This document shows positions 1-64,000 of a stretch of 64,000 bases of DNA, in pieces. Origin of the DNA: Metabacillus litoralis (GTDB taxonomy: Bacteria; Bacillota; Bacilli; Bacillales; Bacillaceae); assembly GCF_007994985.1 (NCBI RefSeq), contig NZ_VOQF01000012.1, forward strand, positions 1 through 64,000, written 5' to 3'. Position 1 is the stretch's first letter, and each line of letters starts with the position of its first letter. Made by a program: the position numbers and the translations under genes. The notes under the pieces were generated by a model, which saw only the letters and a program-made list of their open reading frames with translations, did no database searches and had not been told where the DNA came from.

Positions 1-59
1 ACAAATGCTTGTCCAAAGCACCCTGTTGTATATCATACACATAACCCCAAAAAAGGGTT

Positions 60-176
<117 letters not shown>

Positions 177-287
177 AGATGATCTTTGCTTTCAATCGAA
201 CTTCACATATCATCACCATCAATATGAATATTGTTCTTAGAAAACCTTACAGTTGAGATTTCAAATCATTTCTCAACGAGATTTTTA

Positions 288-316
288 ATATTACTATTGT
301 ATTGAAAATAAGTCAA
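288..316 (-). promoter_or_regulatory. SigA-type promoter of the solitary 5S gene
   Basis: On the minus strand TTGACT (316-311) and TAATAT (293-288) are separated by exactly 17 nt. Transcription should start near 281, giving a leader of about 105 nt before the 5S. Within the leader a hairpin with arms GTTGAGA and TCTCAAC (278-253) can form. Confidence 0.7.
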
Positions 317-454
317 TATTTTTTTAGTTTTTTTCATATTAACTTAAAAGATAAATCACTTCATTCTTCTATTGAGGCATACTCAATTTGACAGCTGTGT
401 TAACGTCTATTGATATCCTTGAAGACTTATACGAAACAAACAAATTTTCACATC

Positions 455-488
455 AAAGAAAAAGCCTAACTTAATTTTGTCAGGCTTA
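455..488 (-). terminator. Terminator of the SE1561-family gene
   Basis: Minus-strand hairpin with arms AAGCCTGAC and GTTAGGCTT followed by TTTC. Its first arm overlaps the stop codon of the gene at 486-680. Confidence 0.7.
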
Positions 489-680
489 TTCCTCGTCTTT
501 CCAATCTTTTTTAAACTGATTTTGCTTTATTTCCAAGTCATCGAGCATTTGAATTAATCGGTCTATATCATCTACATCTGTAGATTCAGGATCCATTGAA
601 TCAATTACCTCTAAAAACATATTTAAACGATTTTTCAAATATGATAGTTGTGAATCTTTATCATGTACTGCGTTTCCCAT
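486..680 (-). CDS. SE1561-family small protein
   Basis: A 64-residue, acidic, helix-rich cytoplasmic protein beginning MGNAVHDKDSQLSYLKNRLN. It matches the pattern of the uncharacterised SE1561 family found across Bacillales. The start at 680 is chosen over the longer open frame (to 743) because GGGAGAGAGG sits just before this ATG, and the extra 21 residues do not look like the family. Function unknown. It is monocistronic, with a terminator overlapping its stop codon. Confidence 0.75.
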   Translation of the reverse strand: MGNAVHDKDSQLSYLKNRLNMFLEVIDSMDPESTDVDDIDRLIQMLDDLEIKQNQFKKDWKDEE

Positions 681-989
681 ATTCCTCTCTCCCTTCAGAT
701 AATATAATCGTAGACGAAGATCTATAGTTTTACAAATATCCACCTTACTTCTTTAATCATTTTTAAGGTACCATAGGTTTTCTCAACTTATATACAAATA
801 CCTTTCTTTTAAAAAAACAACTCTATAGAAAAGCGCTCATTAAACAAGGTTCATGATAAAATGTAAAGTGAAAGCACCAAATTCCTGCCTGTAAGTGGTA
901 AGTTAGTAAGCATCGCTCACTTTGTAACGATAAATTCTCAAGTTATATTAGCCTTATATATGATATTTTTAATTTAAAGGAGTAACACA

Positions 990-2111
990 ATGAATGCAAC
1001 AAAATCATTATCACCAATTACAACTTCATTTGATCCATGGGAAGCTTATTTAGATGTTGAGCAATATGGAAAAATGACATTGACGAATATTGAATTCACA
1101 ACGACTACGCTTTGCAATATGCGTTGTGAGCACTGTGCTGTTGGGTATACTCTAAAGCCAAAAGATCCAAATGCACTACCAATCGATTTGCTTTTGAAAA
1201 GACTTGATGAAGTTCCCACTCTTCGTTCGTTAAGTATTACAGGTGGAGAGCCAATGTTGTCTTTAAAATCAGTTGATCAATATGTTGTACCTCTATTAAA
1301 GTATGCCCATGAACGTGGTGTTCGTACACAAATAAATTCAAATTTAACACTGGATTTAAAACGCTATGAAAAAATAATACCGTACCTGGATGTTTTACAT
1401 ATTTCTCATAATTGGGGCACAATAGATGAGTTTGTTGAAATAGGTTTTGCCGTTATGGACCGAAAACCAACTTATCAGCAAAGAGCTGCACTATTTCAAA
1501 GAATGATTGAAAACAGTCAAGCTCTTGTTAAAGCTGGTGTCATCGTTTCTGCTGAAACAATGCTAAATAAACGCACACTTCCTTATATTGAGAAGATCCA
1601 TAAGCAAATTGTTGAGGAAATGCATTGTCAGCGTCACGAAATTCACCCTATGTATCCTAGTGATTTCGCAAGTGCACTTGAAACACTATCACTTCAAGAA
1701 ATGCGTCAAGCTATTCATCAGTTATTGGATGTTCGTGATGAAGATGTTTGGATGTTGTTTGGCACTCTGCCTTTTTATGCATGTAGTTCAAATAAAGAAG
1801 ATCAAGATCTCATTAAACGTCTTCAAGAGACGAAAAATGTGACTGTACGAAATGATCCTGATGGACGTTCACGTTTAAATGTGAATATTTTCAATGGAGA
1901 AATTATTGTTACAGACTTTGGTGATGCACCGGCATTAGGCAATATTCAACACAACACACTACAATCAGCTTATGATCAATGGACAAATTCTTCATTAGCA
2001 AAATCACTTAGCTGTCATTGCCCTTCAGTAAAATGTCTAGGACCCAATATTCTAGTAAAGAATAGCTATTATCAGGATGTAGATTTCACAAAAAGAAAAT
2101 CAACGATATAA
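990..2111 (+). CDS. yfkAB: Radical SAM protein YfkAB
   Basis: 373 residues. A radical SAM cluster motif CNMRCEHC (C-x3-C-x2-C) lies near residue 43, SITGGEP near residue 83 is the usual SAM-binding GGE motif, and the C-terminal CHCPSVKC gives the C-x-C-x4-C signature that names the family, probably a second Fe-S or metal site. YfkAB enzymes are conserved in Bacillus but their substrate is unknown. The start is supported by AAAGGAG eight bases upstream. The mechanosensitive channel gene follows after 9 nt, so the two are probably co-transcribed, as in B. subtilis (yfkA/B-yfkC). Confidence 0.9.
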   Translation: MNATKSLSPITTSFDPWEAYLDVEQYGKMTLTNIEFTTTTLCNMRCEHCAVGYTLKPKDPNALPIDLLLKRLDEVPTLRSLSITGGEPMLSLKSVDQYVVPLLKYAHERGVRTQINSNLTLDLKRYEKIIPYLDVLHISHNWGTIDEFVEIGFAVMDRKPTYQQRAALFQRMIENSQALVKAGVIVSAETMLNKRTLPYIEKIHKQIVEEMHCQRHEIHPMYPSDFASALETLSLQEMRQAIHQLLDVRDEDVWMLFGTLPFYACSSNKEDQDLIKRLQETKNVTVRNDPDGRSRLNVNIFNGEIIVTDFGDAPALGNIQHNTLQSAYDQWTNSSLAKSLSCHCPSVKCLGPNILVKNSYYQDVDFTKRKSTI

Positions 2112-2120
2112 GGTGAGAAA

Positions 2121-2969
2121 ATGGACCAAATTAAAACGTTTATGGAACAATCAGTTTTCTTTGATATTGTAATCGTTGCAATTATTTTAGTGACTAGTGT
2201 GTTTATTATTAATAAGATTGTAAAGAAATTCTTTCAGCATTCCAGCTTTATAGAAGAACGAAAAGAAAAGACAATTGAGAGTATGATTCGTTCATTAACA
2301 AGATATATGGCTACAATCGGGTTCATTTTATTTATCATCTCTCAATTTGTTGATAATTTTGGATCAATATTAGCTGGTGCTGGTGTTGCTGGTATTATTA
2401 TTGGTTTTGGAGCCCAAAGTCTTATACGAGATATTTTAGCTGGATTGTTTCTTATTTATGAAAAACAACTTCACCAAGGAGATTTTATTACGATAAATAA
2501 TACGTTTAATGGTACCGTTGAAGAAATCGGTCTACGTTCATTAAAGATCCGTGAATGGAGTGGCAAGCTCCTAACGATAAGTAACGGAGAAATTAAACAA
2601 ATACAGAATTATAATATTGATCGAATGAGAGTGATTGAACGAGTTGTTGTTAGCTATAGAGAAGATCCTGATCACGTTTGGTCTGTTTTAGAGAAAGCGT
2701 GTGAAAAAATGAATGAGGAGCTCCATCATTTTCTGAAAAAAGACTCTACTAATGAATTGATTGAGCCTTTTCAACTCTTTGGTTTAACATCAATAAATGC
2801 AAATTTCCGTGGATATGAATATACTGTCATCGGCCTTGTTGATGATCAATATTATTGGACCGCATCAAAAGAAACGAGAAGAATCTTAGCAAAGGTTCTT
2901 TATGATGAAAGTATTACTCTTGCTGAAGAAAGATTATTAATAGAAACGGAAGATCGTTTACCTCACTAA
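2121..2969 (+). CDS. yfkC: MscS-family small-conductance mechanosensitive channel YfkC
   Basis: 282 residues. There are N-terminal membrane helices at about 14-35 and 60-80. The glycine/alanine-rich pore-lining helix of MscS follows (LAGAGVAGIIIGFGAQSLIR, about residues 91-112), then the beta domain with the typical IRDILAGLFLIYE and GTVEEIGLRSLKIR segments, and an alpha/beta C-terminal part. It should gate under membrane tension to release solutes on hypo-osmotic shock. It starts 9 nt after yfkAB. Assignment to YfkC rather than another MscS paralogue rests on synteny. Confidence 0.85.
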   Translation: MDQIKTFMEQSVFFDIVIVAIILVTSVFIINKIVKKFFQHSSFIEERKEKTIESMIRSLTRYMATIGFILFIISQFVDNFGSILAGAGVAGIIIGFGAQSLIRDILAGLFLIYEKQLHQGDFITINNTFNGTVEEIGLRSLKIREWSGKLLTISNGEIKQIQNYNIDRMRVIERVVVSYREDPDHVWSVLEKACEKMNEELHHFLKKDSTNELIEPFQLFGLTSINANFRGYEYTVIGLVDDQYYWTASKETRRILAKVLYDESITLAEERLLIETEDRLPH

Positions 2970-3015
2970 TAATTGACTCATACATGATACAGAAGTAATT
3001 TCATTGATTTCAATA

Positions 3016-3052
3016 TATGTAATTGAAGCATCATCATAGCTTCAATTACATA
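3016..3052. terminator. Perfect 14-bp inverted repeat after yfkC
   Basis: Arms TATGTAATTGAAGC (3016-3029) and GCTTCAATTACATA (3039-3052) around a 9-nt loop. It lies 47 nt after the yfkC stop. There is no T-run on either side, so it is a stable RNA hairpin that could protect the 3' end rather than a textbook intrinsic terminator. Confidence 0.5.
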
Positions 3053-3130
3053 ATCATTAAGTGCATGGTACAGATTCACACCAATTAGATACATTCTATT
3101 TAAAGTAAAAATGACCTCTATACTCTTATT

Positions 3131-3367
3131 TTATATTGAAAATTGATCAGGTCTCCAACTAATAATCGCAGCATTATATTCGTTTTGATAAATGTATTTC
3201 CCGTTTTCAAATACAATATATTTACTCAGAACATCCTCAACCAATGTAACATCAATGTCCCTGGTTAAAATTTTGCTCATATTTTTCTCGAGATTTCCTT
3301 CCCAATCTCTAATTCCTTCCTGCCACTTTGCTTCTAAACTCAGTAAAGCATCCTTTTTATTATCCAT
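3131..3367 (-). CDS. Hypothetical protein, 78 aa
   Basis: Begins MDNKKDALLSLEAKWQEGIRD and ends in WRPDQFSI. Charged, soluble, no signal peptide or membrane segment, no family recognised. GGAGG lies four bases before the ATG, which makes translation likely. It is convergent with yfkC. Another single-gene unit; no functional hint from the neighbours. Confidence 0.6.
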   Translation of the reverse strand: MDNKKDALLSLEAKWQEGIRDWEGNLEKNMSKILTRDIDVTLVEDVLSKYIVFENGKYIYQNEYNAAIISWRPDQFSI

Positions 3368-3636
3368 GAGACCTCCAGTATTAATTAGTATATTCCAGCT
3401 TATCTCTATTATTTAATTTCTATAAATATACAGCTATTACTTACTTTAACACCAAGGATAATATGCGATCGCTAGAAGGTACAAGTTAGATAGAGGAGAA
3501 AGAAACCATTACTAATACACCTTAGGTGACAGTTTTTTAATCCAATACTCTGCTTTATATTCGTTAGCGATACTACTTTAACATGTAAGTAAATTGATAC
3601 CTTAGAAATAACCTATCTGATAAGTGCCTACACAAA
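3368..3636. other. Intergenic stretch without recognised gene
   Basis: Between the 78-aa gene and the yfkD terminator. It should contain the promoter of the minus-strand 78-aa gene. No open frame with a ribosome binding site, and no RNA family, was recognised. Confidence 0.4.
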
Positions 3637-3668
3637 AAGCCCATCTGAGTATTGACTCAAATGAGCTT
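3637..3668 (-). terminator. Terminator downstream of yfkD
   Basis: Minus-strand hairpin AAGCTCATTTGAGT / ACTCAGATGGGCTT with a 4-nt loop, two weak positions and a TTTTTG tail. A GTGACAGGCACC motif shared with 41823-41834 lies between it and the yfkD stop codon. Confidence 0.7.
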
Positions 3669-3700
3669 CGACAAAATCCGGGAAGTGACAGGCACCAGCA

Positions 3701-4498
3701 TTATTTCGGTTGATCTGATGTGACAAAACCAAATGATGCGTGGTCTTGTAATGGAATCCAAGCACCAATTCCTTGTGAGGTAATATTTTTGACAACGATA
3801 CTTTTTTTGTTACCTTTTAACACTAAATAAACTTCACCATAAGTGACTTTCCCTTTTTCATTTACTGCTGGTGCATAGGCATATAAGTAGCCAAGCTTTT
3901 TTGATGGAATATTATACACTTGATCCTTTTTCGTTCCAGCACCTATGATTGTTTCAAACGAAAGTGGCAGATTGGTTTTTTTCATGGCCTTTAATAGCAT
4001 TAGTTTTTTTACATCGTCTGCTTCTGGAACTTTTGCTGTTAAGCCACCTTTGATTGCCTTTTGTGCTTCTTGTTTATAGTGAATTTGTACTTGTGATTTT
4101 CCACCACGGTTGTCTTGATAATTTGTATTAATTTTTTGGTACTCCCAATTAGTTGCTGTTTCTGTAGACTCATAATTTAAAGCCCATTGCCCAAGGTAAA
4201 TTGTTGCTCTGTAGCCAAATGCCAACGGTGCATCTGAAATTGTTGATTCATTTAGAATACGAATCAAGTCAGGGTTTTCAATTGTCACATTAGATGTGTC
4301 AATTAATTGTTGAGTAAGCTCACTAGGCTGTAGGAACGGCAAATCCTGAGTTGGATTTGGATATGTGTTTTCTTTTGATATATCCATTACAGAGTTAGGC
4401 ATTTTAGGCTTTTCTGTTTTACCTTCTGCTAAAACAGCACTTGAAAAACTAAGAGATAAAAGCAAAACTAAAGATACAAGCATAGCTTTTTTCATCAT
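3701..4498 (-). CDS. yfkD: YfkD-family secreted protein
   Basis: 265 residues with an N-terminal signal peptide (MMKKAMLVSLVLLLSLSFSS then AVLAEG, probable cleavage after VLA), followed by a soluble extracellular domain. It matches the YfkD-like family of Bacillus, whose function is unknown. AAAGGAG stands five bases before the ATG at 4498; the longer open frame to 4537 has no such site. Upstream on the same strand, the YczE/YitT-type membrane protein ends 63 nt away, so the two may form one transcript closed by the terminator at 3637. Confidence 0.8.
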   Translation of the reverse strand: MMKKAMLVSLVLLLSLSFSSAVLAEGKTEKPKMPNSVMDISKENTYPNPTQDLPFLQPSELTQQLIDTSNVTIENPDLIRILNESTISDAPLAFGYRATIYLGQWALNYESTETATNWEYQKINTNYQDNRGGKSQVQIHYKQEAQKAIKGGLTAKVPEADDVKKLMLLKAMKKTNLPLSFETIIGAGTKKDQVYNIPSKKLGYLYAYAPAVNEKGKVTYGEVYLVLKGNKKSIVVKNITSQGIGAWIPLQDHASFGFVTSDQPK

Positions 4499-4561
4499 GA
4501 TGACTCCTTTCATAATGCTTATTCCTAGTGTTTTCAAGAGTGAAGCTGTTTATCCAATTTT

Positions 4562-5167
4562 TTATCGCTTTGTTAAGATTTCATACCTTCTTGATACTGG
4601 TCCATTTAAATATTGAATAAAAGGACCGATTAAGAAGGTAATGATAATGGTTCCGACCCCAATAGGACCTTGTAAAATAAAAGCTAAAATCAATGCACTT
4701 ACTTCACCGATTGTTTTTGCTACCATAAAATTCATTTTAAATCTCTCATGAAGTGACAGCATTAATTGATCGATAGGATTTGCTGCAAATTTTGTTTGCA
4801 AATACATTGCTACACCAACAGCTATTAATACAATTCCACTAATAAGAGCAAGGATTCGTGAAAACAAAGAACCTAGCTCAACACTTGTCATTACAAACAT
4901 TAACCAAAAGTCAACACTAAACCCGATCAAGAGTATTGTTATTAAAGCAAAAAGCTTGGGTCTTCCTTTTACTATTAGTGCATTAATAAAAATCAATAAA
5001 ATTCCAACAATAATAACCCAACTACCTACTGTTAATCCCATTGCATTAGAAAGTCCTACATTTAATGCATCCCATGCACCTGCACCAAGATCAGCTTTAA
5101 TTGTTAATGAAACACCGAAACCCATTAGAAATAAACCAATCAAATAAAATGCTATTCTAATTTTCAT
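4562..5167 (-). CDS. YitT/YczE/YyaS-family integral membrane protein
   Basis: 201 residues with five predicted membrane helices and the family hallmarks IKADLGAGAWDALNVGLS near the N terminus and KFAANPIDQLMLSLHERF in the middle (an internal repeat of the same motif). Members such as B. subtilis YczE and YyaS are polytopic proteins of uncertain function; YczE affects surfactin/bacillaene production. The start is preceded by GAAAGGG. It is divergent from the predicted small RNA at 5251. Confidence 0.8.
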   Translation of the reverse strand: MKIRIAFYLIGLFLMGFGVSLTIKADLGAGAWDALNVGLSNAMGLTVGSWVIIVGILLIFINALIVKGRPKLFALITILLIGFSVDFWLMFVMTSVELGSLFSRILALISGIVLIAVGVAMYLQTKFAANPIDQLMLSLHERFKMNFMVAKTIGEVSALILAFILQGPIGVGTIIITFLIGPFIQYLNGPVSRRYEILTKR

Positions 5168-5215
5168 AAAATAAATTTCCCTTTCAAAATTTAGTATTTA
5201 AATTCAAGCTGAATA

Positions 5216-5244
5216 TTTACAAAATGCTGAAAATATCATATAAT
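5216..5244 (+). promoter_or_regulatory. SigA-type promoter for a small RNA
   Basis: TTTACA (5216-5221) and TATAAT (5239-5244) with an exact 17-nt spacer. The only transcribed object before a strong terminator at 5341-5373 is a predicted non-coding RNA. Confidence 0.7.
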
Positions 5245-5250
5245 TTATTT

Positions 5251-5373
5251 ATACAAAAGAGTAAGTTTTGATTTTGGTTTAACTCTTTTGCAAGCGTTAC
5301 CAATATCTCTAGTTTACTGTTTCGTCCTACACAAACGTAAGACTCTGTGCCCTTGCACAGAGTCTCTTTTTTT
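5251..5373 (+). ncRNA. Predicted free-standing small RNA, about 120 nt
   Basis: It starts about 7 nt after the TATAAT at 5239-5244. It opens with a hairpin (CAAAAGAGT 5254-5262 pairing with ACTCTTTTG 5282-5290), continues with about 50 nt of weakly structured sequence, and ends in an intrinsic terminator with a perfect 10-bp stem (GACTCTGTGC / GCACAGAGTC) and seven Ts. No ATG occurs inside and the only TTG frame is four codons long, so it is unlikely to encode a peptide. It does not resemble 6S, SRP RNA, RNase P, tmRNA, RoxS or FsrA as I remember them. The 3' end is well set by the terminator; the 5' end is inferred from the promoter. Confidence 0.65.
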
Positions 5374-5554
5374 AGCCCCAATTAGTTTATTCACTAAATA
5401 TAGATAATATCACATCAGGCATTCGAGTCATAGTCATAAAATTTGGTTTTGTTTAACACAGTTACGCAGTTAATTCTAATCATGATCAAGGAAATTTCAT
5501 AGCACAACATAAGTGCCTACTTCACTAAATTAATTAACAAATGAATGAAATTAG

Positions 5555-5581
5555 GTTTTTATTGCACATTAATAAGGGTAC
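5555..5581 (+). promoter_or_regulatory. SigB-like promoter of the PNPOx-like gene
   Basis: GTTTTT and GGGTAC separated by 15 nt, close to the SigB pattern GTTTAA-N12-15-GGGTAT. It lies about 57 nt before the start codon. The B. subtilis relative YdaG is a general stress protein, which fits. Confidence 0.5.
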
Positions 5582-5637
5582 GTAATTTATATACTTACGC
5601 TAAGGCGTACATTATATTTGAAAGGGGTTTTTTGATC

Positions 5638-6057
5638 ATGAGTGATGATTTAAAGAAAAAATTACTAGAGGTTGTTAAAAATCACAAAGTAGGTACACTA
5701 TCAACAATTAGACAAAATAAACCATTTTCTCGTTTTATGATGTTTTTCAATGACGATTTAGTTTTATACACAGCAACAAATAAGGAAACACATAAAGTTG
5801 AGGACATAAAAGCAAATCCTAATGTACATGCTTTGTTAGGTAATGAGTGCAAGGGTTGGGACGATCCTTATGTTGAAGTGGAAGGCACAGTATCTGTAGA
5901 AGAATCAAAAGAGCTTAAAGAAAAGTTCTGGAATGACCATCTCAAAAACTGGATTCCAACTGCAGATGATCCAAACTATCTACTTCTAAAAATCACACCT
6001 AGCTCTTACCGCTACTTTGAAAAATCATCAAGCAAAGCAGAAGTATATGATTTATAA
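5638..6057 (+). CDS. Pyridoxamine 5'-phosphate oxidase-like general stress protein
   Basis: 139 residues, a split-barrel flavin-binding fold: VGTLSTIRQNKPFSRFM near the N terminus, LVLYTATNKETHKVEDIKAN in the middle and the end ITPSSYRYFEKSSSKAEVYDL. It is the size and pattern of the YdaG / general stress protein 26 group, which bind FMN or related cofactors; the substrate is unknown. The start at 5638 has GAAAGGGG upstream; the 31 extra residues of the longer open frame read through the SigB-like promoter. A bidirectional terminator follows. Confidence 0.8.
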   Translation: MSDDLKKKLLEVVKNHKVGTLSTIRQNKPFSRFMMFFNDDLVLYTATNKETHKVEDIKANPNVHALLGNECKGWDDPYVEVEGTVSVEESKELKEKFWNDHLKNWIPTADDPNYLLLKITPSSYRYFEKSSSKAEVYDL

Positions 6058-6064
6058 AGAAACT

Positions 6065-6106
6065 GGGTCAGTCCCTCATCGCTGTAAAGCATTGAGGGAC
6101 TGACCC
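6065..6106. terminator. Bidirectional terminator of the GGGTCAG type
   Basis: A perfect 14-bp stem GGGTCAGTCCCTCA (6065-6078) / TGAGGGACTGACCC (6093-6106). It separates two convergent genes. Its core resembles the GGGGTCAGACCCC palindromes at 23312, 32836 and 41760. Confidence 0.7.
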
Positions 6107-6113
6107 TTCATAT

Positions 6114-6497
6114 TTAAACAAGTTCAAACGTTTCCTCTATTTCAATGCTGCCTTTTACTGATTGAGCCATCGGACAGTTTTTGCTTGCTAATTCGATGGA
6201 TTGTTGGATTTTGTTTTCTTTTAGGTTGTCACCTTTAATGCGGTAATGTATGTATATCTTCTCAATTTTATTTGCTTCTGCTTCATTTCGATCAACTTTA
6301 GTATCGATCGTGATATCTTCTACTTCAATTCTTTTTTTTGCCAGAATTTTACGCAATACACCACCACTACAAACTGCGATTGATGCAACCATCAACTGAA
6401 ACGGTCTATAACCATATGCCTCATCACCAGCTATATGTAATTCACCAAATTCTGTATTCGTTATAAAACCTACATCCTTCTTCATATTAAACTGCAT
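6114..6497 (-). CDS. OsmC/Ohr-family protein
   Basis: 127 residues with the two conserved cysteines of the OsmC fold: Cys43 in VCSGG and Cys108 in NCPMAQ. OsmC/Ohr proteins reduce organic hydroperoxides or act on unknown thiol substrates, usually as dimers in the cytoplasm. The start at 6497 has AGGTGG eight bases upstream; the longer frame to 6548 lacks a site. The sequence is closer to the YhfA-like OsmC subgroup than to classical Ohr, so peroxidase activity is not certain. Confidence 0.8.
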   Translation of the reverse strand: MQFNMKKDVGFITNTEFGELHIAGDEAYGYRPFQLMVASIAVCSGGVLRKILAKKRIEVEDITIDTKVDRNEAEANKIEKIYIHYRIKGDNLKENKIQQSIELASKNCPMAQSVKGSIEIEETFELV

Positions 6498-6686
6498 ATT
6501 TTTCCACCTCTTGTTTTTTATCGATATTGTATACGAAAAAACCATCATAGAAAAGCTAAAGGTCTCCCATTAACCTTGTTAATTCCTACATTTCATTATA
6601 AAGTATTAATGTGCTAACTGTCTTTCTTAGAAGTACAGACTGTTTATATGATTCAATGAAAATTCGTAAAAATTGAGGTATAGAAT

Positions 6687-7877
6687 ATGGAAAACCAACA
6701 ATTGCGTTTTTGGATATTAGTTTCAATCGTCGGTATTTCGGGTTTTAGCCAAGGAATGCTTCTGCCTCTTATCGCGGTAATATTTGAAAACAGTGGTGTA
6801 TCGTCTGACTTGAATGGTCTTAACGCAACTGCTATGTATATAGGAATACTATTAGTCTCCCCTTTTATGGAGGCACCTTTAAGGAAGTACGGATACAAAC
6901 CGATTATCATCTTAGGTGGATTGCTTGTTGCACTTTCTTTAGGGTTATTTCCATTATGGAAATCATTTTGGTTTTGGTTTGCACTTCGACTATTAATCGG
7001 AATTGGAGATCACGCCTTACACTTTGGAACCCAAACCTGGATTACAACTTTCTCCTCTGAGAAGAATCGCGGTAGAAACATTTCCCTTTATGGATTGTTT
7101 TTTGGTATTGGATTTGCAGTAGGTCCACTACTCACTCCTTTAGTTAAAATAAATGAAGCATTACCATTTATCATCTCATCTGCTCTATGCTTTATCGGTT
7201 GGGTTTTCTTGTTTATGTTAAGAAATGATTTCCCAGAGCAAACAATCGGAGTTAACTCATTTAAAGAAACGATGAAACGTTTTGGTAACGCGTGGCGTTA
7301 TGGCTGGGTCGCTTTTTTACCACCCTTTGGGTATGGTTTTTTAGAGGCGTCATTGAATGGTAGCTTCCCTGTCTATGCTTTAAGAATTGGTTTAGATGTA
7401 ACAAATATCTCAATACTGCTCTTTTCTTTTGCTATAGGAGCAATAATCTTCCAACTTCCTCTAGGCATATTAAGTGACAAACTAGGAAGAAGACCTGTTT
7501 TACTTTCAATTCTATTTTTAGGCTTTATTAGCTTCACTTCTGCTAGCTTCCTAGAAGGCACTGTAATTGGATTAACGATATGCTTATTTATTGCAGGAAT
7601 GGTTGTCGGATCAACATTTTCTCTAGGCATCAGCTATATGACAGATCTTATGCCTAAAAATCTGTTACCAACAGGAAATCTATTATGCGGGGTTGCCTTT
7701 AGTATAGGTAGTTTGACCGGACCGTATTTAGGTGGAATGTTTATCAAATATACAAGTAACATCAGTTATTTCCTGATTATTAGTAGTATGCTACTTCTAA
7801 TTTTCATCTCGATCGCTGTTTCTAAACAAAAAAACATGTCAACATACAACTTAAGCAACAATTCATCAATGAGTTAA
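6687..7877 (+). CDS. yfkF: MFS transporter, YfkF-like
   Basis: 396 residues, about twelve membrane helices, with the MFS signature between helices 2 and 3 (APLRKYGYKP) and the helix 8-9 loop GILSDKLGRRP. It is a secondary transporter, probably a drug or metabolite exporter; the substrate cannot be read from sequence. The position between the yfkD and yfkH genes matches B. subtilis yfkF. A terminator follows directly at 7879. Confidence 0.75.
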   Translation: MENQQLRFWILVSIVGISGFSQGMLLPLIAVIFENSGVSSDLNGLNATAMYIGILLVSPFMEAPLRKYGYKPIIILGGLLVALSLGLFPLWKSFWFWFALRLLIGIGDHALHFGTQTWITTFSSEKNRGRNISLYGLFFGIGFAVGPLLTPLVKINEALPFIISSALCFIGWVFLFMLRNDFPEQTIGVNSFKETMKRFGNAWRYGWVAFLPPFGYGFLEASLNGSFPVYALRIGLDVTNISILLFSFAIGAIIFQLPLGILSDKLGRRPVLLSILFLGFISFTSASFLEGTVIGLTICLFIAGMVVGSTFSLGISYMTDLMPKNLLPTGNLLCGVAFSIGSLTGPYLGGMFIKYTSNISYFLIISSMLLLIFISIAVSKQKNMSTYNLSNNSSMS

Positions 7878-7878
7878 T

Positions 7879-7905
7879 AAGCTGACAATTTGTTAGCTTT
7901 TTTCT
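7879..7905 (+). terminator. Terminator of yfkF
   Basis: Hairpin AAGCTGAC / GTTAGCTT (one G-U pair) with a short loop and a run of Ts, starting just after the stop codon. Confidence 0.75.
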
Positions 7906-8061
7906 TTACCTCAGAATCACTAGATTATCTTAACAAGCTAGTATTTTTAAAAGGACTATTCCTATGTTCTCATTAACTTTAAATGCCAAGGTAGATAAAA
8001 AATAAAGACAAATATTTGCTTTAAACACATTACCGAGTGTTAATTAAAATAAAAATAATAC

Positions 8062-8090
8062 TAGGAGAATCAAAAATGGTTCTCCCTATT
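8062..8090 (-). terminator. Possible terminator of the GNAT gene
   Basis: Minus-strand GGAGAA ... TTCTCC hairpin followed by a T-rich stretch, a few bases past the end of the acetyltransferase gene. Confidence 0.45.
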
Positions 8091-8106
8091 CAAGTTTAAA
8101 CAATTA

Positions 8107-8652
8107 CTAACCACAAAATTTTCCCATTAAAATCGTATCATAATATTGACCATCAGATAAAAGCTTGTCTTTTTTCAATACTCCTTCAACCTCAAAGCCA
8201 TACTTCTCATAAAGCTTTAATGCTTTAGCATTCGTTTCAAGTACACTTAAGTTTATTTTTTTAATATCACTTGAATCTGCCCAATGAATTGATTCGATTA
8301 GAAGGTTTTTACCGATTGAAAAACCCCAATATGCTTTTAATACACAAACACCAAACTCCACTTTATGTGCTGTTCTTTTCAACTTATTTCCAGCACACCT
8401 TGAAAAGCCAACAATCACACCATTAACTTCAGCTATTAAAAATAGGCTACTTATGCTTTCTGTATCATTTTTAATTATATTTACAAACTCTAATTCATCT
8501 ATGTATGCTTCACCTTGTTCTCGGTCTAAATTCTCTGTTTCCCCATCTATTTGTAGTCTAAGCTGAGACAGTTGCTTCGCATCGTCACCATTTGCCGATC
8601 TAATTATATATTCTAAATGTTTGACCTTAAATATCTTCTGTTCAACTCTCAT
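8107..8652 (-). CDS. GNAT-family N-acetyltransferase
   Basis: 181 residues. The acetyl-CoA binding segment is VEFGVCVLKAYWGFSIGKNL, followed by the end motif NAKALKLYEKYGFEVEGVLK typical of RimJ/SpeG-like GNATs. It should transfer an acetyl group from acetyl-CoA to an amine; the acceptor is unknown. The start ATG at 8652 has GGGAG seven bases upstream; a GTG one codon earlier is the alternative. Monocistronic. Confidence 0.8.
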   Translation of the reverse strand: MRVEQKIFKVKHLEYIIRSANGDDAKQLSQLRLQIDGETENLDREQGEAYIDELEFVNIIKNDTESISSLFLIAEVNGVIVGFSRCAGNKLKRTAHKVEFGVCVLKAYWGFSIGKNLLIESIHWADSSDIKKINLSVLETNAKALKLYEKYGFEVEGVLKKDKLLSDGQYYDTILMGKFCG

Positions 8653-8809
8653 CACAGAGCTCCCTTCGATTTATGATTGCTTTTTTAATTTACACTACCT
8701 TGCTAAATAAAAGAAATAAAAAAAATGTTTGAACATTCCATTACTCCTGTTATATAATAGAACTAACAAAAGTAAACTGTATCATAACAATAAAAGGAGA
8801 TGGTTGAAA

Positions 8810-8959
8810 ATGATGAACAGACAAGAACGTAAGAATATGATTGAATTTATTGAGAGAATGAAGGATATTGATAAGAATTCTTTACTTTATATGACAGATG
8901 AGGATATTGAGCATATTTATAGTACAGTGTATAACAGTTATATTGAACTGGCAGAATAG
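8810..8959 (+). CDS. BH0509-family small protein
   Basis: 49 residues beginning MMNRQERKNMIEFIERMKDI with the later stretch YMTDEDIEHIY. It matches the small BH0509 family of Bacillaceae, function unknown. AAAGGAGA is placed correctly for the ATG at 8810; the second ATG three bases on is also possible. A strong terminator follows 7 nt after the stop. Confidence 0.75.
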   Translation: MMNRQERKNMIEFIERMKDIDKNSLLYMTDEDIEHIYSTVYNSYIELAE

Positions 8960-8966
8960 ATGCCAG

Positions 8967-9010
8967 AAAAAAAGGCTAACTAGGAAATAAATCCTAATTA
9001 GCCTTTTTCT
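8967..9010. terminator. Bidirectional terminator
   Basis: Stem AAAAAGGCTAACTAGGA / TCCTAATTAGCCTTTTT with a T-run on either strand, shared by the BH0509 gene (plus) and the 34-aa gene (minus), whose stop codon abuts it. Confidence 0.85.
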
Positions 9011-9115
9011 TTAATGATAGCCGTTTTGTCCGTTCGCACTACCACTCGTTTTATGCTTTGGTTTATGCTTTGAATTTTGTTTAGTATGCTGACCATCTTT
9101 TTTCTGTTTTGCCAT
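9011..9115 (-). CDS. Small basic hydrophilic protein, 34 aa
   Basis: A complete frame ATG-TAA of 34 residues beginning MAKQKKDGQHTKQNSKHKPK and ending GQNGYH: lysine/histidine/glutamine rich, with a repeated SKHKPKHK element and no hydrophobic core. A G-rich site (GCGGGGGAT) precedes the ATG, and a bidirectional terminator abuts the stop. The composition resembles minor small acid-soluble spore proteins, but I do not recognise a named family and do not claim one. Confidence 0.55.
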   Translation of the reverse strand: MAKQKKDGQHTKQNSKHKPKHKTSGSANGQNGYH

Positions 9116-9214
9116 CACTAATCCCCCGCTTTATAAAATAGTAAGACGAATGTCTTCACTCATTACTATTCCACGAGATATTGAAAGCTATTAGCAAGAA
9201 CAATTGGTAAATCC

Positions 9215-10036
9215 TTATGCAGCACGTTTTCTTTTATATAACATGGCATTTAGCTCTCCACCTAAGATAATAATCATACCGGATAAATAAAGCCAAATCA
9301 TCAGTACGATAATACCTCCAATGCTTCCATATGTAGCACTGTAATTTGCAAAATTACCAACATAATAAGAAAATGCCAATGATGCGACAATCCAACCTAT
9401 GGTTGCGGCAATAGCACCAGGTAAGCCGTCCTTAATATGCAATCGTTTATTCGGTGCTACAAAGTAAAGTGCCGTAAAAACAATAAAGAGAATAATTCCA
9501 CTAACAAGCCAACGTAATGTATTCCAAATTGTTAAAAATTGATCTGATAAACCAAAATTGGAGGCAATAAATAAGCCGATTTCCTTACCGAACACAGGCA
9601 ACAATAAAGCCACGACGATAACAAATACCATACCAATTGTTAAAAGAATAGCCATTCCTCTTGCGACTATAAATGATCTGCTTTCCTTAACATCATACGC
9701 ACGATTAAACGCTCTTACAATCGCATTAATTCCGTTTGATGCAGACCAAAGAGTTGCAATAATACCAAAAGATAAAAGACCGCCATTTCTATTATTTAAG
9801 ATCTGATCAAGTGTCTCATTAATAAGCTGCATAGATTCTCCTGGAGCAAACTCCTGTATCGTATTAAGAACATCAACTTGGGAAATTGGTAAATACCCTA
9901 AGAGCGTTATAAGGAAAATCAAGAAAGGAAACAATGATAAAAGAAAAAAATAAGATAATTGTGCAGATAAGCCCGGCACCTCATCATTTGTAAATCTTTG
10001 AAGTAATTCTTTGAAAAAAGAGCCTTCCTTAAGCAT
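9215..10036 (-). CDS. yfkH: YihY/UPF0761-family membrane protein YfkH
   Basis: 273 residues with six membrane helices and the family motif LSYFFLLSLFPFLIF near residue 26, plus YGSIGGIIVLMIWLYLSGMI near the C terminus. The family was once called RNase BN but has no proven nuclease activity; it is an integral inner-membrane protein of unknown function. GAGGTG precedes the ATG. It is the last gene of yfkJ-yfkI-yfkH, 15 nt after yfkI, and probably shares the SigB-like promoter at 10891. Confidence 0.85.
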   Translation of the reverse strand: MLKEGSFFKELLQRFTNDEVPGLSAQLSYFFLLSLFPFLIFLITLLGYLPISQVDVLNTIQEFAPGESMQLINETLDQILNNRNGGLLSFGIIATLWSASNGINAIVRAFNRAYDVKESRSFIVARGMAILLTIGMVFVIVVALLLPVFGKEIGLFIASNFGLSDQFLTIWNTLRWLVSGIILFIVFTALYFVAPNKRLHIKDGLPGAIAATIGWIVASLAFSYYVGNFANYSATYGSIGGIIVLMIWLYLSGMIIILGGELNAMLYKRKRAA

Positions 10037-10051
10037 ATATTCACCTCACGA

Positions 10052-10378
10052 TTATTGTCGTTTTGGAAGAAATCTATCTTTAGTTTCATGTAGCATGTTA
10101 ACTACTTGTGGAGTAGTCGTTTTTAGTTCATTCACCTTTTCAGTGATAAAGGTAATATCCTCTGATACCTCTTTAACTGTATGCTTCATATCATCTATCT
10201 TGACCTTAACTTCATTTGTAAAAGCTGTTGGATCTTTTACATATTTATTAAGCTTAATATTTATATTTTTCCCGCATTCCAAGACATCATCACGAGTTTG
10301 TTTGTCCATTAGTGAAGCTGCTGCCCCTACTAATGCTCCAATTAACATACCTGCTACTAGCTTGTTATCTTTCCCCAT
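10052..10378 (-). CDS. yfkI: YtxH-like protein YfkI
   Basis: 108 residues: an N-terminal glycine/alanine-rich membrane helix (LVAGMLIGALVGAAASLMD) followed by a charged, helical domain, the pattern of YtxH/general stress proteins. The ATG at 10378 has AAAGGG eight bases upstream; the frame could open at a GTG three codons earlier. Middle gene of yfkJ-yfkI-yfkH. Likely membrane-anchored; function unknown. Confidence 0.75.
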   Translation of the reverse strand: MGKDNKLVAGMLIGALVGAAASLMDKQTRDDVLECGKNINIKLNKYVKDPTAFTNEVKVKIDDMKHTVKEVSEDITFITEKVNELKTTTPQVVNMLHETKDRFLPKRQ

Positions 10379-10401
10379 AGAATTCACCCTTTCTTTACAT
10401 T

Positions 10402-10872
10402 TTATAAATTATGTTCTATTTTGATTTCCTTTAAAAAATTTTCACAGCTTTTACTTACCATTTCATAAACCTCTTCAAAGTTACCTGTATAATATGGATC
10501 AGGAACATCTGCAATCGGATAGTCTTCTATGTAATCTAGTAGGCGTTGAATTTTTCCTGATGGTTGAAATCCCGCTAAACGTCGTATATTACCTACATTT
10601 TCAGTATCCATTCCAATAATATAATCGTAAGAAGCAAGATCTTCTTTTCTTAATTGCCTTGCCTTCTGACCTTTGTACGATATGTTATACTGATCTAAAA
10701 TATTCCTTGTTCCTTCATGTGGTTGTTTACCCACGTGCCAATCACCCGTCCCTGCAGAATCTACATCTATTTTCTTCTCAAGGCCTTCTTTTATAATAAG
10801 ATGTTTCATAATTGCTTCAGCCATAGGTGATCGGCATATATTACCTAAGCATACAAATAATATTTTTACCAT
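10402..10872 (-). CDS. yfkJ: Low-molecular-weight protein-tyrosine phosphatase YfkJ
   Basis: 156 residues. The phosphate-binding loop CLGNICRS (Cys8, Arg14) opens the protein and the general acid aspartate sits in VPDPYYTG near residue 121, both diagnostic of LMW-PTPs. It dephosphorylates protein tyrosines; in B. subtilis YfkJ acts on phosphotyrosine and is part of the general stress response. GGAGGACATC precedes the ATG. First gene of the three-gene operon, with a SigB-like promoter 19 bases upstream. Confidence 0.93.
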   Translation of the reverse strand: MVKILFVCLGNICRSPMAEAIMKHLIIKEGLEKKIDVDSAGTGDWHVGKQPHEGTRNILDQYNISYKGQKARQLRKEDLASYDYIIGMDTENVGNIRRLAGFQPSGKIQRLLDYIEDYPIADVPDPYYTGNFEEVYEMVSKSCENFLKEIKIEHNL

Positions 10873-10890
10873 GATGTCCTCCTATTCCTT

Positions 10891-10915
10891 TTACCCATTT
10901 TCACTTTTTGAAAAC
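10891..10915 (-). promoter_or_regulatory. SigB-like promoter of yfkJ-yfkI-yfkH
   Basis: On the minus strand GTTTTC (10915-10910) and GGGTAA (10896-10891) with a 13-nt spacer, close to the SigB consensus. It lies directly upstream of yfkJ. SigB control of this operon in B. subtilis is established knowledge. Confidence 0.7.
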
Positions 10916-11105
10916 ACAACCCCATATGATCATGATACTATCTTTCAAATAAGTTTTCCTCTTCTTAAGGAACTTTCATTCATACTATTTGTTAAATACA
11001 TTAGAAGGAAGTAACTAGATTATGTGGGAAGTTTTTGAATGTTTACCATGATTTCATGGTACAATAACAATAAAACTAGGCGTTATTATGAAAGGAATGA
11101 AGTAA

Positions 11106-11333
11106 GTGAACCTTACAGAAAAATCTACTGAAAACGTTGAATACATGATCGAGCAAATAAAAGAAAAGCTAAGAGTACTAAATTTTGGAGCAATTAAACC
11201 ATCTCATTTTGATGAAAACATGTACGAAGAATTAAAAGATATTTATGAGCTTGTTATGAAGAAAAATTCATTCAGTCCAAATGAAATGCAAGCTATTGCT
11301 GAAGAATTAGGAAATCTTCGTAAAGGTCAATAA
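11106..11333 (+). CDS. yfkK: DUF1128-family protein YfkK
   Basis: 75 residues, GTG start, helical and acidic ([20 protein letters not shown], later [19 protein letters not shown]). It matches the YfkK/DUF1128 family, conserved next to yfkJ in Bacillus; function unknown. AAAGGAATGAAG precedes the GTG. Divergent from yfkJ. Confidence 0.8.
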
Positions 11334-11342
11334 ACGATTCTT

Positions 11343-11387
11343 ACCTCCCAAACGTCATCATATGATGTACTAAAGGGGAGGTTTTTT
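11343..11387 (+). terminator. yfkK terminator whose 3' arm carries the next gene's ribosome binding site
   Basis: Arms ACCTCCC and GGGAGGT enclose a perfect 12-bp palindrome CATCATATGATG, followed by TTTTTT. The GGGGAGGT of the 3' arm is also the Shine-Dalgarno of the ATG at 11388. The same structure therefore terminates yfkK transcripts and can mask the translation start of the small membrane protein. Confidence 0.65.
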
Positions 11388-11543
11388 ATGTTGAATTTAT
11401 GGTTAGTCACAATCTCTTTAGGCGGATTCCTCGTCGTTTCGATTGGACTTGTCCTATTTGCACTACAAGGAGCTGTAAACTCTGAAGATTCTTACCGTGT
11501 AGACCCGATCCCAACTGATGATGACGTGGAAGATAAGAAATGA
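11388..11543 (+). CDS. Small single-span membrane protein, 51 aa
   Basis: A complete frame beginning MLNLWLVTISLGGFLVVSIG with one hydrophobic helix (residues 3-26), then a polar acidic tail with VDPIPTDDDVEDKK. AAAGGGGAGG sits six Ts before the ATG. The layout (membrane helix, then a DPxP-containing acidic tail) resembles YtzI-type small proteins, but the match is not secure. Function unknown. Confidence 0.65.
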   Translation: MLNLWLVTISLGGFLVVSIGLVLFALQGAVNSEDSYRVDPIPTDDDVEDKK

Positions 11544-11622
11544 AGATAGAAAGAGGCTGGGACATAATTAAAGTTGTCATACAAAACACAAATAAATCTA
11601 AAATTAGTTAAGTTGAAAACAA

Positions 11623-11754
11623 GTTCGTTTCATTGCGCTGCAGACATTTACTTTCCGCGGGGAGGAAGCTAAGCCTCCTCGGCGCAAGCGCCTGTGGGGT
11701 CTCAGCCTTTCCTCTGCACCCGCAGGAGTTAAATGTCTTCCGCTCCATTCCACT
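11623..11754 (-). repeat. Dispersed Bacillus intergenic repeat, copy A
   Basis: About 130 bp, GC-richer than the surroundings. On the minus strand it carries GCGGAAGACATTTAACTCC, CTGCGGGTGCAGAGGAAAGG, CTGAGACCCCACAGG and TGTCTGCAGCGCAATG. A second copy in the opposite orientation lies at 16188-16320. This is one of the common structured intergenic repeats of Bacillus genomes; it has no coding capacity. Confidence 0.8.
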
Positions 11755-11916
11755 AGTTATTAAAAATAGTATGTAAAATCAAAAAATCTATTGAAGAGAG
11801 CAAATTAAAACCCGAACTATTAGGCTGAATGATTATTTGAAATTCCACCTAATAATTCGGGATTATCATTAGCTTAAATACTTATGTCCCAGCGTCATCC
11901 TTTATCCAGTATTAAC

Positions 11917-12432
11917 TTAACTAATAAGCTTTAATGCTTCTCTTGTGAAAACAGGAATATCATCAGGATTCCTGCTTGTTACAAGCTGATTACTACATAC
12001 AACAACTTCCTTATTCTGTAGTGCTGCTCCAGCATTTTTCAAATCCACGTGAATTGATTTATAACCTGTTGCATCACGTCCCTTTAATGCTTCTGCAGTA
12101 ATCAAAAGCTGTGGACCATGACAAATAGCAAAAACAGGCTTTTTGTCAGTCATAAATGATTTCGCAAACTTAACATATCTTTGATCAGCTCTTAGAATAT
12201 CTGGAGAAAATCCACCTGGAATAAATAACGCATCAAATTCCTCAGGCTTTACATCATCAATACCTTCATCAATTTCTACTCTAGCTTCTCCTTGCTTACC
12301 TGAAACTGTTTTACCTTTTACTTCCTCAATAACCGTTAAGCTATGCCCAGCTTCTTTAAACTCTTTTGCTGGTGCTGTATATTCCACATCTTCAAATGAA
12401 TCTGTTAACAATACCGCAATTTTCTTTGACAT
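11917..12432 (-). CDS. yfkM: DJ-1/PfpI-family general stress protein 18 (YfkM)
   Basis: 171 residues, class I glutamine-amidotransferase-like fold, with the nucleophile elbow FAICHGPQLL (cysteine near residue 103) and the acidic EVKGKTVSGKQG region. PfpI/YfkM proteins act as proteases, chaperones or deglycases depending on the member. The start at 12432 (MSKKIAVLLTD) matches the family; GGAGG lies 11 bases upstream. A consensus SigB promoter (12471-12495) explains stress induction. Monocistronic. Confidence 0.88.
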   Translation of the reverse strand: MSKKIAVLLTDSFEDVEYTAPAKEFKEAGHSLTVIEEVKGKTVSGKQGEARVEIDEGIDDVKPEEFDALFIPGGFSPDILRADQRYVKFAKSFMTDKKPVFAICHGPQLLITAEALKGRDATGYKSIHVDLKNAGAALQNKEVVVCSNQLVTSRNPDDIPVFTREALKLIS

Positions 12433-12470
12433 ACTGATCATAACCTCCAATTTCTTTCTATATTATTTAG

Positions 12471-12495
12471 TTACCCGGGCTTGTTTATGTTAAAC
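12471..12495 (-). promoter_or_regulatory. SigB promoter of yfkM
   Basis: On the minus strand GTTTAA (12495-12490), 13 nt, GGGTAA (12476-12471): an almost exact SigB consensus, about 40 nt before the start codon. Confidence 0.8.
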
Positions 12496-12606
12496 ATCTA
12501 ATTAAATGCTGCATTTTAACAAATCTCTAAGCTAGATAAAATAAAGGAAATCCTAAATCTAACGAAGAATATACTCTATATATTTAAAATAAGGAGCTGT
12601 ATATAT

Positions 12607-13092
12607 TTGATTTTCCAAATAAAAAAGGCTTCACAAGAGGATATCCCCTTTCTTTGGGATATGCTTTACGAAGCCATTTACGTAAATGAAAATGAAGAAA
12701 AGCCACCAAGGAGTATTGTTAACAATCCTGAATTAGCAAAATATGTTGAAAATTGGGGTAGAGCTGGAGATTTTGCTTTAATTGCAAAGGATGAATTAGA
12801 TCAAAGCTTAGGTGCTGTATGGATACGGCTATTTGATGATTCAAACAAAACCTATGGCTACATTGACAGCAATACACCTATCTTAAGTATGGCTATTTCA
12901 CCTGAATTCCGAGGAAAAGGCATAGGATCAAAGCTATTAAATGAGATCTGTACACAGGCCTCTATAAATGGCTATAAAGCAATTTCACTTAGCGTTGCTC
13001 CAGCAAACAAAGCGTTAACATTATATGAACGAGTTGGATTCCAGAAAGTCGGAATCGACGGAACTTCTTGGGATATGAAATTAAGCTTCTAA
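12607..13092 (+). CDS. GNAT-family N-acetyltransferase
   Basis: 161 residues, TTG start with AAGGAGCTG nine bases upstream. The acetyl-CoA loop reads EFRGKGIGSKLLNEIC (motif A, R-G-x-G-I/S), followed by LSVAPANKALTLYERVGFQKVG. A typical stand-alone acetyltransferase of unknown substrate. Divergent from yfkM; no operon partner. Confidence 0.85.
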   Translation: MIFQIKKASQEDIPFLWDMLYEAIYVNENEEKPPRSIVNNPELAKYVENWGRAGDFALIAKDELDQSLGAVWIRLFDDSNKTYGYIDSNTPILSMAISPEFRGKGIGSKLLNEICTQASINGYKAISLSVAPANKALTLYERVGFQKVGIDGTSWDMKLSF

Positions 13093-13109
13093 TGACTAAG
13101 GGTATTTTT

Positions 13110-13170
13110 GTAAACATTGTGGCTTTAAGTAACTTGTTTACAGTCTAGTGGCTTCAATTCTTCTTAGATA
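13110..13170 (+). repeat. Hairpin-plus-tail intergenic element, copy 1
   Basis: Inverted repeat GTAAACA (13110-13116) / TGTTTAC (13135-13141), followed immediately by AGTCTAGTGGC and a TTCTTCTTAGA tail. The same arrangement, a hairpin followed by AGTCTAGT..GTGGC and TTCTTCT, occurs at 50387 and 59943. This copy is the most divergent. Confidence 0.5.
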
Positions 13171-13248
13171 ATTACTATATTCTAAAAAACATTGTGTTTA
13201 ACATGTAAATAAGTCAAATAGCAGCACTCTTTTTGAAAAGAGCCTTTA

Positions 13249-14193
13249 CTATACCTGTTGTTTCTCTTTGAACAAGCTTCCTGGACAAGCTTGTTCAATA
13301 TCTTTAATAAATTCAATAACCTTCTTTTCATACCCTTTAGGATCTGTATTATATGCTTCAGCATGGCCAGCCTCAGGTACAATAAATAGTGTTTTTTTCC
13401 CTTTTTTACGTTTAAACATTTCGATTGTCATTTGTAAGGGGATAAAGGAATCTCTTTTTCCATGAATAAAGAGTATAGGCGTTTTTATCTTTTCTAGTCC
13501 TTTAATCGGCGAAATCTCGGGAAAGCCCCATCCATGGCGAAGCTTGACCAAATAACTAATAACATCTATTAAAGAATAAAACCGTATTTTCAAATCAAGC
13601 TCTAATCTTAACTTTAATAATGCTTTAAAATCACTAAATGCACAATCTGCTATACAAAATCGTACTCTGCTATCTCGCTTACTTACTTCAAGTGCTGAAG
13701 CAGCACCAAGTGATTCACCTAAAAGACCTATAAATGCTTTTGAACCAAAACGTGTTGTTGCGTAATCAATCCATGCCATTAAATCATCTTTTTCATAATA
13801 ACCAAATGAAGTGTAAGCTCCCCCACTCAATCCATGAAAACGATGGTCACATAATAAAACATGAAACCCTCTTTTTTGAAACATTTCTACATACTTAAAG
13901 CTTCCAAATAAAGACCACTTTATCCCGTGTGCAATAATAATCACTTTTTTACTATTCGCTACAGGAAAAAGCAAGCCATGTAGCTTGTATCCATGATAAG
14001 AACGAATATAAATTTCTTCCTTTTTTATGGTTTGAAAAACGTGATCATCAATTTCACCCTTTTGTATCCCTAGCTTATAGGTTTTATCATAAGCAACTTT
14101 TTTAGGAGATAGAAGGAGACGACTAACAACATATAGTAACAAAGCGCTAACTAGACAGACTGTCACAATTGACAAAACAAGCCACTGCCACAT
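13249..14193 (-). CDS. Membrane-anchored alpha/beta hydrolase
   Basis: 314 residues: one N-terminal membrane helix (about 4-25), then an alpha/beta hydrolase domain with oxyanion region IIIAHGIKWSLFG, nucleophile elbow GESLGA, acid in HGKRDSFIPL and catalytic histidine in EAGHAEAY. It resembles B. subtilis YqkD and related esterase/peptidase-like proteins; the substrate is unknown. Start chosen at 14193 because AGAAGGG abuts the first ATG at 14205 but stands 12 bases before this one. Confidence 0.8.
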   Translation of the reverse strand: MWQWLVLSIVTVCLVSALLLYVVSRLLLSPKKVAYDKTYKLGIQKGEIDDHVFQTIKKEEIYIRSYHGYKLHGLLFPVANSKKVIIIAHGIKWSLFGSFKYVEMFQKRGFHVLLCDHRFHGLSGGAYTSFGYYEKDDLMAWIDYATTRFGSKAFIGLLGESLGAASALEVSKRDSRVRFCIADCAFSDFKALLKLRLELDLKIRFYSLIDVISYLVKLRHGWGFPEISPIKGLEKIKTPILFIHGKRDSFIPLQMTIEMFKRKKGKKTLFIVPEAGHAEAYNTDPKGYEKKVIEFIKDIEQACPGSLFKEKQQV

Positions 14194-14349
14194 ACAGCAT
14201 CTCATCCCTTCTAGGCTTTTTTATATCTTATTAACAAACTAGATAAGGTGTGAAAGCAAAACACATCCATCTTCGTAAATGGTGATCAAAATGGATAAAA
14301 TAACTATAAAGTCCTTTATGATCGGTGGTGAGCGACGATATCAAATGAA

Positions 14350-15828
14350 ATGATTGTTATAGGAGGAGGAATCGGTGGATTAACAGCCGCTGCCTTTTTA
14401 GCTAAAGATGGTTTTAACGTGACAGTATTAGAAGCATCAAATGAATGGGGAGGCTGTGCCGGGAAATTTGCTCGTGGACAATACTTGTTTCCTGTTGGTG
14501 CTACATTAGGAATGGGCTTTGAAGAAGATGGTGTTCATTCCTTATTATTTAAAGAATTAGGAATAGCAGCTCCTTCTCATTTCTTACTGCCCACTGTTAT
14601 GGATATTCACTTTCCAAACAAAACAGTTCACTATTATAAGGACCGCTCATTATTTTTAGAAGAATTAACAAAGCATTTTCCACATCTAGATCGGAAGCTG
14701 AAACCTTTTTATGAGGAAATATGGGAAATTGGGGCAGAAGTAAAAAAATTGATGGTTAATCTACCTGTTCTTCCAGCAAAAACAATGTCAGAGTGGCTGC
14801 TACTCATTAAGTCCATTCGACTCCAATCTGTTAAACTGCTTCCTTATCTAAATCAAACATTTTCTTCACTACTTAGAAAGTATGAACTTAATGATGAGAA
14901 GGAATTTGTTGCCCTTCTTGATTCTCAATTGATTGATTCTATGCAAACAACATCCTACAATTGCTCAGCAATTATTGGTGCCTTTGCCCTTACCATATAC
15001 CATGAAGGAGCATTTTATCTTGAAGGTGGCTTGTTCGAAATTGCCCACTCTTTAACAAAGGCAATTGAAGATCATGGTGGGAAGCTAATTAAACGAGCCA
15101 AAGTGACAAGCATCACTAAACAAAATCTAAAATACGAAGTTGTTGATCAACGTAATAGATCTTGGTCTGCTGATCATGTTATTTGCAACTTACCAATTCC
15201 GAATCTAGCACAACTACTTGAACAAAGTCTTTTGAAAAAACTTTCAAACAGTTATCAAAGAAAAACGGATGCTTCTCATTGGGGAACGATGACTCTTTAT
15301 CTAGCTATTAAAGAAGAAGTGATCCCTCACGATACTCCATTATTCCAGCAAGTTCTCCAAGGTGAACTTCATGAAATGTCAGAGGGAAATCACCTTTTTC
15401 TTTCTCTTTCTAAATATGGTGACACAAAGCGCTCACCTGCTGGAACAAGAACGTTAACAGTAAGCACACATACTAACCTTGACCATTGGCGTTCAAAAGA
15501 AAATTATGATCAATACAAAGAAGCATTGAGTAGAAAAATGATGGAAGGAGTAAAAAAGGCTTTACCTTCAATTGAAGAAGGAATGATTCACTTTATAGAA
15601 GGAGCACCACGTGCCTGGGAACGATTTACTGGCCGGCAACAAGGAATGGTCGGAGGCTTCGCTCAAACAAAGGAAAACGCCCTATTCAACAGCTTATCCC
15701 ACAGAACTGGCATCCCAAATCTTTGGACTTGTGGTGACAGTGTATTTCCAGGCGCTGGAACCATCAGTGTTTCGATTAGTGGATACCATGTTTATCGTTC
15801 GATTAAAACACAGATTAAAAGACCTTAA
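14350..15828 (+). CDS. Phytoene desaturase-like FAD-dependent oxidoreductase
   Basis: 492 residues. The dinucleotide-binding motif IVIGGGIGGLTAAAFLAKDG starts at residue 2, the FAD-binding EASNEWGG follows, and the C-terminal CGDSVFPGAGTISVSISG is the flavin-contact motif of the carotenoid desaturase/CrtI family. It probably oxidises an isoprenoid or related lipid, but no other carotenoid gene is near, so the substrate is open. GGTGAG at 14327 lies 17 bases before the ATG at 14350 but 5 bases before an in-frame ATA at 14338, so the true start may be the latter (adding four residues). Confidence 0.82.
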   Translation: MIVIGGGIGGLTAAAFLAKDGFNVTVLEASNEWGGCAGKFARGQYLFPVGATLGMGFEEDGVHSLLFKELGIAAPSHFLLPTVMDIHFPNKTVHYYKDRSLFLEELTKHFPHLDRKLKPFYEEIWEIGAEVKKLMVNLPVLPAKTMSEWLLLIKSIRLQSVKLLPYLNQTFSSLLRKYELNDEKEFVALLDSQLIDSMQTTSYNCSAIIGAFALTIYHEGAFYLEGGLFEIAHSLTKAIEDHGGKLIKRAKVTSITKQNLKYEVVDQRNRSWSADHVICNLPIPNLAQLLEQSLLKKLSNSYQRKTDASHWGTMTLYLAIKEEVIPHDTPLFQQVLQGELHEMSEGNHLFLSLSKYGDTKRSPAGTRTLTVSTHTNLDHWRSKENYDQYKEALSRKMMEGVKKALPSIEEGMIHFIEGAPRAWERFTGRQQGMVGGFAQTKENALFNSLSHRTGIPNLWTCGDSVFPGAGTISVSISGYHVYRSIKTQIKRP

Positions 15829-16187
15829 AAAGACAGATTCATGTAAAGGTTCTAAATCAGAGTGTAATTAAGTAAATCACAATAGAACTTAAGCGTGAAA
15901 ACACTTTTTTCTCATTGATATTAACAAGGAAAGTCGTTGAAGAATTTGTATGTTGCGTTGTTATTAGGACATGAGATGGTGGCTATAAATTAGGAAAAGC
16001 AAAGGGTGCTCCTAATGAAATAGAATAACCTAATAAATTGCTTAGTTGACTATGATCAATATATTAATAACAAACATACTTTCTATATCATATTAGAATA
16101 AAATAAAAACTAATTAAAGGTTTTCAACGTTCGAATTTGAACTCTAAAACCCCAATAATTAGCCTTAAAGTTAAACAAACACAGTGT
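15829..16187. other. Gene-free stretch
   Basis: About 360 bases between the flavoprotein gene and the dispersed repeat. Only short AT-rich sequence; no convincing frame, terminator or RNA gene was seen. Confidence 0.4.
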
Positions 16188-16320
16188 AATGTAGCGGAAG
16201 ACACTTGACTCCTGCGGGTGCAGAGGAAAGGCTGAGACCCCGCAGGCGAGAAGCCGAGGAGGCTTGCTTAGCTTCCTCCCCGGCGAATCTTGTGTCTGCA
16301 GCGAAATGGAACGAACTATT
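16188..16320 (+). repeat. Dispersed Bacillus intergenic repeat, copy B
   Basis: GCGGAAGACACTTGACTCC, CTGCGGGTGCAGAGGAAAGG, CTGAGACCCCGCAGG and TGTCTGCAGCGAAATGG mark it. It is the inverse-orientation partner of 11623-11754, and the two copies bracket about 4.4 kb. The open frame that crosses it is an artefact. Confidence 0.8.
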
Positions 16321-16336
16321 TTCCCGTACAATTTAA

Positions 16337-16366
16337 AAAGCTGTTGACTTCAAAATCAACAGCTTT
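16337..16366 (-). terminator. Terminator of the lipoprotein gene
   Basis: Perfect 11-bp stem AAAGCTGTTGA / TCAACAGCTTT with an 8-nt loop and TTT on the minus strand, 74 nt past the lipoprotein stop codon. Confidence 0.65.
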
Positions 16367-16439
16367 CTCGTATTGCTATACTAATTTCTTTGTATTTTCA
16401 CAAAGATAATGTTAGATTGTTAACTAAAAGTCAGCCCTT

Positions 16440-17138
16440 TTATATAGTCCACTGATCATGAACAATCGCAACTAACTTCCACTCACCACTTTCATCTTGT
16501 TCAAAAGCTAAATTCAACGCTTTCCAGTCCATATTGTCATATTCTTCTGTCCCTCTTACATAATACTCAACAACATGTGCATCCGGAAAAATATCTTTTA
16601 CATTACGTATCATATTACCTCTCGCTTCTTTTGGATCAAACACAACTTCATCTTCTTCATCAAAAGAAGCATCAAAAACATATTTATCATAATAATCAGC
16701 TGGTGTTAATTCAATCGGGTGTCCACTTCCATCTTCGTTACCCCACATATATTCTTTCTCATCATTCAAGAATTTCTCAACTTGATCTTTCTTAAAGGTA
16801 ACTGCATTTTCTTCAACATATACATACGGTGAAAATAACAAACCTTTTTCTGGGTGAACATATTCAGACAGTTTTTCAACATCATCTTCTTTTAACAAAG
16901 TAATGATTTCATCAGCTTTCTCTTTGATAATTTCTTCATGTGATTTTTGAGGTTCATCATTGTTTTCATCTATTTCAGCAGTGTTTTCAACATCTTCTGG
17001 ACTTTCTTCATTAGTACTATCATTTTCAGTTATATTTTCTTGCTCTGAAGTATTTTCAGTTTGATCTTCAGCACCACTTTGACACCCTGTCACTAGAAAA
17101 GCTGCTAATAATAGAGATAAACATAGATTCATTTTCAT
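16440..17138 (-). CDS. Lipoprotein of unknown function
   Basis: 232 residues. The signal peptide MKMNLCLSLLLAAFLVTGC ends in a lipobox (VTG-Cys19), predicting a diacylglycerol-anchored surface lipoprotein. Residues 20-65 are a very acidic Glu/Asn/Thr-rich linker; the C-terminal part (KADEIITLLKEDDVEKLSEY onward) looks like a small alpha/beta domain of NTF2-like type, but the family is not recognised. GAAGGAGGAGC precedes the start. Single gene. Confidence 0.75.
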   Translation of the reverse strand: MKMNLCLSLLLAAFLVTGCQSGAEDQTENTSEQENITENDSTNEESPEDVENTAEIDENNDEPQKSHEEIIKEKADEIITLLKEDDVEKLSEYVHPEKGLLFSPYVYVEENAVTFKKDQVEKFLNDEKEYMWGNEDGSGHPIELTPADYYDKYVFDASFDEEDEVVFDPKEARGNMIRNVKDIFPDAHVVEYYVRGTEEYDNMDWKALNLAFEQDESGEWKLVAIVHDQWTI

Positions 17139-17263
17139 TAAATGCTCCTCCTTCTAAACTTAATAAACCAAGTCCAATATTTAAGTATTCTTATTACTAT
17201 TTGTAACGTTTTGAAGAAATATGCTCATTTTGTAGTTTATAGTGAGCTAACCTGTTTAAATCC

Positions 17264-18634
17264 TTATTTTTTTATATCCTTTAAATAATATTGATCTGAC
17301 GTAAAAAATTCATCCTTCAAGCGCTTGACTTCATTACTTAACAATAAAACAGCGATAATATTTGGTATTAAAATAGCAGCTAGAGCTAAATCAAGGAATT
17401 GCCAAATGATCTTGGCACCACCTATACTTCCGATAATGATTGAACCTAAATAAACAAACTTCATCATTTCACCTGTTTTATGTCCAAATAAAAATTCTGC
17501 TTGCTTTACACCATAAAATATAATAACAACAACGGTTGAAATTACAAAGAAAATAAGCGATATACTAACAAGATAGCTTCCTATTGATCCAAAATAATAA
17601 TTGAACGCTTCAGTTGTTAGAGAAGCAGAGTTATCAATAGCTCCCTCTCTTGTCCAAACTCCAGAAGATAGAACAACAAATGCAGTTGCTGTACAGATAA
17701 TTAACGTATCAATCACAATGCCCATCACTGCCCAAAACCCTTGTCTAACCGGGTGATCGGTTTGTGCTGCTGCATGTGCGATTGGTGCCGTCCCTAAACC
17801 TGCTTCATTTGAATAAAGTCCACGTGCAAAGCCCCAACGGATAATTTCACCTATTGCTGCTCCTGCAAAACCACCTACGGGAGCCATAGATGAAAAGGCG
17901 TTAGAAAAAATCAGGTTAAGAACATATGGAACTTGGTCAAGATTCATTAGTAAAATAATGACAGCTGCTCCGACATAGAAGAAAGCCATGATCGGCACAA
18001 TAACCTCAGTTACTTTACCTATTCTTTTAATCCCACCAAATACAATAAGAGAAACGATTAAAGCGATAACAATCCCTGTCAATAATGGAGAAAGTTGAAA
18101 TGTTTCGTTTACAGCTGCTGAAACAGCATTTCCTTGTACCATAATACTTGGAATTAGCTCAATCATCAGTGCAAAGGCAAACCAAACTCCAAGCCACTTC
18201 ATTTTCAAGCCCTTTGTCATGTAATACATTGGTCCACCAACATATTCTCCATTTTCCTTCTTTTCTCGAAATCTGACAGCAAGCACACTTTCAGAGAACT
18301 TAATCGACATACCAATCAGTGCAATGATCCACATCCAAAATATTGCACCAGGTCCACCGAACATAATAGCTGCGGGCACACCAACGATATTTGCAGCCCC
18401 TACTGTAGCAGATAACGCGGAGGTTAAAGCTTGAAGAGGTGTAACCGTTCCTTCACCCTTTGGCTTCTTAAATACACTTCCAAACGTTTGTTTAAACATA
18501 TAAATAGGATAACGAAATTGGAAAAACCCTAATCTTACCGTTAAATAGATTCCTGTAACTGCAAGTAATGATATCAGGGGTAATCCCCATAACCAGCTTG
18601 ATACACTATTTACTACTTCTAAAATTTGGTTCAT
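17264..18634 (-). CDS. Sodium:alanine/glycine symporter (AGCS family)
   Basis: 456 residues, about eleven membrane helices. AGCS hallmarks: ALSATVGAANIVGVPAAIMF, GGPMYYMTKGL and GLYSNEAGLGTAPIAHAAAQ. It should import alanine, glycine or a related amino acid with Na+. AAAGGAG precedes the ATG. The family normally reads GTGNI in the first motif; here it is GAANI. A second AGCS gene lies at 33656-35110. Confidence 0.88.
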   Translation of the reverse strand: MNQILEVVNSVSSWLWGLPLISLLAVTGIYLTVRLGFFQFRYPIYMFKQTFGSVFKKPKGEGTVTPLQALTSALSATVGAANIVGVPAAIMFGGPGAIFWMWIIALIGMSIKFSESVLAVRFREKKENGEYVGGPMYYMTKGLKMKWLGVWFAFALMIELIPSIMVQGNAVSAAVNETFQLSPLLTGIVIALIVSLIVFGGIKRIGKVTEVIVPIMAFFYVGAAVIILLMNLDQVPYVLNLIFSNAFSSMAPVGGFAGAAIGEIIRWGFARGLYSNEAGLGTAPIAHAAAQTDHPVRQGFWAVMGIVIDTLIICTATAFVVLSSGVWTREGAIDNSASLTTEAFNYYFGSIGSYLVSISLIFFVISTVVVIIFYGVKQAEFLFGHKTGEMMKFVYLGSIIIGSIGGAKIIWQFLDLALAAILIPNIIAVLLLSNEVKRLKDEFFTSDQYYLKDIKK

Positions 18635-18720
18635 CGCTTTTCTCCTTTTAGGTTAGTTGTATAGCGATTTCCCTATTTAGAGGTTGACGAAACAAAAAAA
18701 TGGAAGAACATTGTCAAAAA

Positions 18721-19560
18721 TTACTTGGCATATTTATTTTTTATCTTTTCCACAAACTGATCTCGGTTAGCTAATCGCTGTAACTTTGACTCTTGATTTG
18801 TTTCTACTTTTACGTTAGGAAGTTGTGACAGTATGTCGAAAATGTGATTAGGATGCTGGATTCTTTCCCAAAGCTGTTTAGTAAAGAACAGTTTTTCATC
18901 AATATTTACCCATCCCTCTGGTATTTCATGAATGATACTAGAGACATCTTCTAAAGATATTTGTTTTAGACGTGTAACAAACTCCTTTAATGTTTCTTCA
19001 TATTTATCTTTAGTATTAAACGGGTGTCGTTTTAATTGTTTTAATAATTGGGTACTAATTTTTAACGTTGAATGAGATAGTATTTGTTTTAGCAAAAAGG
19101 AAAAGCCATAATCTATTGCTATAATTTTGTTATTAACTTTCAACAAATTTAGATTTTGTGGTGTACGATCAATATTGATTAAAAAACAATCCAAAAAAAA
19201 GAGAAACAAAAGTTGATTGTCTTTAACGATAAATTCCGTATGAACTAATTCCTCACTCTCGATATATGGAAAAGCAAGATTATATCCTATACTCTTCTCT
19301 ATTAGCTCCCTTGTTTCAATATCTGCAGATTCATACTTCTCCAAAAATTGAATATTCAACAATATCGGCTCTAATACAGGAAGATTCAGTTTAAGACCAA
19401 GTTTATTTGCTATCCATTCCATAACAAGAGAATCTGTTCCTTCACCTGAACCAGATAGCTTCACAAAAAATTGCTGATTATTCCTGTCTTGAATGACAAT
19501 TGGTAAAGAAGATCCTGTTCGGATTTCTCTTATAAACTTTAAAGGGCTGCTTATCTCCAT
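18721..19560 (-). CDS. HipA-like kinase-fold protein
   Basis: 279 residues. The N-terminal region contains a nucleotide-site lysine (FFVKLSGSGEG, Lys34). The catalytic core reads FFLDCFLINIDRTPQNLNLL (Asp131, Asn136), followed by IAIDYGFSF (Asp150), the D-x4-N and D-Y/F-G arrangement of HipA/PI3K-like kinases. No HipB-type DNA-binding partner is next to it, and it lacks the N-subdomain-1 of classical HipA, so it fits the short stand-alone HipA-like family. Substrate unknown. Ribosome binding site weak (GGGGAAA). Confidence 0.65.
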   Translation of the reverse strand: MEISSPLKFIREIRTGSSLPIVIQDRNNQQFFVKLSGSGEGTDSLVMEWIANKLGLKLNLPVLEPILLNIQFLEKYESADIETRELIEKSIGYNLAFPYIESEELVHTEFIVKDNQLLFLFFLDCFLINIDRTPQNLNLLKVNNKIIAIDYGFSFLLKQILSHSTLKISTQLLKQLKRHPFNTKDKYEETLKEFVTRLKQISLEDVSSIIHEIPEGWVNIDEKLFFTKQLWERIQHPNHIFDILSQLPNVKVETNQESKLQRLANRDQFVEKIKNKYAK

Positions 19561-19972
19561 TTTGTTTCCCCATTTCCTAACTGATTTGCATCACCTCTAG
19601 TATATATTGGAAAAACACTGTCGTAATATTATTATTATCTATAGCTATAAAAAGCTATGAACATGCTTTTATAAATAATATTTTCACTTCTAATCTTGAT
19701 AAATAATGTTCATTAAGATTAGCAATGTTCCCTTTAATACCTTACTTAGAAAGTGGATTATGATTGTTATCATCGACAATCATATAATACCCAATATTGC
19801 TAAAGAAAGCGTTATGCCATGAAAAACAACAGATAGATGTAGCACGCATTCGGTTTCTTTAACACTATATTACACTATTAATTTATGGTAAAAAATGAAA
19901 TACCTCTATTGTATTTCGACTTCCGAAAGAGTATGATGAGTACGGTAGATTACATGAATTGGGGACACTTCT
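19561..19972 (+). promoter_or_regulatory. Long leader with two inverted repeats before the MFS gene
   Basis: 412 bases without a gene. It holds a perfect palindromic site TATGATTGT-N8-ACAATCATA (19759-19784) that looks like an operator, and a weaker 8-bp inverted repeat CTAATCTT / AAGATTAG (19690-19722). No known riboswitch class was recognised. Confidence 0.4.
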
Positions 19973-21250
19973 ATGAGAATAAAAGATTGGGATTATAACC
20001 TTAAAATACGTCTTGTTGGCGAAGGATTAATGAATATTACATTTTGGATGTTTTTTCCGTTTTTAACAATCTTCTTTGCAGATGCATTTGGTAAAGGCAA
20101 AGCAGGATTTCTTCTAATACTTTCGCAAGTTTTTTCTGTTTTAGCTAATTTAATGGGTGGATATTTCGCAGATCGATTCGGAAGAAAAACAATGATGGTT
20201 GTTGGCGCCTTCGGTCAAGGCTTATCCTTTATGATATTTGCCCTTTCAAATTCACCTTGGCTGCAATTACCTACTTTAGGATTTATCTGTTTTGCTTTCG
20301 CTGGTGTTTTCGGCTCGTTTTACTGGCCAGCATCACAGGCAATGGTCGCAGATGTAGTAGCTGAGAAAGACCGAAGCAGTGTATTTGCCGTCTTTTATAC
20401 ATCGATTAATATCGCTGTTGTTATTGGCCCTATTTTAGGTGCCATTTTCTATGTTCGCTATCCTTTTGAGGTTTTACTAGGTGCAGGAATCATGTGTATG
20501 TTCCTCTCACTCTTACTAGCAAAACAAACCAGAGAAACTGCTCCAGTGTTCCAGAGGGAAACTGATATTAATAAGCAAAAATGGTACCACCCAATAATAA
20601 AACAAGTGAAAGATTATCATATCATTTTTAAAGATCAAACCTTTTTGTTATATATTGTTGCAGGAACTCTTGTTGCCATGACATTTATGCAGCTAGACAT
20701 GATCATCCCAGTTTATATTACAGATATGATTCAACAGCAAGAAATGCTTAGAATTGGTGATTGGTCACTCACACTTAATGGAGAACAAGCATTTGGTGTT
20801 GTCTTATCCGAAAACGGTCTGCTTGTCGCTTTATTTACAATAGTTATTACAAAATGGATGACTAAATTCAAGGAACGTAATGTCTTTATGATTTCCTCTA
20901 TCATCTATGGAATTGCTATTTTCATATTTGGTCAAACGGGTTCTATATGGATCTTCATTTTTTCAATGGCTCTTTTCACTTTAGCAGAGCTTATGACAGC
21001 AGGTATTCAACAAACGTTTGTTTCAAAAATAGCACCTGAAAATATGCGTGGACAATACTTTGCAGCTGCAAGTCTTAAATTTACTGTAGGCCGAACAATA
21101 GCACCAATTGCCATTCCGATGTCACTCTGGTTTGGATATCCAATTACATTTTCTATTCTAGGTGGTTTAGCGATCTTTAGTGCATTTTTATATTACATGA
21201 TGTTTCAAAAAGCTGAGAAAAATGCGCTTCAGAATGTAGAAGCAAGTTAA
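19973..21250 (+). CDS. MFS transporter
   Basis: 425 residues, twelve membrane helices, with the signature GGYFADRFGRKTMMV after helix 2 and IAPENMRGQYFAAASLKF in the C-terminal half, as in MdtH-like multidrug exporters. Start preceded by GGGGACAC. The extra loop around residues 245-260 (MIQQQEMLRIGDWSLTLNGE) between helices 7 and 8 is longer than usual. Substrate unknown. A strong bidirectional terminator follows. Confidence 0.78.
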   Translation: MRIKDWDYNLKIRLVGEGLMNITFWMFFPFLTIFFADAFGKGKAGFLLILSQVFSVLANLMGGYFADRFGRKTMMVVGAFGQGLSFMIFALSNSPWLQLPTLGFICFAFAGVFGSFYWPASQAMVADVVAEKDRSSVFAVFYTSINIAVVIGPILGAIFYVRYPFEVLLGAGIMCMFLSLLLAKQTRETAPVFQRETDINKQKWYHPIIKQVKDYHIIFKDQTFLLYIVAGTLVAMTFMQLDMIIPVYITDMIQQQEMLRIGDWSLTLNGEQAFGVVLSENGLLVALFTIVITKWMTKFKERNVFMISSIIYGIAIFIFGQTGSIWIFIFSMALFTLAELMTAGIQQTFVSKIAPENMRGQYFAAASLKFTVGRTIAPIAIPMSLWFGYPITFSILGGLAIFSAFLYYMMFQKAEKNALQNVEAS

Positions 21251-21258
21251 GTACACAT

Positions 21259-21301
21259 AAAGAGCCGTAACAAAGGTCACATCCCTGTTACGGCTCTTTT
21301 T
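21259..21301. terminator. Bidirectional terminator
   Basis: Perfect 14-bp stem AAAGAGCCGTAACA / TGTTACGGCTCTTT between the convergent MFS and chemoreceptor genes. Confidence 0.9.
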
Positions 21302-21312
21302 ATGCTAGTTTC

Positions 21313-22803
21313 TTAAGATACTCCAGATAAACTTGCTTTCCTAATATTTTCCGCACTAGATGATGTGCGCTCCATTAGATCTGCTATTGCTAAATTATCG
21401 TGAGTCAAATTGTCAATTGTCGCACTCATTTCCTGCATGCTAGCTGAAGATTGTTCGATTATCGCAGCTAAATCATTTGTTAATAATTCAACATTTGCAG
21501 ATTGTCCTTTAACACTTTCTGCAAATATAGTAAACTGTTCAAGCTCATCTGATAAATGATCCAATGTTGCTTTTACCCCAGTAATAGAATTTGTTACTTT
21601 TTCTGTTGAAATAGCTCCTTTATTAATAACTAAATGACTTTCTTCAAGCTTTGTAACTGCTGCTGCATTGCTATCATTAAGAGTTTGTAGGTTTCCATTG
21701 ATCTTTTCAGTTGTTGCTCTCGTCACATCAGCTAATTTTCTTATTTCAGTAGCAACAACTGAAAAGCCTTTACCAGATTCACCTGCCCTTGCAGCCTCGA
21801 TCGATGCATTCAGAGCTAATAACCCTGTTTGATCAGTAATATCTTTAATAGAATTTGTTAAAGTATTCATTTCAGTTATTGTGTTTGAAAGCAATAAGAA
21901 TGTTTGATCTAATTGAGATATCATTGTTTTTAATTCATTCATATCAGTATTCAGTTCTGTAGCATACTGTTGACTTTCAACAATTGTGTTACTTGCTCGA
22001 CTAGAGTCAGTTTTCAATTCATTTGAAACAGAATGCAATTGCAGCATAGACTCCATAGTTTGTCGTGCATTTTGCGAAATCTCATTGATCTGCTCAGATT
22101 GATTCTGGCTTCCTGCCGCTACTTCTTGAATTGCGACCTGCATGTCCTTTTGTGCCCGCATACTACCTTGCACTTGCTTATTTGCTTGTGCAATCGCTTC
22201 TACAATACCTGATACATTTTCTTCTAAATGATGCTTTTGTTCTTCTTTCTCTTTTGTCTCTTTTTCTGCAACAGCAATAAAGTTTTGCAGTTGTTTAAAT
22301 TGTTGCGAATTTAAATGGATCACAACACCGAGAACTACACCCATCAGTCCGTATATAATGCATGATGCGGGATAAATTGTTTCTAACGCTAGATTATTCG
22401 GTTGCTTCAAAATAAATGATAAAATCATCGTCACTAATCCTAAGCAATAACCTAACGCAAATATGTCTCTTTTCATATGAATAGAAGAAATCAATGTTAG
22501 AAATATTGTGATCATAATAATCTCTGAATTTGGTTCGAAGACAAATAGAGAACTAATCACAAATGCATAAATAAGAATGATACTTATATATGGAAACCAT
22601 ACTGGCTTTTTTAATAGTTTTTGAAAAATCAAATAAACTAATATAAACGAAACCAATTCTGTTCCATAATAGATTACTTTGATGATATCTTGAACAACCA
22701 AGATTTTTACAACAGCTAATAATGCTGATATCGAAAACGTGACAAACATTAATGTATTCTTTTTTGTTATATCCGTAATGATCATTTTCTCCATCACACT
22801 CAT
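21313..22803 (-). CDS. Methyl-accepting chemotaxis protein without periplasmic domain
   Basis: 496 residues. About five or six membrane helices fill residues 15-165, with no extracellular ligand domain. A coiled-coil signalling domain follows, with the conserved hairpin tip [21 protein letters not shown] and [14 protein letters not shown]. It should form receptor arrays with CheW/CheA. The sensor is the membrane block itself, so the signal may be a membrane or energy state. GAGGGGG lies seven bases before the ATG. Related to the YfmS-like or membrane-only receptors; exact type open. Confidence 0.85.
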
Positions 22804-23085
22804 ACATGTACCCCCTCTATATCGTAAGATAGACTTCCTACTATTATCATATATATCATAGAAAATAGACGATACGTATCATATTTTGTCGATAAAATTA
22901 AAAATTTTTAGTTATTTTGATATAGTTGAATATTTTAATGATTCATAGCCTTCATTTACCAAAAAAATCACAAAAAAATTTTTTTCTGTAAAATCCCTTC
23001 ATGACAGTTTTCAATGAAAATTCGATAAAAAACACCCCTTTTCACATCTTTTTATAGATGTTACAATGGCACCACAAATCAAAAG
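22804..23085. other. Gene-free AT-rich stretch
   Basis: Contains a GATACGTATC palindrome (22871-22880) upstream of the chemoreceptor. No clear SigD promoter was found. No gene visible. Confidence 0.35.
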
Positions 23086-23120
23086 TAGCCCCTATTCCTA
23101 AAGGAGTAGTGGCTATTTTT
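23086..23120 (+). terminator. Terminator-like hairpin upstream of yflJ
   Basis: TAGCC...TCCT / AGGA...GGCTA stem with one mismatch, followed by TTTTTG on the plus strand. No gene ends just before it, so it could terminate a short leader or act as an attenuator for yflJ. Confidence 0.5.
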
Positions 23121-23173
23121 GTCCCGTCTTTTTGACGGAGTTTATTAGAATTAAATTTGAAAGGGTGTTTTTG

Positions 23174-23305
23174 ATGCATAACGGAAGCAAAGGTTGGTAC
23201 GTAAACGAATTAAAAAAGATGGGTGTTCGCCGTCATGAAGAGAAAAAACTCGAAAGCTACAAAAAACATTTTCTAGCTAACTTACTAGATAAACATAGTA
23301 GGTAA
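23174..23305 (+). CDS. yflJ: DUF2639-family small protein (YflJ/YflI-like)
   Basis: A complete 43-residue frame beginning MHNGSKGWYVNELKKMGVRR and ending LLDKHSR. The GSKGWYV..LKK.GVRRH pattern is that of the YflJ/YflI (DUF2639) small proteins of Bacillus. GAAAGGGTG precedes the ATG. Its place beside the nitric oxide synthase gene matches B. subtilis, where yflJ lies near yflM (nos). Function unknown. Confidence 0.75.
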   Translation: MHNGSKGWYVNELKKMGVRRHEEKKLESYKKHFLANLLDKHSR

Positions 23306-23311
23306 CAATAT

Positions 23312-23347
23312 GGGGTCAGACCCCACTATTTAATTTTGGGGTCTGTC
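23312..23347. repeat. GGGGTCAGACCCC palindromic element
   Basis: GGGGTCAGACCCC (23312-23324) followed 13 nt later by GGGGTCTGTCC. It sits between the convergent yflJ and nos genes and can act as terminator for both. Related palindromes occur at 32836 and 41760, and a variant at 6065. Confidence 0.6.
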
Positions 23348-23360
23348 CTTAATAAGTGCT

Positions 23361-24458
23361 CTACCCATGTTCATAAGGTGGCTCTTGATAAAAGTAGTTA
23401 GGTTTCAGTATCTTATTTTCATAGCTATGATGAAACACATGTGTTGTTGCTGGTGATACTGGCGGTATTAACCAAGTCCAATCACCTGTTATTTGTCTAG
23501 AGCTATCTGTTTCATTTTGCTCAAATCGTTTAAATTGCTGTGCAGCAGTATGATGGTCGACAATACTTACTCCAGCTTTTTTAAAAGAGTGTAGCACAGC
23601 CACATTTAGTTCAAGCAAAGCTCTATCCTTCCACAAATTCGCATGAGTTTTCGTATCTAAATTCATGATCGAAGCGACTTTAGGTAATAGATTATATCGA
23701 AAGGAATCCGCTAAATTTCTCGCTCCTATTTCTGTTTCCATATACCAGCCATTGAATGGAGCAGCAGAATACACAATCCCACCAATTTCTAGTTTCATAT
23801 CGGAAATTAACGGAACTCCATACCATTTCATATGTAGATCTGCTATTTCTTCAATAGTTGGGTGAGTGATCTCCACTTCCAACACTAGTTCATCTGCTAA
23901 TGAAAAGTACTGTGGTGTATTGTTATTTTGTTGGATAACGAGAGGTAGAATATCAAAGTTCGTTCCTGCTCCCTTCCAGCCCAGCTGTTCGCATCGCTTA
24001 GTAAACTCAATTGATGCTGGATCACCTAAAAAACCGTATTCTGTCTCATATCCTGCATATCGAATAAGCTGATGATTCCATATCCGTATCCGGTCTTCCT
24101 CACCATTATCTGGCTTAAAAATCGTAATAGCTGGCCTAATTTTCCCACCATTTGTAGCAAATGCAGTATGGTTTTCCAATGCCTTAAAAACAGCTTGCTC
24201 CGTATTAGCTTGTCGCTCATCAAATACCGTCAACGTATTCCAAAATAAGCGTCCAATACATTTATTACTATTTCTCCAGGCCACTTTTGCTCCATATGTT
24301 AATTCTTCATTTGTATGCTCGTATAGTCCTTTACTCTCTATCTCTACTTTGATCTCAGTTAATCTACTTTCTATTTCAACCTCTGATTTGCCAAGTTCGT
24401 TATATGAAGTGTGAATAAACTGTTCTGCTTCTTTTAACAGTTGTGTGTTTGCAACCAA
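23361..24458 (-). CDS. nos: Bacterial nitric oxide synthase oxygenase
   Basis: 365 residues, oxygenase domain only, as usual for Bacillus. The heme-ligand cysteine is in [13 protein letters not shown] (near residue 58), [20 protein letters not shown] holds the arginine-binding glutamate, and [13 protein letters not shown] and [20 protein letters not shown] complete the heme/pterin region. It converts arginine to citrulline and NO using reductants borrowed from other flavodoxin-type partners; bacterial NO is linked to oxidative-stress protection. Start taken as TTG at 24458 because AGAGGTG stands six bases upstream; GTG at 24467 is the alternative. Confidence 0.95.
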
Positions 24459-24544
24459 TTTGGTCACCTCTTGTAGTCATACTTGTTTACGGCTTCTATC
24501 TTACTCTTACATTTTCATATCGTCCAATAATAACGATCTTAAAC

Positions 24545-25264
24545 TTAGGTTTGTTTATATTTTAAATCCCAAAGCTGCTGTAACACTGGCATCTCTTCCA
24601 TTTCTTCTTTAGAAACATGTTTCCATTCTATCCCCGTTGGCTTTTCATATGGAGTGTTCGTCTTAACGATCCCCTCTTCAGTTGCGATCCAATCTACTGT
24701 TAAATCATATGTATCTCGTGGGATTTCATCATGTACTAATTGTGTACTATGAATGGATGTTACAATCGTAACTGGCGGATTACCGAGCTCCATTAAAATC
24801 GCATATTCTCGGTCAGCGTATCCTTCACCTTTGCCAATTCTTCTTCCATCTTGATGAATTGCCACAGAACCAACAACCATTAAATCAATTTGCGGGATTT
24901 CTGTTAAAGGGATTTCTTTTCCATATGATTTTATATGACTTAGGCTTGCAGCACGTCTTTCTTCACCCGCTGGAACCCATTCAGGCTTCACAATAATAAA
25001 GCCCGCCTTTAAGCGTGGAGTAGGAACTAATAATGTTTTACCATCAAGTAAGATCTGCTTTCGAAGATGTAGCTGTGGTGAATCAGGATTTACTTTTATC
25101 ACTTTTGCTGCCTTATATTCAGGTAATGTTGTAATATGGGCTGCAGCTTTTTCAGCACCTTTAAAATTAGGTATTCGATTGATTAAAGGAAATGGAAATC
25201 GACCATTTTTTTCATCTGTTAGCTGTTTCCAAACTTTTTGCCTTATTTCGTCTTTTGTTTTCAT
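24545..25264 (-). CDS. 5-formyltetrahydrofolate cyclo-ligase family protein
   Basis: 239 residues, longer than YqgN-type cyclo-ligases (about 190). The family's motif region is DLMVVGSVAIHQDGRRIGKGEGYADREYAIL (the RIGKGEGYAD segment replaces the usual RLGYGGGYYDR), and the N terminus has the EIRQKVWKQL start helix. It may be a cyclo-ligase or the related MTHFSD-like paralogue without proven activity. CGGAG precedes the ATG. It ends 86 nt before the nos start codon, so co-transcription is possible. Confidence 0.75.
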   Translation of the reverse strand: MKTKDEIRQKVWKQLTDEKNGRFPFPLINRIPNFKGAEKAAAHITTLPEYKAAKVIKVNPDSPQLHLRKQILLDGKTLLVPTPRLKAGFIIVKPEWVPAGEERRAASLSHIKSYGKEIPLTEIPQIDLMVVGSVAIHQDGRRIGKGEGYADREYAILMELGNPPVTIVTSIHSTQLVHDEIPRDTYDLTVDWIATEEGIVKTNTPYEKPTGIEWKHVSKEEMEEMPVLQQLWDLKYKQT

Positions 25265-25384
25265 TGTTTTGCTCCGTTTTTCTAGTATGTAATGAACAGG
25301 TGTAATTTGTTTTGTTCCAACTCATAGCTAGATTATTTGATAAAATCCTGCAGAATCATGCCAAAGCTTAGCACAAGTGCTATT

Positions 25385-25424
25385 AAAAAGAACTTAAAGC
25401 ATAGCACTACTTTAAGTTCTTTTT
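25385..25424. terminator. Terminator downstream of yfmR
   Basis: Perfect stem AAAAAGAACTTAAAG / CTTTAAGTTCTTTTT with a 10-nt loop; T-runs on both strands. Confidence 0.85.
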
Positions 25425-25448
25425 AGGACTTTTTTCTGAAAAATCTAA

Positions 25449-27338
25449 TTAAGTATTTTCAATTTCTTCAACAAGTAATGATAGTTCTTCCCATCTTTCC
25501 ATTGTTTCATCAAGCTTTTCGTCGTTCTTCTCTTGTTCTTTGTATAGTTCCTGTACCTTGCCTAAATCACTGCCAGCTGCGGCAATTTCTTGTTCAAGCT
25601 GCTCTTTTCGTTCCTCAAGACTTGCAATCTTATCTTCAATTCCTTCCCATTCCTGCTGTTCTTTATAAGAAAGACGTTTTTTCTTTTCTTTTTTATAACC
25701 AGCTTTCTCTGATGCTGGCTCTTTTTCTTGTAGCATTTCCTGAAGCTTTTTTTCTTCCATATAATCAGAATAGCTTCCTTGAAAACGTGAAATATTTCCA
25801 TTACTTTCAAATACGACAAGGTGATCAACAACACGATCTAAAAAGTAACGATCATGTGAAACTGTTAATACAACACCTGGAAATTGATCTAAATAATCTT
25901 CTAATACACTTAATGTTTGTGTATCAAGATCATTTGTCGGCTCATCTAAAAATAGAACGTTAGGCTCTTCCATCAAAACCTTTAATAAGTAAAGGCGACG
26001 TCTTTCTCCACCTGATAACTTTCGGATATATGTCCACTGAGCAGATCGAGGGAATAAAAACCTTTCAAGCATTTGTTCAGCTGTAATCACTTGATTATCT
26101 ATTGTATAAACAACCTCAGCTGTTTCTTTAATATACTCGACAACACGAAGATTCTCGTCCATCTCTTCCTGCTCTTGTGTATAAAAACCAATTTTAACTG
26201 TTGTACCAACATCAATTACCCCTTGATCAGGTGATATTCTTCCAGCCATAATGTTTAAAAGTGTTGATTTACCTGTACCATTTGGCCCAATAATTCCAAG
26301 TCTTTCACCTGGAGTAATTAAATAGTTAAAATCCTTAATAAGCTGTTTACCATCATATGACTTTGAGATATTTTCAAGCTCAAGCACTTTTTTTCCTAAT
26401 CGAGTAGAGCCGATTGCAAAGTCTAAATCCTTTTTAACGGCAGGACCTTGTTGATCTTGTAGATCCTCCACGCGACCTATGCGAGCTTTTTGCTTTGTTG
26501 TTCTTGCCTTAGCACCTCGTCTAAGCCATGCAAGCTCACGTCTTAATAGGTTTTGCCTTTTTTCTTCAGCACTCTCTGCATTGATTTCTCTTTCAGCCTT
26601 TTTTTCTAAAAACACTTCATAATTTCCAGAGTACGTATACAACTGACCTTGATCAAGCTCAAAGATTTGATTTGAAACACGATTTAAGAAATAACGATCA
26701 TGTGTAATCAAAACAATCGATCCACTATAACCGGCTAAAAACCCTTCAAGCCACTCTATTGTTTCATTGTCTAAATGGTTTGTTGGTTCATCTAATATTA
26801 AAATATCAGCAGGCTGAATAAGTGCTTTTGCAATCGCCACTCGTTTTTTCTGACCACCTGATAAATACGTTACTTGTTTTTGAAAATCTGTAATTCCTAG
26901 CTTTGTTAACACTGTTTTCGCAACAGTATTTGCTTCCCAGGCATCATGCTGATCCATTTTTTGCTGCATATTCATAAGATGCTTAAGCTTGGTTTCATTT
27001 TCAGGATCTTTTTCTAGCTCGCTTAACGCAAGCTCATACTCTCTCATTACCATCATAATCGGAGCATCACCATAATAGATCTGCTCAAGTATTGTTAAAC
27101 CTTCCACAAGCTCTGGCTGCTGTGGTAAATATTCAATTCTCAGTGAATTAGAATGCGTAATTTCACCAGAATCGGCTGTTTCAATACCTGAAATCACCTT
27201 TAATAAAGTAGACTTTCCTGTTCCATTAACACCGATTAAACCAATTCTTTGTTTTGCTGCAATGCTAAAAGAAATATGGTCAAATAACACCTTTTCTCCA
27301 TATGTTTTATATAAATTTTCAGCTTGTAATATGCTCAT
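25449..27338 (-). CDS. yfmR: ABC-F ATPase YfmR (translation factor)
   Basis: 629 residues with two ATP-binding cassettes and no membrane part. Cassette 1: GVNGTGKST, LSGGQKKRV, ILILDEPTNHLD. Cassette 2: GPNGTGKST, LSGGERRRL, VLFLDEPTNDLD. The linker (about residues 240-320) is the arm that reaches the tRNA site, and the C-terminal coiled coil (about 540-629) is that of the Uup type. YfmR resolves ribosomes stalled on proline-rich stretches, overlapping with EF-P. AAGGATTGG precedes the ATG. Length equals that of B. subtilis YfmR. Confidence 0.9.
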   Translation of the reverse strand: MSILQAENLYKTYGEKVLFDHISFSIAAKQRIGLIGVNGTGKSTLLKVISGIETADSGEITHSNSLRIEYLPQQPELVEGLTILEQIYYGDAPIMMVMREYELALSELEKDPENETKLKHLMNMQQKMDQHDAWEANTVAKTVLTKLGITDFQKQVTYLSGGQKKRVAIAKALIQPADILILDEPTNHLDNETIEWLEGFLAGYSGSIVLITHDRYFLNRVSNQIFELDQGQLYTYSGNYEVFLEKKAEREINAESAEEKRQNLLRRELAWLRRGAKARTTKQKARIGRVEDLQDQQGPAVKKDLDFAIGSTRLGKKVLELENISKSYDGKQLIKDFNYLITPGERLGIIGPNGTGKSTLLNIMAGRISPDQGVIDVGTTVKIGFYTQEQEEMDENLRVVEYIKETAEVVYTIDNQVITAEQMLERFLFPRSAQWTYIRKLSGGERRRLYLLKVLMEEPNVLFLDEPTNDLDTQTLSVLEDYLDQFPGVVLTVSHDRYFLDRVVDHLVVFESNGNISRFQGSYSDYMEEKKLQEMLQEKEPASEKAGYKKEKKKRLSYKEQQEWEGIEDKIASLEERKEQLEQEIAAAGSDLGKVQELYKEQEKNDEKLDETMERWEELSLLVEEIENT

Positions 27339-27420
27339 AATTATCCAATCCTTCTAAACAGTATGCCTCTATTGTACAGCATAATAGGCTCTCAATGCGA
27401 AGAAAAGCAAACTTGAAAAG

Positions 27421-27446
27421 GTTTTCCCACTGTCACTTTGTGGTAA
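27421..27446 (+). promoter_or_regulatory. Weak SigB-like promoter
   Basis: GTTTTC, 14 nt, TGGTAA: one mismatch in each box relative to SigB sites seen elsewhere in this window. Upstream of the 67-aa gene. Confidence 0.3.
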
Positions 27447-27480
27447 TGAATAGTACAAACAGTAGAAAGTGGTGAATATC

Positions 27481-27684
27481 GTGAATTCAGCAAATAACAA
27501 TCAAAGAAAAGAACGAGATCATCCAGAACAATACAAAACAGATAAAGAAACATTATTTGACCGCTTTGAAAGTGAACAACATGTAGATCCGATCCCAATG
27601 GAAGACCTAAAAAAAGAAAAACGCGAGGAAAAACAGAAACATAAAACAAAAGATGAGTCTGCTAGTGAAGACAAATATAAGTAG
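27481..27684 (+). CDS. Hydrophilic small protein, 67 aa
   Basis: GTG start with GTGGTG upstream; begins MNSANNNQRKERDHPEQYKT and contains VDPIPMEDLKKEKREEKQKH. Very charged, probably disordered, no membrane segment. The HVDPIPMEDL piece resembles the DPIP tail of the 51-aa membrane protein at 11388. No family recognised. A terminator follows immediately. Confidence 0.6.
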   Translation: MNSANNNQRKERDHPEQYKTDKETLFDRFESEQHVDPIPMEDLKKEKREEKQKHKTKDESASEDKYK

Positions 27685-27690
27685 CTTTAA

Positions 27691-27729
27691 AAAAAGAGCC
27701 CATCTATGCTGTAGATTGGCTCTTTTTTC
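27691..27729 (+). terminator. Terminator of the 67-aa gene
   Basis: AAAAAGAGCC..ATCTA / GTAGAT..GGCTCTTTTTT, 7 nt past the stop codon. Confidence 0.85.
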
Positions 27730-27754
27730 TTTGAAATCAGGCAGCCAAATATGG

Positions 27755-27915
27755 AATCATTCAACTTTTGACGATAATCGTTCAACTACGGCATATAATC
27801 ATTCAACTTTGCCGGATAATCATTCAACTTTAGCCATTATTCATTCAACTCTACTTTAAGTCCATGTGCTAAACCAGTTAATCCGTCAACTTCTTGTATT
27901 ATTCAATCAACTTTG
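27755..27915 (+). repeat. 21-bp periodic tandem repeat
   Basis: The core TTCAACT begins at 27760, 27781, 27802, 27823 and 27844, exactly 21 bp apart each time, and two degenerate copies (GTCAACT 27885, ATCAACT 27906) continue nearly in phase. The fullest unit reads ATAATCATTCAACTTTGCCGG. It lies between the terminators of the 67-aa gene and hemAT, in untranslated sequence. Confidence 0.8.
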
Positions 27916-28009
27916 CCATACAAATCTTCCACCATCCGACACTGTTCGACACCTTTAAGCACGCATATATAATTTCGTGCACACTCTCATTACGTGAAAA
28001 AAATACAAA

Positions 28010-28035
28010 AAAGCTACCTCCCCAGAAGTAGCTTT
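28010..28035 (-). terminator. Terminator of hemAT
   Basis: Stem AAAGCTAC / GTAGCTTT followed on the minus strand by a T-rich tail. Confidence 0.75.
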
Positions 28036-28043
28036 GTCATCTA

Positions 28044-29354
28044 TTATTGAGCATCCTCAGCTTTTTCCAAAAGAGAATTTGCTAAAACGGATAGATTGCT
28101 AGTTGTATTATTAATTTCCTTGATTGACAATACAATGGAATCAAGATCTTCTTTGTTTCGATCAAACATGGTTAAATAGTTTTCCATTTCCATCTTAACA
28201 GTAACAAGTCCACCTTTTACTTGTTCTATTTTTGTCTGTGATTGCTGTGTTGATTGATTCATCGTTTTCATACTTTCAACAAGATCATTAGTTGAGTTAT
28301 TATTTTTCTCTACTAATGTTTTAATTTTATTACTCATCATTTTTGAATTTTCAGCAAGATTTCGCACCTCAGTGGCTACAACTGCAAAACCACGTCCTTC
28401 ATCACCAGCTCTTGCTGCCTCTATAGAAGCATTTAGCGCAAGTAAATTAGTTTGATCAGCAATTTCTTCGATGCTTTTTGTCATTTCGAATATTTTCTCT
28501 GAGTTCTCTTTCAGTTCAAAAATACCACTGATTGATGTGTTGACCTTTTCTATTACATCACCAAATGTTGTAATCATCGAAGCCATTTGCACTTCATTTT
28601 CCTTTGTTAAATTGACTAGATTTTTACTGCTTTTTTGTGTTGTTTCTGTTTCTTGACGAATTTGTTCTGCTTTTGTACTTGTTTCATAGACTGTTGCTTC
28701 TGTTTCTTCAACTGATGCTGCTACCTCTTGACTAATAGCAGTTAATTCCCTTTGAAGGACTTCCTTAGAAGCATTTAATTCCTCTAACTCATTCATTCTA
28801 GCTTGAATGTAATTTTCTACAACTAATTGTGAGTCAAGATTTGTAATATGCGTGATCGCCAAAATGAGTTTTGTTAACTTTTCTGGCTCTTTTTCAAATT
28901 TCTTTACAAGTTGTGGTACCAACAACGTATTTATAGCTGAGTAAGTTGCGATAAACCATGACGCAGGTAGGTTTGCTCCATTATGTGTATTGCCTATTCT
29001 TTTTCTCATTTCAAAAAACTGATCATCAAGTTGTCCACTTAATAAGCTTTGAAAATATCGAACAAATACGTTATATAAGCGCTCTCTTGTTGAATGCTCA
29101 GTTGCGATACCTTTTAGAATTGGCTGTTTATACAACTGATTTAACACCTTTTGCAATATTTCATCTAACATTTCTACTAAAAATGGCTGTGCTTCTTGTA
29201 ATAGTTCTAAATGCTCTTTTGTCACACCCATATATTCTAATCTGCCTGAAACATTCTGATCATCTACTACAGCAATATTGTTTTTGTCTGGAAATTCTAT
29301 TTTAGGTATAAACTCCTCTATCTGAATACGGTCTTTTTTCCCAAATCCTAACAT
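28044..29354 (-). CDS. hemAT: Heme-based aerotaxis transducer HemAT
   Basis: 436 residues. The N-terminal 180 residues form a globin-coupled sensor: [19 protein letters not shown] contains the proximal heme histidine at the position of RNRIASIH in B. subtilis HemAT. The C-terminal part is a receptor signalling domain with [20 protein letters not shown] and [16 protein letters not shown]. It binds O2 at the heme and signals to CheA to steer the cell. No membrane segments, as expected for this soluble transducer. Start at 29354 since AGGGAG abuts an earlier ATG at 29363 but is well spaced for this one. Confidence 0.9.
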
Positions 29355-29459
29355 GGTTTCCATCTCCCTAATATCTATCTATTCACATTGTATAACATTT
29401 GTACTAGTTTTGTATATAAAGACTTACTCTCTCTACAATATCTTTTTATTGAATTTTTA

Positions 29460-29488
29460 TTGCATTTCGATTAGCAAAATTATACAAT
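29460..29488 (+). promoter_or_regulatory. Promoter of the YtrA-type operon
   Basis: TTGCAT (29460-29465), 17 nt, TACAAT (29483-29488). The start point falls inside the inverted repeat at 29489-29515. Confidence 0.65.
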
Positions 29489-29515
29489 AACTGTATTAAC
29501 AATATTAGTACAGTT
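29489..29515 (+). promoter_or_regulatory. Operator for the GntR/YtrA-type regulator
   Basis: Inverted repeat AACTGTA (29489-29495) / TACAGTT (29509-29515) with 13 nt between, adjoining the -10 box. YtrA-family repressors autoregulate through such sites near their promoter. Confidence 0.6.
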
Positions 29516-29536
29516 AACACAAGAAGGGGGTTACTC

Positions 29537-29920
29537 ATGTTTCAGCTCGATGTTAGAAGCAGAAAACCCATATACGAACAGTTAGTAGATAAAATTAAAG
29601 AATTAATTATTAACAGAATCCTTAAGCCTGATGAACAATTACCTTCTGTAAGAATGCTTTCAAGTCAATTAACTGTGAACCCTAATACTATTCAGCGGGC
29701 ATATCGAGAATTGGAAAGCCAAGGATATCTATATTCAATTAAAGGAAAGGGGAATTTTGTTTCTGCAATTGAATCAATGCCAAATGATAATAAATTAGGT
29801 GAATTAAAAACAGATATTCAAAAGCTTATTGCTGAGGCAATTTATCTTGGTTTAACAAAAGAGGATTTATTTGTGCTTTTTGATCAAGCTCATCAACAAA
29901 CAAAAGGGGATAAACATTAA
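29537..29920 (+). CDS. GntR-family regulator, YtrA subfamily
   Basis: 127 residues: N-terminal winged helix (PIYEQLVDKIKELIINRILK, then the recognition helix SSQLTVNPNTIQRAYRELES) and a short C-terminal helical part, the size of YtrA/YhcF regulators, which lack a large effector domain. AAGAAGGGGG precedes the ATG. Its stop overlaps the start of the ABC ATPase gene by one base. It probably represses its own operon, which is relieved by cell-envelope-active compounds in known cases. Confidence 0.88.
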   Translation: MFQLDVRSRKPIYEQLVDKIKELIINRILKPDEQLPSVRMLSSQLTVNPNTIQRAYRELESQGYLYSIKGKGNFVSAIESMPNDNKLGELKTDIQKLIAEAIYLGLTKEDLFVLFDQAHQQTKGDKH

Positions 29921-30822
29921 TGATAAAAGTTCATTCCATTAGTAAAAAGTATAATAAACAGTTAGCAATTAACGAACTATCCCTTTCAGTTAAGAAGGGA
30001 TCTATATATGGATTGTTAGGATCAAATGGTGCTGGAAAAACATCTTTATTAAAAATAATTGCTGGAATCAATAAGCCTGATAAAGGTGAAATTACCATAA
30101 ATGAGTTACCCTCATTTGAAAATGTCTCTGTTAAGGAACGTGTTGTATTTATTCCAGATGTACTATATTTTTTCCCTCAAGCAACCATCGCTAATATGGC
30201 GGCACAATATAAAGAGTTTTACCCTGCTTGGAATCAACAACGTTTTGATCAACTAAAAAGTGCTTTTAAAATTGATTTAAATAAAAAAGTACATCGTCTT
30301 TCAAAAGGAATGAAACGACAGGTTGCATTTTGGCTTGCTTTATCAGCAATGCCTGATGTACTGATTTTAGATGAACCAATTGATGGGCTTGATCCTGTAA
30401 TGAGGCAAAAGGTTAAAAATCTACTATTTCAAGATGTAGCAGAACGGGAAATGACAGTTATTATCTCTTCTCACAATCTACGAGAAATAGAAGATTTATG
30501 TGATCATGTGGGAATTATGCATAATGGAAAAATCATTATCGAAAAAGAAATTGACGATTTAAAATGTGATACACATAAAATCCAACTTGCACTAGCAGAT
30601 CCAACACATGAAGAGCATTTATTAAATCAGCTAACTATCCTTCATTATGAGAAAAGAGGTAGTGTTTCTCTTCTCATAGTAAGAGGAAAGGAAGAAGAAA
30701 TTAATAAAGTTATCTCCTCGACTGAGGTTATTTTATATGATTTATTACCATTAACACTTGAAGAAATATTTATTTATGAAATGGAGGATATTGGCTATGA
30801 AATCGAAAAAATCCTTCTTTAA
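29920..30822 (+). CDS. ABC transporter ATP-binding protein (YtrB-like)
   Basis: 300 residues: Walker A GSNGAGKTS, signature LSKGMKRQ, Walker B VLILDEPIDGLD, switch histidine in ISSHNLREIEDL. The C-terminal 80 residues are an accessory domain. It energises the permease encoded by the next gene, which overlaps it by 26 nt. Translationally coupled to the regulator (TAATG). Confidence 0.9.
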   Translation: MIKVHSISKKYNKQLAINELSLSVKKGSIYGLLGSNGAGKTSLLKIIAGINKPDKGEITINELPSFENVSVKERVVFIPDVLYFFPQATIANMAAQYKEFYPAWNQQRFDQLKSAFKIDLNKKVHRLSKGMKRQVAFWLALSAMPDVLILDEPIDGLDPVMRQKVKNLLFQDVAEREMTVIISSHNLREIEDLCDHVGIMHNGKIIIEKEIDDLKCDTHKIQLALADPTHEEHLLNQLTILHYEKRGSVSLLIVRGKEEEINKVISSTEVILYDLLPLTLEEIFIYEMEDIGYEIEKILL

Positions 30823-32575
30823 GCCCATAGTTGTTAAACAAGATTTAAGACAGCATGGGTGGATTTGCATCGTATATTTCATTTTACTTTTGTTTGCACT
30901 TCCATTAGAAATGCTACAGCTTGCAGACAGGGAATATATAATATTTTCAGATTATAAAAACTATTTTATGATAAATACTGAAATACAAGCAATCATACTA
31001 TTTTCCATCCCAATTGCTTGTGGTCTGTTAATTTTTAGATACTTACAAACTGAGGCTTCTGTTGATACAGCTCACAGTTTACCTATTCGTAGGGAAACTT
31101 TATATGTTAGTCATATTATAAGTGGTTTACTATTACTCCTTATTCCAATATTACTTACATCTTGTATTACATTCTTCGTCACAACGACAATCGATGAATT
31201 TAGTGGTATCCTTTCAATCTCTGAATTAGTATCATGGACATTACTATATATCTTGTTTACTTGCTTCTTATTTGTCCTAACTTCATCTGTTGGTATGATT
31301 ACAGGTATGACGACAGTACAAGCCATATTCACTTATATATTTCTCTTTTTACCTATAGGTCTAGTTTCTATGATTACCTATAACCTAACTTTTCTATTAT
31401 TTGGTTTTTCACCAGCTTTTACTGAAGAAGCTTTATTAAATTTATCTCCATTTCATCGCTTTATCGGTACATATGGTGTTATTAATACATACTCAAGTTT
31501 AGAAATCATTCTATATCTATTATTAACAATTCTTCTTTTCTTTATTGGTCTTGGTTTTTACAAAGCCAGACAGCTTGAGAAAGCAACAGAGGTTATTGCT
31601 TTTCCATTTTTAAAACCAATCTTCAAATATGGTGTTACGTTTTGCGGTATGGCTCTTGGAGGCTCATATTTCTCTATATCAGCGACACTTAATTGGAATT
31701 GGATAATTTTTGGATACATTGTTGGAGCATTAATCGGCTATACTGCAGCTGAGATGATTTTGCAAAAAACATGGCGAATATTCAAATTAAAAGCATTTAC
31801 CGGCTTTGTTATATATAGTGTTATTTTCATTATCATTCTGCTTGGTATAAGAGCTGATTTATTTCATTATGAAAACAAACTTCCGAAAATGGATCAAATA
31901 AGCGAGGTTTATTTTGGAGATAAATGGACGTTGCAAGAGGCTGACCGTAACGATCAGCAGCTATTTTCAGACTCAAAGCTTTACATTCAAGATATACGAA
32001 ATTTACATGAACATATTATTGATGAACGAGAGTTAATAGAGAATACTTCTTATATTGAGAATATGCACTATATGCAAGGAATGATTATCTACAAACTGAA
32101 AAATGGTAGTACAATTTCAAGAGAATATCAAATTCCAATTGATCAAATGAAAAAGATCTTAAAGCCCGTAATGGATGCTGAAGATTATAAAAAAACACTT
32201 CCTGATTATATTCAATTAAAAAGAGAAGAAGATATTAGTAGTATACAAATTTCCCCAAATGTTCCGGGTTTTAACGCTATTACGATCTCTAAGAAGGAAG
32301 ACATAGAAAGCTTTAAGAAGGCAATAGAAGCAGATATTCTTTCACAAACTCTAGATTCAATGTATTACCCAACAAGTAGATGGGGAACTATTGAACTGTC
32401 CTATGATAGTAGTGACGCTACTTTTAACATTGAGCAAATACCTTCTAATTATTTTACTGAATCTATTAATGTTGAATGGAAAAAATCCTATTCAAATATC
32501 TCAAATTGGTTAGAACAGCATAATTATTTAGAGGATTTAACAGTCAGTGAAAAAGATATAAATAGAATCGAGTAA
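30797..32575 (+). CDS. ABC transporter permease, truncated by an in-frame stop
   Basis: 592 residues from the ATG at 30797, which has GGAGG nine bases upstream inside the ATPase gene. There are several N-terminal membrane helices (about 20-340), then a large soluble domain rich in charged residues from about 365. The frame stops at TAA 32573-32575 and continues open in the same phase for 83 more codons, so the original protein was about 676 residues. It resembles Bacillus permeases with a C-terminal domain of unknown function (DUF6449-like, from memory). Partner of the YtrB-like ATPase. Confidence 0.75.
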   Translation: MKSKKSFFKPIVVKQDLRQHGWICIVYFILLLFALPLEMLQLADREYIIFSDYKNYFMINTEIQAIILFSIPIACGLLIFRYLQTEASVDTAHSLPIRRETLYVSHIISGLLLLLIPILLTSCITFFVTTTIDEFSGILSISELVSWTLLYILFTCFLFVLTSSVGMITGMTTVQAIFTYIFLFLPIGLVSMITYNLTFLLFGFSPAFTEEALLNLSPFHRFIGTYGVINTYSSLEIILYLLLTILLFFIGLGFYKARQLEKATEVIAFPFLKPIFKYGVTFCGMALGGSYFSISATLNWNWIIFGYIVGALIGYTAAEMILQKTWRIFKLKAFTGFVIYSVIFIIILLGIRADLFHYENKLPKMDQISEVYFGDKWTLQEADRNDQQLFSDSKLYIQDIRNLHEHIIDERELIENTSYIENMHYMQGMIIYKLKNGSTISREYQIPIDQMKKILKPVMDAEDYKKTLPDYIQLKREEDISSIQISPNVPGFNAITISKKEDIESFKKAIEADILSQTLDSMYYPTSRWGTIELSYDSSDATFNIEQIPSNYFTESINVEWKKSYSNISNWLEQHNYLEDLTVSEKDINRIE

Positions 32576-32827
32576 GCTAAGCTTCCAGAAACATATCAAA
32601 AAGATATTGAGCTGCACATAGATAAAGATATGATCAATTCAGAAAATCTCTTCAGAAGTGATAACAACATCATTACCATGACCAATAAAGAACATTTTTT
32701 AGATGTTGTACAAAATTTAATGGATTTCCCTGAAGGAAAATCATATTACGCAAAAATTATATTAAAGAATGGAGAAACATGGTATGGCTTTCTTGAGGAA
32801 GAACATATACCAGAAGAAATAAAGTGA
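32576..32827 (+). pseudogene. 3' fragment of the ABC permease after an in-frame TAA
   Basis: Open in the same frame as the preceding permease: it resumes AKLPETYQKDIELHIDKDMI right after the stop and ends HIPEEIK. There is no ribosome binding site before the internal ATG at 32630. The character (charged soluble, KIILKNGETWYGFLEE) matches the preceding domain, so it is the severed C terminus, or is reached by stop-codon readthrough. Confidence 0.7.
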
Positions 32828-32830
32828 TAA

Positions 32831-32862
32831 ATAAGATGGGGTCTGACCCCATCTTATTTTTT
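32831..32862. terminator. GGGGTCTGACCCC palindrome acting as bidirectional terminator
   Basis: ATAAGATGGGGT-CTG-ACCCCATCTTAT followed by T-rich sequence; the T-run side overlaps the end of the spore protein gene. Same family as the palindromes at 23312 and 41760. Confidence 0.65.
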
Positions 32863-33009
32863 ATTTGCTTGCTTACCACTCTTTTTTTGACTTTGATGCT
32901 GACTATTACCGATTTGAAAATCGCTACCTAATTCTACTTCATTTTCTCCTTGCTGCTTTGCAATTTGCTTTGCTGTTTGCTCTTTATTTTGCATACCTTG
33001 CTTAGACAT
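32854..33009 (-). CDS. Probable gamma-type small acid-soluble spore protein
   Basis: 51 residues beginning MSKQGMQNKEQTAKQIAKQQ, with ELGSDF in the middle and a Gln/Ser/Lys-rich end. The AKQ..KQ..ELGSDF order resembles one repeat of SspE-type gamma-SASP (AQQVRKQNQQ...FGTEFA, where the GPR protease cuts between E and F/I), but the match is distant. AAGGAGG precedes the ATG and a SigG-like promoter lies at 33040-33069, consistent with forespore expression as a storage protein. Confidence 0.6.
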   Translation of the reverse strand: MSKQGMQNKEQTAKQIAKQQGENEVELGSDFQIGNSQHQSQKKSGKQANKK

Positions 33010-33039
33010 AACCCATTCCTCCTTCATTCGTGCTTTTTT

Positions 33040-33069
33040 TACTATGCACGTAATAATTCTATTTTATCC
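33040..33069 (-). promoter_or_regulatory. SigG-like promoter of the small spore protein gene
   Basis: On the minus strand GGATA (33069-33065), 18 nt, CATAGTA (33046-33040), close to the SigG pattern GHATR-N18-CATWHTA, with one mismatch in the -35. Confidence 0.55.
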
Positions 33070-33184
33070 TCAAAACTTTTAGGAAACATTCGGTTGATAT
33101 GTAAATTTAAGTCCGGACATATTCCTCATTTTCCAGCGATGAATACGATGAAAAAGAAAAAATACGAGGAGGTTGGATGCACAT

Positions 33185-33466
33185 ATGTATCAACAGTATC
33201 AATATTCTCCACAGTTTCCATACTCAGAGCAAGCTGCACATCAACAATATAATCAGCCTATGAATACTCAATTAAAGAACTATACATTACAACAAGTAGA
33301 AACGTTTGTTCAATATGGATTAAAGGAAGCTCAAGCTACATCATATCAGCATACTTTAAGAGAAGTTGCAGCAATTGCTTATTTGATGGGTAGAGGCTAT
33401 GATCCACAAACTGCTTACAAAACGGTTGAATCCTGGGAATTAAATGAATATTTTTATGGTCGTTAA
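33185..33466 (+). CDS. Hypothetical protein, 93 aa, Gln/Tyr-rich N terminus
   Basis: Begins MYQQYQYSPQFPYSEQAAHQ. The first 30 residues are glutamine/tyrosine rich and probably disordered; the rest (LQQVETFVQYGLKEAQATSY, then LMGRGYDPQTAYKTVESWEL) looks like a small helical domain. AGGAGG lies 12 bases before this ATG; a TTG at 33173 abuts it and is less likely. Divergent from the spore protein gene; a coat or spore role is only a guess. Confidence 0.6.
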   Translation: MYQQYQYSPQFPYSEQAAHQQYNQPMNTQLKNYTLQQVETFVQYGLKEAQATSYQHTLREVAAIAYLMGRGYDPQTAYKTVESWELNEYFYGR

Positions 33467-33603
33467 ATGATTAGGAGTTTATAGAGGTTCTAGCTTAAAC
33501 CTATGGTATTTGGCTTATTTGACCGCCTAATCACATTCAGTCATAAACGCCAGACTACTGATGTGTGAAGCTCCGAGTATTGCTAAGGATTATGAGACAA
33601 AAC

Positions 33604-33647
33604 AAAAACACCGATCAAACAGAAATACTGTTTAACCGGTGTTTTTT
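33604..33647. terminator. Terminator downstream of the AGCS gene
   Basis: AAAAACACCG..AAACAG / CTGTTT..CGGTGTTTTTT between convergent genes, directly after the AGCS stop codon on the minus strand. Confidence 0.8.
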
Positions 33648-33655
33648 CAAAAGAC

Positions 33656-35110
33656 TTAAGATGCTTGATCTTTATCCTTTTTATATTCGGTTTCCCAATA
33701 ATCTGCATTTTTAATGCCTAATGCTTTAGGATCGAATACTGGATCAAGTCCTTGTTTTCTTTGCTTCTCATAATCTTTTAATGCTATTAGAGCAGGTTTT
33801 GCTAATAGTAATATCGCAATTAAATTCAACCAAACCATTAGCCCTAAACCAACATCACCTAGTGCCCAAGCTAATGCTGCTTCGTTTGTCGCACCATAGA
33901 AGGTTGCGCCCAAAAGAACAATCTTCAGAACAAACATTGCCCATTTACTTTTTGTAACACGAGTTAAATATGCAACATTTGTTTCAGCAATATAGTAATA
34001 TGCCATAATTGTTGTGAAAGCGAAGAAGAATAATGAAACTGCTACAAACCCAGCTCCAAATCCAGGAATAACTGACTCAATTGCAGCTTGTGTATATCCA
34101 GGACCAGGTTCTACACCTCGGAGGTTATTTGCAAGCATTGTTCCATCAGGTGCTTCTGTATTATACATACCTGTAAATAAGATCATAAATGCTGTTGCTG
34201 AACAAACAAATAAAGTATCAATATATACAGAAAATGATTGAACTAAACCTTGCTTAGCTGGATGCGAAACTTCCGCAGCAGCTGCAGCATGTGGACCTGT
34301 TCCTTGTCCTGCTTCATTTGAGTAGATTCCACGTTTAACTCCCCAAGCAATTGCAGCACCAACAATTCCACCAAATGTAGAATCTAATGAAAATGCACTA
34401 CTAAAGATAAGCTTAAGTACACCTGGTAATTCACCAATGTTTGCAAACACGATAATTAATGATACAACAATATAACCAATAGCCATGAAGGGTACAACAT
34501 ATTGTGCAACAGATGCGATACGTTTTACTCCTCCAAAAATAATAACACCAATTAAGGCAATAAGTATAATTCCAGTAATCGTAGTATTCATATTAAATGC
34601 GTTTTCTAAGCCAACTGCAATCGAATTGGATTGGATACCTGGCATTAATAGAGCCATCGCTAAAATTGCTGCAACAGCAAATGTTACCGCAAACCATTTC
34701 CAGCCAATTCCTTTTTCAATATAGTAAGCAGGACCACCACGATATTCGCCATCCTGTTTTACTTTATAAATTTGAGCAAGTGTTGATTCTATGAATGCAC
34801 TAGAAGCTCCAATAAAGGCAATTGCCCACATCCAAAATACAGCTCCTGGTCCACCAAATGCAATTGCAGTTGCTGTACCAGCAATATTACCTGTTCCTAC
34901 ACGACCTGATAATGCAATAGCAAGGGCCTGGAAAGAAGATACTCCAGCTTTAGAACTCTTACCTTCAAACATTAATTTAACCATTTCCTTAATATGCCTT
35001 ACCTGTAAAAAACGTGTCAGGATCGAAAATAGTAAACCTACCCCTAAACAAATGTAGATAACCGGTGTGCTCCATAGCACCCCATTTAAAGCATTCACAA
35101 AATTCTCCAA
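33656..35110 (-). CDS. Sodium:alanine symporter, AGCS family (AlsT-like)
   Basis: 484 residues, about eleven membrane helices, with ALSGRVGTGNIAGTATAIAF (the canonical GTGNI motif), GGPAYYIEKGIGWKWF and GIYSNEAGQGTGPHAAAAAE. Na+-coupled uptake of alanine, glycine or glutamine-like amino acids. The start is TTG at 35110: AAAGGGGG stands eight bases upstream, whereas the frame open to 35188 runs through non-coding sequence. Paralogue of the gene at 17264, which has the altered GAANI motif. Confidence 0.88.
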   Translation of the reverse strand: MENFVNALNGVLWSTPVIYICLGVGLLFSILTRFLQVRHIKEMVKLMFEGKSSKAGVSSFQALAIALSGRVGTGNIAGTATAIAFGGPGAVFWMWAIAFIGASSAFIESTLAQIYKVKQDGEYRGGPAYYIEKGIGWKWFAVTFAVAAILAMALLMPGIQSNSIAVGLENAFNMNTTITGIILIALIGVIIFGGVKRIASVAQYVVPFMAIGYIVVSLIIVFANIGELPGVLKLIFSSAFSLDSTFGGIVGAAIAWGVKRGIYSNEAGQGTGPHAAAAAEVSHPAKQGLVQSFSVYIDTLFVCSATAFMILFTGMYNTEAPDGTMLANNLRGVEPGPGYTQAAIESVIPGFGAGFVAVSLFFFAFTTIMAYYYIAETNVAYLTRVTKSKWAMFVLKIVLLGATFYGATNEAALAWALGDVGLGLMVWLNLIAILLLAKPALIALKDYEKQRKQGLDPVFDPKALGIKNADYWETEYKKDKDQAS

Positions 35111-35253
35111 AACGTTACCCCCTTTATTGAAAAGACTGAATTTTCTTTCTAGAAGAATTATAATCAATCTATTTTGATAAAACAACAAAAATGTGAGATG
35201 ATCTCACATTTTATTTTTATTCTAGTAAAATATTTAATTTGATTATTATCTAA

Positions 35254-35994
35254 CTATTCAATGATCTTATTTTCTAAAAAAATTTCAGGATAGTCTGTTA
35301 TTATAGCAGAAACATTAGATTTTATTAACTTGTTGTATTCACTCATCGTGTTAATGGTAAATACACGTATTGGGTATCCACGTTCCTGCACCTTTTTCCC
35401 AATAATAGATTGTGCAAAGCTTGCTTCACAGTGGATAGCCTTAACAGGGATATTTTCTACCACTTTTAAAATATCTACTGGAATTCCCTCGATTAGATAA
35501 GCTGTTTCTATAGAGTCATTAAGCTCATTTATTTTCTTTAGACTTGCTTTGTTAAAAGAAGACAATATACACTGACTTTGTAAATGAAACATATCAATTA
35601 AATGTAGCACCTTTTCCTCAAGCTCCGGATAATCAATAATATCATTTTTCAGCTCAACATTAACTAATAAAGGATAATTTAATGTTGTTACCCATTGTAA
35701 TACCTCTTCTAGTAATGGTATCGATTCTCTGGAAAACTTAGGATGAAACCAGCTTCCTGCGTCAAATCTTTTTAACTGATTCCAAACAAAATCTTTTACA
35801 TATCCAATTCCGTTCGTCGTGCGATCGATTGTTTCATCATGTATAACAACCACCTCACCATCCTTAGTCAACTGCACATCTAATTCGACTCCATGTGCCT
35901 TCACTTTTGCAGCAGCTCGAAAAGCAGCCATTGTATTTTCTGGATACTCCCCACTAACACCTCGATGTGCGAAGAATTGTCTAGTTTCTCCCAT
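35254..35994 (-). CDS. ugpQ: Glycerophosphodiester phosphodiesterase
   Basis: 246 residues, GDPD TIM barrel: FFAHRGVSGEYPENTMAAF (HRG and EN catalytic residues), GVELDVQLTKDGEVVVIHDE (metal ligands E/D and catalytic H), LLVNVELKND. No signal peptide, so cytoplasmic: it hydrolyses glycerophosphodiesters to glycerol-3-phosphate plus alcohol. It follows ugpB on the same strand but after a terminator-like hairpin, so it may be expressed partly independently. AAAAGAGGG precedes the ATG. Confidence 0.9.
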   Translation of the reverse strand: MGETRQFFAHRGVSGEYPENTMAAFRAAAKVKAHGVELDVQLTKDGEVVVIHDETIDRTTNGIGYVKDFVWNQLKRFDAGSWFHPKFSRESIPLLEEVLQWVTTLNYPLLVNVELKNDIIDYPELEEKVLHLIDMFHLQSQCILSSFNKASLKKINELNDSIETAYLIEGIPVDILKVVENIPVKAIHCEASFAQSIIGKKVQERGYPIRVFTINTMSEYNKLIKSNVSAIITDYPEIFLENKIIE

Positions 35995-36045
35995 ATTTAT
36001 CCCTCTTTTCTAATTATCTATCAATGTATGTACGAAATTCTGAAT

Positions 36046-36080
36046 GAAAAAGACCCAAGAAGGTAACTCCTTCAAGGGTC
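36046..36080 (-). terminator. Terminator between ugpB and ugpQ
   Basis: Minus-strand GACCC..GAAGG / CCTTC..GGGTC stem with an internal mismatch and a TTTTTC tail. Confidence 0.65.
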
Positions 36081-36164
36081 ACTATGAAAATTAACATTAT
36101 ATCCTGTACTATCTTATTATGAATCCAACCTTCTAGATAGTCATGTAACTATGGATATGCTCAA

Positions 36165-37541
36165 TTACTTTCCTTGCTTTTTATTAGCAACCTCTAGGGC
36201 ACGATTTGTTTCCTCAGCAGCTTGATCAAGTGCTTCTTGTGGATCCATTCCTTGATATAAGTTTTCCATAGCAGTCACAACTTTCTGACGTGATTCAGGG
36301 AAAACAGAAATCAATGCTCCTTGAGTAGCAGTTCCTGGTTTTGTTTCACTAAGTTGATCAACTGTTACCTTTAATTGAGGATACTTTTTCCATTCTTCTT
36401 TTACAATATCTTGGTCATATGCAGCAGGATTAATCGCAAAATATCCTGTTTTCACATGCCAATCTGCTTGAACCTCAGGAGTTGTTAAATACTTCATAAA
36501 TTCCCATGCCGCTCTTTGTTTTTCTTCTTCAATTCCACTTGACATCCATACTGATGCACCACCGATGATAACACCTTGTCTGTCTGCTTCATCAGGAATT
36601 GGTAAATATGAAACACCTACTTCAAATTCTGCATTATCTACAATTGTTTTAACACCTGCTGATGAATCTAAATACATAGCCATTTTCCCTGATTGGAATG
36701 CAGCACGCATATCATCCCAGTTTTGACCTACATTATAAAAAGTTCCTTCATTATACATGTCACTAATTAAATTAAATACATTTAAACCAAGCTCATCATT
36801 AAACGTAGCTTTTGTCGCATTTCCATTACGTCCATTTTCATTATCAACATAATGACCACCTTGTCCAGCTAACATCTCTTCAAAAAACCAACCATAGTTC
36901 AAAATAGAAAATCCATATTGACTTGTTTCTCCACCATCAGCTTTTGTTAATTTTTTTGAAGCATCTTTTAATTCACTATAAGTCATTGGTGCTTTTTCAG
37001 GATCTAAACCAGCTTCTTTAAATGCGTCTTTATTATAAATTAATACTGGTGTTGAAGAGTTGAAAGGCATTGAATATTGTTCACCATCAACTGTGTAGTA
37101 ATTTGAAATGTTCGATTCCCATTGTGATGTATCATAATTATCTTCATCAATGAATTTTTGAACTGGTTGCACATGTCCACTGTCGATCATATATTTTGTA
37201 CCAACTTCAAATGTTTGCATAATCGTCGGTGCATCCTTTGTTCCAGCAACTGTGTTGAATTTTGTTAGTGCTTCTTCATAAGTACCTTGGAAAACAGGGG
37301 TAACTTCGATATCTTCTTGTGATGCGTTAAAATCTGCAACAATATCCTTTAAAACTGTTTCAAGATCTCCACTCATTGCATGCCAAAATACTACCTCTTG
37401 TTTTCCAGCAGTTTCTTCTGTTTTTGTGCCTTCTGTTTTTTCTCCTTCTTCAGATCCTTTTGAATTTGATTGGGAGCTAGAACAAGCACCTAATACTAAT
37501 AATAAAAGCGCAGATAAGATAATTAGAAATTTATTCTTCAT
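36165..37541 (-). CDS. ugpB: Glycerol-3-phosphate ABC transporter substrate-binding lipoprotein
   Basis: 458 residues. Lipoprotein signal MKNKFLIILSALLLLVLGAC with lipobox LGA-Cys, an acidic linker, then a family 1 solute-binding fold: VVFWHAMSGDLETVLKDIV, YSMPFNSSTPVLIYNKDAF, FQSGKMAMYLDSSAGV. The FWHAMSG and FNSSTPVLYYN segments are typical of UgpB. It binds sn-glycerol-3-phosphate or glycerophosphodiesters outside the membrane. GGAGG is eight bases before the ATG at 37541; the longer frame adds a second short start. Last gene of the ugpCAEB block. Confidence 0.9.
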   Translation of the reverse strand: MKNKFLIILSALLLLVLGACSSSQSNSKGSEEGEKTEGTKTEETAGKQEVVFWHAMSGDLETVLKDIVADFNASQEDIEVTPVFQGTYEEALTKFNTVAGTKDAPTIMQTFEVGTKYMIDSGHVQPVQKFIDEDNYDTSQWESNISNYYTVDGEQYSMPFNSSTPVLIYNKDAFKEAGLDPEKAPMTYSELKDASKKLTKADGGETSQYGFSILNYGWFFEEMLAGQGGHYVDNENGRNGNATKATFNDELGLNVFNLISDMYNEGTFYNVGQNWDDMRAAFQSGKMAMYLDSSAGVKTIVDNAEFEVGVSYLPIPDEADRQGVIIGGASVWMSSGIEEEKQRAAWEFMKYLTTPEVQADWHVKTGYFAINPAAYDQDIVKEEWKKYPQLKVTVDQLSETKPGTATQGALISVFPESRQKVVTAMENLYQGMDPQEALDQAAEETNRALEVANKKQGK

Positions 37542-37597
37542 TTGTAATTCCTCCTTGTTTTTCATTAATCTGTCTTCAGCTTATGTATTGTGAAAGA

Positions 37598-38410
37598 TTA
37601 TTTCAGAGCGCCTTGTGTTAATCCTTTTTGTAAGCGTTTTTGACCTAAGAACAAGAGAATGAGCGTCGGAAGTATCACTACAACTACTGCTGCCATTACC
37701 ACCCCCCATTCAGTTGAAATTTCTTGAGATTGCAGCTGTTTCAAACCAATTTGAACAGTTCGAACACTTTCGTTGTTTGTCACAAGCAATGGCCACAGAT
37801 ACATATTCCAAGTCGTTAAAAAGCTATAAATCCCTAGAGTAATCAAGCTAGTTTTTGAAACTGGTAAAACAACATTCCAGAAAAAGCGAAAACGACTAAT
37901 TCCAGCAACTTGAGATGCTTCATATAATTCTTTTGGAATTGTTTTAAATTGCTGTCTTAGTAGAAAGGTACCAAATGCTAAAGCAAAAAATGGAATGGTT
38001 AAGCTTGAATAAGAGTTTAGCCATCCTAGCTTTTGAATGGTTAAGAAGTTAGGTACCATTGTTGCTTCCCACGGGATCATCATGGTTGAGATAAAAAGAA
38101 AGAATATGAATTCTCTTCCCTTAAAGCTAACAAACACAAATGCAAAAGCTGCTAAACTTGATACGATAATTTGACCAAGCATAACAACTGACGAAACATA
38201 GAAGCTGTTCCATAAATATTGGATAAGTGGAACCTTTTCAAAAGCAGATTGATAGTTTTCTAGTGTTAATGATTCAGGGATAATATTTCCTCTTAATACC
38301 TCTCCACCCTGCATAAAGCTAATCATTAATGCATAAAAAATCGGAAACATCATGATTAAAAACGATAGTATTAATAAACTATAAATAACGATTTTCTTTG
38401 TTATACTCAT
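37598..38410 (-). CDS. ugpE: Glycerol-3-phosphate ABC transporter permease UgpE
   Basis: 270 residues, six membrane helices, MalG-like. The EAA loop that contacts the ATPase is ELYEASQVAGISRFRFFWNVVLPVS (E-A-x3-G...P). Its start overlaps the ugpA stop by ATGA, so the two are translationally coupled. Confidence 0.9.
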   Translation of the reverse strand: MSITKKIVIYSLLILSFLIMMFPIFYALMISFMQGGEVLRGNIIPESLTLENYQSAFEKVPLIQYLWNSFYVSSVVMLGQIIVSSLAAFAFVFVSFKGREFIFFLFISTMMIPWEATMVPNFLTIQKLGWLNSYSSLTIPFFALAFGTFLLRQQFKTIPKELYEASQVAGISRFRFFWNVVLPVSKTSLITLGIYSFLTTWNMYLWPLLVTNNESVRTVQIGLKQLQSQEISTEWGVVMAAVVVVILPTLILLFLGQKRLQKGLTQGALK

Positions 38411-39345
38411 TGATAATGCACCTTCCGTTCCCCAATTTTGAATTGAAGAATCGTGACAATTAAAATACAGAAAAATAGAATCGTTGCTTGAGCGCTAGCT
38501 GATCCAACATTGTAATTAATAAACGCTTCTTTATAGATGGAATAAACAATCACATTTGTAGATTCCACAGGCCCACCTTTTGTTAAGATGTCAATTTGTC
38601 CAAACGTTTGAAACGAATTGATTAGTGAAACCGTTATAATGAAAAACAATGTCGGTGACAACATCGGAATCGTAATTTTTCGTAACTTATACCAATAACT
38701 AACTCCTGCTATATCTGCGTTTTCATATAAATGCTCATCAATATTTTGCAATCCACCTAAAAGAATAAGAAAAGCAAAACCAGTGTTCATCCATACCGTA
38801 GAGACAGCAACTGATAGTAGAGCATACTTTGGATCCAACAGCCATTGAGTTTCAGATCCACCTATTGCAACTAGGATTTTATTAAAAATACCGATTGCTG
38901 GGTTATACATGAACATCCAAATCACTGATGATGCTGCAACACTCATCCCCATTGTTGAAGAAAACATTGTTCGAAAAAATCCAATTCCTTTTACCTTTTC
39001 ATTTGATATGACAGCTAAAAATAAGGCCAATATTACACCAACAGGCACTGTATATATGACAAATAAAATGGTTGCTTTTATACTTTTTTGAAAGCTTGTT
39101 GATTGTAAAAGATAAGTAAAATTTTCAAATCCAACAAATGTAATTGGTACACCCTGTCCATCTGTTAAGAAAAAGCTTAAATACAAGGTGCGTAACATTG
39201 GATAAAATAGAAATATGCTAAATAAAAGGATTGATGGTAATAAATACAGTAAACCTACTACAAAGTTTGGTAGCTCTCTTTTCACTTTAAATTCCGTTTG
39301 GTTAACGTTAATCTGTTCAGTGGATAGAGATGGAGTACTACTCAT
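38407..39345 (-). CDS. ugpA: Glycerol-3-phosphate ABC transporter permease UgpA
   Basis: 312 residues, six membrane helices after a cytoplasmic N terminus, MalF-like. The EAA loop reads HLYENADIAGVSYWYKLRKI. Forms the membrane channel with UgpE. The start overlaps the ugpC stop by ATGA. Confidence 0.9.
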   Translation of the reverse strand: MSSTPSLSTEQINVNQTEFKVKRELPNFVVGLLYLLPSILLFSIFLFYPMLRTLYLSFFLTDGQGVPITFVGFENFTYLLQSTSFQKSIKATILFVIYTVPVGVILALFLAVISNEKVKGIGFFRTMFSSTMGMSVAASSVIWMFMYNPAIGIFNKILVAIGGSETQWLLDPKYALLSVAVSTVWMNTGFAFLILLGGLQNIDEHLYENADIAGVSYWYKLRKITIPMLSPTLFFIITVSLINSFQTFGQIDILTKGGPVESTNVIVYSIYKEAFINYNVGSASAQATILFFCILIVTILQFKIGERKVHYQ

Positions 39346-40478
39346 AACATAGCCTCCTTAAGTGTCCGCTTATCCTCAACTTTTTCTTTGTGCCAAATAC
39401 AATCACCACTATCGGCATCAAAAAGTAGCAAATCATCTTCTTTTATATAAAGCGGCATTCTTTCTCCAATATCGATATTCCATTGTCCGTTCCATTTCGC
39501 AATCCATTGCTTCGAACCAACTTCAAAGGTTACCAATGTTTCAGTTCCTAATACCTCCACATTGATTGCATCTGCAAAAAAGCTCATTTTTCCTTCCTTT
39601 GCTAACTGAACACTTTCTGGTCTAATGCCGATCGTTAGATTAGCGGTATTCATAGGTTTCATAGGTAATTCATCCATCATCTTCTTACTAATTGAAATGG
39701 AGCGATTATCTCCTAAAATGAGTGCATGATCTCCTATTTGCCCATTTAATAGATTCATAGGAGGTGCACCAATAAAGGATGCAACAAATGTATTAGCTGG
39801 ATTGTTATAAATATCTAGAGGATGACCAATTTGTTGAACATCTCCGTTATGTAAAATCATCATTCGATCAGCCATGGTCATTGCTTCTGTTTGATCATGA
39901 GTAACATAAATCATGGTAATTCCTAATTTTCGTTGAATTTGCCTAATCTCAGATCGCATTTTTGCACGTAGCTTAGCGTCTAAATTTGATAGTGGCTCAT
40001 CCATTAAGCAAATGGGAGACTGTGTCACAATGGCTCGAGCAAGTGCTACCCTTTGTCTTTGTCCACCAGATAGCTGCCTTGGTTTTCGATTTAATAGTTC
40101 AGATAAACCAAGCATACTAGCAGTCTCTAAACATCGTTTCTTTTGTTCAGCTTTTGTTACTTTTTTCGTATGAAGACCAAATGTAATATTTTGTTCGACA
40201 TTAAGATGCGGATATAAGGCATAGTTTTGAAAAACCATTGATAAATCACGCTGACTAGGAGATCTTTTCGTTGAAAGTAAGTCTCCAATATAAAGGTCAC
40301 CACTGCTAATTTCCTCTAGACCTGCGATCATTCGAAGCATTGTACTTTTTCCACAACCAGAAGGACCTACTAACACAAAAAATTCACCTGGCTCAATTGA
40401 AACATCAATACCTTTTATGACATTTGTTTGTCCATCATAGGATTTTGAGACATTTTTCAATTCAACTTTTTTCATCAT
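39342..40478 (-). CDS. ugpC: Glycerol-3-phosphate ABC transporter ATPase UgpC
   Basis: 378 residues: Walker A GPSGCGKST, signature LSGGQRQRV, Walker B ICLMDEPLSNLDAKLR, and a C-terminal TOBE/regulatory domain from about 240 (FIGAPPMNLLNGQIG, IGIRPESVQL), the MalK/UgpC architecture. Drives UgpA-UgpE. Starts 33 nt after glpP. Confidence 0.9.
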   Translation of the reverse strand: MMKKVELKNVSKSYDGQTNVIKGIDVSIEPGEFFVLVGPSGCGKSTMLRMIAGLEEISSGDLYIGDLLSTKRSPSQRDLSMVFQNYALYPHLNVEQNITFGLHTKKVTKAEQKKRCLETASMLGLSELLNRKPRQLSGGQRQRVALARAIVTQSPICLMDEPLSNLDAKLRAKMRSEIRQIQRKLGITMIYVTHDQTEAMTMADRMMILHNGDVQQIGHPLDIYNNPANTFVASFIGAPPMNLLNGQIGDHALILGDNRSISISKKMMDELPMKPMNTANLTIGIRPESVQLAKEGKMSFFADAINVEVLGTETLVTFEVGSKQWIAKWNGQWNIDIGERMPLYIKEDDLLLFDADSGDCIWHKEKVEDKRTLKEAML

Positions 40479-40511
40479 TGCACTCCCTTTTTTGGTATAA
40501 CGCTTAGAAAC

Positions 40512-41123
40512 TTACTTAGGATTTTGTGCTACTTTCACCGCTTGCACTTTCCAAAGCCATGGTTTTCCGGTTGAAACAGCAATTGCACCACTATCAAGCG
40601 CACAATCTATGTGCTGCTGATTTCTTATTAAACCTCCTGTAATAATTGGAAGATTTGTTTCCCTCTTAATCTTAGAAATCATTTCAGGAATAAGCGCTGG
40701 CATAATTTCAAGTGCATGTGGCTGGATATCATTTACAGCCAGCAGCCCATTCTTCACTGCATCTGTATCAACTAAAAATAAGCGTTGAATTGTTAGTAAT
40801 CCTTCCTTCTTAGCAAGCTGGATCAGTGAGCTTTTAGTCGTAACAATGCCAGTTGGTTTTACGTATTTGGCAATAAACTTTAGTCCTTCACGGTCATAAC
40901 TAATGCCAGGGATTTTTTCAATATGTAAAAAGACGAACCGATTGTGTTTTTTTAATAAATCAACATAACGTTTGATCACACTAATATTTCCTGTTAATAG
41001 AAAAGCAGATTGAATGCTAGATTCTAAAAAATGATCTAAGCTTTTCGGATCTTTTATAGAAGCAATTAAGCGATCTTCACTTAATCGTTTTATAAATTCA
41101 TTTTGAGCCTCGTGGATATCCAT
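40512..41123 (-). CDS. glpP: Glycerol-3-phosphate-responsive antiterminator GlpP
   Basis: 203 residues, TIM-barrel-like GlpP family: AFLLTGNISVIKRYVDLLKK, FLHIEKIPGISYDREGLKFI, YVKPTGIVTTKSSLIQLAKK, ALEIMPALIPEMI, PIITGGLIRNQQHI. GlpP binds the leader RNA of glp genes with glycerol-3-phosphate and prevents termination. Here it is the first gene of the ugp operon and has a terminator-type hairpin in its own leader (41181-41250). The ATG at 41123 is nine bases after AAGGAA; GTG at 41132 abuts that site. Confidence 0.92.
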   Translation of the reverse strand: MDIHEAQNEFIKRLSEDRLIASIKDPKSLDHFLESSIQSAFLLTGNISVIKRYVDLLKKHNRFVFLHIEKIPGISYDREGLKFIAKYVKPTGIVTTKSSLIQLAKKEGLLTIQRLFLVDTDAVKNGLLAVNDIQPHALEIMPALIPEMISKIKRETNLPIITGGLIRNQQHIDCALDSGAIAVSTGKPWLWKVQAVKVAQNPK

Positions 41124-41180
41124 ACTATTCACTTCCTTATTAATTCTAGTAAAAGCTTAAGCTGTGATTAGTTATAATAA

Positions 41181-41250
41181 CCAAAACAAAAAACCATAAA
41201 AAAACACAGGAGCTACGTTTTCGTAATACGCCTATTTCTTTTTATGGTTT
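41181..41250 (-). promoter_or_regulatory. Leader terminator / probable GlpP antitermination site
   Basis: On the minus strand a perfect 12-bp stem AAACCATAAAAA (41250-41239) / TTTTTATGGTTT (41202-41191) is followed by TTTTGTTTT, an intrinsic terminator about 60 nt before the glpP start. It lies between the predicted promoter and glpP, so the operon must be read through it. GlpP is known to antiterminate at such leader terminators. Confidence 0.6.
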
Positions 41251-41321
41251 CTCATTTTCACAACCTACTTTTTATTCACTTGTCATTCATTACTATCATC
41301 TTACTATCAAAACTTTAAGCT

Positions 41322-41372
41322 AATATGAAGAAATTGTATTAATTTGTAAATCTATTGTTTACTCTTTGTAAA
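41322..41372 (-). promoter_or_regulatory. PhoP-box-like array and promoter of the glpP-ugp operon
   Basis: On the minus strand four six-base direct repeats, TTTACA, TAAACA, TTTACA and ATACAA (41372 to 41334), are each separated by exactly 5 nt. The third doubles as the -35 box, 17 nt before CATATT (41327-41322). PhoP dimers of the Pho regulon bind TT(A/C/T)ACA-like repeats with an 11-bp period. Confidence 0.65.
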
Positions 41373-41375
41373 TAA

Positions 41376-41757
41376 AAAAAGCGTAAGCGCCTTGGTCAGC
41401 CCCGACAAGCATAAGCCAATTAGGAATAGAAGGTGCTCTTTACCTTCAATTCCTAATTGGCTTATGACCTAGGAAAAAAGGGGGTTATTTTTTCCCTCGA
41501 GCCGATGGCGCCTGGAGCTATACACTAAAACTACGTAAAAAACTTATACTTTCTTATCTTTTAAGAAAAGCGCAAGGCGCATAGCCTTAGGCGACAAGCA
41601 TAAGACGATCCGGCTAGAAGGTTGTTCTTTAACCTTCTTGACGGATTGGCTTATGACCTAGGAAAAAAGGGGGTTATTTTTTCCCTCGAGCCGATGGCGC
41701 CTGGAGCTAGACACCAAAACTACGTGCAGAATTTTATACTTTCTTATCTTTTTAAAA
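41376..41757. repeat. Two tandem copies of a structured intergenic repeat
   Basis: Two units of about 190 bp. The segment from CTTATGACCTAGGAAAAAAG through CCGATGGCGCCTGGAGCTA is nearly identical at 41461 and 41650 (189 bp apart). Each unit contains a long hairpin starting CATAAG and ending CTTATG; the arm sequences differ between units but stay paired. This is a familiar Bacillus intergenic repeat type. No coding capacity. Confidence 0.8.
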
Positions 41758-41834
41758 AAGGGGTCAGACCCCCTTTAAGGATCTGACCCTATTCTCTGAC
41801 ATATTTCTACAAAAACCGGGGCGTGACAGGCACC
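41758..41834. repeat. GGGGTCAGACCCC palindrome and GTGACAGGCACC motif
   Basis: GGGGTCAGACCCC at 41760-41772 followed by ATCTGACCCT, then GTGACAGGCACC at 41823-41834, just past the 3' end of the minus-strand exporter gene. The latter motif also occurs at 3685-3696, likewise next to the 3' end of a minus-strand gene. Confidence 0.5.
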
Positions 41835-41845
41835 TAACCTGGCAC

Positions 41846-43657
41846 CTAACCTACCATTCCAGCGTAGTATCCTTTCATATCCACGAGTTCTTCGTGTGTT
41901 CCTTTTTCAAGAATTTTGCCATCTTTTAGTACTAGTATTTGATCTGCGTTTCGGATCGTGTTTAGGCGATGGGCAATGACGAAGGTTGTTCGCCCTTCCA
42001 TTAATCGCGCTAATGCTTCTTGGATTTTTAGCTCTGTTATCGTATCAATACTACTAGTCGCTTCATCCAGAATAAGGATTCTCGGATTAGCGAGCATAGC
42101 TCTTGCGATTGCAAGCAACTGCTTTTGTCCATGGCTTATGCCATTTCCATCATGATTTATTTCTGTTTGATATTGATTTGGCAGCTTTCGTATAAACGAA
42201 TCAGCATTTGCAAAACTAGCTGCTTCCTCCACTTCCTTATCAGAGGCATCTAGTCTGCCATACCTGATATTTTCCAAAATTGTTCCATGAAATAAGAAGG
42301 TATCTTGTAAAACAAAAGCCATTTGTTTTCGTAAGCTATCACGGCTAACTTCTTTAATGTCTATTCCATCAATAGAAATGAAGCCTTCATTTGTTTCATA
42401 AAACCTTGATATAAGATTAATTAATGTTGTTTTTCCTGCGCCAGTAGGTCCGACTAAAGCAATCGTCTCACCCGCTTGAGCCGTAAAGCTCACATGTTCA
42501 ATTGTCTGTTTTTCTTCTCCTTCTTCATATGAAAAAGAAACATCTGAAAAAACAACTTTACCATCTATAGAGGATAGATCATTTTTTGAGTATGATTTTT
42601 CCTCTTCCTGTTCATCAAGAATATCAAACACTCTTTCAGCACCAGCTATGGCAGATAATAAAGTATTAAATTGATTGGCCAAATCATTCAATGGGCGTGT
42701 GAACTGTCTTGCATATTCTGCAAAAATGACAATCATCCCAATTGTTACCAATCCATTTAGTGCAAGAATTCCGCCTACACCAGCAATAACAGCAAAACTA
42801 AGATTGTTTAACATATTCATTACTTTAGGAATAAATCCAGTAATTGTTTGTGCCCAGAACCCCGATAATTTAAGCTTATTACTTTTTTCAGTAAAGGTAT
42901 TAATCACTCGTTCTTCCTGAGAGTATGCTTTTATTAATTTTTGCCCAGAAATGATTTCTTCAATATATCCATTTAATTCACCAATATGCTGCTGCTGTTG
43001 TTTAAATAGTATTCCTGTTCTGCTTGTAATCCACTTTAACCCTAATACCATTAATGGAACAATCACTAATGTGATGGCTGTCAAAAGAGGGCTAAGAAGG
43101 AGCATTACAGTGATGGTACCAACTAATGTCAGGACACTTGATACAACTTGAATCACTGAACTATTCAAAGTAGAACTAACATTTTCTATATCGTTCGTTA
43201 CACGGCTCATTAATTCACCATGCTGTCTTTTATCAAAAAATGAAATAGGTAGCTGATGCAAATGCTGAAATAAATCCTCCCGCATTTTGTTAACTGTATA
43301 TTGTGAAATACCAATCATCCAATAGTTTTGTAAAAAAAGGGATAACGAATAAAAAACAAAAACAAGAACTAATATTCCCAATACAAAAAGCAAGCCTTGG
43401 TCATTTTTGGTGACAAAATATTCATCTATGGTTGTTCCAATTAAATATGGACCTAATAAGCCTAAAACAGAGCTTACTACAACCATAATTAAAACCAATG
43501 TAAATAAAAGCCGCTTATTCGATAAATAATCCCACAATTTTCTTAATGTGATAAAGGCCTCTTTAAAGCTTATCTTCTGCTTCTTTTTTGCAGGAGTACT
43601 TTTTTCTTTATTTCTTATTCGTTTATATTTAAAAGGATTAGTTAGCTCTTTGAACAT
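41846..43657 (-). CDS. yfiC: ABC exporter subunit, YfiC-like (consensus ATPase site)
   Basis: 603 residues: six-helix membrane domain (about 40-330) and a C-terminal ATPase domain with Walker A GPTGAGKTT, Walker B RILILDEATSSID, and a degenerate signature ISHGQ in place of LSGGQ. It pairs with the overlapping upstream subunit to form a heterodimeric exporter of the BmrCD/TM287-288 kind; YfiBC-type exporters move drugs or lipid-like molecules. Start 43657 has GGAGGGAG upstream; the frame open to 43777 runs into the partner gene. Overlaps it by 20 nt. Confidence 0.85.
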   Translation of the reverse strand: MFKELTNPFKYKRIRNKEKSTPAKKKQKISFKEAFITLRKLWDYLSNKRLLFTLVLIMVVVSSVLGLLGPYLIGTTIDEYFVTKNDQGLLFVLGILVLVFVFYSLSLFLQNYWMIGISQYTVNKMREDLFQHLHQLPISFFDKRQHGELMSRVTNDIENVSSTLNSSVIQVVSSVLTLVGTITVMLLLSPLLTAITLVIVPLMVLGLKWITSRTGILFKQQQQHIGELNGYIEEIISGQKLIKAYSQEERVINTFTEKSNKLKLSGFWAQTITGFIPKVMNMLNNLSFAVIAGVGGILALNGLVTIGMIVIFAEYARQFTRPLNDLANQFNTLLSAIAGAERVFDILDEQEEEKSYSKNDLSSIDGKVVFSDVSFSYEEGEEKQTIEHVSFTAQAGETIALVGPTGAGKTTLINLISRFYETNEGFISIDGIDIKEVSRDSLRKQMAFVLQDTFLFHGTILENIRYGRLDASDKEVEEAASFANADSFIRKLPNQYQTEINHDGNGISHGQKQLLAIARAMLANPRILILDEATSSIDTITELKIQEALARLMEGRTTFVIAHRLNTIRNADQILVLKDGKILEKGTHEELVDMKGYYAGMVG

Positions 43658-45365
43658 TTGCTCCCTCCTCCATTTGAGATTGATAGATTTCTTCATATAG
43701 AGGAGATACCTTCCGCAATTCTTCATGACTTCCTTCTGCAATAAGTTCTCCGTCATCCAATAGTAAAATTCGATCAACCTGCTCAGCAGTAGATATTTTC
43801 TGTGTAATAACTAAGGTTGTCGAAGAATAGCCTTCTAATGCCTTTAAAAGATTTTTTTCCGTTTTAACATCTAACGCACTCGTACTATCATCCAAAAGTA
43901 AAAGTTTAGGCTTTCGAACTAAAGCTCTAGCTATAGAAAGACGTTGCTTTTGCCCTCCAGATAGATTCACACCTTTTTGTCCTATTCTCGTTTCATATTT
44001 ATCTGGAAGTTGCTCAATTGTTTCCTCAATTTGTGCAGCTTTTGCAGCTCTTTCAATTTCATCCATTGACGCATCAGATTTTCCCCATTCAATATTTTCC
44101 TTTACCGTACCGGAAAATAAAACAGCTTCTTGTGGTACATATCCAATTTGATTTCGTAAAACAGCTAAATCAATAGAGGTTATCTCTTGCTGATCAATAT
44201 ATATCTTTCCAAAACCCACTTCATAAAGCCTTGGAATCAACTGAAATAAAGAAGATTTACCTGAACCTGTTCCGCCCATTACAGCAACCGTTTCTCCTGC
44301 AGCAATAGTAAAGGAGACATTCTTTAACACAAGCTCATCAACATCAGGATAGGAAAAAGAAACATCCTCAAATCTTATTTCTCCAAATTGAAAGCCATTC
44401 TGTGATCCTTCTATTTTAACTTTCTCCTTCGTATCTAGAACCTCTGATATTCTTAGAGAAGATGCACGAGAGCGCGACAGGAACATAACAATAAAGGAAA
44501 ACATTGATAAAGCAGCTGTTGTTCTTAATCCATAATTAACGATTGCAACAACTTCCCCTACTTGAGCATTTCCATTCATCACTTGAGATTGACCATGCCA
44601 TAAAATAAATAAAATCGCAATATTCATCACAAATAACAAGATTGGCATTGATGCTTCGATCATCCGTAAACCAGTAATTGTCGCATTTTTTAACGAATTC
44701 GTAGATTCTGAAAAACGGTTTATCTCATGATCTCTTCTTACATAAGCTTTAATTAATTTCATACCAATCAAGTTCTCTCTAAGCACATCATTCACTATGT
44801 CCAGCTTAGCTTGAACAATTTGAAATAGCTTACTTCCTCGCTTCATTATCCAAATAAGAAAAACAATAACAAGTGGAATAACAACAGCAAATATACTTGC
44901 TAATACAGGGTTAACAAAGAACGACATAACTACGGACCCTAGAACTAAAAGAGGTGCTCTTAACATAATTCTAAGTCCCATAAAAAGTGTGTTCTGCAGC
45001 TGCGTAATATCATTCGTCATTCTCGTCACAAGAGAGGCAGCTGGAAACTTCGCTAAGCTTTCAAATGAAAAGCTTTGAATTTTCACAAATATTTCTTTCC
45101 TAATATCAAAGCCAAAGCTTTGGCTAACATGTGCGGCATAAAATGAGTTGATCATACCAGAAGCAAAGGCAAGGAAAGACAACCCAACCATGATCCCTCC
45201 CCATTTCATAACAAGAGAAAGATCTTCTTGTAGTATCCCCTCATCAATTATCTTTGCCATCAATAATGGAAGTGCAAGCTCAACAGCTAATTCTGTTAAC
45301 ATTAAAATTAATGCAATTGAAACAGACACTCTGTATGGAGTAAGATAAGAACGAAACTTAAGCAT
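43638..45365 (-). CDS. yfiB: ABC exporter subunit, YfiB-like (degenerate ATPase site)
   Basis: 575 residues: membrane domain (six helices, about 10-300) and ATPase domain with Walker A GGTGSGKSS, a standard signature LSGGQKQRL, but Walker B ending LLLLDDSTSALD, where the catalytic Glu is replaced by Asp. Together with the ISHGQ signature of the partner this makes one degenerate and one active nucleotide site, the usual asymmetry of heterodimeric exporters. TAGGGGG precedes the ATG. First gene of the pair. Confidence 0.85.
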   Translation of the reverse strand: MLKFRSYLTPYRVSVSIALILMLTELAVELALPLLMAKIIDEGILQEDLSLVMKWGGIMVGLSFLAFASGMINSFYAAHVSQSFGFDIRKEIFVKIQSFSFESLAKFPAASLVTRMTNDITQLQNTLFMGLRIMLRAPLLVLGSVVMSFFVNPVLASIFAVVIPLVIVFLIWIMKRGSKLFQIVQAKLDIVNDVLRENLIGMKLIKAYVRRDHEINRFSESTNSLKNATITGLRMIEASMPILLFVMNIAILFILWHGQSQVMNGNAQVGEVVAIVNYGLRTTAALSMFSFIVMFLSRSRASSLRISEVLDTKEKVKIEGSQNGFQFGEIRFEDVSFSYPDVDELVLKNVSFTIAAGETVAVMGGTGSGKSSLFQLIPRLYEVGFGKIYIDQQEITSIDLAVLRNQIGYVPQEAVLFSGTVKENIEWGKSDASMDEIERAAKAAQIEETIEQLPDKYETRIGQKGVNLSGGQKQRLSIARALVRKPKLLLLDDSTSALDVKTEKNLLKALEGYSSTTLVITQKISTAEQVDRILLLDDGELIAEGSHEELRKVSPLYEEIYQSQMEEGANVQRAN

Positions 45366-45398
45366 ATATGTGTCCCCCTAGCAAAAACAACAAAACTA

Positions 45399-46250
45399 TT
45401 AAATAGAAATGCTAACCTTTGTATGTAGTGATTTCCCAGGCTTTATCATTGTTAATTCCTCTTTACGATTCAATTCATCTGTTTTCGCCATCCAAGGCTC
45501 AACACAAACAAAACCTTGCCCCTCCTCAGACCATAAAACAATATATGAAAACTCATCATCATACTGAAGCTTCACTTCTTTATTTAACTCTTCAATTAAA
45601 AAGTCTACATGACCAGTTGTACTCTTCAAAACATATGCTTCCTTTTGGTCAACATTAATAACATTTTCATATTTCTTCACCAATAAGTCATTGTAATCAA
45701 GATATTCATCACTATCTGCAGTGATTTTCAGTTGTTTGGATTTTGTCTTAAAATACGGATGAAAGCCAGGATATACCGGCATATCTGATGTTGAATGATT
45801 TTCATAGAATTGTTCAATAATCAATTCGTTAGGGCGTAATTTATATGTAAATAGGACAGAAAATTCAAACGGAAAACTGTTTAATGTATCTTCATTATTA
45901 TCTAATTTTAATGTAATTGAAGCCTCAGCTTCAGCAACATCTGTTGTTACAACCTCCCACGGTAGGTTTCGGGCAAAACCATGATTGTTCATTTGATATG
46001 TTTGCCCTGCCCATTCATATTCCCCATTAGTAAGCTGACCTGAGATTGGGAACAAAATAGGAATTCCTCCCCGAATATTTATTTCCTTATCATGAAGTGT
46101 TTCTTCATTTAAAAATAAGAGTTCTTCTCCTGCAAAACCAAGACTAGTAATAATACCTCCACGCTCTGGTACTACCTTTATCCAGCTATTATGGTTACTC
46201 AATTCAACAACCGTTAACTTACCTTCTTTGTATTCCTTATATGTATACAT
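45399..46250 (-). CDS. Aldose 1-epimerase-like protein
   Basis: 283 residues, galactose-mutarotase fold: VVPERGGIITSLGFAGEELL near the N terminus, GGIPILFPISGQL, MNNHGFARNLPWEV (catalytic-histidine region), YPGFHPYFKT (second histidine) and FVCVEPWMAKTDELN with the acidic residue. Interconverts sugar anomers, or hexose-6-phosphate epimers in the related YeaD-type group. GGAG precedes the ATG. Lies 33 nt upstream of the yfiB-like gene, so it could be the first gene of that transcript. Confidence 0.85.
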   Translation of the reverse strand: MYTYKEYKEGKLTVVELSNHNSWIKVVPERGGIITSLGFAGEELLFLNEETLHDKEINIRGGIPILFPISGQLTNGEYEWAGQTYQMNNHGFARNLPWEVVTTDVAEAEASITLKLDNNEDTLNSFPFEFSVLFTYKLRPNELIIEQFYENHSTSDMPVYPGFHPYFKTKSKQLKITADSDEYLDYNDLLVKKYENVINVDQKEAYVLKSTTGHVDFLIEELNKEVKLQYDDEFSYIVLWSEEGQGFVCVEPWMAKTDELNRKEELTMIKPGKSLHTKVSISI

Positions 46251-46920
46251 AATGTATCAACTCCATTTTATTAATTCCTAAATTTTACTATACAGATGTT
46301 TTAATTACTTATCTAGTGAGAAGAATTTCTATAAAGGTGGACAAATAAATGAAGTATCTTTTGATAATGACTTTTATGATGACCTTTATACTGCTAAATT
46401 CTCGCTTAAGGGCTTCAAACACACGATGATGACCTTTTTACTTACGCATACTCACACCTTTGGGCTTCATCAATGAGGGAGTGGGAAAATAAGATTAATT
46501 AGCACGATATTTCTGTTTCAATCGCCAAGAGGTCAATGCTGGTTAACTAGTAATTGAAAATAAAAGTTTAATAAATACAAATATTAATAACGTAAATATT
46601 AAAAAAGCAAATGTTACTCTATCTAGAATAGAATCCTGCAAAACACTATAGATATGTAAAGAAAGCATTAAGTAGTTTGAACAATCGGGCGTGGTGACTT
46701 GTACATGACCATTAAATAAGGAATTTTCGTAGTTAGAATTTAATATTCAATTATTGGAAGTTGATATAGTAAAGAGATTTTTGAAAAAGGATTGGGATCC
46801 TGATTTATGAAGGCTATTTTTAAAGCTATTGGATTTTAGTTCGCACTTCAGGTTCATACTTTTCAAAATATGTGAGTAAATCCTCCCTAACAAATAAACA
46901 AAGCCTGTTTAAGACTTTGT
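46251..46920. other. Gene-poor stretch
   Basis: About 670 bases. One 26-codon frame with a good ribosome binding site (46349-46429) is described separately; otherwise there is AT-rich sequence with no family recognised, possibly the remains of a decayed gene. Confidence 0.4.
46349..46429 (+). CDS. Possible 26-aa hydrophobic peptide
   Basis: ATG preceded by AAAGGTGG at eight bases; the peptide begins MKYLLIMTFMMTFILLNSRL and stops at TGA 46427. It looks like an isolated signal peptide or the start of a decayed gene. No family, no terminator directly after. Confidence 0.25.
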   Translation: MKYLLIMTFMMTFILLNSRLRASNTR

Positions 46921-47370
46921 TTATAAGTGAATTTGAATGCTTTTGTTTTTTTCTTTTATTGTATAACTTATTTCTTCCCATGCTTTTTGAAACGGATAAT
47001 AAGGAAAAGCACATTTTATTTTTTTGTTTAACGTGATATGTATAACAATTTCTCCATTTAATTTTCCAAACTCGCACTTCTCGATTTCATAAATTGATAT
47101 TTTATAACGATTCCATCCAAATATGGTAAGAATCAAATGATCTTCTTTAAGTATTAATTTTTGACTTTTAATTGCCCAATACAAAAGAAAACAAAAAATA
47201 AGATAGAGCAGACTTGTTTTTGTGAAAAAACGGAAATTTTGTTGTGTTAACTCTTCTCTTAAATAAAAGGTAATAGTTCCTACCGAAAATGTAAGAAGAT
47301 AAATCCCTAACATAAATTTTATTATTCCTTGTGTACGTGCTTTATAAAGTAATTTTTGATTTGATTTCAT
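46921..47370 (-). CDS. Hypothetical membrane protein, 149 aa
   Basis: Two hydrophobic helices (about 18-37 and 50-68) followed by a cytoplasmic beta-rich domain (LILKEDHLILTIFGWNRYKI, then CEFGKLNGEIVIHITLNKKI) that could be a PH-like fold. No strong ribosome binding site, and no neighbour on the same strand. Family not recognised. Confidence 0.5.
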   Translation of the reverse strand: MKSNQKLLYKARTQGIIKFMLGIYLLTFSVGTITFYLREELTQQNFRFFTKTSLLYLIFCFLLYWAIKSQKLILKEDHLILTIFGWNRYKISIYEIEKCEFGKLNGEIVIHITLNKKIKCAFPYYPFQKAWEEISYTIKEKNKSIQIHL

Positions 47371-47511
47371 ATTTTTATTTTTACCTTATTTTATAAAGTT
47401 ATACACCATTACCCACGATTGCATGATCTAATACTAGTTAGCATTTTCACATCTAAAAGATTTTTTCAAACAAAAAACTTTATTACAATTTTGTAAAAAC
47501 ACTCAAACACC

Positions 47512-47561
47512 TTGCTTCTACTATTCATTCTGTGATAATTTTGTACCTGTGATATCGATAT
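47512..47561 (+). promoter_or_regulatory. Promoter and possible operator of padR-chrA
   Basis: TTGCTT (47512-47517), 16 nt, GATAAT (47534-47539) with an upstream TG, and just after the expected start point the perfect palindrome ATATCGATAT (47552-47561), a candidate site for the PadR regulator. Confidence 0.45.
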
Positions 47562-47604
47562 TCGTTATTGCTTTTCGATAATGGTATTTAGGAGGTATTA
47601 TATT

Positions 47605-47913
47605 TTGGAAGATAAAGTGTTACGAAAGCTTTTTCTTGGATTTATTCACATTCATATTCTTCATCATGCAAAGGAACAACCAATTTTCGGAGTATGGATG
47701 CTTGATGAACTTAAGGAACATGGCTATAACTTAAGCGCTGGTACTCTATACCCTATTCTCCACACTATGGAAGCAGATGGTCTTTTAATGAGAGAAGACA
47801 AAAATGTTGAGGGGAAAATTAGAAAGTACTATTCCATAACAGAAAAAGGAATCTCCATTTTAGGGGAAGCTAGAAAAAAGGCGTATGAACTATTTAAAGA
47901 AATCAATGAATAA
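47605..47913 (+). CDS. PadR-family transcriptional regulator
   Basis: 102 residues, winged helix: FGVWMLDELKEHGYNLSAGT, LYPILHTMEADGLLMRE and KYYSITEKGISIL are the standard PadR elements. TTG start at 47605, eight bases after GGAGGT. The chromate transporter gene follows after 12 nt, and PadR-chrA pairs are common in Bacillus, so it probably controls chrA. Confidence 0.88.
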   Translation: MEDKVLRKLFLGFIHIHILHHAKEQPIFGVWMLDELKEHGYNLSAGTLYPILHTMEADGLLMREDKNVEGKIRKYYSITEKGISILGEARKKAYELFKEINE

Positions 47914-47925
47914 AGGAGACCGAAG

Positions 47926-49107
47926 ATGAACCAAAACAACTCAGTGTTCAAGACTTTACTAGAAATACTCATTGTATCAACAAGACTAGGCTTCACTTCA
48001 TTTGGTGGACCTGTTGCTCATTTAGGTTATTTCCATGAAGAATATGTTAGAAGAAGAAAATGGATGGATGAAAAAAGCTACGCTGATTTGGTTGCCTTAT
48101 GTCAGTTCCTTCCTGGTCCAGCTAGTAGTCAGGTGGGGATAGGAATAGGTGTGATGAGAGCTGGTGTTTTAGGTGGTATCACATCTTTTATTGGCTTTAC
48201 CCTTCCATCTGTAATAGTGCTTATAGTATTTGCTATTATTTTACAAGGGCTTGATGTTGCAGATGCTGGTTGGCTTCATGGACTGAAAATTGTTGCTGTT
48301 GCAGTAGTAGCTCACGCTATTTTAGGAATGGCTCAAAAATTAACACCCGATTTAAAACGAAAAGCAATTGCACTGTTAGCTCTAGTTGGTACTTTACTTT
48401 GGCAAACAGCTTATACTCAAATAGCAGTCATTCTGCTTGCAGGATTCTTAGGTTTTCTTATGTTTAAACAACAAGCAGACGATAAACCTTCTTCATTATC
48501 CTTTCCAATCTCACGACGATTTGCAGTTATTTGTTTAACTCTATTTTTTGGCTTACTTATTTTATTACCAGTTTTAAATGCTGCTACTCAAGCTAGTTGG
48601 ATTGCTCTTTTCGATAGCTTTTATCGATCTGGCTCACTTGTATTTGGTGGAGGTCATGTTGTATTACCTTTACTTGAACGTGAATTTGTTCCAACAGGAT
48701 TTTTAACAGAAGAGCAATTTCTAACAGGCTATGGTGCGGCTCAAGCAGTTCCTGGTCCTTTGTTCACATTTGCTGCTTATATAGGAGCTGTCATTAACGG
48801 CTGGCAAGGTGGCTTACTTGCAACTGTGGCAATTTTTCTACCAGCATTTTTACTTATTTTAGGCACATTACCTTTTTGGCATCAACTTAGAAGCAACTCA
48901 AAAGTTAAAGGAGCTCTTATGGGTGTGAATGCTGCTGTTGTTGGAATCTTAATTGCTGCATTTTATCACCCTATATGGACCAGCTCTATTTTAGATGCTA
49001 TCGACTTTGCCTTTGCTGCTATTTTATTTAGTATGCTAGTGTTCTGGAAGCTTCCACCATGGATTATTGTGTTAACTGGTGCAATTGGTGGTTGGTTGTT
49101 TATATAA
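47926..49107 (+). CDS. chrA: Chromate transporter ChrA
   Basis: 393 residues, the long (two-domain) CHR type: domain 1 begins TSFGGPVAHLGYFHEEYVRR with ALCQFLPGPASSQVGIGIG; domain 2 repeats the plan with FGGGHVVLPLLEREFV and TGYGAAQAVPGPLFTFAAYIG. Exports chromate or exchanges it with sulfate-like anions. AAGGAGACC precedes the ATG; a terminator follows. Confidence 0.93.
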   Translation: MNQNNSVFKTLLEILIVSTRLGFTSFGGPVAHLGYFHEEYVRRRKWMDEKSYADLVALCQFLPGPASSQVGIGIGVMRAGVLGGITSFIGFTLPSVIVLIVFAIILQGLDVADAGWLHGLKIVAVAVVAHAILGMAQKLTPDLKRKAIALLALVGTLLWQTAYTQIAVILLAGFLGFLMFKQQADDKPSSLSFPISRRFAVICLTLFFGLLILLPVLNAATQASWIALFDSFYRSGSLVFGGGHVVLPLLEREFVPTGFLTEEQFLTGYGAAQAVPGPLFTFAAYIGAVINGWQGGLLATVAIFLPAFLLILGTLPFWHQLRSNSKVKGALMGVNAAVVGILIAAFYHPIWTSSILDAIDFAFAAILFSMLVFWKLPPWIIVLTGAIGGWLFI

Positions 49108-49111
49108 ATAT

Positions 49112-49156
49112 AAACCTGTATCTTTATTAAAAAGTAGTTATTGATACAGGTTTTCC
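49112..49156 (+). terminator. Terminator of chrA
   Basis: AAACCTGTATC / GATACAGGTTTT stem with a 20-nt loop and T-run. Confidence 0.8.
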
Positions 49157-49315
49157 TCACTATATTTAAATCCTAACGAATTTAAATTCTGTTTTGCACT
49201 ATCATACTCTTCTTTGTTGCAGAGATGAAACTATACATAATTATATAGATTTTAATGTTACCTATAACATTTCTACACTAAAGCTAACTAAACTTTTAAT
49301 GAGGAGGAGTTAACG

Positions 49316-50158
49316 ATGAGTTCAATTCCAGAAATCACACTTAATGATGGTGTTACATTACCGGTAATTGGTTTGGGAACATATGCACTGAAAGGAAATC
49401 TAGGTGTACAATCTATACAATACGCTGTAGATCAAGTAGGCTATCGTTTATTAGATACAGCATATAACTACGAAAATGAAGGTGCTGTAGGAGAAGCTGT
49501 TAGACGCAGCTCTATACCAAGAGACGAATTAAGAATTACTTCTAAACTACCTGGCCGTTATCAAGCGTATAATTCTGCTATTACTACTATTGAAGAATCT
49601 TTGTATCGAGCTAATCTGGATTATTATGATTTATATTTAATTCATTGGCCTAATCCTAAGCAAGATCAATACGTAGAGGCTTGGCATGCATTTATTGAGG
49701 CTAAAAAGAAAGGGCTTATCCGTTCTATAGGTGTTTGTAATTTCTTACCTGAGCATATAGATCGTCTTGTGCAAGAAACAGGAGTTAAGCCTAGCATCAA
49801 TCAAATAGAATTACATCCCTATTTTAATCAAGCAGCACAAAGGAAATGGCACGAGCAAAATCAGGTTCAAACACAATCCTGGAGCCCACTAGCACGAGCG
49901 AATGATGTGCTACAAGATGACGTGGTTAAGCAGATTGCGAAAAACCATAACAAAACGGTATCACAAGTGATTTTACGTTGGCATTATCAATTAGGAGCTA
50001 TTTCAATTCCAAAATCAGCATCTCCTGATAGACAACTTGAAAATATTTCAATTTTTGATTTTTCTCTTTCTCAAGCAGATATGAACTCAATCTCAGAGTT
50101 AACAAAGCCTGATGGTAGAATTAATCAACAAGATCCTGCCGTTTATGAGGAATTTTAA
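49316..50158 (+). CDS. Aldo/keto reductase
   Basis: 280 residues, NADPH-dependent TIM barrel. Tetrad: Asp in YRLLDTAYNYENE, Tyr in the same segment, Lys in RITSKLPGR and His in LYLIHWPNP. NADP-binding end: SIPKSASPDRQLENISIFDF. Similar to YvgN/YtbE-type reductases of methylglyoxal and other aldehydes. AGGAGGAG precedes the ATG. Single gene. Confidence 0.9.
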   Translation: MSSIPEITLNDGVTLPVIGLGTYALKGNLGVQSIQYAVDQVGYRLLDTAYNYENEGAVGEAVRRSSIPRDELRITSKLPGRYQAYNSAITTIEESLYRANLDYYDLYLIHWPNPKQDQYVEAWHAFIEAKKKGLIRSIGVCNFLPEHIDRLVQETGVKPSINQIELHPYFNQAAQRKWHEQNQVQTQSWSPLARANDVLQDDVVKQIAKNHNKTVSQVILRWHYQLGAISIPKSASPDRQLENISIFDFSLSQADMNSISELTKPDGRINQQDPAVYEEF

Positions 50159-50803
50159 TTTTTGTCTAGGAAAATTATTCTACTTTATTGAGTGAAGGAT
50201 CCATTATAGGGTAGGAAAGCTATTACAAAGCATTCTTACCCTTCATTATAGTCTAGTTCATCTCCTCACCTTTCTCTTATCTCGCTTTGTAATTCTCCTG
50301 TGAATCGAGTTATTCAACCCTTTATATTATTTACTATTCCAAGAGATTTTAAATTCACACATCTTTTACTAAGGCTGAATTCGTAAACTTTGTTGTTTTT
50401 AGAATACCGAAGGAAACAACAAAGTATAAAGTCTAGTGTAGTGGCATCTTTTCTTCTCCGATGACGGACATAAGTAAAGAGATGCGGTGTTCCTGGAAAC
50501 TAAATTAGGAAAAGCAATATTAGATTGTTTTCTACACGAATATTGTTGGACCTTCTTTCAGAATTAAAGATCACTTAGAAAAAGAAGATGTTAATTAATT
50601 TTTGGGCATTCATAAACGATCAAAATTGTACATCGTTAGCTTAACACTTACATCCAAATTGCACCTTTTATGCGATAAACACTGGTTACAACAGATAATG
50701 ACATCTATTAGCAACAATCCTTCAGAATATGGCCTTTACTAATAATATCCTTCTAAAAATCACATACTAACAGAAATAATCCTAAACACTCTTGAGGTAA
50801 AAA
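50159..50803. other. Gene-free stretch holding a terminator-like hairpin and a repeat element
   Basis: 645 bases. GGGTAGGAA / TTCTTACCC (50209-50242) may terminate the aldo/keto reductase transcript. The hairpin-plus-tail element lies at 50387-50457. The remainder has no recognised gene. Confidence 0.5.
50387..50457 (+). repeat. Hairpin-plus-tail intergenic element, copy 2
   Basis: Perfect 10-bp inverted repeat TTTGTTGTTT (50389-50398) / AAACAACAAA (50414-50423), followed by GTATAAAGTCTAGT, GTAGTGGCATC and TTTTCTTCT. The tail is almost identical to that at 59977-60011. Confidence 0.7.
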
Positions 50804-51352
50804 ATGAACCTTAACATAAATGAAATCATAAGAAAACAACAAGAAGTATTAACAATGCGTTTGCAATATTGGAGAACAGAGGTTTTGTTTACACCTCAAT
50901 GGTGGTTTCTTCTAATTTCCTTTCTCATCTTGGTTATCCTTTGGCTGCTCATTCTTGATAAAAAAAGAGTGATTAGCATTATTTTGTTTGGGTTTATCTC
51001 TTTTAGCATTGTCTCAATATTAGACACACTAGGTGGAGAGCTTCTAGTGTGGGAATACCCTAAAATGGTTTTCCCCTGGGGACCAAGAATCGTTACAATA
51101 GATTTGATGATTTCAATTTTCTTTATGATTATTTATCAATTCTTTTATTCATGGAAATTATATATAATAGCTTCAGTTTGTTTATCAGCTATTTTTTCTT
51201 TTATCCTAGAACCAATCGCAGCTTATTTAGATATTTATATGTCGCTTCACTGGTCCCACTTTTATTCCTTTCCCATATATATTCTGTTAACTATTTTTAT
51301 TAAATATGTTGTAGATAAGCTTTTGAAAATAGAAAAAACAACAGGATACTAA
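50804..51352 (+). CDS. CBO0543-family integral membrane protein
   Basis: 182 residues, about five membrane helices, with the family traits TPQWWFLLISFLILVILWLL, YPKMVFPWGPRIVTIDL and LEPIAAYLDIYMSLHWSH FY-type aromatic clusters. A family common in Bacillus and Clostridium, function unknown. CTTGAGG precedes the ATG. Confidence 0.75.
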   Translation: MNLNINEIIRKQQEVLTMRLQYWRTEVLFTPQWWFLLISFLILVILWLLILDKKRVISIILFGFISFSIVSILDTLGGELLVWEYPKMVFPWGPRIVTIDLMISIFFMIIYQFFYSWKLYIIASVCLSAIFSFILEPIAAYLDIYMSLHWSHFYSFPIYILLTIFIKYVVDKLLKIEKTTGY

Positions 51353-51370
51353 GAAGAGACAATCCCTTCA

Positions 51371-52369
51371 TTAACCTGTTGTTTCTGTATGCAGTTCAGC
51401 AGTGGCTTTTATTATTGGCAGCTTAATTTTGATAACAAGCTCATTATTACTATATTGATAATTTAGCCTTCCACGATGGAAATCCACTAGATTTTTAATA
51501 ATATACGTACCAAGTCCGTGATGATCTCCTTCTTTAGTTGTTGAACCAAATTGTTCAAAAAGAGTATCTAGCTGACTTTTATCATCAAAATAGGCATGAT
51601 TGGATATCTTCAATAAATATATTCCACCGTGTATGTCTGTTTCTAAAACTACTGTTGATTGATCAAATCGTGATTTGTAGCTACTTGCTGCTTCAATTGC
51701 ATTTTCTAATAAATTTGATATCAATTGGACTTGAGAAGTTTTATTCATTGGAAGCAAGGACATTGGTGAATCCAACTTATAAATCAAATCAATTCCTAAT
51801 CGATCTGCCCTCATTTTTTCCTTCATTAAAAGTGAAGAAATATGAACCTCTTCACCTTGTATCGTCCCATTTACTTCCTCATAATTCTCCAATAATTCCT
51901 TAAAATACTCCTGTGCTTCTATATTTGTATCTTTTTTCATTAAATAATCTAGCACTTGAACATGCTTTAAAAAGTCATGTCTTTGTGCCCTGACTGTTAA
52001 AAAATGTTGATTCATTTCCTCGATTTTGTCAGATAGATGCTTTCTCTCGTTTTCCTCGGTTATTTCTATTGGTATTTGTTTTAATCGAACTACTTCACAT
52101 ACTATTATCCCGAAAAGAGATAGTAATTGTGTAAAAGTCTGTTCTGTAGTCAAGATCAGGACTAAAAAGATTGATTGTGTAAGGATCAAATAAGTAAATT
52201 TCTCGTAACCTTCTAATGATGCTAGTAATTTAAGTTCTTTTCGAAAGTATAAAATGAGACCGATATAAAAAATTAAAACGAAAAATAAAAAGGTTTGATC
52301 ATATATAAGTTTGCTAATAGCAAGGATATGAATCAATATACTAAAAACAGCTGAAAGATTATTCTTCAC
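51371..52369 (-). CDS. natK: Sensor histidine kinase NatK
   Basis: 332 residues. There are several N-terminal membrane helices (about 1-110), then a SpoOB-like dimerisation helix with the phospho-accepting histidine in AQRHDFLKHVQVLDYL, and a GHKL ATPase domain with N-box LISNLLENAIEAASSYK and GLGTYIIKNLVDFH. Signals to the LytTR-type regulator encoded just upstream (12 nt apart). GTG start, GGAG upstream. Located beside natR-natA-natB as in B. subtilis. Confidence 0.88.
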   Translation of the reverse strand: MKNNLSAVFSILIHILAISKLIYDQTFLFFVLIFYIGLILYFRKELKLLASLEGYEKFTYLILTQSIFLVLILTTEQTFTQLLSLFGIIVCEVVRLKQIPIEITEENERKHLSDKIEEMNQHFLTVRAQRHDFLKHVQVLDYLMKKDTNIEAQEYFKELLENYEEVNGTIQGEEVHISSLLMKEKMRADRLGIDLIYKLDSPMSLLPMNKTSQVQLISNLLENAIEAASSYKSRFDQSTVVLETDIHGGIYLLKISNHAYFDDKSQLDTLFEQFGSTTKEGDHHGLGTYIIKNLVDFHRGRLNYQYSNNELVIKIKLPIIKATAELHTETTG

Positions 52370-52381
52370 ATTTATTTTCTC

Positions 52382-53083
52382 CTAGTTATAAAACTGATCT
52401 TGAAGCTTATCAAGATGTGTTTTTGTAATAATCGCTGTGTTTTTCGAGCCTTGAAAATGTACAACATAGGAATTCTTTGTATATAAAGAAAAATTCTTTA
52501 CAAAATGAATATTGATGATAAATCCCCTATGTGATCGAACAAAATGAGAGCCTGACAATTCTTCTTCTAACTCATTTAACGTTTGATAGGTAGAATATTC
52601 TCCTTCATCTGTATATATCGTTGTTGATCTTCCTGTTCTTTCTATATAAATGATTTTCTTTTTATCTATGAAAAAGATTTCAGATTTATTTTTTAAAACA
52701 AGCTTTGTTTTATCAAGCCCCTCTGTACTTTTTTGGAGACGGTTAATGCCTCTTAATAAACGTTCTTTAGAGTACGGCTTCATTATGTAGTCAAGAACAT
52801 CCAGCTCAAATGCATGGACCGCATAACCACTATGACCTGTAACAAAAATAACCTTAATATCCATCGCATAGCTGTGAATAAAATCTGCTAATTCGTACCC
52901 CGATAAATTCGGCATCTCAATATCTGTGATTAAGAGATCAATGTTTTTTTCCTTGATTAATTTATATGCTTCCTCTGAATTGTTTGTTGAAAAAACAATA
53001 TGAATGTCTTGTTCGTTTTCAAGTGAAATTTGTAGCTTTTCCAAATCATATTTTTGATCATCAACAATACCGACCTTTATCAT
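52382..53083 (-). CDS. natR: LytTR-family response regulator NatR
   Basis: 233 residues: receiver domain with acidic pocket VGIVDDQ, phospho-acceptor LLITDIEMPNLSG, switch VIFVTGHS and KPY; LytTR DNA-binding domain from about 130 (IIYIERTGRSTTIYTDEGEY, FVRSHRGFIINIHFVKNFSL). Activates natAB. The start at MIKVGIVDDQ (53083) is set by the family; its AAGGT site is unusually close, so an upstream start cannot be excluded. Confidence 0.87.
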   Translation of the reverse strand: MIKVGIVDDQKYDLEKLQISLENEQDIHIVFSTNNSEEAYKLIKEKNIDLLITDIEMPNLSGYELADFIHSYAMDIKVIFVTGHSGYAVHAFELDVLDYIMKPYSKERLLRGINRLQKSTEGLDKTKLVLKNKSEIFFIDKKKIIYIERTGRSTTIYTDEGEYSTYQTLNELEEELSGSHFVRSHRGFIINIHFVKNFSLYTKNSYVVHFQGSKNTAIITKTHLDKLQDQFYN

Positions 53084-53148
53084 ACCTTCGCACTCATTCC
53101 ATGAATATTTTACCAATATTTTATCATGTTCATGATGTGTTTTGGCAT

Positions 53149-53179
53149 TTTCGCGACAAAAAAAGGATATTTCACGACA
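53149..53179. promoter_or_regulatory. Predicted NatR binding site
   Basis: Direct repeats TTTCGCGACA (53149-53158) and TTTCACGACA (53170-53179), 21 bp apart start to start (11-bp gap), the geometry of LytTR operators. They lie in the natR-natA intergenic region, centred near -57 of the natA promoter (-10 TATGAT at 53209). Confidence 0.7.
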
Positions 53180-53248
53180 GCATCGGTGTTTTCATTTCAA
53201 TAGTTATTTATGATAAGTACATAGAAACAAACACAAGGAGGAATTAGG

Positions 53249-53992
53249 ATGATTGATATTCAACATGTTTCAAGATCCTTTCAAGATAAAAAGAAGACAA
53301 TTGAAGCAGTGAAAGATGTTTCGTTTCAAATAAAAAAGGGTGAAGTTGTTGGTCTTTTAGGGGAAAATGGCGCAGGTAAAACAACATTATTAAGAATGAT
53401 ATCAACTATATTAGAGCCTTCCTCAGGTAGTATTTTCATAGATGGAATCAATATTCATCAAGAGCCTATGAAAATAAAAGGGAGAATCGGTGTGCTATTT
53501 GGAAGTGAAACAGGTCTTTATGACAGATTGACTGCTCGTGAAAACCTTAGTTATTTTGCAAAGCTTCATGGAATAAGCAAACATGAAATGAAAACGAGAA
53601 TTGACTATTTAGCTGTTCGATTTGGAATGAAAGATTACTTGGATCGTAGAGTCGGAGGCTTTTCAAAAGGAATGCGTCAGAAGGTCACCATTGCTAGAGC
53701 CCTTATCCACAATCCAGAAATCATTCTACTAGATGAACCAACAACAGGGTTAGATATTACGTCAGCAAATATGTTTAGAGAACTTATCCACCAGCTTCGT
53801 AAAGAAGGAAAAACAATTATTTTCTCCAGTCACATTATGGAGGAAGTGAAGCAGCTTTGCGAGTCGATCATTATGATCCACAAGGGAGAAATGATCTATA
53901 ATGGCACAACTGAAGAATTATATCTTCAAGAAGAAAGTGATGATTTAAATTATATCTTTATGTCTCGTATTGTTAGGGGGAATTTATCATGA
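53249..53992 (+). CDS. natA: Sodium export ABC transporter ATPase NatA
   Basis: 247 residues: Walker A GENGAGKTT, signature FSKGMRQKV, Walker B IILLDEPTTGLD, switch FSSHIMEEVKQL. With NatB it extrudes Na+ on ATP hydrolysis. AAGGAGG precedes the ATG. Its stop overlaps the natB start (ATGA). Confidence 0.92.
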   Translation: MIDIQHVSRSFQDKKKTIEAVKDVSFQIKKGEVVGLLGENGAGKTTLLRMISTILEPSSGSIFIDGINIHQEPMKIKGRIGVLFGSETGLYDRLTARENLSYFAKLHGISKHEMKTRIDYLAVRFGMKDYLDRRVGGFSKGMRQKVTIARALIHNPEIILLDEPTTGLDITSANMFRELIHQLRKEGKTIIFSSHIMEEVKQLCESIIMIHKGEMIYNGTTEELYLQEESDDLNYIFMSRIVRGNLS

Positions 53993-55155
53993 CATGGCAT
54001 GTATTCATAAAAGAGCTAAAAGATTCTATTCGTGATCGTAAAACGATTTTTCTAAGTGTTTTATTACCAATTCTATTCAATGTTGGTTTATTATTTTTCC
54101 TAGAAAACGTAATGATGAATGAAAAAGTGGAGCAAGTAACAGTTGCTGTTGATAGCAACACAGATCCAGTGGTGATTAGCTGGTTACAGGAATTGAAGGA
54201 GCTTGAGGTTGAGCTTGTTGAAGATCCCGTTAAAGTGGTTAAAGATGGAGACGCTCTTGTTGCCTTTATCGCAGATGCTGACTTTATTACAAAGCTAGAA
54301 AAGAATGAAATTCCGAGCATTTCTGTTTTTGCAGATCCAACAAGTACAAAAGGTGGAACAACACAAGATTTGATTTCAAATGTATTAACAATTAAAAAGC
54401 AAGAGTATATAGCTCAGCGTTTAGCTGATAACAATATTGATCCATTAACAATTGAACCGTTTCAAATCAACATAGAAAGTATTAGTGAAGGAGACGATAT
54501 GTCACTTTACATGATTTCTATTTTCGCTCAATTAATTATCGTCTTGGCTGTATTAATGGGTGGCTTACCTGCAGCAAATGATTTATTTGCAGGTGAAAAG
54601 GAACGAAAAACAATGGAAGCTTTACTAATGACACCTGTGAATCGTTTTCATATTATCGTAGGTAAATGGATGACAATATCAGCTTTAAGTATGTTAAGTG
54701 GAATCTTCTCTTGTATCACATTTATTATTGGTGTGAATTTATTTACAGAACGGCTTGCTGACGCTCTACAATTAGATAAAAATATTGGCTTTTTCACAGT
54801 AAGTTTATTAGTCGGAATTATTTTCTTTGCTCTACTCATTTCAAGCATTCAAATGATTATAAGCCTTTTGGCAAATAATCTAAAAGAAGCTCAAAATTAT
54901 ATTTCACCAATTACAACTTTAGCCATGGTTCCTTACTTTGTTTTAATTGGCGTATCGGTAACAGAATTAAATTCAACACATTTCATGATTCCATTCTTAA
55001 ACATTTATGCTCTTATTAAGCAATTGATTTATGGAATTTATGATGTGACGAGTATTCTCCTCGTTGTAGGCAGCTCAGTTGTATTCATCATTATTACGTT
55101 CGTCATTGCTTATGCGATGTTTATGAAAAGCAAATGGGTACTTGGGAAGTCATAA
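53989..55155 (+). CDS. natB: Sodium export ABC transporter permease NatB
   Basis: 388 residues: N-terminal helix (ILFNVGLLFFLENVMM), a large extracytoplasmic loop (about 40-170), then five or more membrane helices beginning LIIVLAVLMGGLPAANDLFA, with the conserved GEKERKTMEALLMTPV loop. Matches NatB (386 aa in B. subtilis). Translationally coupled to natA; terminator at 55195. Confidence 0.92.
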   Translation: MTWHVFIKELKDSIRDRKTIFLSVLLPILFNVGLLFFLENVMMNEKVEQVTVAVDSNTDPVVISWLQELKELEVELVEDPVKVVKDGDALVAFIADADFITKLEKNEIPSISVFADPTSTKGGTTQDLISNVLTIKKQEYIAQRLADNNIDPLTIEPFQINIESISEGDDMSLYMISIFAQLIIVLAVLMGGLPAANDLFAGEKERKTMEALLMTPVNRFHIIVGKWMTISALSMLSGIFSCITFIIGVNLFTERLADALQLDKNIGFFTVSLLVGIIFFALLISSIQMIISLLANNLKEAQNYISPITTLAMVPYFVLIGVSVTELNSTHFMIPFLNIYALIKQLIYGIYDVTSILLVVGSSVVFIIITFVIAYAMFMKSKWVLGKS

Positions 55156-55194
55156 TACGTTTTGTAAAAAGCAATTTCCGAATTTATTTATTGA

Positions 55195-55230
55195 AGGCAC
55201 TTAGAATTTATTTAAGTGCCTCTTTCTGTT
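55195..55230 (+). terminator. Terminator of natAB
   Basis: AGGCACTTA / TAAGTGCCT stem, 8-nt loop, CTTTCTGTTTT tail. Confidence 0.75.
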
Positions 55231-55250
55231 TTATCCAGAGGTAAATAGGA

Positions 55251-55305
55251 TTGACATTTTAATGACTGACGTTAAAATAATTTCATTAGCAATCACTCAC
55301 GTTAA
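55251..55305 (+). promoter_or_regulatory. Promoter-like sequence with two direct repeats but no gene
   Basis: TTGACA (55251-55256), 16 nt, TAAAAT (55273-55278). Two 15-bp near-identical repeats, AATGACTGACGTTAA (55261) and AATCACTCACGTTAA (55291), lie exactly 30 bp apart across the start region. Downstream on this strand there is only the convergent TauE gene. Confidence 0.4.
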
Positions 55306-55441
55306 TGAAGATGTTACGCCTCTTTCAACTCTTCATTGAATCTTGAAAATCTCCTTTAAAACTACTTTATCTTCCTAGTGAATCTTTTAAAACTGTTCTT
55401 AAATAAATAATAGTAAGATGTCGTTTTAAGAGTTGTCTAGT

Positions 55442-56320
55442 TTATTCTTCAACAGCGATAAAACGTCCTCTATTTTTTATTTGATACCAGATTGAAACCA
55501 TCCATAGAACAATAATTAAAGCATAGGTCAACAATGACAATGAAACTGACAATGAGAGTGATTTAATAATCGTCATTGAATTGGTAAGTATAATTAACCC
55601 ACCAACTAAAACTCCTAATAAGTAAGTAGGAACGATACGTACAAGCCAAGCTGCTATTGGTGCAGCAACTACCCCACCTATCATAAAAGCTATTACCCAT
55701 TGCCAATTTAATTGTTCCAAACCAAGAAACAATATAAAACCTAGTGTAGCAGAAACAGCAATTGCGAATTCACTTGTGCTAACTGTCCCTATAACCTTTT
55801 TAGGTGAAATTCCTTTTCGTGCAATCAACATTGGAGTCGTAATAGGTCCCCACCCTCCACCTCCTACTGCATCGAAAAATCCACCTATAATACCAAGTGG
55901 AGTTAAAAATCTTTTCGAAAGGGTTGGCGATTGCTTTATTGATGATGACACATGATTAAAGAAGAGGAAACGTATGATGATATAAAACCCTAAAATAATT
56001 AAGAAAATGGAGATAAATGGTTTAATTATGTCACCTGGAATGTTGCTAAGAAATGCTGCTCCTATAAATGCACTTATTGCCCCAGGTATAGTTAATTTAA
56101 ACAATATATTTTTATCAACATTTCCATACCGCAAATGAGATGCACCTGAAGCTGCCGAAGTAACAATTTCCGCCATATGAATTGATGCTGAAGCAACTGC
56201 AGGAGCAATACCAAACATTAATAACAATGAAGCGGACGTTGCACCAAATCCCATACCTAATGAACCATCAACAAGCTGTGCCAAAAATCCAATTATCGAA
56301 AAGATAATTAATTTATTCAT
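55442..56320 (-). CDS. TauE/SafE-family sulfite exporter-like permease
   Basis: 292 residues, about eight membrane helices. The family's two glycine-rich repeats are seen: VDGSLGMGFGATSASLLLMF (helix 1-2) and FFDAVGGGGWGPITTPMLI (helix 5), plus KVIGTVSTSEFAIAVSATLG. Transports sulfite, sulfonate or related organic anions. Start 56320 has GAGGT eight bases upstream; the frame could open at 56341. Single gene. Confidence 0.87.
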   Translation of the reverse strand: MNKLIIFSIIGFLAQLVDGSLGMGFGATSASLLLMFGIAPAVASASIHMAEIVTSAASGASHLRYGNVDKNILFKLTIPGAISAFIGAAFLSNIPGDIIKPFISIFLIILGFYIIIRFLFFNHVSSSIKQSPTLSKRFLTPLGIIGGFFDAVGGGGWGPITTPMLIARKGISPKKVIGTVSTSEFAIAVSATLGFILFLGLEQLNWQWVIAFMIGGVVAAPIAAWLVRIVPTYLLGVLVGGLIILTNSMTIIKSLSLSVSLSLLTYALIIVLWMVSIWYQIKNRGRFIAVEE

Positions 56321-56702
56321 TTCCACATACCTCAATCCCAAGTATTCTTATGAGGATTATAAGGTAAAGATCTTATACTTGTAAATAAGAATATTTATAA
56401 AAATCAAAAATTTTTTTGCAGTAAAAAAAGCAACCTAAATTAGATTGCTTTCAACCTTGAATTTCGCTAATGCAACTAAACGGCAGCAGGTTAAGTTAAA
56501 TAACTCAATAATCAACTATTCTTAGCCAGTGACCATCATTACCAATGGTTATATGAGGAATTTTATTTAATCAAAGCTAGCATATAAAGTACCATTTTTA
56601 TTTTCTATAACAGTTTTGTTTTCATGTAAAATTCTTATGATATATGCTTTTGATCTCAACAGGGTATGCACTGAAGTGAGATGTCAAAACGCTTATCTAA
56701 AC

Positions 56703-56754
56703 AAAAAAGCTAACTCAAAAAGTCGTTGTTTCATGACCTTTTCGAGTTAGCCTT
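56703..56754 (-). terminator. Terminator of ilvD
   Basis: Minus-strand GCTAACTC...GAGTTAGC stem with a long internal region (AAAAGG / CTTTTT pairing) and a TTTTTTG tail. Confidence 0.8.
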
Positions 56755-56802
56755 TGAAACCATCAAATATGTTTCGGATGGTTATATTACTATTAATAAA
56801 AC

Positions 56803-58479
56803 TTAGATTTTCATAACTCCACCTGTACTTGCTGATGTAACAAGCTTAGAATAACGAGCTAAATAGCCTTTTTTCACTTTCGGCTCAAAGCCTTTCCAGT
56901 TTACTTTACGTTTTTCCCATTCTTCCTCAGCTACCATTACATCCATTGTGCGATTTTCGATGTCGATAACAACGTGATCTCCATTTTCAACGAGTGCAAG
57001 TGGTCCACCTTCAGCAGCTTCGGGTGAAGCATGTCCAATTGATAAGCCACGAGATGCACCGGAAAAACGACCGTCTGTAACAAGTGCTACTTTTGGTCCT
57101 AATCCCATACCAACAATCATCGAGGTTGGTGAAAGCATTTCCGGCATACCTGGACCACCTTTTGGTCCTTCATAACGGATGATAACTACATGTCCTTCTT
57201 TTACTTTTCCATTTGCAATACCGCTCATAGCTTCTTCTTGTGATTCAAACACAATCGCTGGACCTTCATGGCTCGTAATTCCGTTTTGAACTCCACCTGT
57301 TTTAATAATCGCACCATCAGGAGCAAGATTACCGAATAAAACAGCTAGTCCACCTTTTTCTGTATGAGGATTATCGATAGGTCGGATTACTTCATAATCT
57401 TGTATTTCACAGCCGGCAATATTTTCACCCAATGTTTTGCCTGTAACTGTTAATGTATCAAGATGAAGAGCTCCCTCTTTTTTAGATAGTTCATACAAAG
57501 CTGCTGATACCCCACCTGCTTCATGTAAATCCTCAATATGATGATCTGATGCTGGTGCAAGCTTAGATAAATGAGGAACACGAGCTGCTACTTCATTGAT
57601 ACGTTGAATTGGGTACTCAATTTCAGCTTCATGTGCTAAAGCTAATGTGTGTAGAACTGTATTAGTAGAACCACCTAATGCCATATCAAGAGCAAATGCA
57701 TTATCAATTGCTTTTTCTGTAACGATATCTCTTGGCTTGATGTCATCTTTGATTAAATTCATTAATTGTTTTGCAGAATCTCTAACGAATTCCTTACGTT
57801 TTGGGTCTACAGCCAAAATTGTTCCGTTACCAGGCATTGCTAACCCAAGTGCTTCTGCTAAACAGTTCATTGAGTTTGCTGTAAACATACCTGAGCATGA
57901 TCCACAAGTTGGACAACCAAATTGCTCAAGCTCTGTTAATCCTTTTTCATCAAGTTTACCAGATTGGTAAGCACCTACTCCTTCAAAAACAGAAGAAAGC
58001 GAGATTTTCTTTCCATCACTTGTTACACCGGCCTTCATTGGGCCTCCACTTACAAATAATGTTGGAATGTTAATACGTAATGCTGCCATCATCATACCTG
58101 GAGTGATTTTGTCACAGTTAGGAATACATACCATTCCATCAAACCAGTGAGCAGATACAACTGTTTCAACTGAATCTGCAATGATTTCACGACTTGGTAA
58201 TGAATAACGCATTCCGATATGTCCCATTGCAATACCGTCGTCTACACCGATCGTATTAAACTCAAACGGAACTCCACCAGCTTCACGAATAGCATCTTTT
58301 ACTATTTTACCAAACTCTTGTAAATGTACGTGACCAGGTACAATATCAATATATGAATTACAAATCGCAATAAACGGTTTACCAAAATCCTCTTCTTTTA
58401 CACCTGCAGCTCGAAGTAAGCTACGATGAGGTGCACGGTCAAAGCCTTTTTTAATCATATCGCTACGTAATTTCATCAT
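56803..58479 (-). CDS. ilvD: Dihydroxy-acid dehydratase
   Basis: 558 residues. Fe-S and Mg2+ motifs: [35 protein letters not shown] and [20 protein letters not shown]-terminal [20 protein letters not shown]. Converts dihydroxy-isovalerate and -methylvalerate to the 2-oxo acids for valine and isoleucine. GAAGGGAG precedes the ATG. It stands alone, apart from any ilvBNC-leu genes; no T-box was seen upstream. Confidence 0.95.
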
Positions 58480-58737
58480 TCTAATCTCCCTTCACTAAAC
58501 ATTATTCAAGAATGATAGTAATAGGTTACTTCGAAATTTCTAAATAATCAATATATTCTTTTTTGTTTGAATATCCAATTATAAACAAGTGTCGTAATTA
58601 TGTACTCTGATTGAAAGTAACCTATATTTATCCACAATCTACTATTTAAACACTAAGAACTTTATGAACATAACAAAGTGAGGTAAAATTAGAAGTACTA
58701 TATATGATCTTTATGATTTTAGTTTGGAGGGTTCACT

Positions 58738-59754
58738 ATTACTTTTGGTCCAAGGATTTTAAAAACAGGATTAGCTGTATCCTTATCAATATACATATGC
58801 TCTTTATTTAACTTTGAACTAGCTGTTTTTGCAGGTGTTGCAGCAATTTTAGCCATACAGCCATCAATTTATCGTACATGGAAACAAATGGTCGACCAAA
58901 TTATCGCCAATACAATTGGCGCGACCATTTCACTATTTTTCATCTACTTCTTTGGTGAAAATCCAGTAATCATTGGATTCGTAATCATCATTGTTATTTC
59001 AATAAGTTTAAAATTAAATATGCAAAGTACCATTCCTTTAACCCTTGTTACTGTCCTGGCAGTTATGAGTGCTGCAGGAAGTGAGGATCTTTATTTTGCT
59101 TTAGAAAGGTTTTACGTCATTTTAATAGGGACATTTACGGCGATTTTAGTTAATCTACTCATTCTTCCACCAAGATATAAAAAGTCATTTATCCAGTCTG
59201 TGGAAAAAACGTTTCAAAATATGTCATTACTTATTAGAACGGCTATTTCTAATGAATTAACAGAAGCAACTTATCAGGAGCATAGCAAGACCTTTAAAAA
59301 GGACATAAAAAAATTAGAAGATCAATTTCTGTTGTTTGATGAAGAAAGAGCAAAGCTTGGAAGAAAAGCTAATCAACTACATGCAAGGGAAATCCTTGTT
59401 TTTAGGCAGTTATTTAAAACGTTACAAGAAGGAGCGCAGTTATTAGAGAATATTGAGGACCACTTTTTTCAAAGTAATAAAATTGAAGAAGAAGCAGAAT
59501 TTTTTGATGATCAGCTTGAACACTTAATTAAGTATCATGAATTCTTACTGTTAAAGTATCAGGGCAAAATTAAAGAAAATCATTCTGGCTTTGATCAAGA
59601 AGATTTTAAAGAAAGCTATGAACTTAAACTAAAATTATACCTACAAAATACAGATCAAAATGTTCGCTTACTAATTGTCGCTTCCTCAATCATCGATTAT
59701 TCCTTTCATTTAAAGCGACTGGATAAACTGATTAGCCAGTTGAATAATCAATGA
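58738..59754 (+). CDS. Aromatic acid exporter (ArAE/FUSC) family protein, ATT start
   Basis: 338 residues if started at ATT 58738, six bases after GGAGGG. The frame contains no ATG/GTG/TTG between an in-frame TAG (58720-58722) and the ATG at 58888, yet the upstream 50 codons encode the conserved family N terminus (TFGPRILKTGLAVSLSIYIC, then FAGVAAILAIQPSIYRTW). Four to five membrane helices fill residues 1-150, followed by a C-terminal cytoplasmic coiled region. Similar to YqjA/YgaE-type DUF939 proteins; probable exporter of aromatic carboxylates. Terminator at 59880. Confidence 0.75.
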   Translation: MTFGPRILKTGLAVSLSIYICSLFNFELAVFAGVAAILAIQPSIYRTWKQMVDQIIANTIGATISLFFIYFFGENPVIIGFVIIIVISISLKLNMQSTIPLTLVTVLAVMSAAGSEDLYFALERFYVILIGTFTAILVNLLILPPRYKKSFIQSVEKTFQNMSLLIRTAISNELTEATYQEHSKTFKKDIKKLEDQFLLFDEERAKLGRKANQLHAREILVFRQLFKTLQEGAQLLENIEDHFFQSNKIEEEAEFFDDQLEHLIKYHEFLLLKYQGKIKENHSGFDQEDFKESYELKLKLYLQNTDQNVRLLIVASSIIDYSFHLKRLDKLISQLNNQ

Positions 59755-59879
59755 TTTTATGAAATTGTAAATAACATTAAATTACTTTTAATTTTTCCTA
59801 ATAATTGAAATACTAAAAGTATCTTTTTCATAAGATACTAAAGTTGTTATAACGTTATATGAAATCTTTTCATGTTAAT

Positions 59880-59907
59880 AAGATCACTTCTTATAGTGAT
59901 CTTTTTT
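59880..59907 (+). terminator. Terminator-like hairpin
   Basis: Perfect 9-bp stem AAGATCACT / AGTGATCTT with TTTTT, 125 nt after the ArAE gene. Confidence 0.8.
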
Positions 59908-59942
59908 CATGCTGTTTTTAATTTAGGCTATTTTCTTAAACC

Positions 59943-60015
59943 TTTGTTGCTTTTAGTCATATGAAGTGAAAAGCAATGTATAAAGTCTAGTCTAGTGGCA
60001 TCTTTTCTTCTTAGA
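59943..60015 (+). repeat. Hairpin-plus-tail intergenic element, copy 3
   Basis: TTGCTTTT (59947-59954) / AAAAGCAA (59969-59976), followed by TGTATAAAGTCTAGTCTAGT, GGCATCTTTTCTTCTTAGA. The tail matches copy 2 at 50424 almost base for base while the stem differs and remains paired. Confidence 0.7.
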
Positions 60016-60128
60016 ATAGTATTGTATATGATAAAAACATAGTTACTAACAGGAAATTAGTTATTTATAAACATTCCTTTTAGAAAAGAGCCTTAATTTA
60101 TTTAACTCAAGCAACTATTTCATATTAA

Positions 60129-60177
60129 TTGACTTTATCATTCTCGTTACTTATATTTATATAGACCGATCTCTATA
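60129..60177 (+). promoter_or_regulatory. lmrAB promoter with LmrA operator
   Basis: TTGACT (60129-60134), 17 nt, TATATT (60152-60157), then the inverted repeat TATAGA-CCGATC-TCTATA (60160-60177) directly over the start point. It matches the TATAGACCGxTC core of the LmrA/QdoR-type box. Confidence 0.75.
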
Positions 60178-60202
60178 ATACAATTGTAAAGGACGTTTAG
60201 AC

Positions 60203-60796
60203 GTGAAAAACAAAGTAAATACAAGAGATATGATATTAGAAACGGCAAGTCGCTTATTTCAGCGTCAAGGCTATAACGGTACAGGAATCAACCAGATTAT
60301 TGAGGAGAGTGGTACACCAAAAGGATCTTTGTATTATCATTTTCCAAATGGTAAAGAAGAGATTGCTATAGAAGCAATCAAGCTTGTAAAAGAGAAGATC
60401 CTCGAACATACAAAACATGACATGTTGGCTGCCGATGATGTCATTGATGCCTTTCAACAGCATATTAACAACATTGCCGATTTTTATGATACGGAGGATT
60501 GTACAGAATGGTTAAAGATTGGGCTACTAGCTTCTGAGACTGCTTCAACACATGAAACTCTCCGACTCACATGTGAAACAGCCTTCAAGGAAGGGCAAAT
60601 GCTATATGCCGATACATTGATAAAGCATGGGTATGAGACACCTTTAGCACAAGAGCTGGCCATCACAATAAACTCTTTGCTAGAAGGTGCAACAACGATT
60701 TCTTTAACACGTAAAAGTGGAGATACATTACGGGTTATTGCAAAACAAATACCAACATTACTTAGAGGAAAAAATTCGGGAGGAAATAGAGAATGA
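60203..60796 (+). CDS. lmrA: TetR-family repressor LmrA-like
   Basis: 197 residues, GTG start, AAAGGACG upstream. N-terminal TetR helix-turn-helix: RDMILETASRLFQRQGYNGT, GINQIIEESGTPKGSLYYHF; C-terminal ligand domain of the LmrA/QdoR (YxaF) type. Represses itself and the overlapping drug exporter gene (ATGA overlap) through the operator at 60160; released by lincomycin-type compounds or flavonoids in known members. Confidence 0.88.
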   Translation: MKNKVNTRDMILETASRLFQRQGYNGTGINQIIEESGTPKGSLYYHFPNGKEEIAIEAIKLVKEKILEHTKHDMLAADDVIDAFQQHINNIADFYDTEDCTEWLKIGLLASETASTHETLRLTCETAFKEGQMLYADTLIKHGYETPLAQELAITINSLLEGATTISLTRKSGDTLRVIAKQIPTLLRGKNSGGNRE

Positions 60797-62256
60797 ATAT
60801 AGATAGTCAAAGTAGTAATACAACGCAACAAGAAATGAGCGAATTTAGAGTAGTACCTATCCTTGTTTCTTTCCTAATTGCTGGTTTTATTGGCTTGTTT
60901 AGTGAAACAGCATTGAATATGGCACTAGGTAGTTTAATCAAGGATTTTGGTATACATGAAACAACCGCTCAATGGTTAACAACAGGTTATCTTTTAACTT
61001 TAGGTATTCTCGTGCCGGTTTCTGGACTTATATTACAGTGGTTTACGACAAGACAATTATTTATTGTTTCAATTGCACTTTCAATTATTGGTACTTTAAT
61101 AGCTGCACTTGCTCCAACTTTTGAGTTTTTAATGATTGCACGTGTTGTTCAAGCGATGGGTACAGCTCTAATGCTGCCACTAATGTTTAACACGATTTTG
61201 ATTATCGTCCCACCTTATAAGCGTGGGAAAATTATGGGGTTATTGGGCCTTGTTATTATGTTCGCCCCTGCTGTTGGACCAACATTATCAGGTCTTATTC
61301 TACAGTCACTTTCATGGCATTGGATCTTCTGGATCTCACTACCATTCTTGGTAATTGCATTAATCTTCGGATCAGTTTTCATGCAAAATGTTTCTACACC
61401 TACGAAGCCTAAGATCGACATTGTATCGATCGCCCTATCAACAATTGGTTTTGGTGGTGTGGTATATGGATTTAGTAGTGCTGGTGAAGGTGGCGGCTGG
61501 GGAGAACCAATCGTGATCATTTCCATAGCTGTTGGTCTTCTTTCACTAGTTCTATTTAGCATTCGTCAAACAAAAATGAAACAACCAATGTTAAATCTTC
61601 GTGCCTTTAAATACCCAATGTTTGTTGTCGGGTTATTGTTAGTTCTTGTTAGTATGATGATCATTTTATCATCAATGATTTTACTACCATTATATTTACA
61701 ATCATCTTTAGCTTTAAGTACATTCGCAGCAGGTTTATTGCTTCTTCCTGGTGGTATCATAAACGGTCTTCTTTCTCCAGTTATGGGAAGCTTATTCGAC
61801 CGTTTCGGACCTAAATGGTTAGTTATTCCAGGTCTTGTGCTTGTTACAGCCGCTTTATTTGGTTTTTCTACAATTGATTTAGAAACAACATCTGCATTTA
61901 TTGTGGCTATGCACATTGTCATCATGATTGGTGTTTCAATGATTATGATGCCTGCTCAAACAAATGGCTTGAATCAACTACCACCTGAACTATATCCAGA
62001 TGGTACAGCAATTATGAACACTTTACAGCAAGTAGCAGGAGCTATTGGTACAGCTGTAGCTATCTCTATCTTATCGTCTGGAACTGAAAAGTATCTACAA
62101 AATGTCACTGATTTAGCAAACCCAGCAAATCAATTGCTTGCTTTTACATCTGGTGTGCAGGACGCATTTGTTTTTGCTATTGTAGTGGCGATCGTTGGAT
62201 TTATTATTGGTTTATTTATTAAACGAGTTAAAGTTGAGCAGCAGCAAGCTTCTTAA
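60793..62256 (+). CDS. lmrB: Drug:H+ antiporter LmrB-like (MFS, DHA2 family)
   Basis: 487 residues, 14 membrane helices. DHA2 features: WLTTGYLLTLGILVPVSGLI, helix 5 motif APAVGPTLSGLILQSLSW (motif C of antiporters) and the loop GSLFDRFGPKWLVIPG. Exports lincomycin and other toxic compounds in B. subtilis; precise substrates here unknown. Translationally coupled to lmrA; terminator at 62338. Confidence 0.88.
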   Translation: MNIDSQSSNTTQQEMSEFRVVPILVSFLIAGFIGLFSETALNMALGSLIKDFGIHETTAQWLTTGYLLTLGILVPVSGLILQWFTTRQLFIVSIALSIIGTLIAALAPTFEFLMIARVVQAMGTALMLPLMFNTILIIVPPYKRGKIMGLLGLVIMFAPAVGPTLSGLILQSLSWHWIFWISLPFLVIALIFGSVFMQNVSTPTKPKIDIVSIALSTIGFGGVVYGFSSAGEGGGWGEPIVIISIAVGLLSLVLFSIRQTKMKQPMLNLRAFKYPMFVVGLLLVLVSMMIILSSMILLPLYLQSSLALSTFAAGLLLLPGGIINGLLSPVMGSLFDRFGPKWLVIPGLVLVTAALFGFSTIDLETTSAFIVAMHIVIMIGVSMIMMPAQTNGLNQLPPELYPDGTAIMNTLQQVAGAIGTAVAISILSSGTEKYLQNVTDLANPANQLLAFTSGVQDAFVFAIVVAIVGFIIGLFIKRVKVEQQQAS

Positions 62257-62337
62257 TATATTTAGCTTTAGTAAAAGCTCTTTTGTGAACAGTTTTTTTG
62301 AATAAAGTATGATCATCAATGATAGCATTATAAAAAC

Positions 62338-62372
62338 TAGTTCCCTGTTATAACAGGGGACTAATTTTTATT
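62338..62372 (+). terminator. Terminator of lmrAB
   Basis: TAGT.CCCTGTTA / TAACAGGG.ACTA stem, almost perfect, with ATTTTTATTT tail. Confidence 0.8.
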
Positions 62373-62533
62373 TCATTTAGGTTCTGTTAAACCTTGTTGT
62401 TGATTTCCGTTATAGCAAACATTGCCTCTGACTCCAACCAAGACGGTGCTTTAACTAGTTATTGAGTGGCTGATGTTATCATGAGTTCATTGGTTCCAAT
62501 GTTGGTGAGCAAGCCAGTACCTCGTACAGTATA

Positions 62534-62998
62534 TTAATTCCTTCTTATTTTCAAATAAAGGGTTTGAAACATATATAATATAGGTACCTTAGATAAGAAA
62601 TAAAGAAAAAATTGGAAATTATTAATGCGAACTAAGGAATAATACTTTAATTTTTCTGCAAAAAATGAGAATGGAAATGCAATAAAGGCATGTACTAATG
62701 AATTGAGTAAAATAAACCGACTAAAATTTCCGTATGTCAGTTTAAGTGTCCACAATGCTACCATTAGAAAAGGACCAAGTTGAAAAGGGAATTCCCCAAA
62801 TAAAGATGACTTGGGTTTATTATAAAAAACCCACCATCTTTGTTTTTTTCCATAACGTTGATGAAGCATTTCAATCAGCAAAATAAGGATTGATGCTGGA
62901 AGAAATCTCTTTAAATTTCGTAATCCTAATGCGGGTAATGTCAAAAATGACACAACTACCATACCTATATTAAGTAACCATTGATTTTTCGTTGACAC
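62534..62998 (-). CDS. Hypothetical integral membrane protein, 154 aa
   Basis: About four membrane helices, with aromatic-rich polar segments (YGKKQRWWVFYNKPKSSLFG, then EFPFQLGPFLMVALWTLKLT). The layout recalls the CBO0543-like families but the match is loose. GAAAGGAG lies upstream of the ATG. Single gene; function unknown. Confidence 0.6.
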   Translation of the reverse strand: MSTKNQWLLNIGMVVVSFLTLPALGLRNLKRFLPASILILLIEMLHQRYGKKQRWWVFYNKPKSSLFGEFPFQLGPFLMVALWTLKLTYGNFSRFILLNSLVHAFIAFPFSFFAEKLKYYSLVRINNFQFFLYFLSKVPILYMFQTLYLKIRRN

Positions 62999-63180
62999 CT
63001 TTACAACTCCTTTCTTTCTTAAGATTTACCTATACTTATCAAGATATTCTCAAATTTGGCCTGATTACTTACCTTAAATTCAATTGATATTTAACTTGAA
63101 TTTTCCCCAGTAACTGTCAATAATATGAATATTGAAGTCTTTTCCAATTAAATTCAATTCCAACAAAGGGAGTATAACTA

Positions 63181-64000
63181 ATGTCAACTGCTTCTATTGA
63201 AAAACAAACAATACCTTCTGATCAACAAACAAAAACTGCCTATAATATTTTATTCATCATTGGTTTTTGTCATCTATTAAATGACAGTATTCAGTCCGTT
63301 ATTCCGGCGATGTTTCCAATCTTAGAAAAATCAATGGGATTAACTTTTACACAGCTTGGTCTTATTGGATTTTCACTTAATATGGTTTCATCTGTTATGC
63401 AGCCTGTTGTGGGTTTATATACAGATAAACGCCCTATTCCATATGCATTACCTATTGGTTTAACAAGCTCTATGCTTGGTGTGCTTGGTTTAGCCTTTGC
63501 ACCATCATTTATCACAATCCTACTTTCCGTTATCTTTATTGGATTAGGTTCAGCTATATTTCATCCAGAGGGCTCACGTGTTGCCTATTTAGCTGCTGGA
63601 AATCGTCGGGGACTTGCACAATCAATTTATCAGGTTGGAGGAAATAGCGGTCAAGCACTTGCACCTGTTATTACTGCATTAATTCTTGTTCCTCTTGGTC
63701 AATTTGGCGCAATTTGGTTTACAGTTGTAGCTGGAATAGCAGTTGTGTTTCTTTTCTACATAGCTGGTTGGTATTCTAGAAAAGTTCAAGCAGCAACACC
63801 AATTAAAAAAATGGCAAAAACAACAAATACAAAACAACCTGCCATTTCTAAAGCAGTTCGCAATGCCATTCTTGTCATCATATTCCTTATTTTCGCGCGA
63901 ACTTGGTACGGTAGTGCTATTGCTAACTTTTACACATTCTACGCCATTGAAAAATTCAATTTAACAATTGCAGGGTCTCAAATGTATATTTTTGTCTTTC
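63181..64000 (+). CDS. MFS transporter, fosmidomycin-resistance (Fsr) type, partial
   Basis: Starts MSTASIEKQTIPSDQQTKTA after AAAGGGAG and runs off the window end (273 codons seen). Membrane helices from residue 22: FIIGFCHLLNDSIQSVIPAM is the Fsr-type first helix, with GLYTDKRP in the helix 2-3 loop and IFHPEGSRVAYLAAGNRRG, a hallmark of the Fsr family. Probable drug exporter. The C-terminal half is outside the window. Confidence 0.85.
   Translation, partial: MSTASIEKQTIPSDQQTKTAYNILFIIGFCHLLNDSIQSVIPAMFPILEKSMGLTFTQLGLIGFSLNMVSSVMQPVVGLYTDKRPIPYALPIGLTSSMLGVLGLAFAPSFITILLSVIFIGLGSAIFHPEGSRVAYLAAGNRRGLAQSIYQVGGNSGQALAPVITALILVPLGQFGAIWFTVVAGIAVVFLFYIAGWYSRKVQAATPIKKMAKTTNTKQPAISKAVRNAILVIIFLIFARTWYGSAIANFYTFYAIEKFNLTIAGSQMYIFVF

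Follow-up and report, generated by a model that had tools for sequence, protein, structure and literature searches.

The glpP-ugp operon of Metabacillus litoralis is very probably expressed from a sigma-A promoter activated by PhoP, followed in the leader by a terminator under the control of GlpP. Both elements lie on the minus strand of the window, the whole stretch of 64,000 nucleotides that was analysed, in a genome of 4.88 Mb. The original prediction for this operon had already recognised the PhoP-box-like array, which stands, but had missed the GlpP-type leader. The features are collected in Table 1.

Table 1. Features of the glpP-ugp region, with the small-RNA candidate behind phoR in the same genome
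Feature	Position	Strand	Basis or remark
PhoP box 1 (predicted), TTTACA	41367..41372	-	literal read, box-matrix chain, fixed register in relatives
PhoP box 2 (predicted), TAAACA	41356..41361	-	weak, variable box
PhoP box 3 (predicted), TTTACA	41345..41350	-	literal read, chain, relatives
PhoP box 4 (predicted), AATACA	41335..41340	-	10-nt step; TATACA in many relatives
PhoP box 5 (predicted), TTCATA	41324..41329	-	overlapped by the CATATT of the original prediction
PhoP box 6 (predicted), TTAAAG	41313..41318	-	preceded by C in 13/13 non-redundant rows
-10 element (likely), TAAGAT	41298..41303	-	9 nt after box 6; TA...T placement in relatives, pstS distance
GlpP-type leader: AAGTGAATA, GGTT...AACC, terminator hairpin and T run	41183..41284	-	fold, alignment, model
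glpP, G3P-responsive antiterminator	40512..41132	-	PF04309, 201.3 bits, cut-off 27; PDB 3kts_A, E=3e-30
ugpC-like ATPase	39342..40478	-	NF008653 UgpC, 448.7 bits, cut-off 432
ugpA-like permease	38407..39345	-	top NCBIfam match UgpA at 161.5 bits, under its cut-off of 335
ugpE-like permease	37598..38410	-	top NCBIfam match UgpE at 181.4 bits, under its cut-off of 297
ugpB-like binding protein	36165..37565	-	top NCBIfam match UgpB at 270.5 bits, under its cut-off of 411
GDPD enzyme	35254..35994	-	PF03009, 168 bits; 170 nt after ugpB
Small-RNA candidate, about 70 nt, core GAAAACCCCTTCATCCAAGGAGCCAAT and terminator	L160, about 2155-2310; G000:C67:257654-257809	- (in L160)	directly behind phoR

The repeat array and the promoter of glpP-ugp

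Six PhoP-box-like repeats run along the minus strand from 41372 to 41313 in steps of 11, 11, 10, 11 and 11 nt, boxes 2, 4 and 6 being imperfect in the window. Four repeats with 5-nt gaps had originally been described here. A literal check found the letters as stated, TTTACA (41372-41367) AAGAG TAAACA (41361-41356) ATAGA TTTACA (41350-41345) AATTA ATACAA (41339-41334), together with the 17-nt spacing that leads on to CATATT, but the array comprises six boxes rather than four, and ATACAA, though present, is better read one base earlier, as AATACA, after a 10-nt step. An exact search for the three-box string finds a single copy in the window; allowing up to three mismatches gives two against 0.53 expected, and because 9 of 100 shuffles gave at least two such matches, the loose match alone is not rare.

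The PhoP box of Bacillus has the consensus TT(A/C/T)A(C/T)A (TTHAYA). Scores were taken from a box matrix to which ugp contributed nothing: from 43 loci given, 26 distinct arrays were kept, standing at pstS, at a pstS paralogue, at what looks from its sequence like ppk and, in one case, at an unassigned target, and 10 distinct boxes underlie the matrix. In the fixed six-box register the ugp site scored 25.4, the top value on both strands of the window, against a maximum of 19.7 in 100 dinucleotide shuffles of the whole window (14.0 when TA...T was required at +69). The position-matrix scan suggested with the original prediction thus sets the site above 100 of 100 shuffles, and among its six boxes at least two pairs are TTHAYA-like direct repeats with a spacing of about 11 bp. 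When the steps were left free, the chain search of the window again returned six boxes, the last starting 15 nt before TAAGAT. The second-best free-step array, at about 59090-59150 on the plus strand, was rejected: it lies inside an ORF, has no -10 and drops to 12.1 once the register is fixed. A more stringent pattern of our own, 4 x TTHACA at exact 11-nt steps, for which there is no published requirement, gave 8 matches at up to three mismatches in the source genome and 4 for a reversed-pattern control; the ugp site is not among the 8, because its boxes 2 and 4 deviate from the pattern.

Conservation was followed through 27 upstream regions of ugp. These are related, and because several are near-identical (for instance L006/L007 and L010/L111), an identity limit of 80% leaves 13. 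They include records of Rossellomorea sp. and several of Bacillus sp., two other genera of the family, as well as five genomes of the genus whose ugp operon begins with ugpC instead of glpP. L117, in which the match began inside GlpP so that the stretch fell short of the promoter, was counted for the leader and kept out of the array counts, while L013 and L014, repeats of L004 and L005, were not counted. In 26 of the 27 regions the six-box match with the highest score places TA...T exactly 15 nt downstream of the start of its last box, L009, with a best score of 9.1, being the exception; the fixed-register rows were displayed with TA...T required, and the evidence is solely this agreement under free choice. 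The placing of the six-box match in these 26 regions bears out the conservation in related species on which the original prediction had been made to depend. Fixed-register scores are 19.7 or lower in six regions (L006, L007, L008, L009, L018 and L130). With free steps, 11 of 16 regions show the spacing 11, 11, 10, 11, 11 and 15 of 16 have TANNAT at +15; four of the remaining five differ in at least one of the first three steps, and in L018 the chain slid by two boxes, a slip that the fixed register corrected. The free-step chains beat shuffles of their own sequence 200 times out of 200 in 15 of the 16 regions, and 199 times in L018. Across the 13 non-redundant rows the mean information is 0.78 bits in box columns, 0.46 in spacers and 0.89 in the -10, a contrast that does not fix the exact frame of the boxes, since a mask shifted by one base reaches it equally, in part owing to the invariant C that precedes box 6. 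The genes upstream of the array differ between most of the loci inspected.

The position of the -10 is shared with pstS. There it lies 9 nt from the last box in 16 of 16 distinct arrays (TATTCT in 15, TATTAT in 1), and within the source genome the two promoters have the same geometry of last box, 9 nt and -10, with TAAGAT at ugp and TATTCT at pstS. By eye, the ugp promoters have no good -35. The original prediction had instead taken TTTACA-17-CATATT (41350-41322) as -35 and -10. That this pair is the working promoter, with the downstream TAAGAT there by chance, is most unlikely despite 9 of 12 consensus matches and a spacing of 17: CATATT sits on box 5 and varies in relatives, TA...T at 41303-41298 or its counterparts recurs in the 26 regions at the last-box distance seen at pstS, and a promoter scan found 3 TTTACA-17-CATATT-like sites against 1.6 expected. 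The likely -10 is TAAGAT.

A palindromic block occupies the window from 41377 to about 41480, with arms around CATAAGCCAATTAGGAAT...ATTCCTAATTGGCTTATG and the end GGCGCTTACGCTTTT, and stops a few bases short of box 1. L004 and L005 have variants of it in the same position, L113 has a similar end, and L015-L017 lack the block; the window contains the end motif a single time. The block may have been inserted as an element of REP/MITE type that spared the array.

The leader and the genes of the operon

Between this promoter and glpP the leader forms a terminator hairpin at about 41183-41258, which is followed by T's; the energy of the leader hairpin corresponds to z = -4.9, and none of 200 shuffles was as low. 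The motif AAGTGAATA, then GAGAAACC or a close variant, then a terminator recurs in 22 of the 22 upstream regions given. An alignment of 14 leaders has 19 pairs, 5 of them with two-sided changes, so that covariation is modest. When the 3' half is left out, GGUU pairs with AACC in the predicted fold; this pairing is weak, but it cannot coexist with the terminator and is plausible as the antiterminator. The leader model (R1) recovers the ugp leaders and, at lower scores, the glpD leaders L133, L135 and L153 of other genomes of the genus; the glpD leader of the source genome (L002) gave no R1 match and was read by eye instead. The ugp leader is thus a terminator in the 5' UTR that shares its motif with a glpD leader. 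At the ugp leader Rfam gave weak microRNA matches that stay under the gathering score, and none to a bacterial leader family. Three weak matches of the leader model elsewhere in the source genome (C67:320900, C1:416118 and C67:116882) look like ordinary terminators and were set aside.

The glpD leaders also bear on a simpler arrangement, in which an ordinary constitutive promoter would leave the regulation of the operon to the GlpP leader alone. Within the genus a like leader does stand behind a plain promoter at glpD, but the four glpD promoters scored lack an array (-1.9, 0.4, 2.5 and 3.8), whereas the ugp promoters keep theirs over several genera and have no good -35; such an arrangement at ugp is therefore highly improbable, and the preferred reading retains both PhoP and GlpP. 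In genomes G008 and G018 (loci L141 and L142) a gene that by eye encodes a sugar/UgpB-type binding protein has a GlpP-type leader and a three-box array, the latter also read by eye, 9 nt before TATAGT or TATACT. In these genomes a further operon may thus be controlled by both elements.

Among the 21 genomes of the genus, close linked glpP was found in 10 and a ugp leader without linked glpP in 5, the other 6 lying outside the ugp count. The five with a ugpC-first operon (L128-L132; G014, G001, G011, G010 and G005) keep both array and leader, and another copy of GlpP would therefore have to serve them. The source genome holds two further copies, 34% and 30% identical to the GlpP of the operon, whose closest named relatives are those of Metabacillus crassostreae (95% identity) and M. 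litoralis (91%). Judged by eye from the ribosome site, the start of glpP is probably the ATG at 41123.

The gene order glpP-ugpC-A-E-B was found in 7 of 7 named loci, with a GDPD gene after ugpB in 4 of the 7; its membership of the operon is uncertain, and its product has no obvious secretion signal by eye. Because the UgpA, UgpE and UgpB matches fall below their NCBIfam cut-offs, glycerol-3-phosphate (G3P) is not certain as the transporter substrate. The scavenging of phospholipid and teichoic-acid breakdown products, put forward with the original prediction, is a reasonable putative role.

PhoP-type arrays across the genus and a small RNA candidate

The reading of the ugp array as a predicted PhoP site is supported by its conservation, by the shared -10 distance and by the linkage of such arrays to pstS, so that the PhoP-box geometry first noticed in the window holds at the level of sequence. 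At up to two mismatches, the strict 4 x TTHACA pattern gave 72 matches in the 21 genomes of the genus and 6 when reversed, and by comparison of coordinates all 21 have a strict array a short way upstream of their best match to pstS. In the source genome the best strict match (2 mismatches) is 67 nt ahead of pstS and precedes ORFs that by eye resemble pstC, pstA, pstB and phoU. Twenty-nine loci of the genus with strict arrays were read by eye and assigned to pstS (8), a pstS paralogue (4) and ppk (6), with 1 unplaced and 10 showing no phosphate-linked gene; some strict arrays are thus chance matches or have targets that were not recognised. The genome carries phoP-phoR (L160), with 504.6 bits to the PnpS model (cut-off 400), and the best PDB match of the response regulator is 1mvo, 'PhoP response regulator'.

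Several arrays lie elsewhere. Those of L045, L085, L089, L094, L096, L100 and L110, the source genome included, precede a ppk-like gene, presumably for polyphosphate kinase, and polyphosphate storage may be part of the Pho regulon. Near the arrays of L082 and L090 no ORF of at least 60 aa begins, and near that of L092 just one, of 62 aa. The array of L107 is 362 nt ahead of what we take to be an undecaprenyl-diphosphatase gene, and that of L049 stands before a membrane protein presumably of ECF-transporter type.

Read on the opposite strand, the repeats could serve WalR (YycF) in place of PhoP. TTTACA reversed is TGTAAA, which fits the WalR motif TGT(A/T)A(A/T/C)-N5-TGT(A/T)A(A/T/C), boxes 1 and 3 fit both motifs, and the genome encodes WalK (880.9 bits, cut-off 725); moreover, in the accessible part of a paper that gives the motif, a reverse TTAACA/TTTACA pair upstream of pstS of S. 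epidermidis is a predicted WalR site (PMC5405149). Use of the ugp repeats by WalR is nevertheless improbable. At pstS and ppk, arrays of this kind all point the same way, with a fixed distance to the -10 at pstS, and the preference for PhoP over WalR is largest at boxes 5 and 6, which adjoin the -10. Of 78 boxes in the 13 non-redundant rows, 24 fit TTHAYA better, 5 fit WalR better and 49 tie, in a comparison of the Bacillus PhoP consensus with the WalR motif of PMC5405149. PhoP remains the preferred regulator. A literature search, with most subscription papers outside its reach, found no description of PhoP boxes at a Bacillus ugp operon. According to the part of PMC12676729 that is accessible, ugpE and ugpB of B. 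licheniformis are higher with bone char as phosphate source than under phosphate limitation, which would run counter to a plain Pho operon, in another species and with no promoter shown.

A further PhoP-type array of the source genome lies behind phoR (L048), with TATTAT 9 nt after its last box and, past TATTAT, a short unit that has a terminator and no ORF. The stretch behind phoR was matched in 21 of 21 genomes of the genus. A covariance model of nine sequences has 21 pairs, 5 with two-sided changes, all of these in the terminator stem, and at E <= 1e-4 finds matches in 158 of 397 genomes of the order (54 of 136 genera). Of 30 loci returned as the best-scoring among these matches, 24 were read by eye: in all 24 the ORF ahead of the candidate has the end of a phoR-type kinase, and the next ORF is hflK-like in 15, polA-like in 8 and unassigned in 1. 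No gathering-level Rfam match was obtained at the source locus (ncr1241, 24.7 bits against 60) or at the 7 small-RNA loci scanned, where the sole match was to Bacillaceae-1, about 80 nt downstream in L195. The literature search, limited as above, found no description of an RNA located behind phoR.

Pairing of the candidate with the starts of the six genes in the operon is not unusually good, 55 to 182 of 200 shuffles being as low. Near-complementary sites (13 nt, one mismatch) number five in the source genome besides the RNA gene, against 1 for the control. Four lie well inside ORFs; the fifth (L213), by eye, coincides in part with AAGGGG, which may be a ribosome site and lies 10 nt ahead of an internal ATG in a membrane-protein-like ORF. 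There is a fair probability that an uncatalogued, PhoP-driven small RNA of about 70 nt lies behind phoR across the order, and that ugp is a two-key output, through PhoP and GlpP, of a regulon with an RNA arm. Salzberg and co-workers are said to have found in 2015 that full induction in B. subtilis requires PhoP~P to bind the phoPR operon at its 3' end, and the small RNA may be the reason for that requirement. The candidate is a more surprising lead than the ugp promoter.

Proposed two-input control and its known counterparts

In the proposed mechanism, PhoP~P would bind the six repeats head to tail, as three dimers, when phosphate is short, and would recruit RNA polymerase to the -10 TAAGAT where a good -35 is lacking. 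The transcript would then reach the terminator hairpin in the leader. If G3P is present, GlpP, either that of this operon or one of its two paralogues, would bind the leader and favour the alternative GGUU/AACC pairing, and polymerase would continue into glpP-ugpCAEB. Such two-input control, predicted here from comparative sequence data, would join the need for phosphate, sensed via PhoP, to the presence of substrate, sensed via GlpP, and would extend the phosphate regulon of the Bacillales to an ABC-type G3P uptake operon. The rule that relates box to -10 offers a simple, testable means of listing Pho promoters in genomes, and it led to the conserved small-RNA candidate beside phoPR.

The Pho promoters of B. 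subtilis (the pstS, tuaA and phoA class) share with ugp the direct repeats about 11 bp apart, the -10 and the lack of a good -35. The usual number of PhoP boxes in them is four, whereas six boxes with one 10-nt step are found here. To our knowledge, ugp is absent from B. subtilis 168. The accessible text of PMC4415409 describes PHO boxes as direct repeats of 11-nt units, to which binding is head to tail.

The leader has its counterparts at glpTQ, glpD and glpFK of B. subtilis, which likewise carry a 5' UTR terminator of the GlpP-antitermination type; the target here differs in being ugp, an operon of ABC type that opens with the gene of a GlpP paralogue. As far as PMC9604022 is accessible, the B. 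subtilis leaders contain a 5' untranslated terminator relieved by G3P-bound GlpP, and the targets of GlpP include glpD, glpT and glpQ. Since glpQ and glpT are also placed under PhoP in a network paper (PMC2749860; glpQ also in PMC6232261, each accessible in part), the combination of PhoP and GlpP on one G3P operon would not be new in kind. E. coli ugpBAECQ is likewise an ABC transporter operon with PHO boxes; its G3P substrate and phosphate control are predicted in the present case. According to the same portion of PMC4415409, E. coli ugp has multiple PHO boxes and a CRP promoter. There, PhoB is joined by a second, cAMP-CRP promoter that responds to carbon, whereas in the operon described here the second input looks like RNA antitermination.
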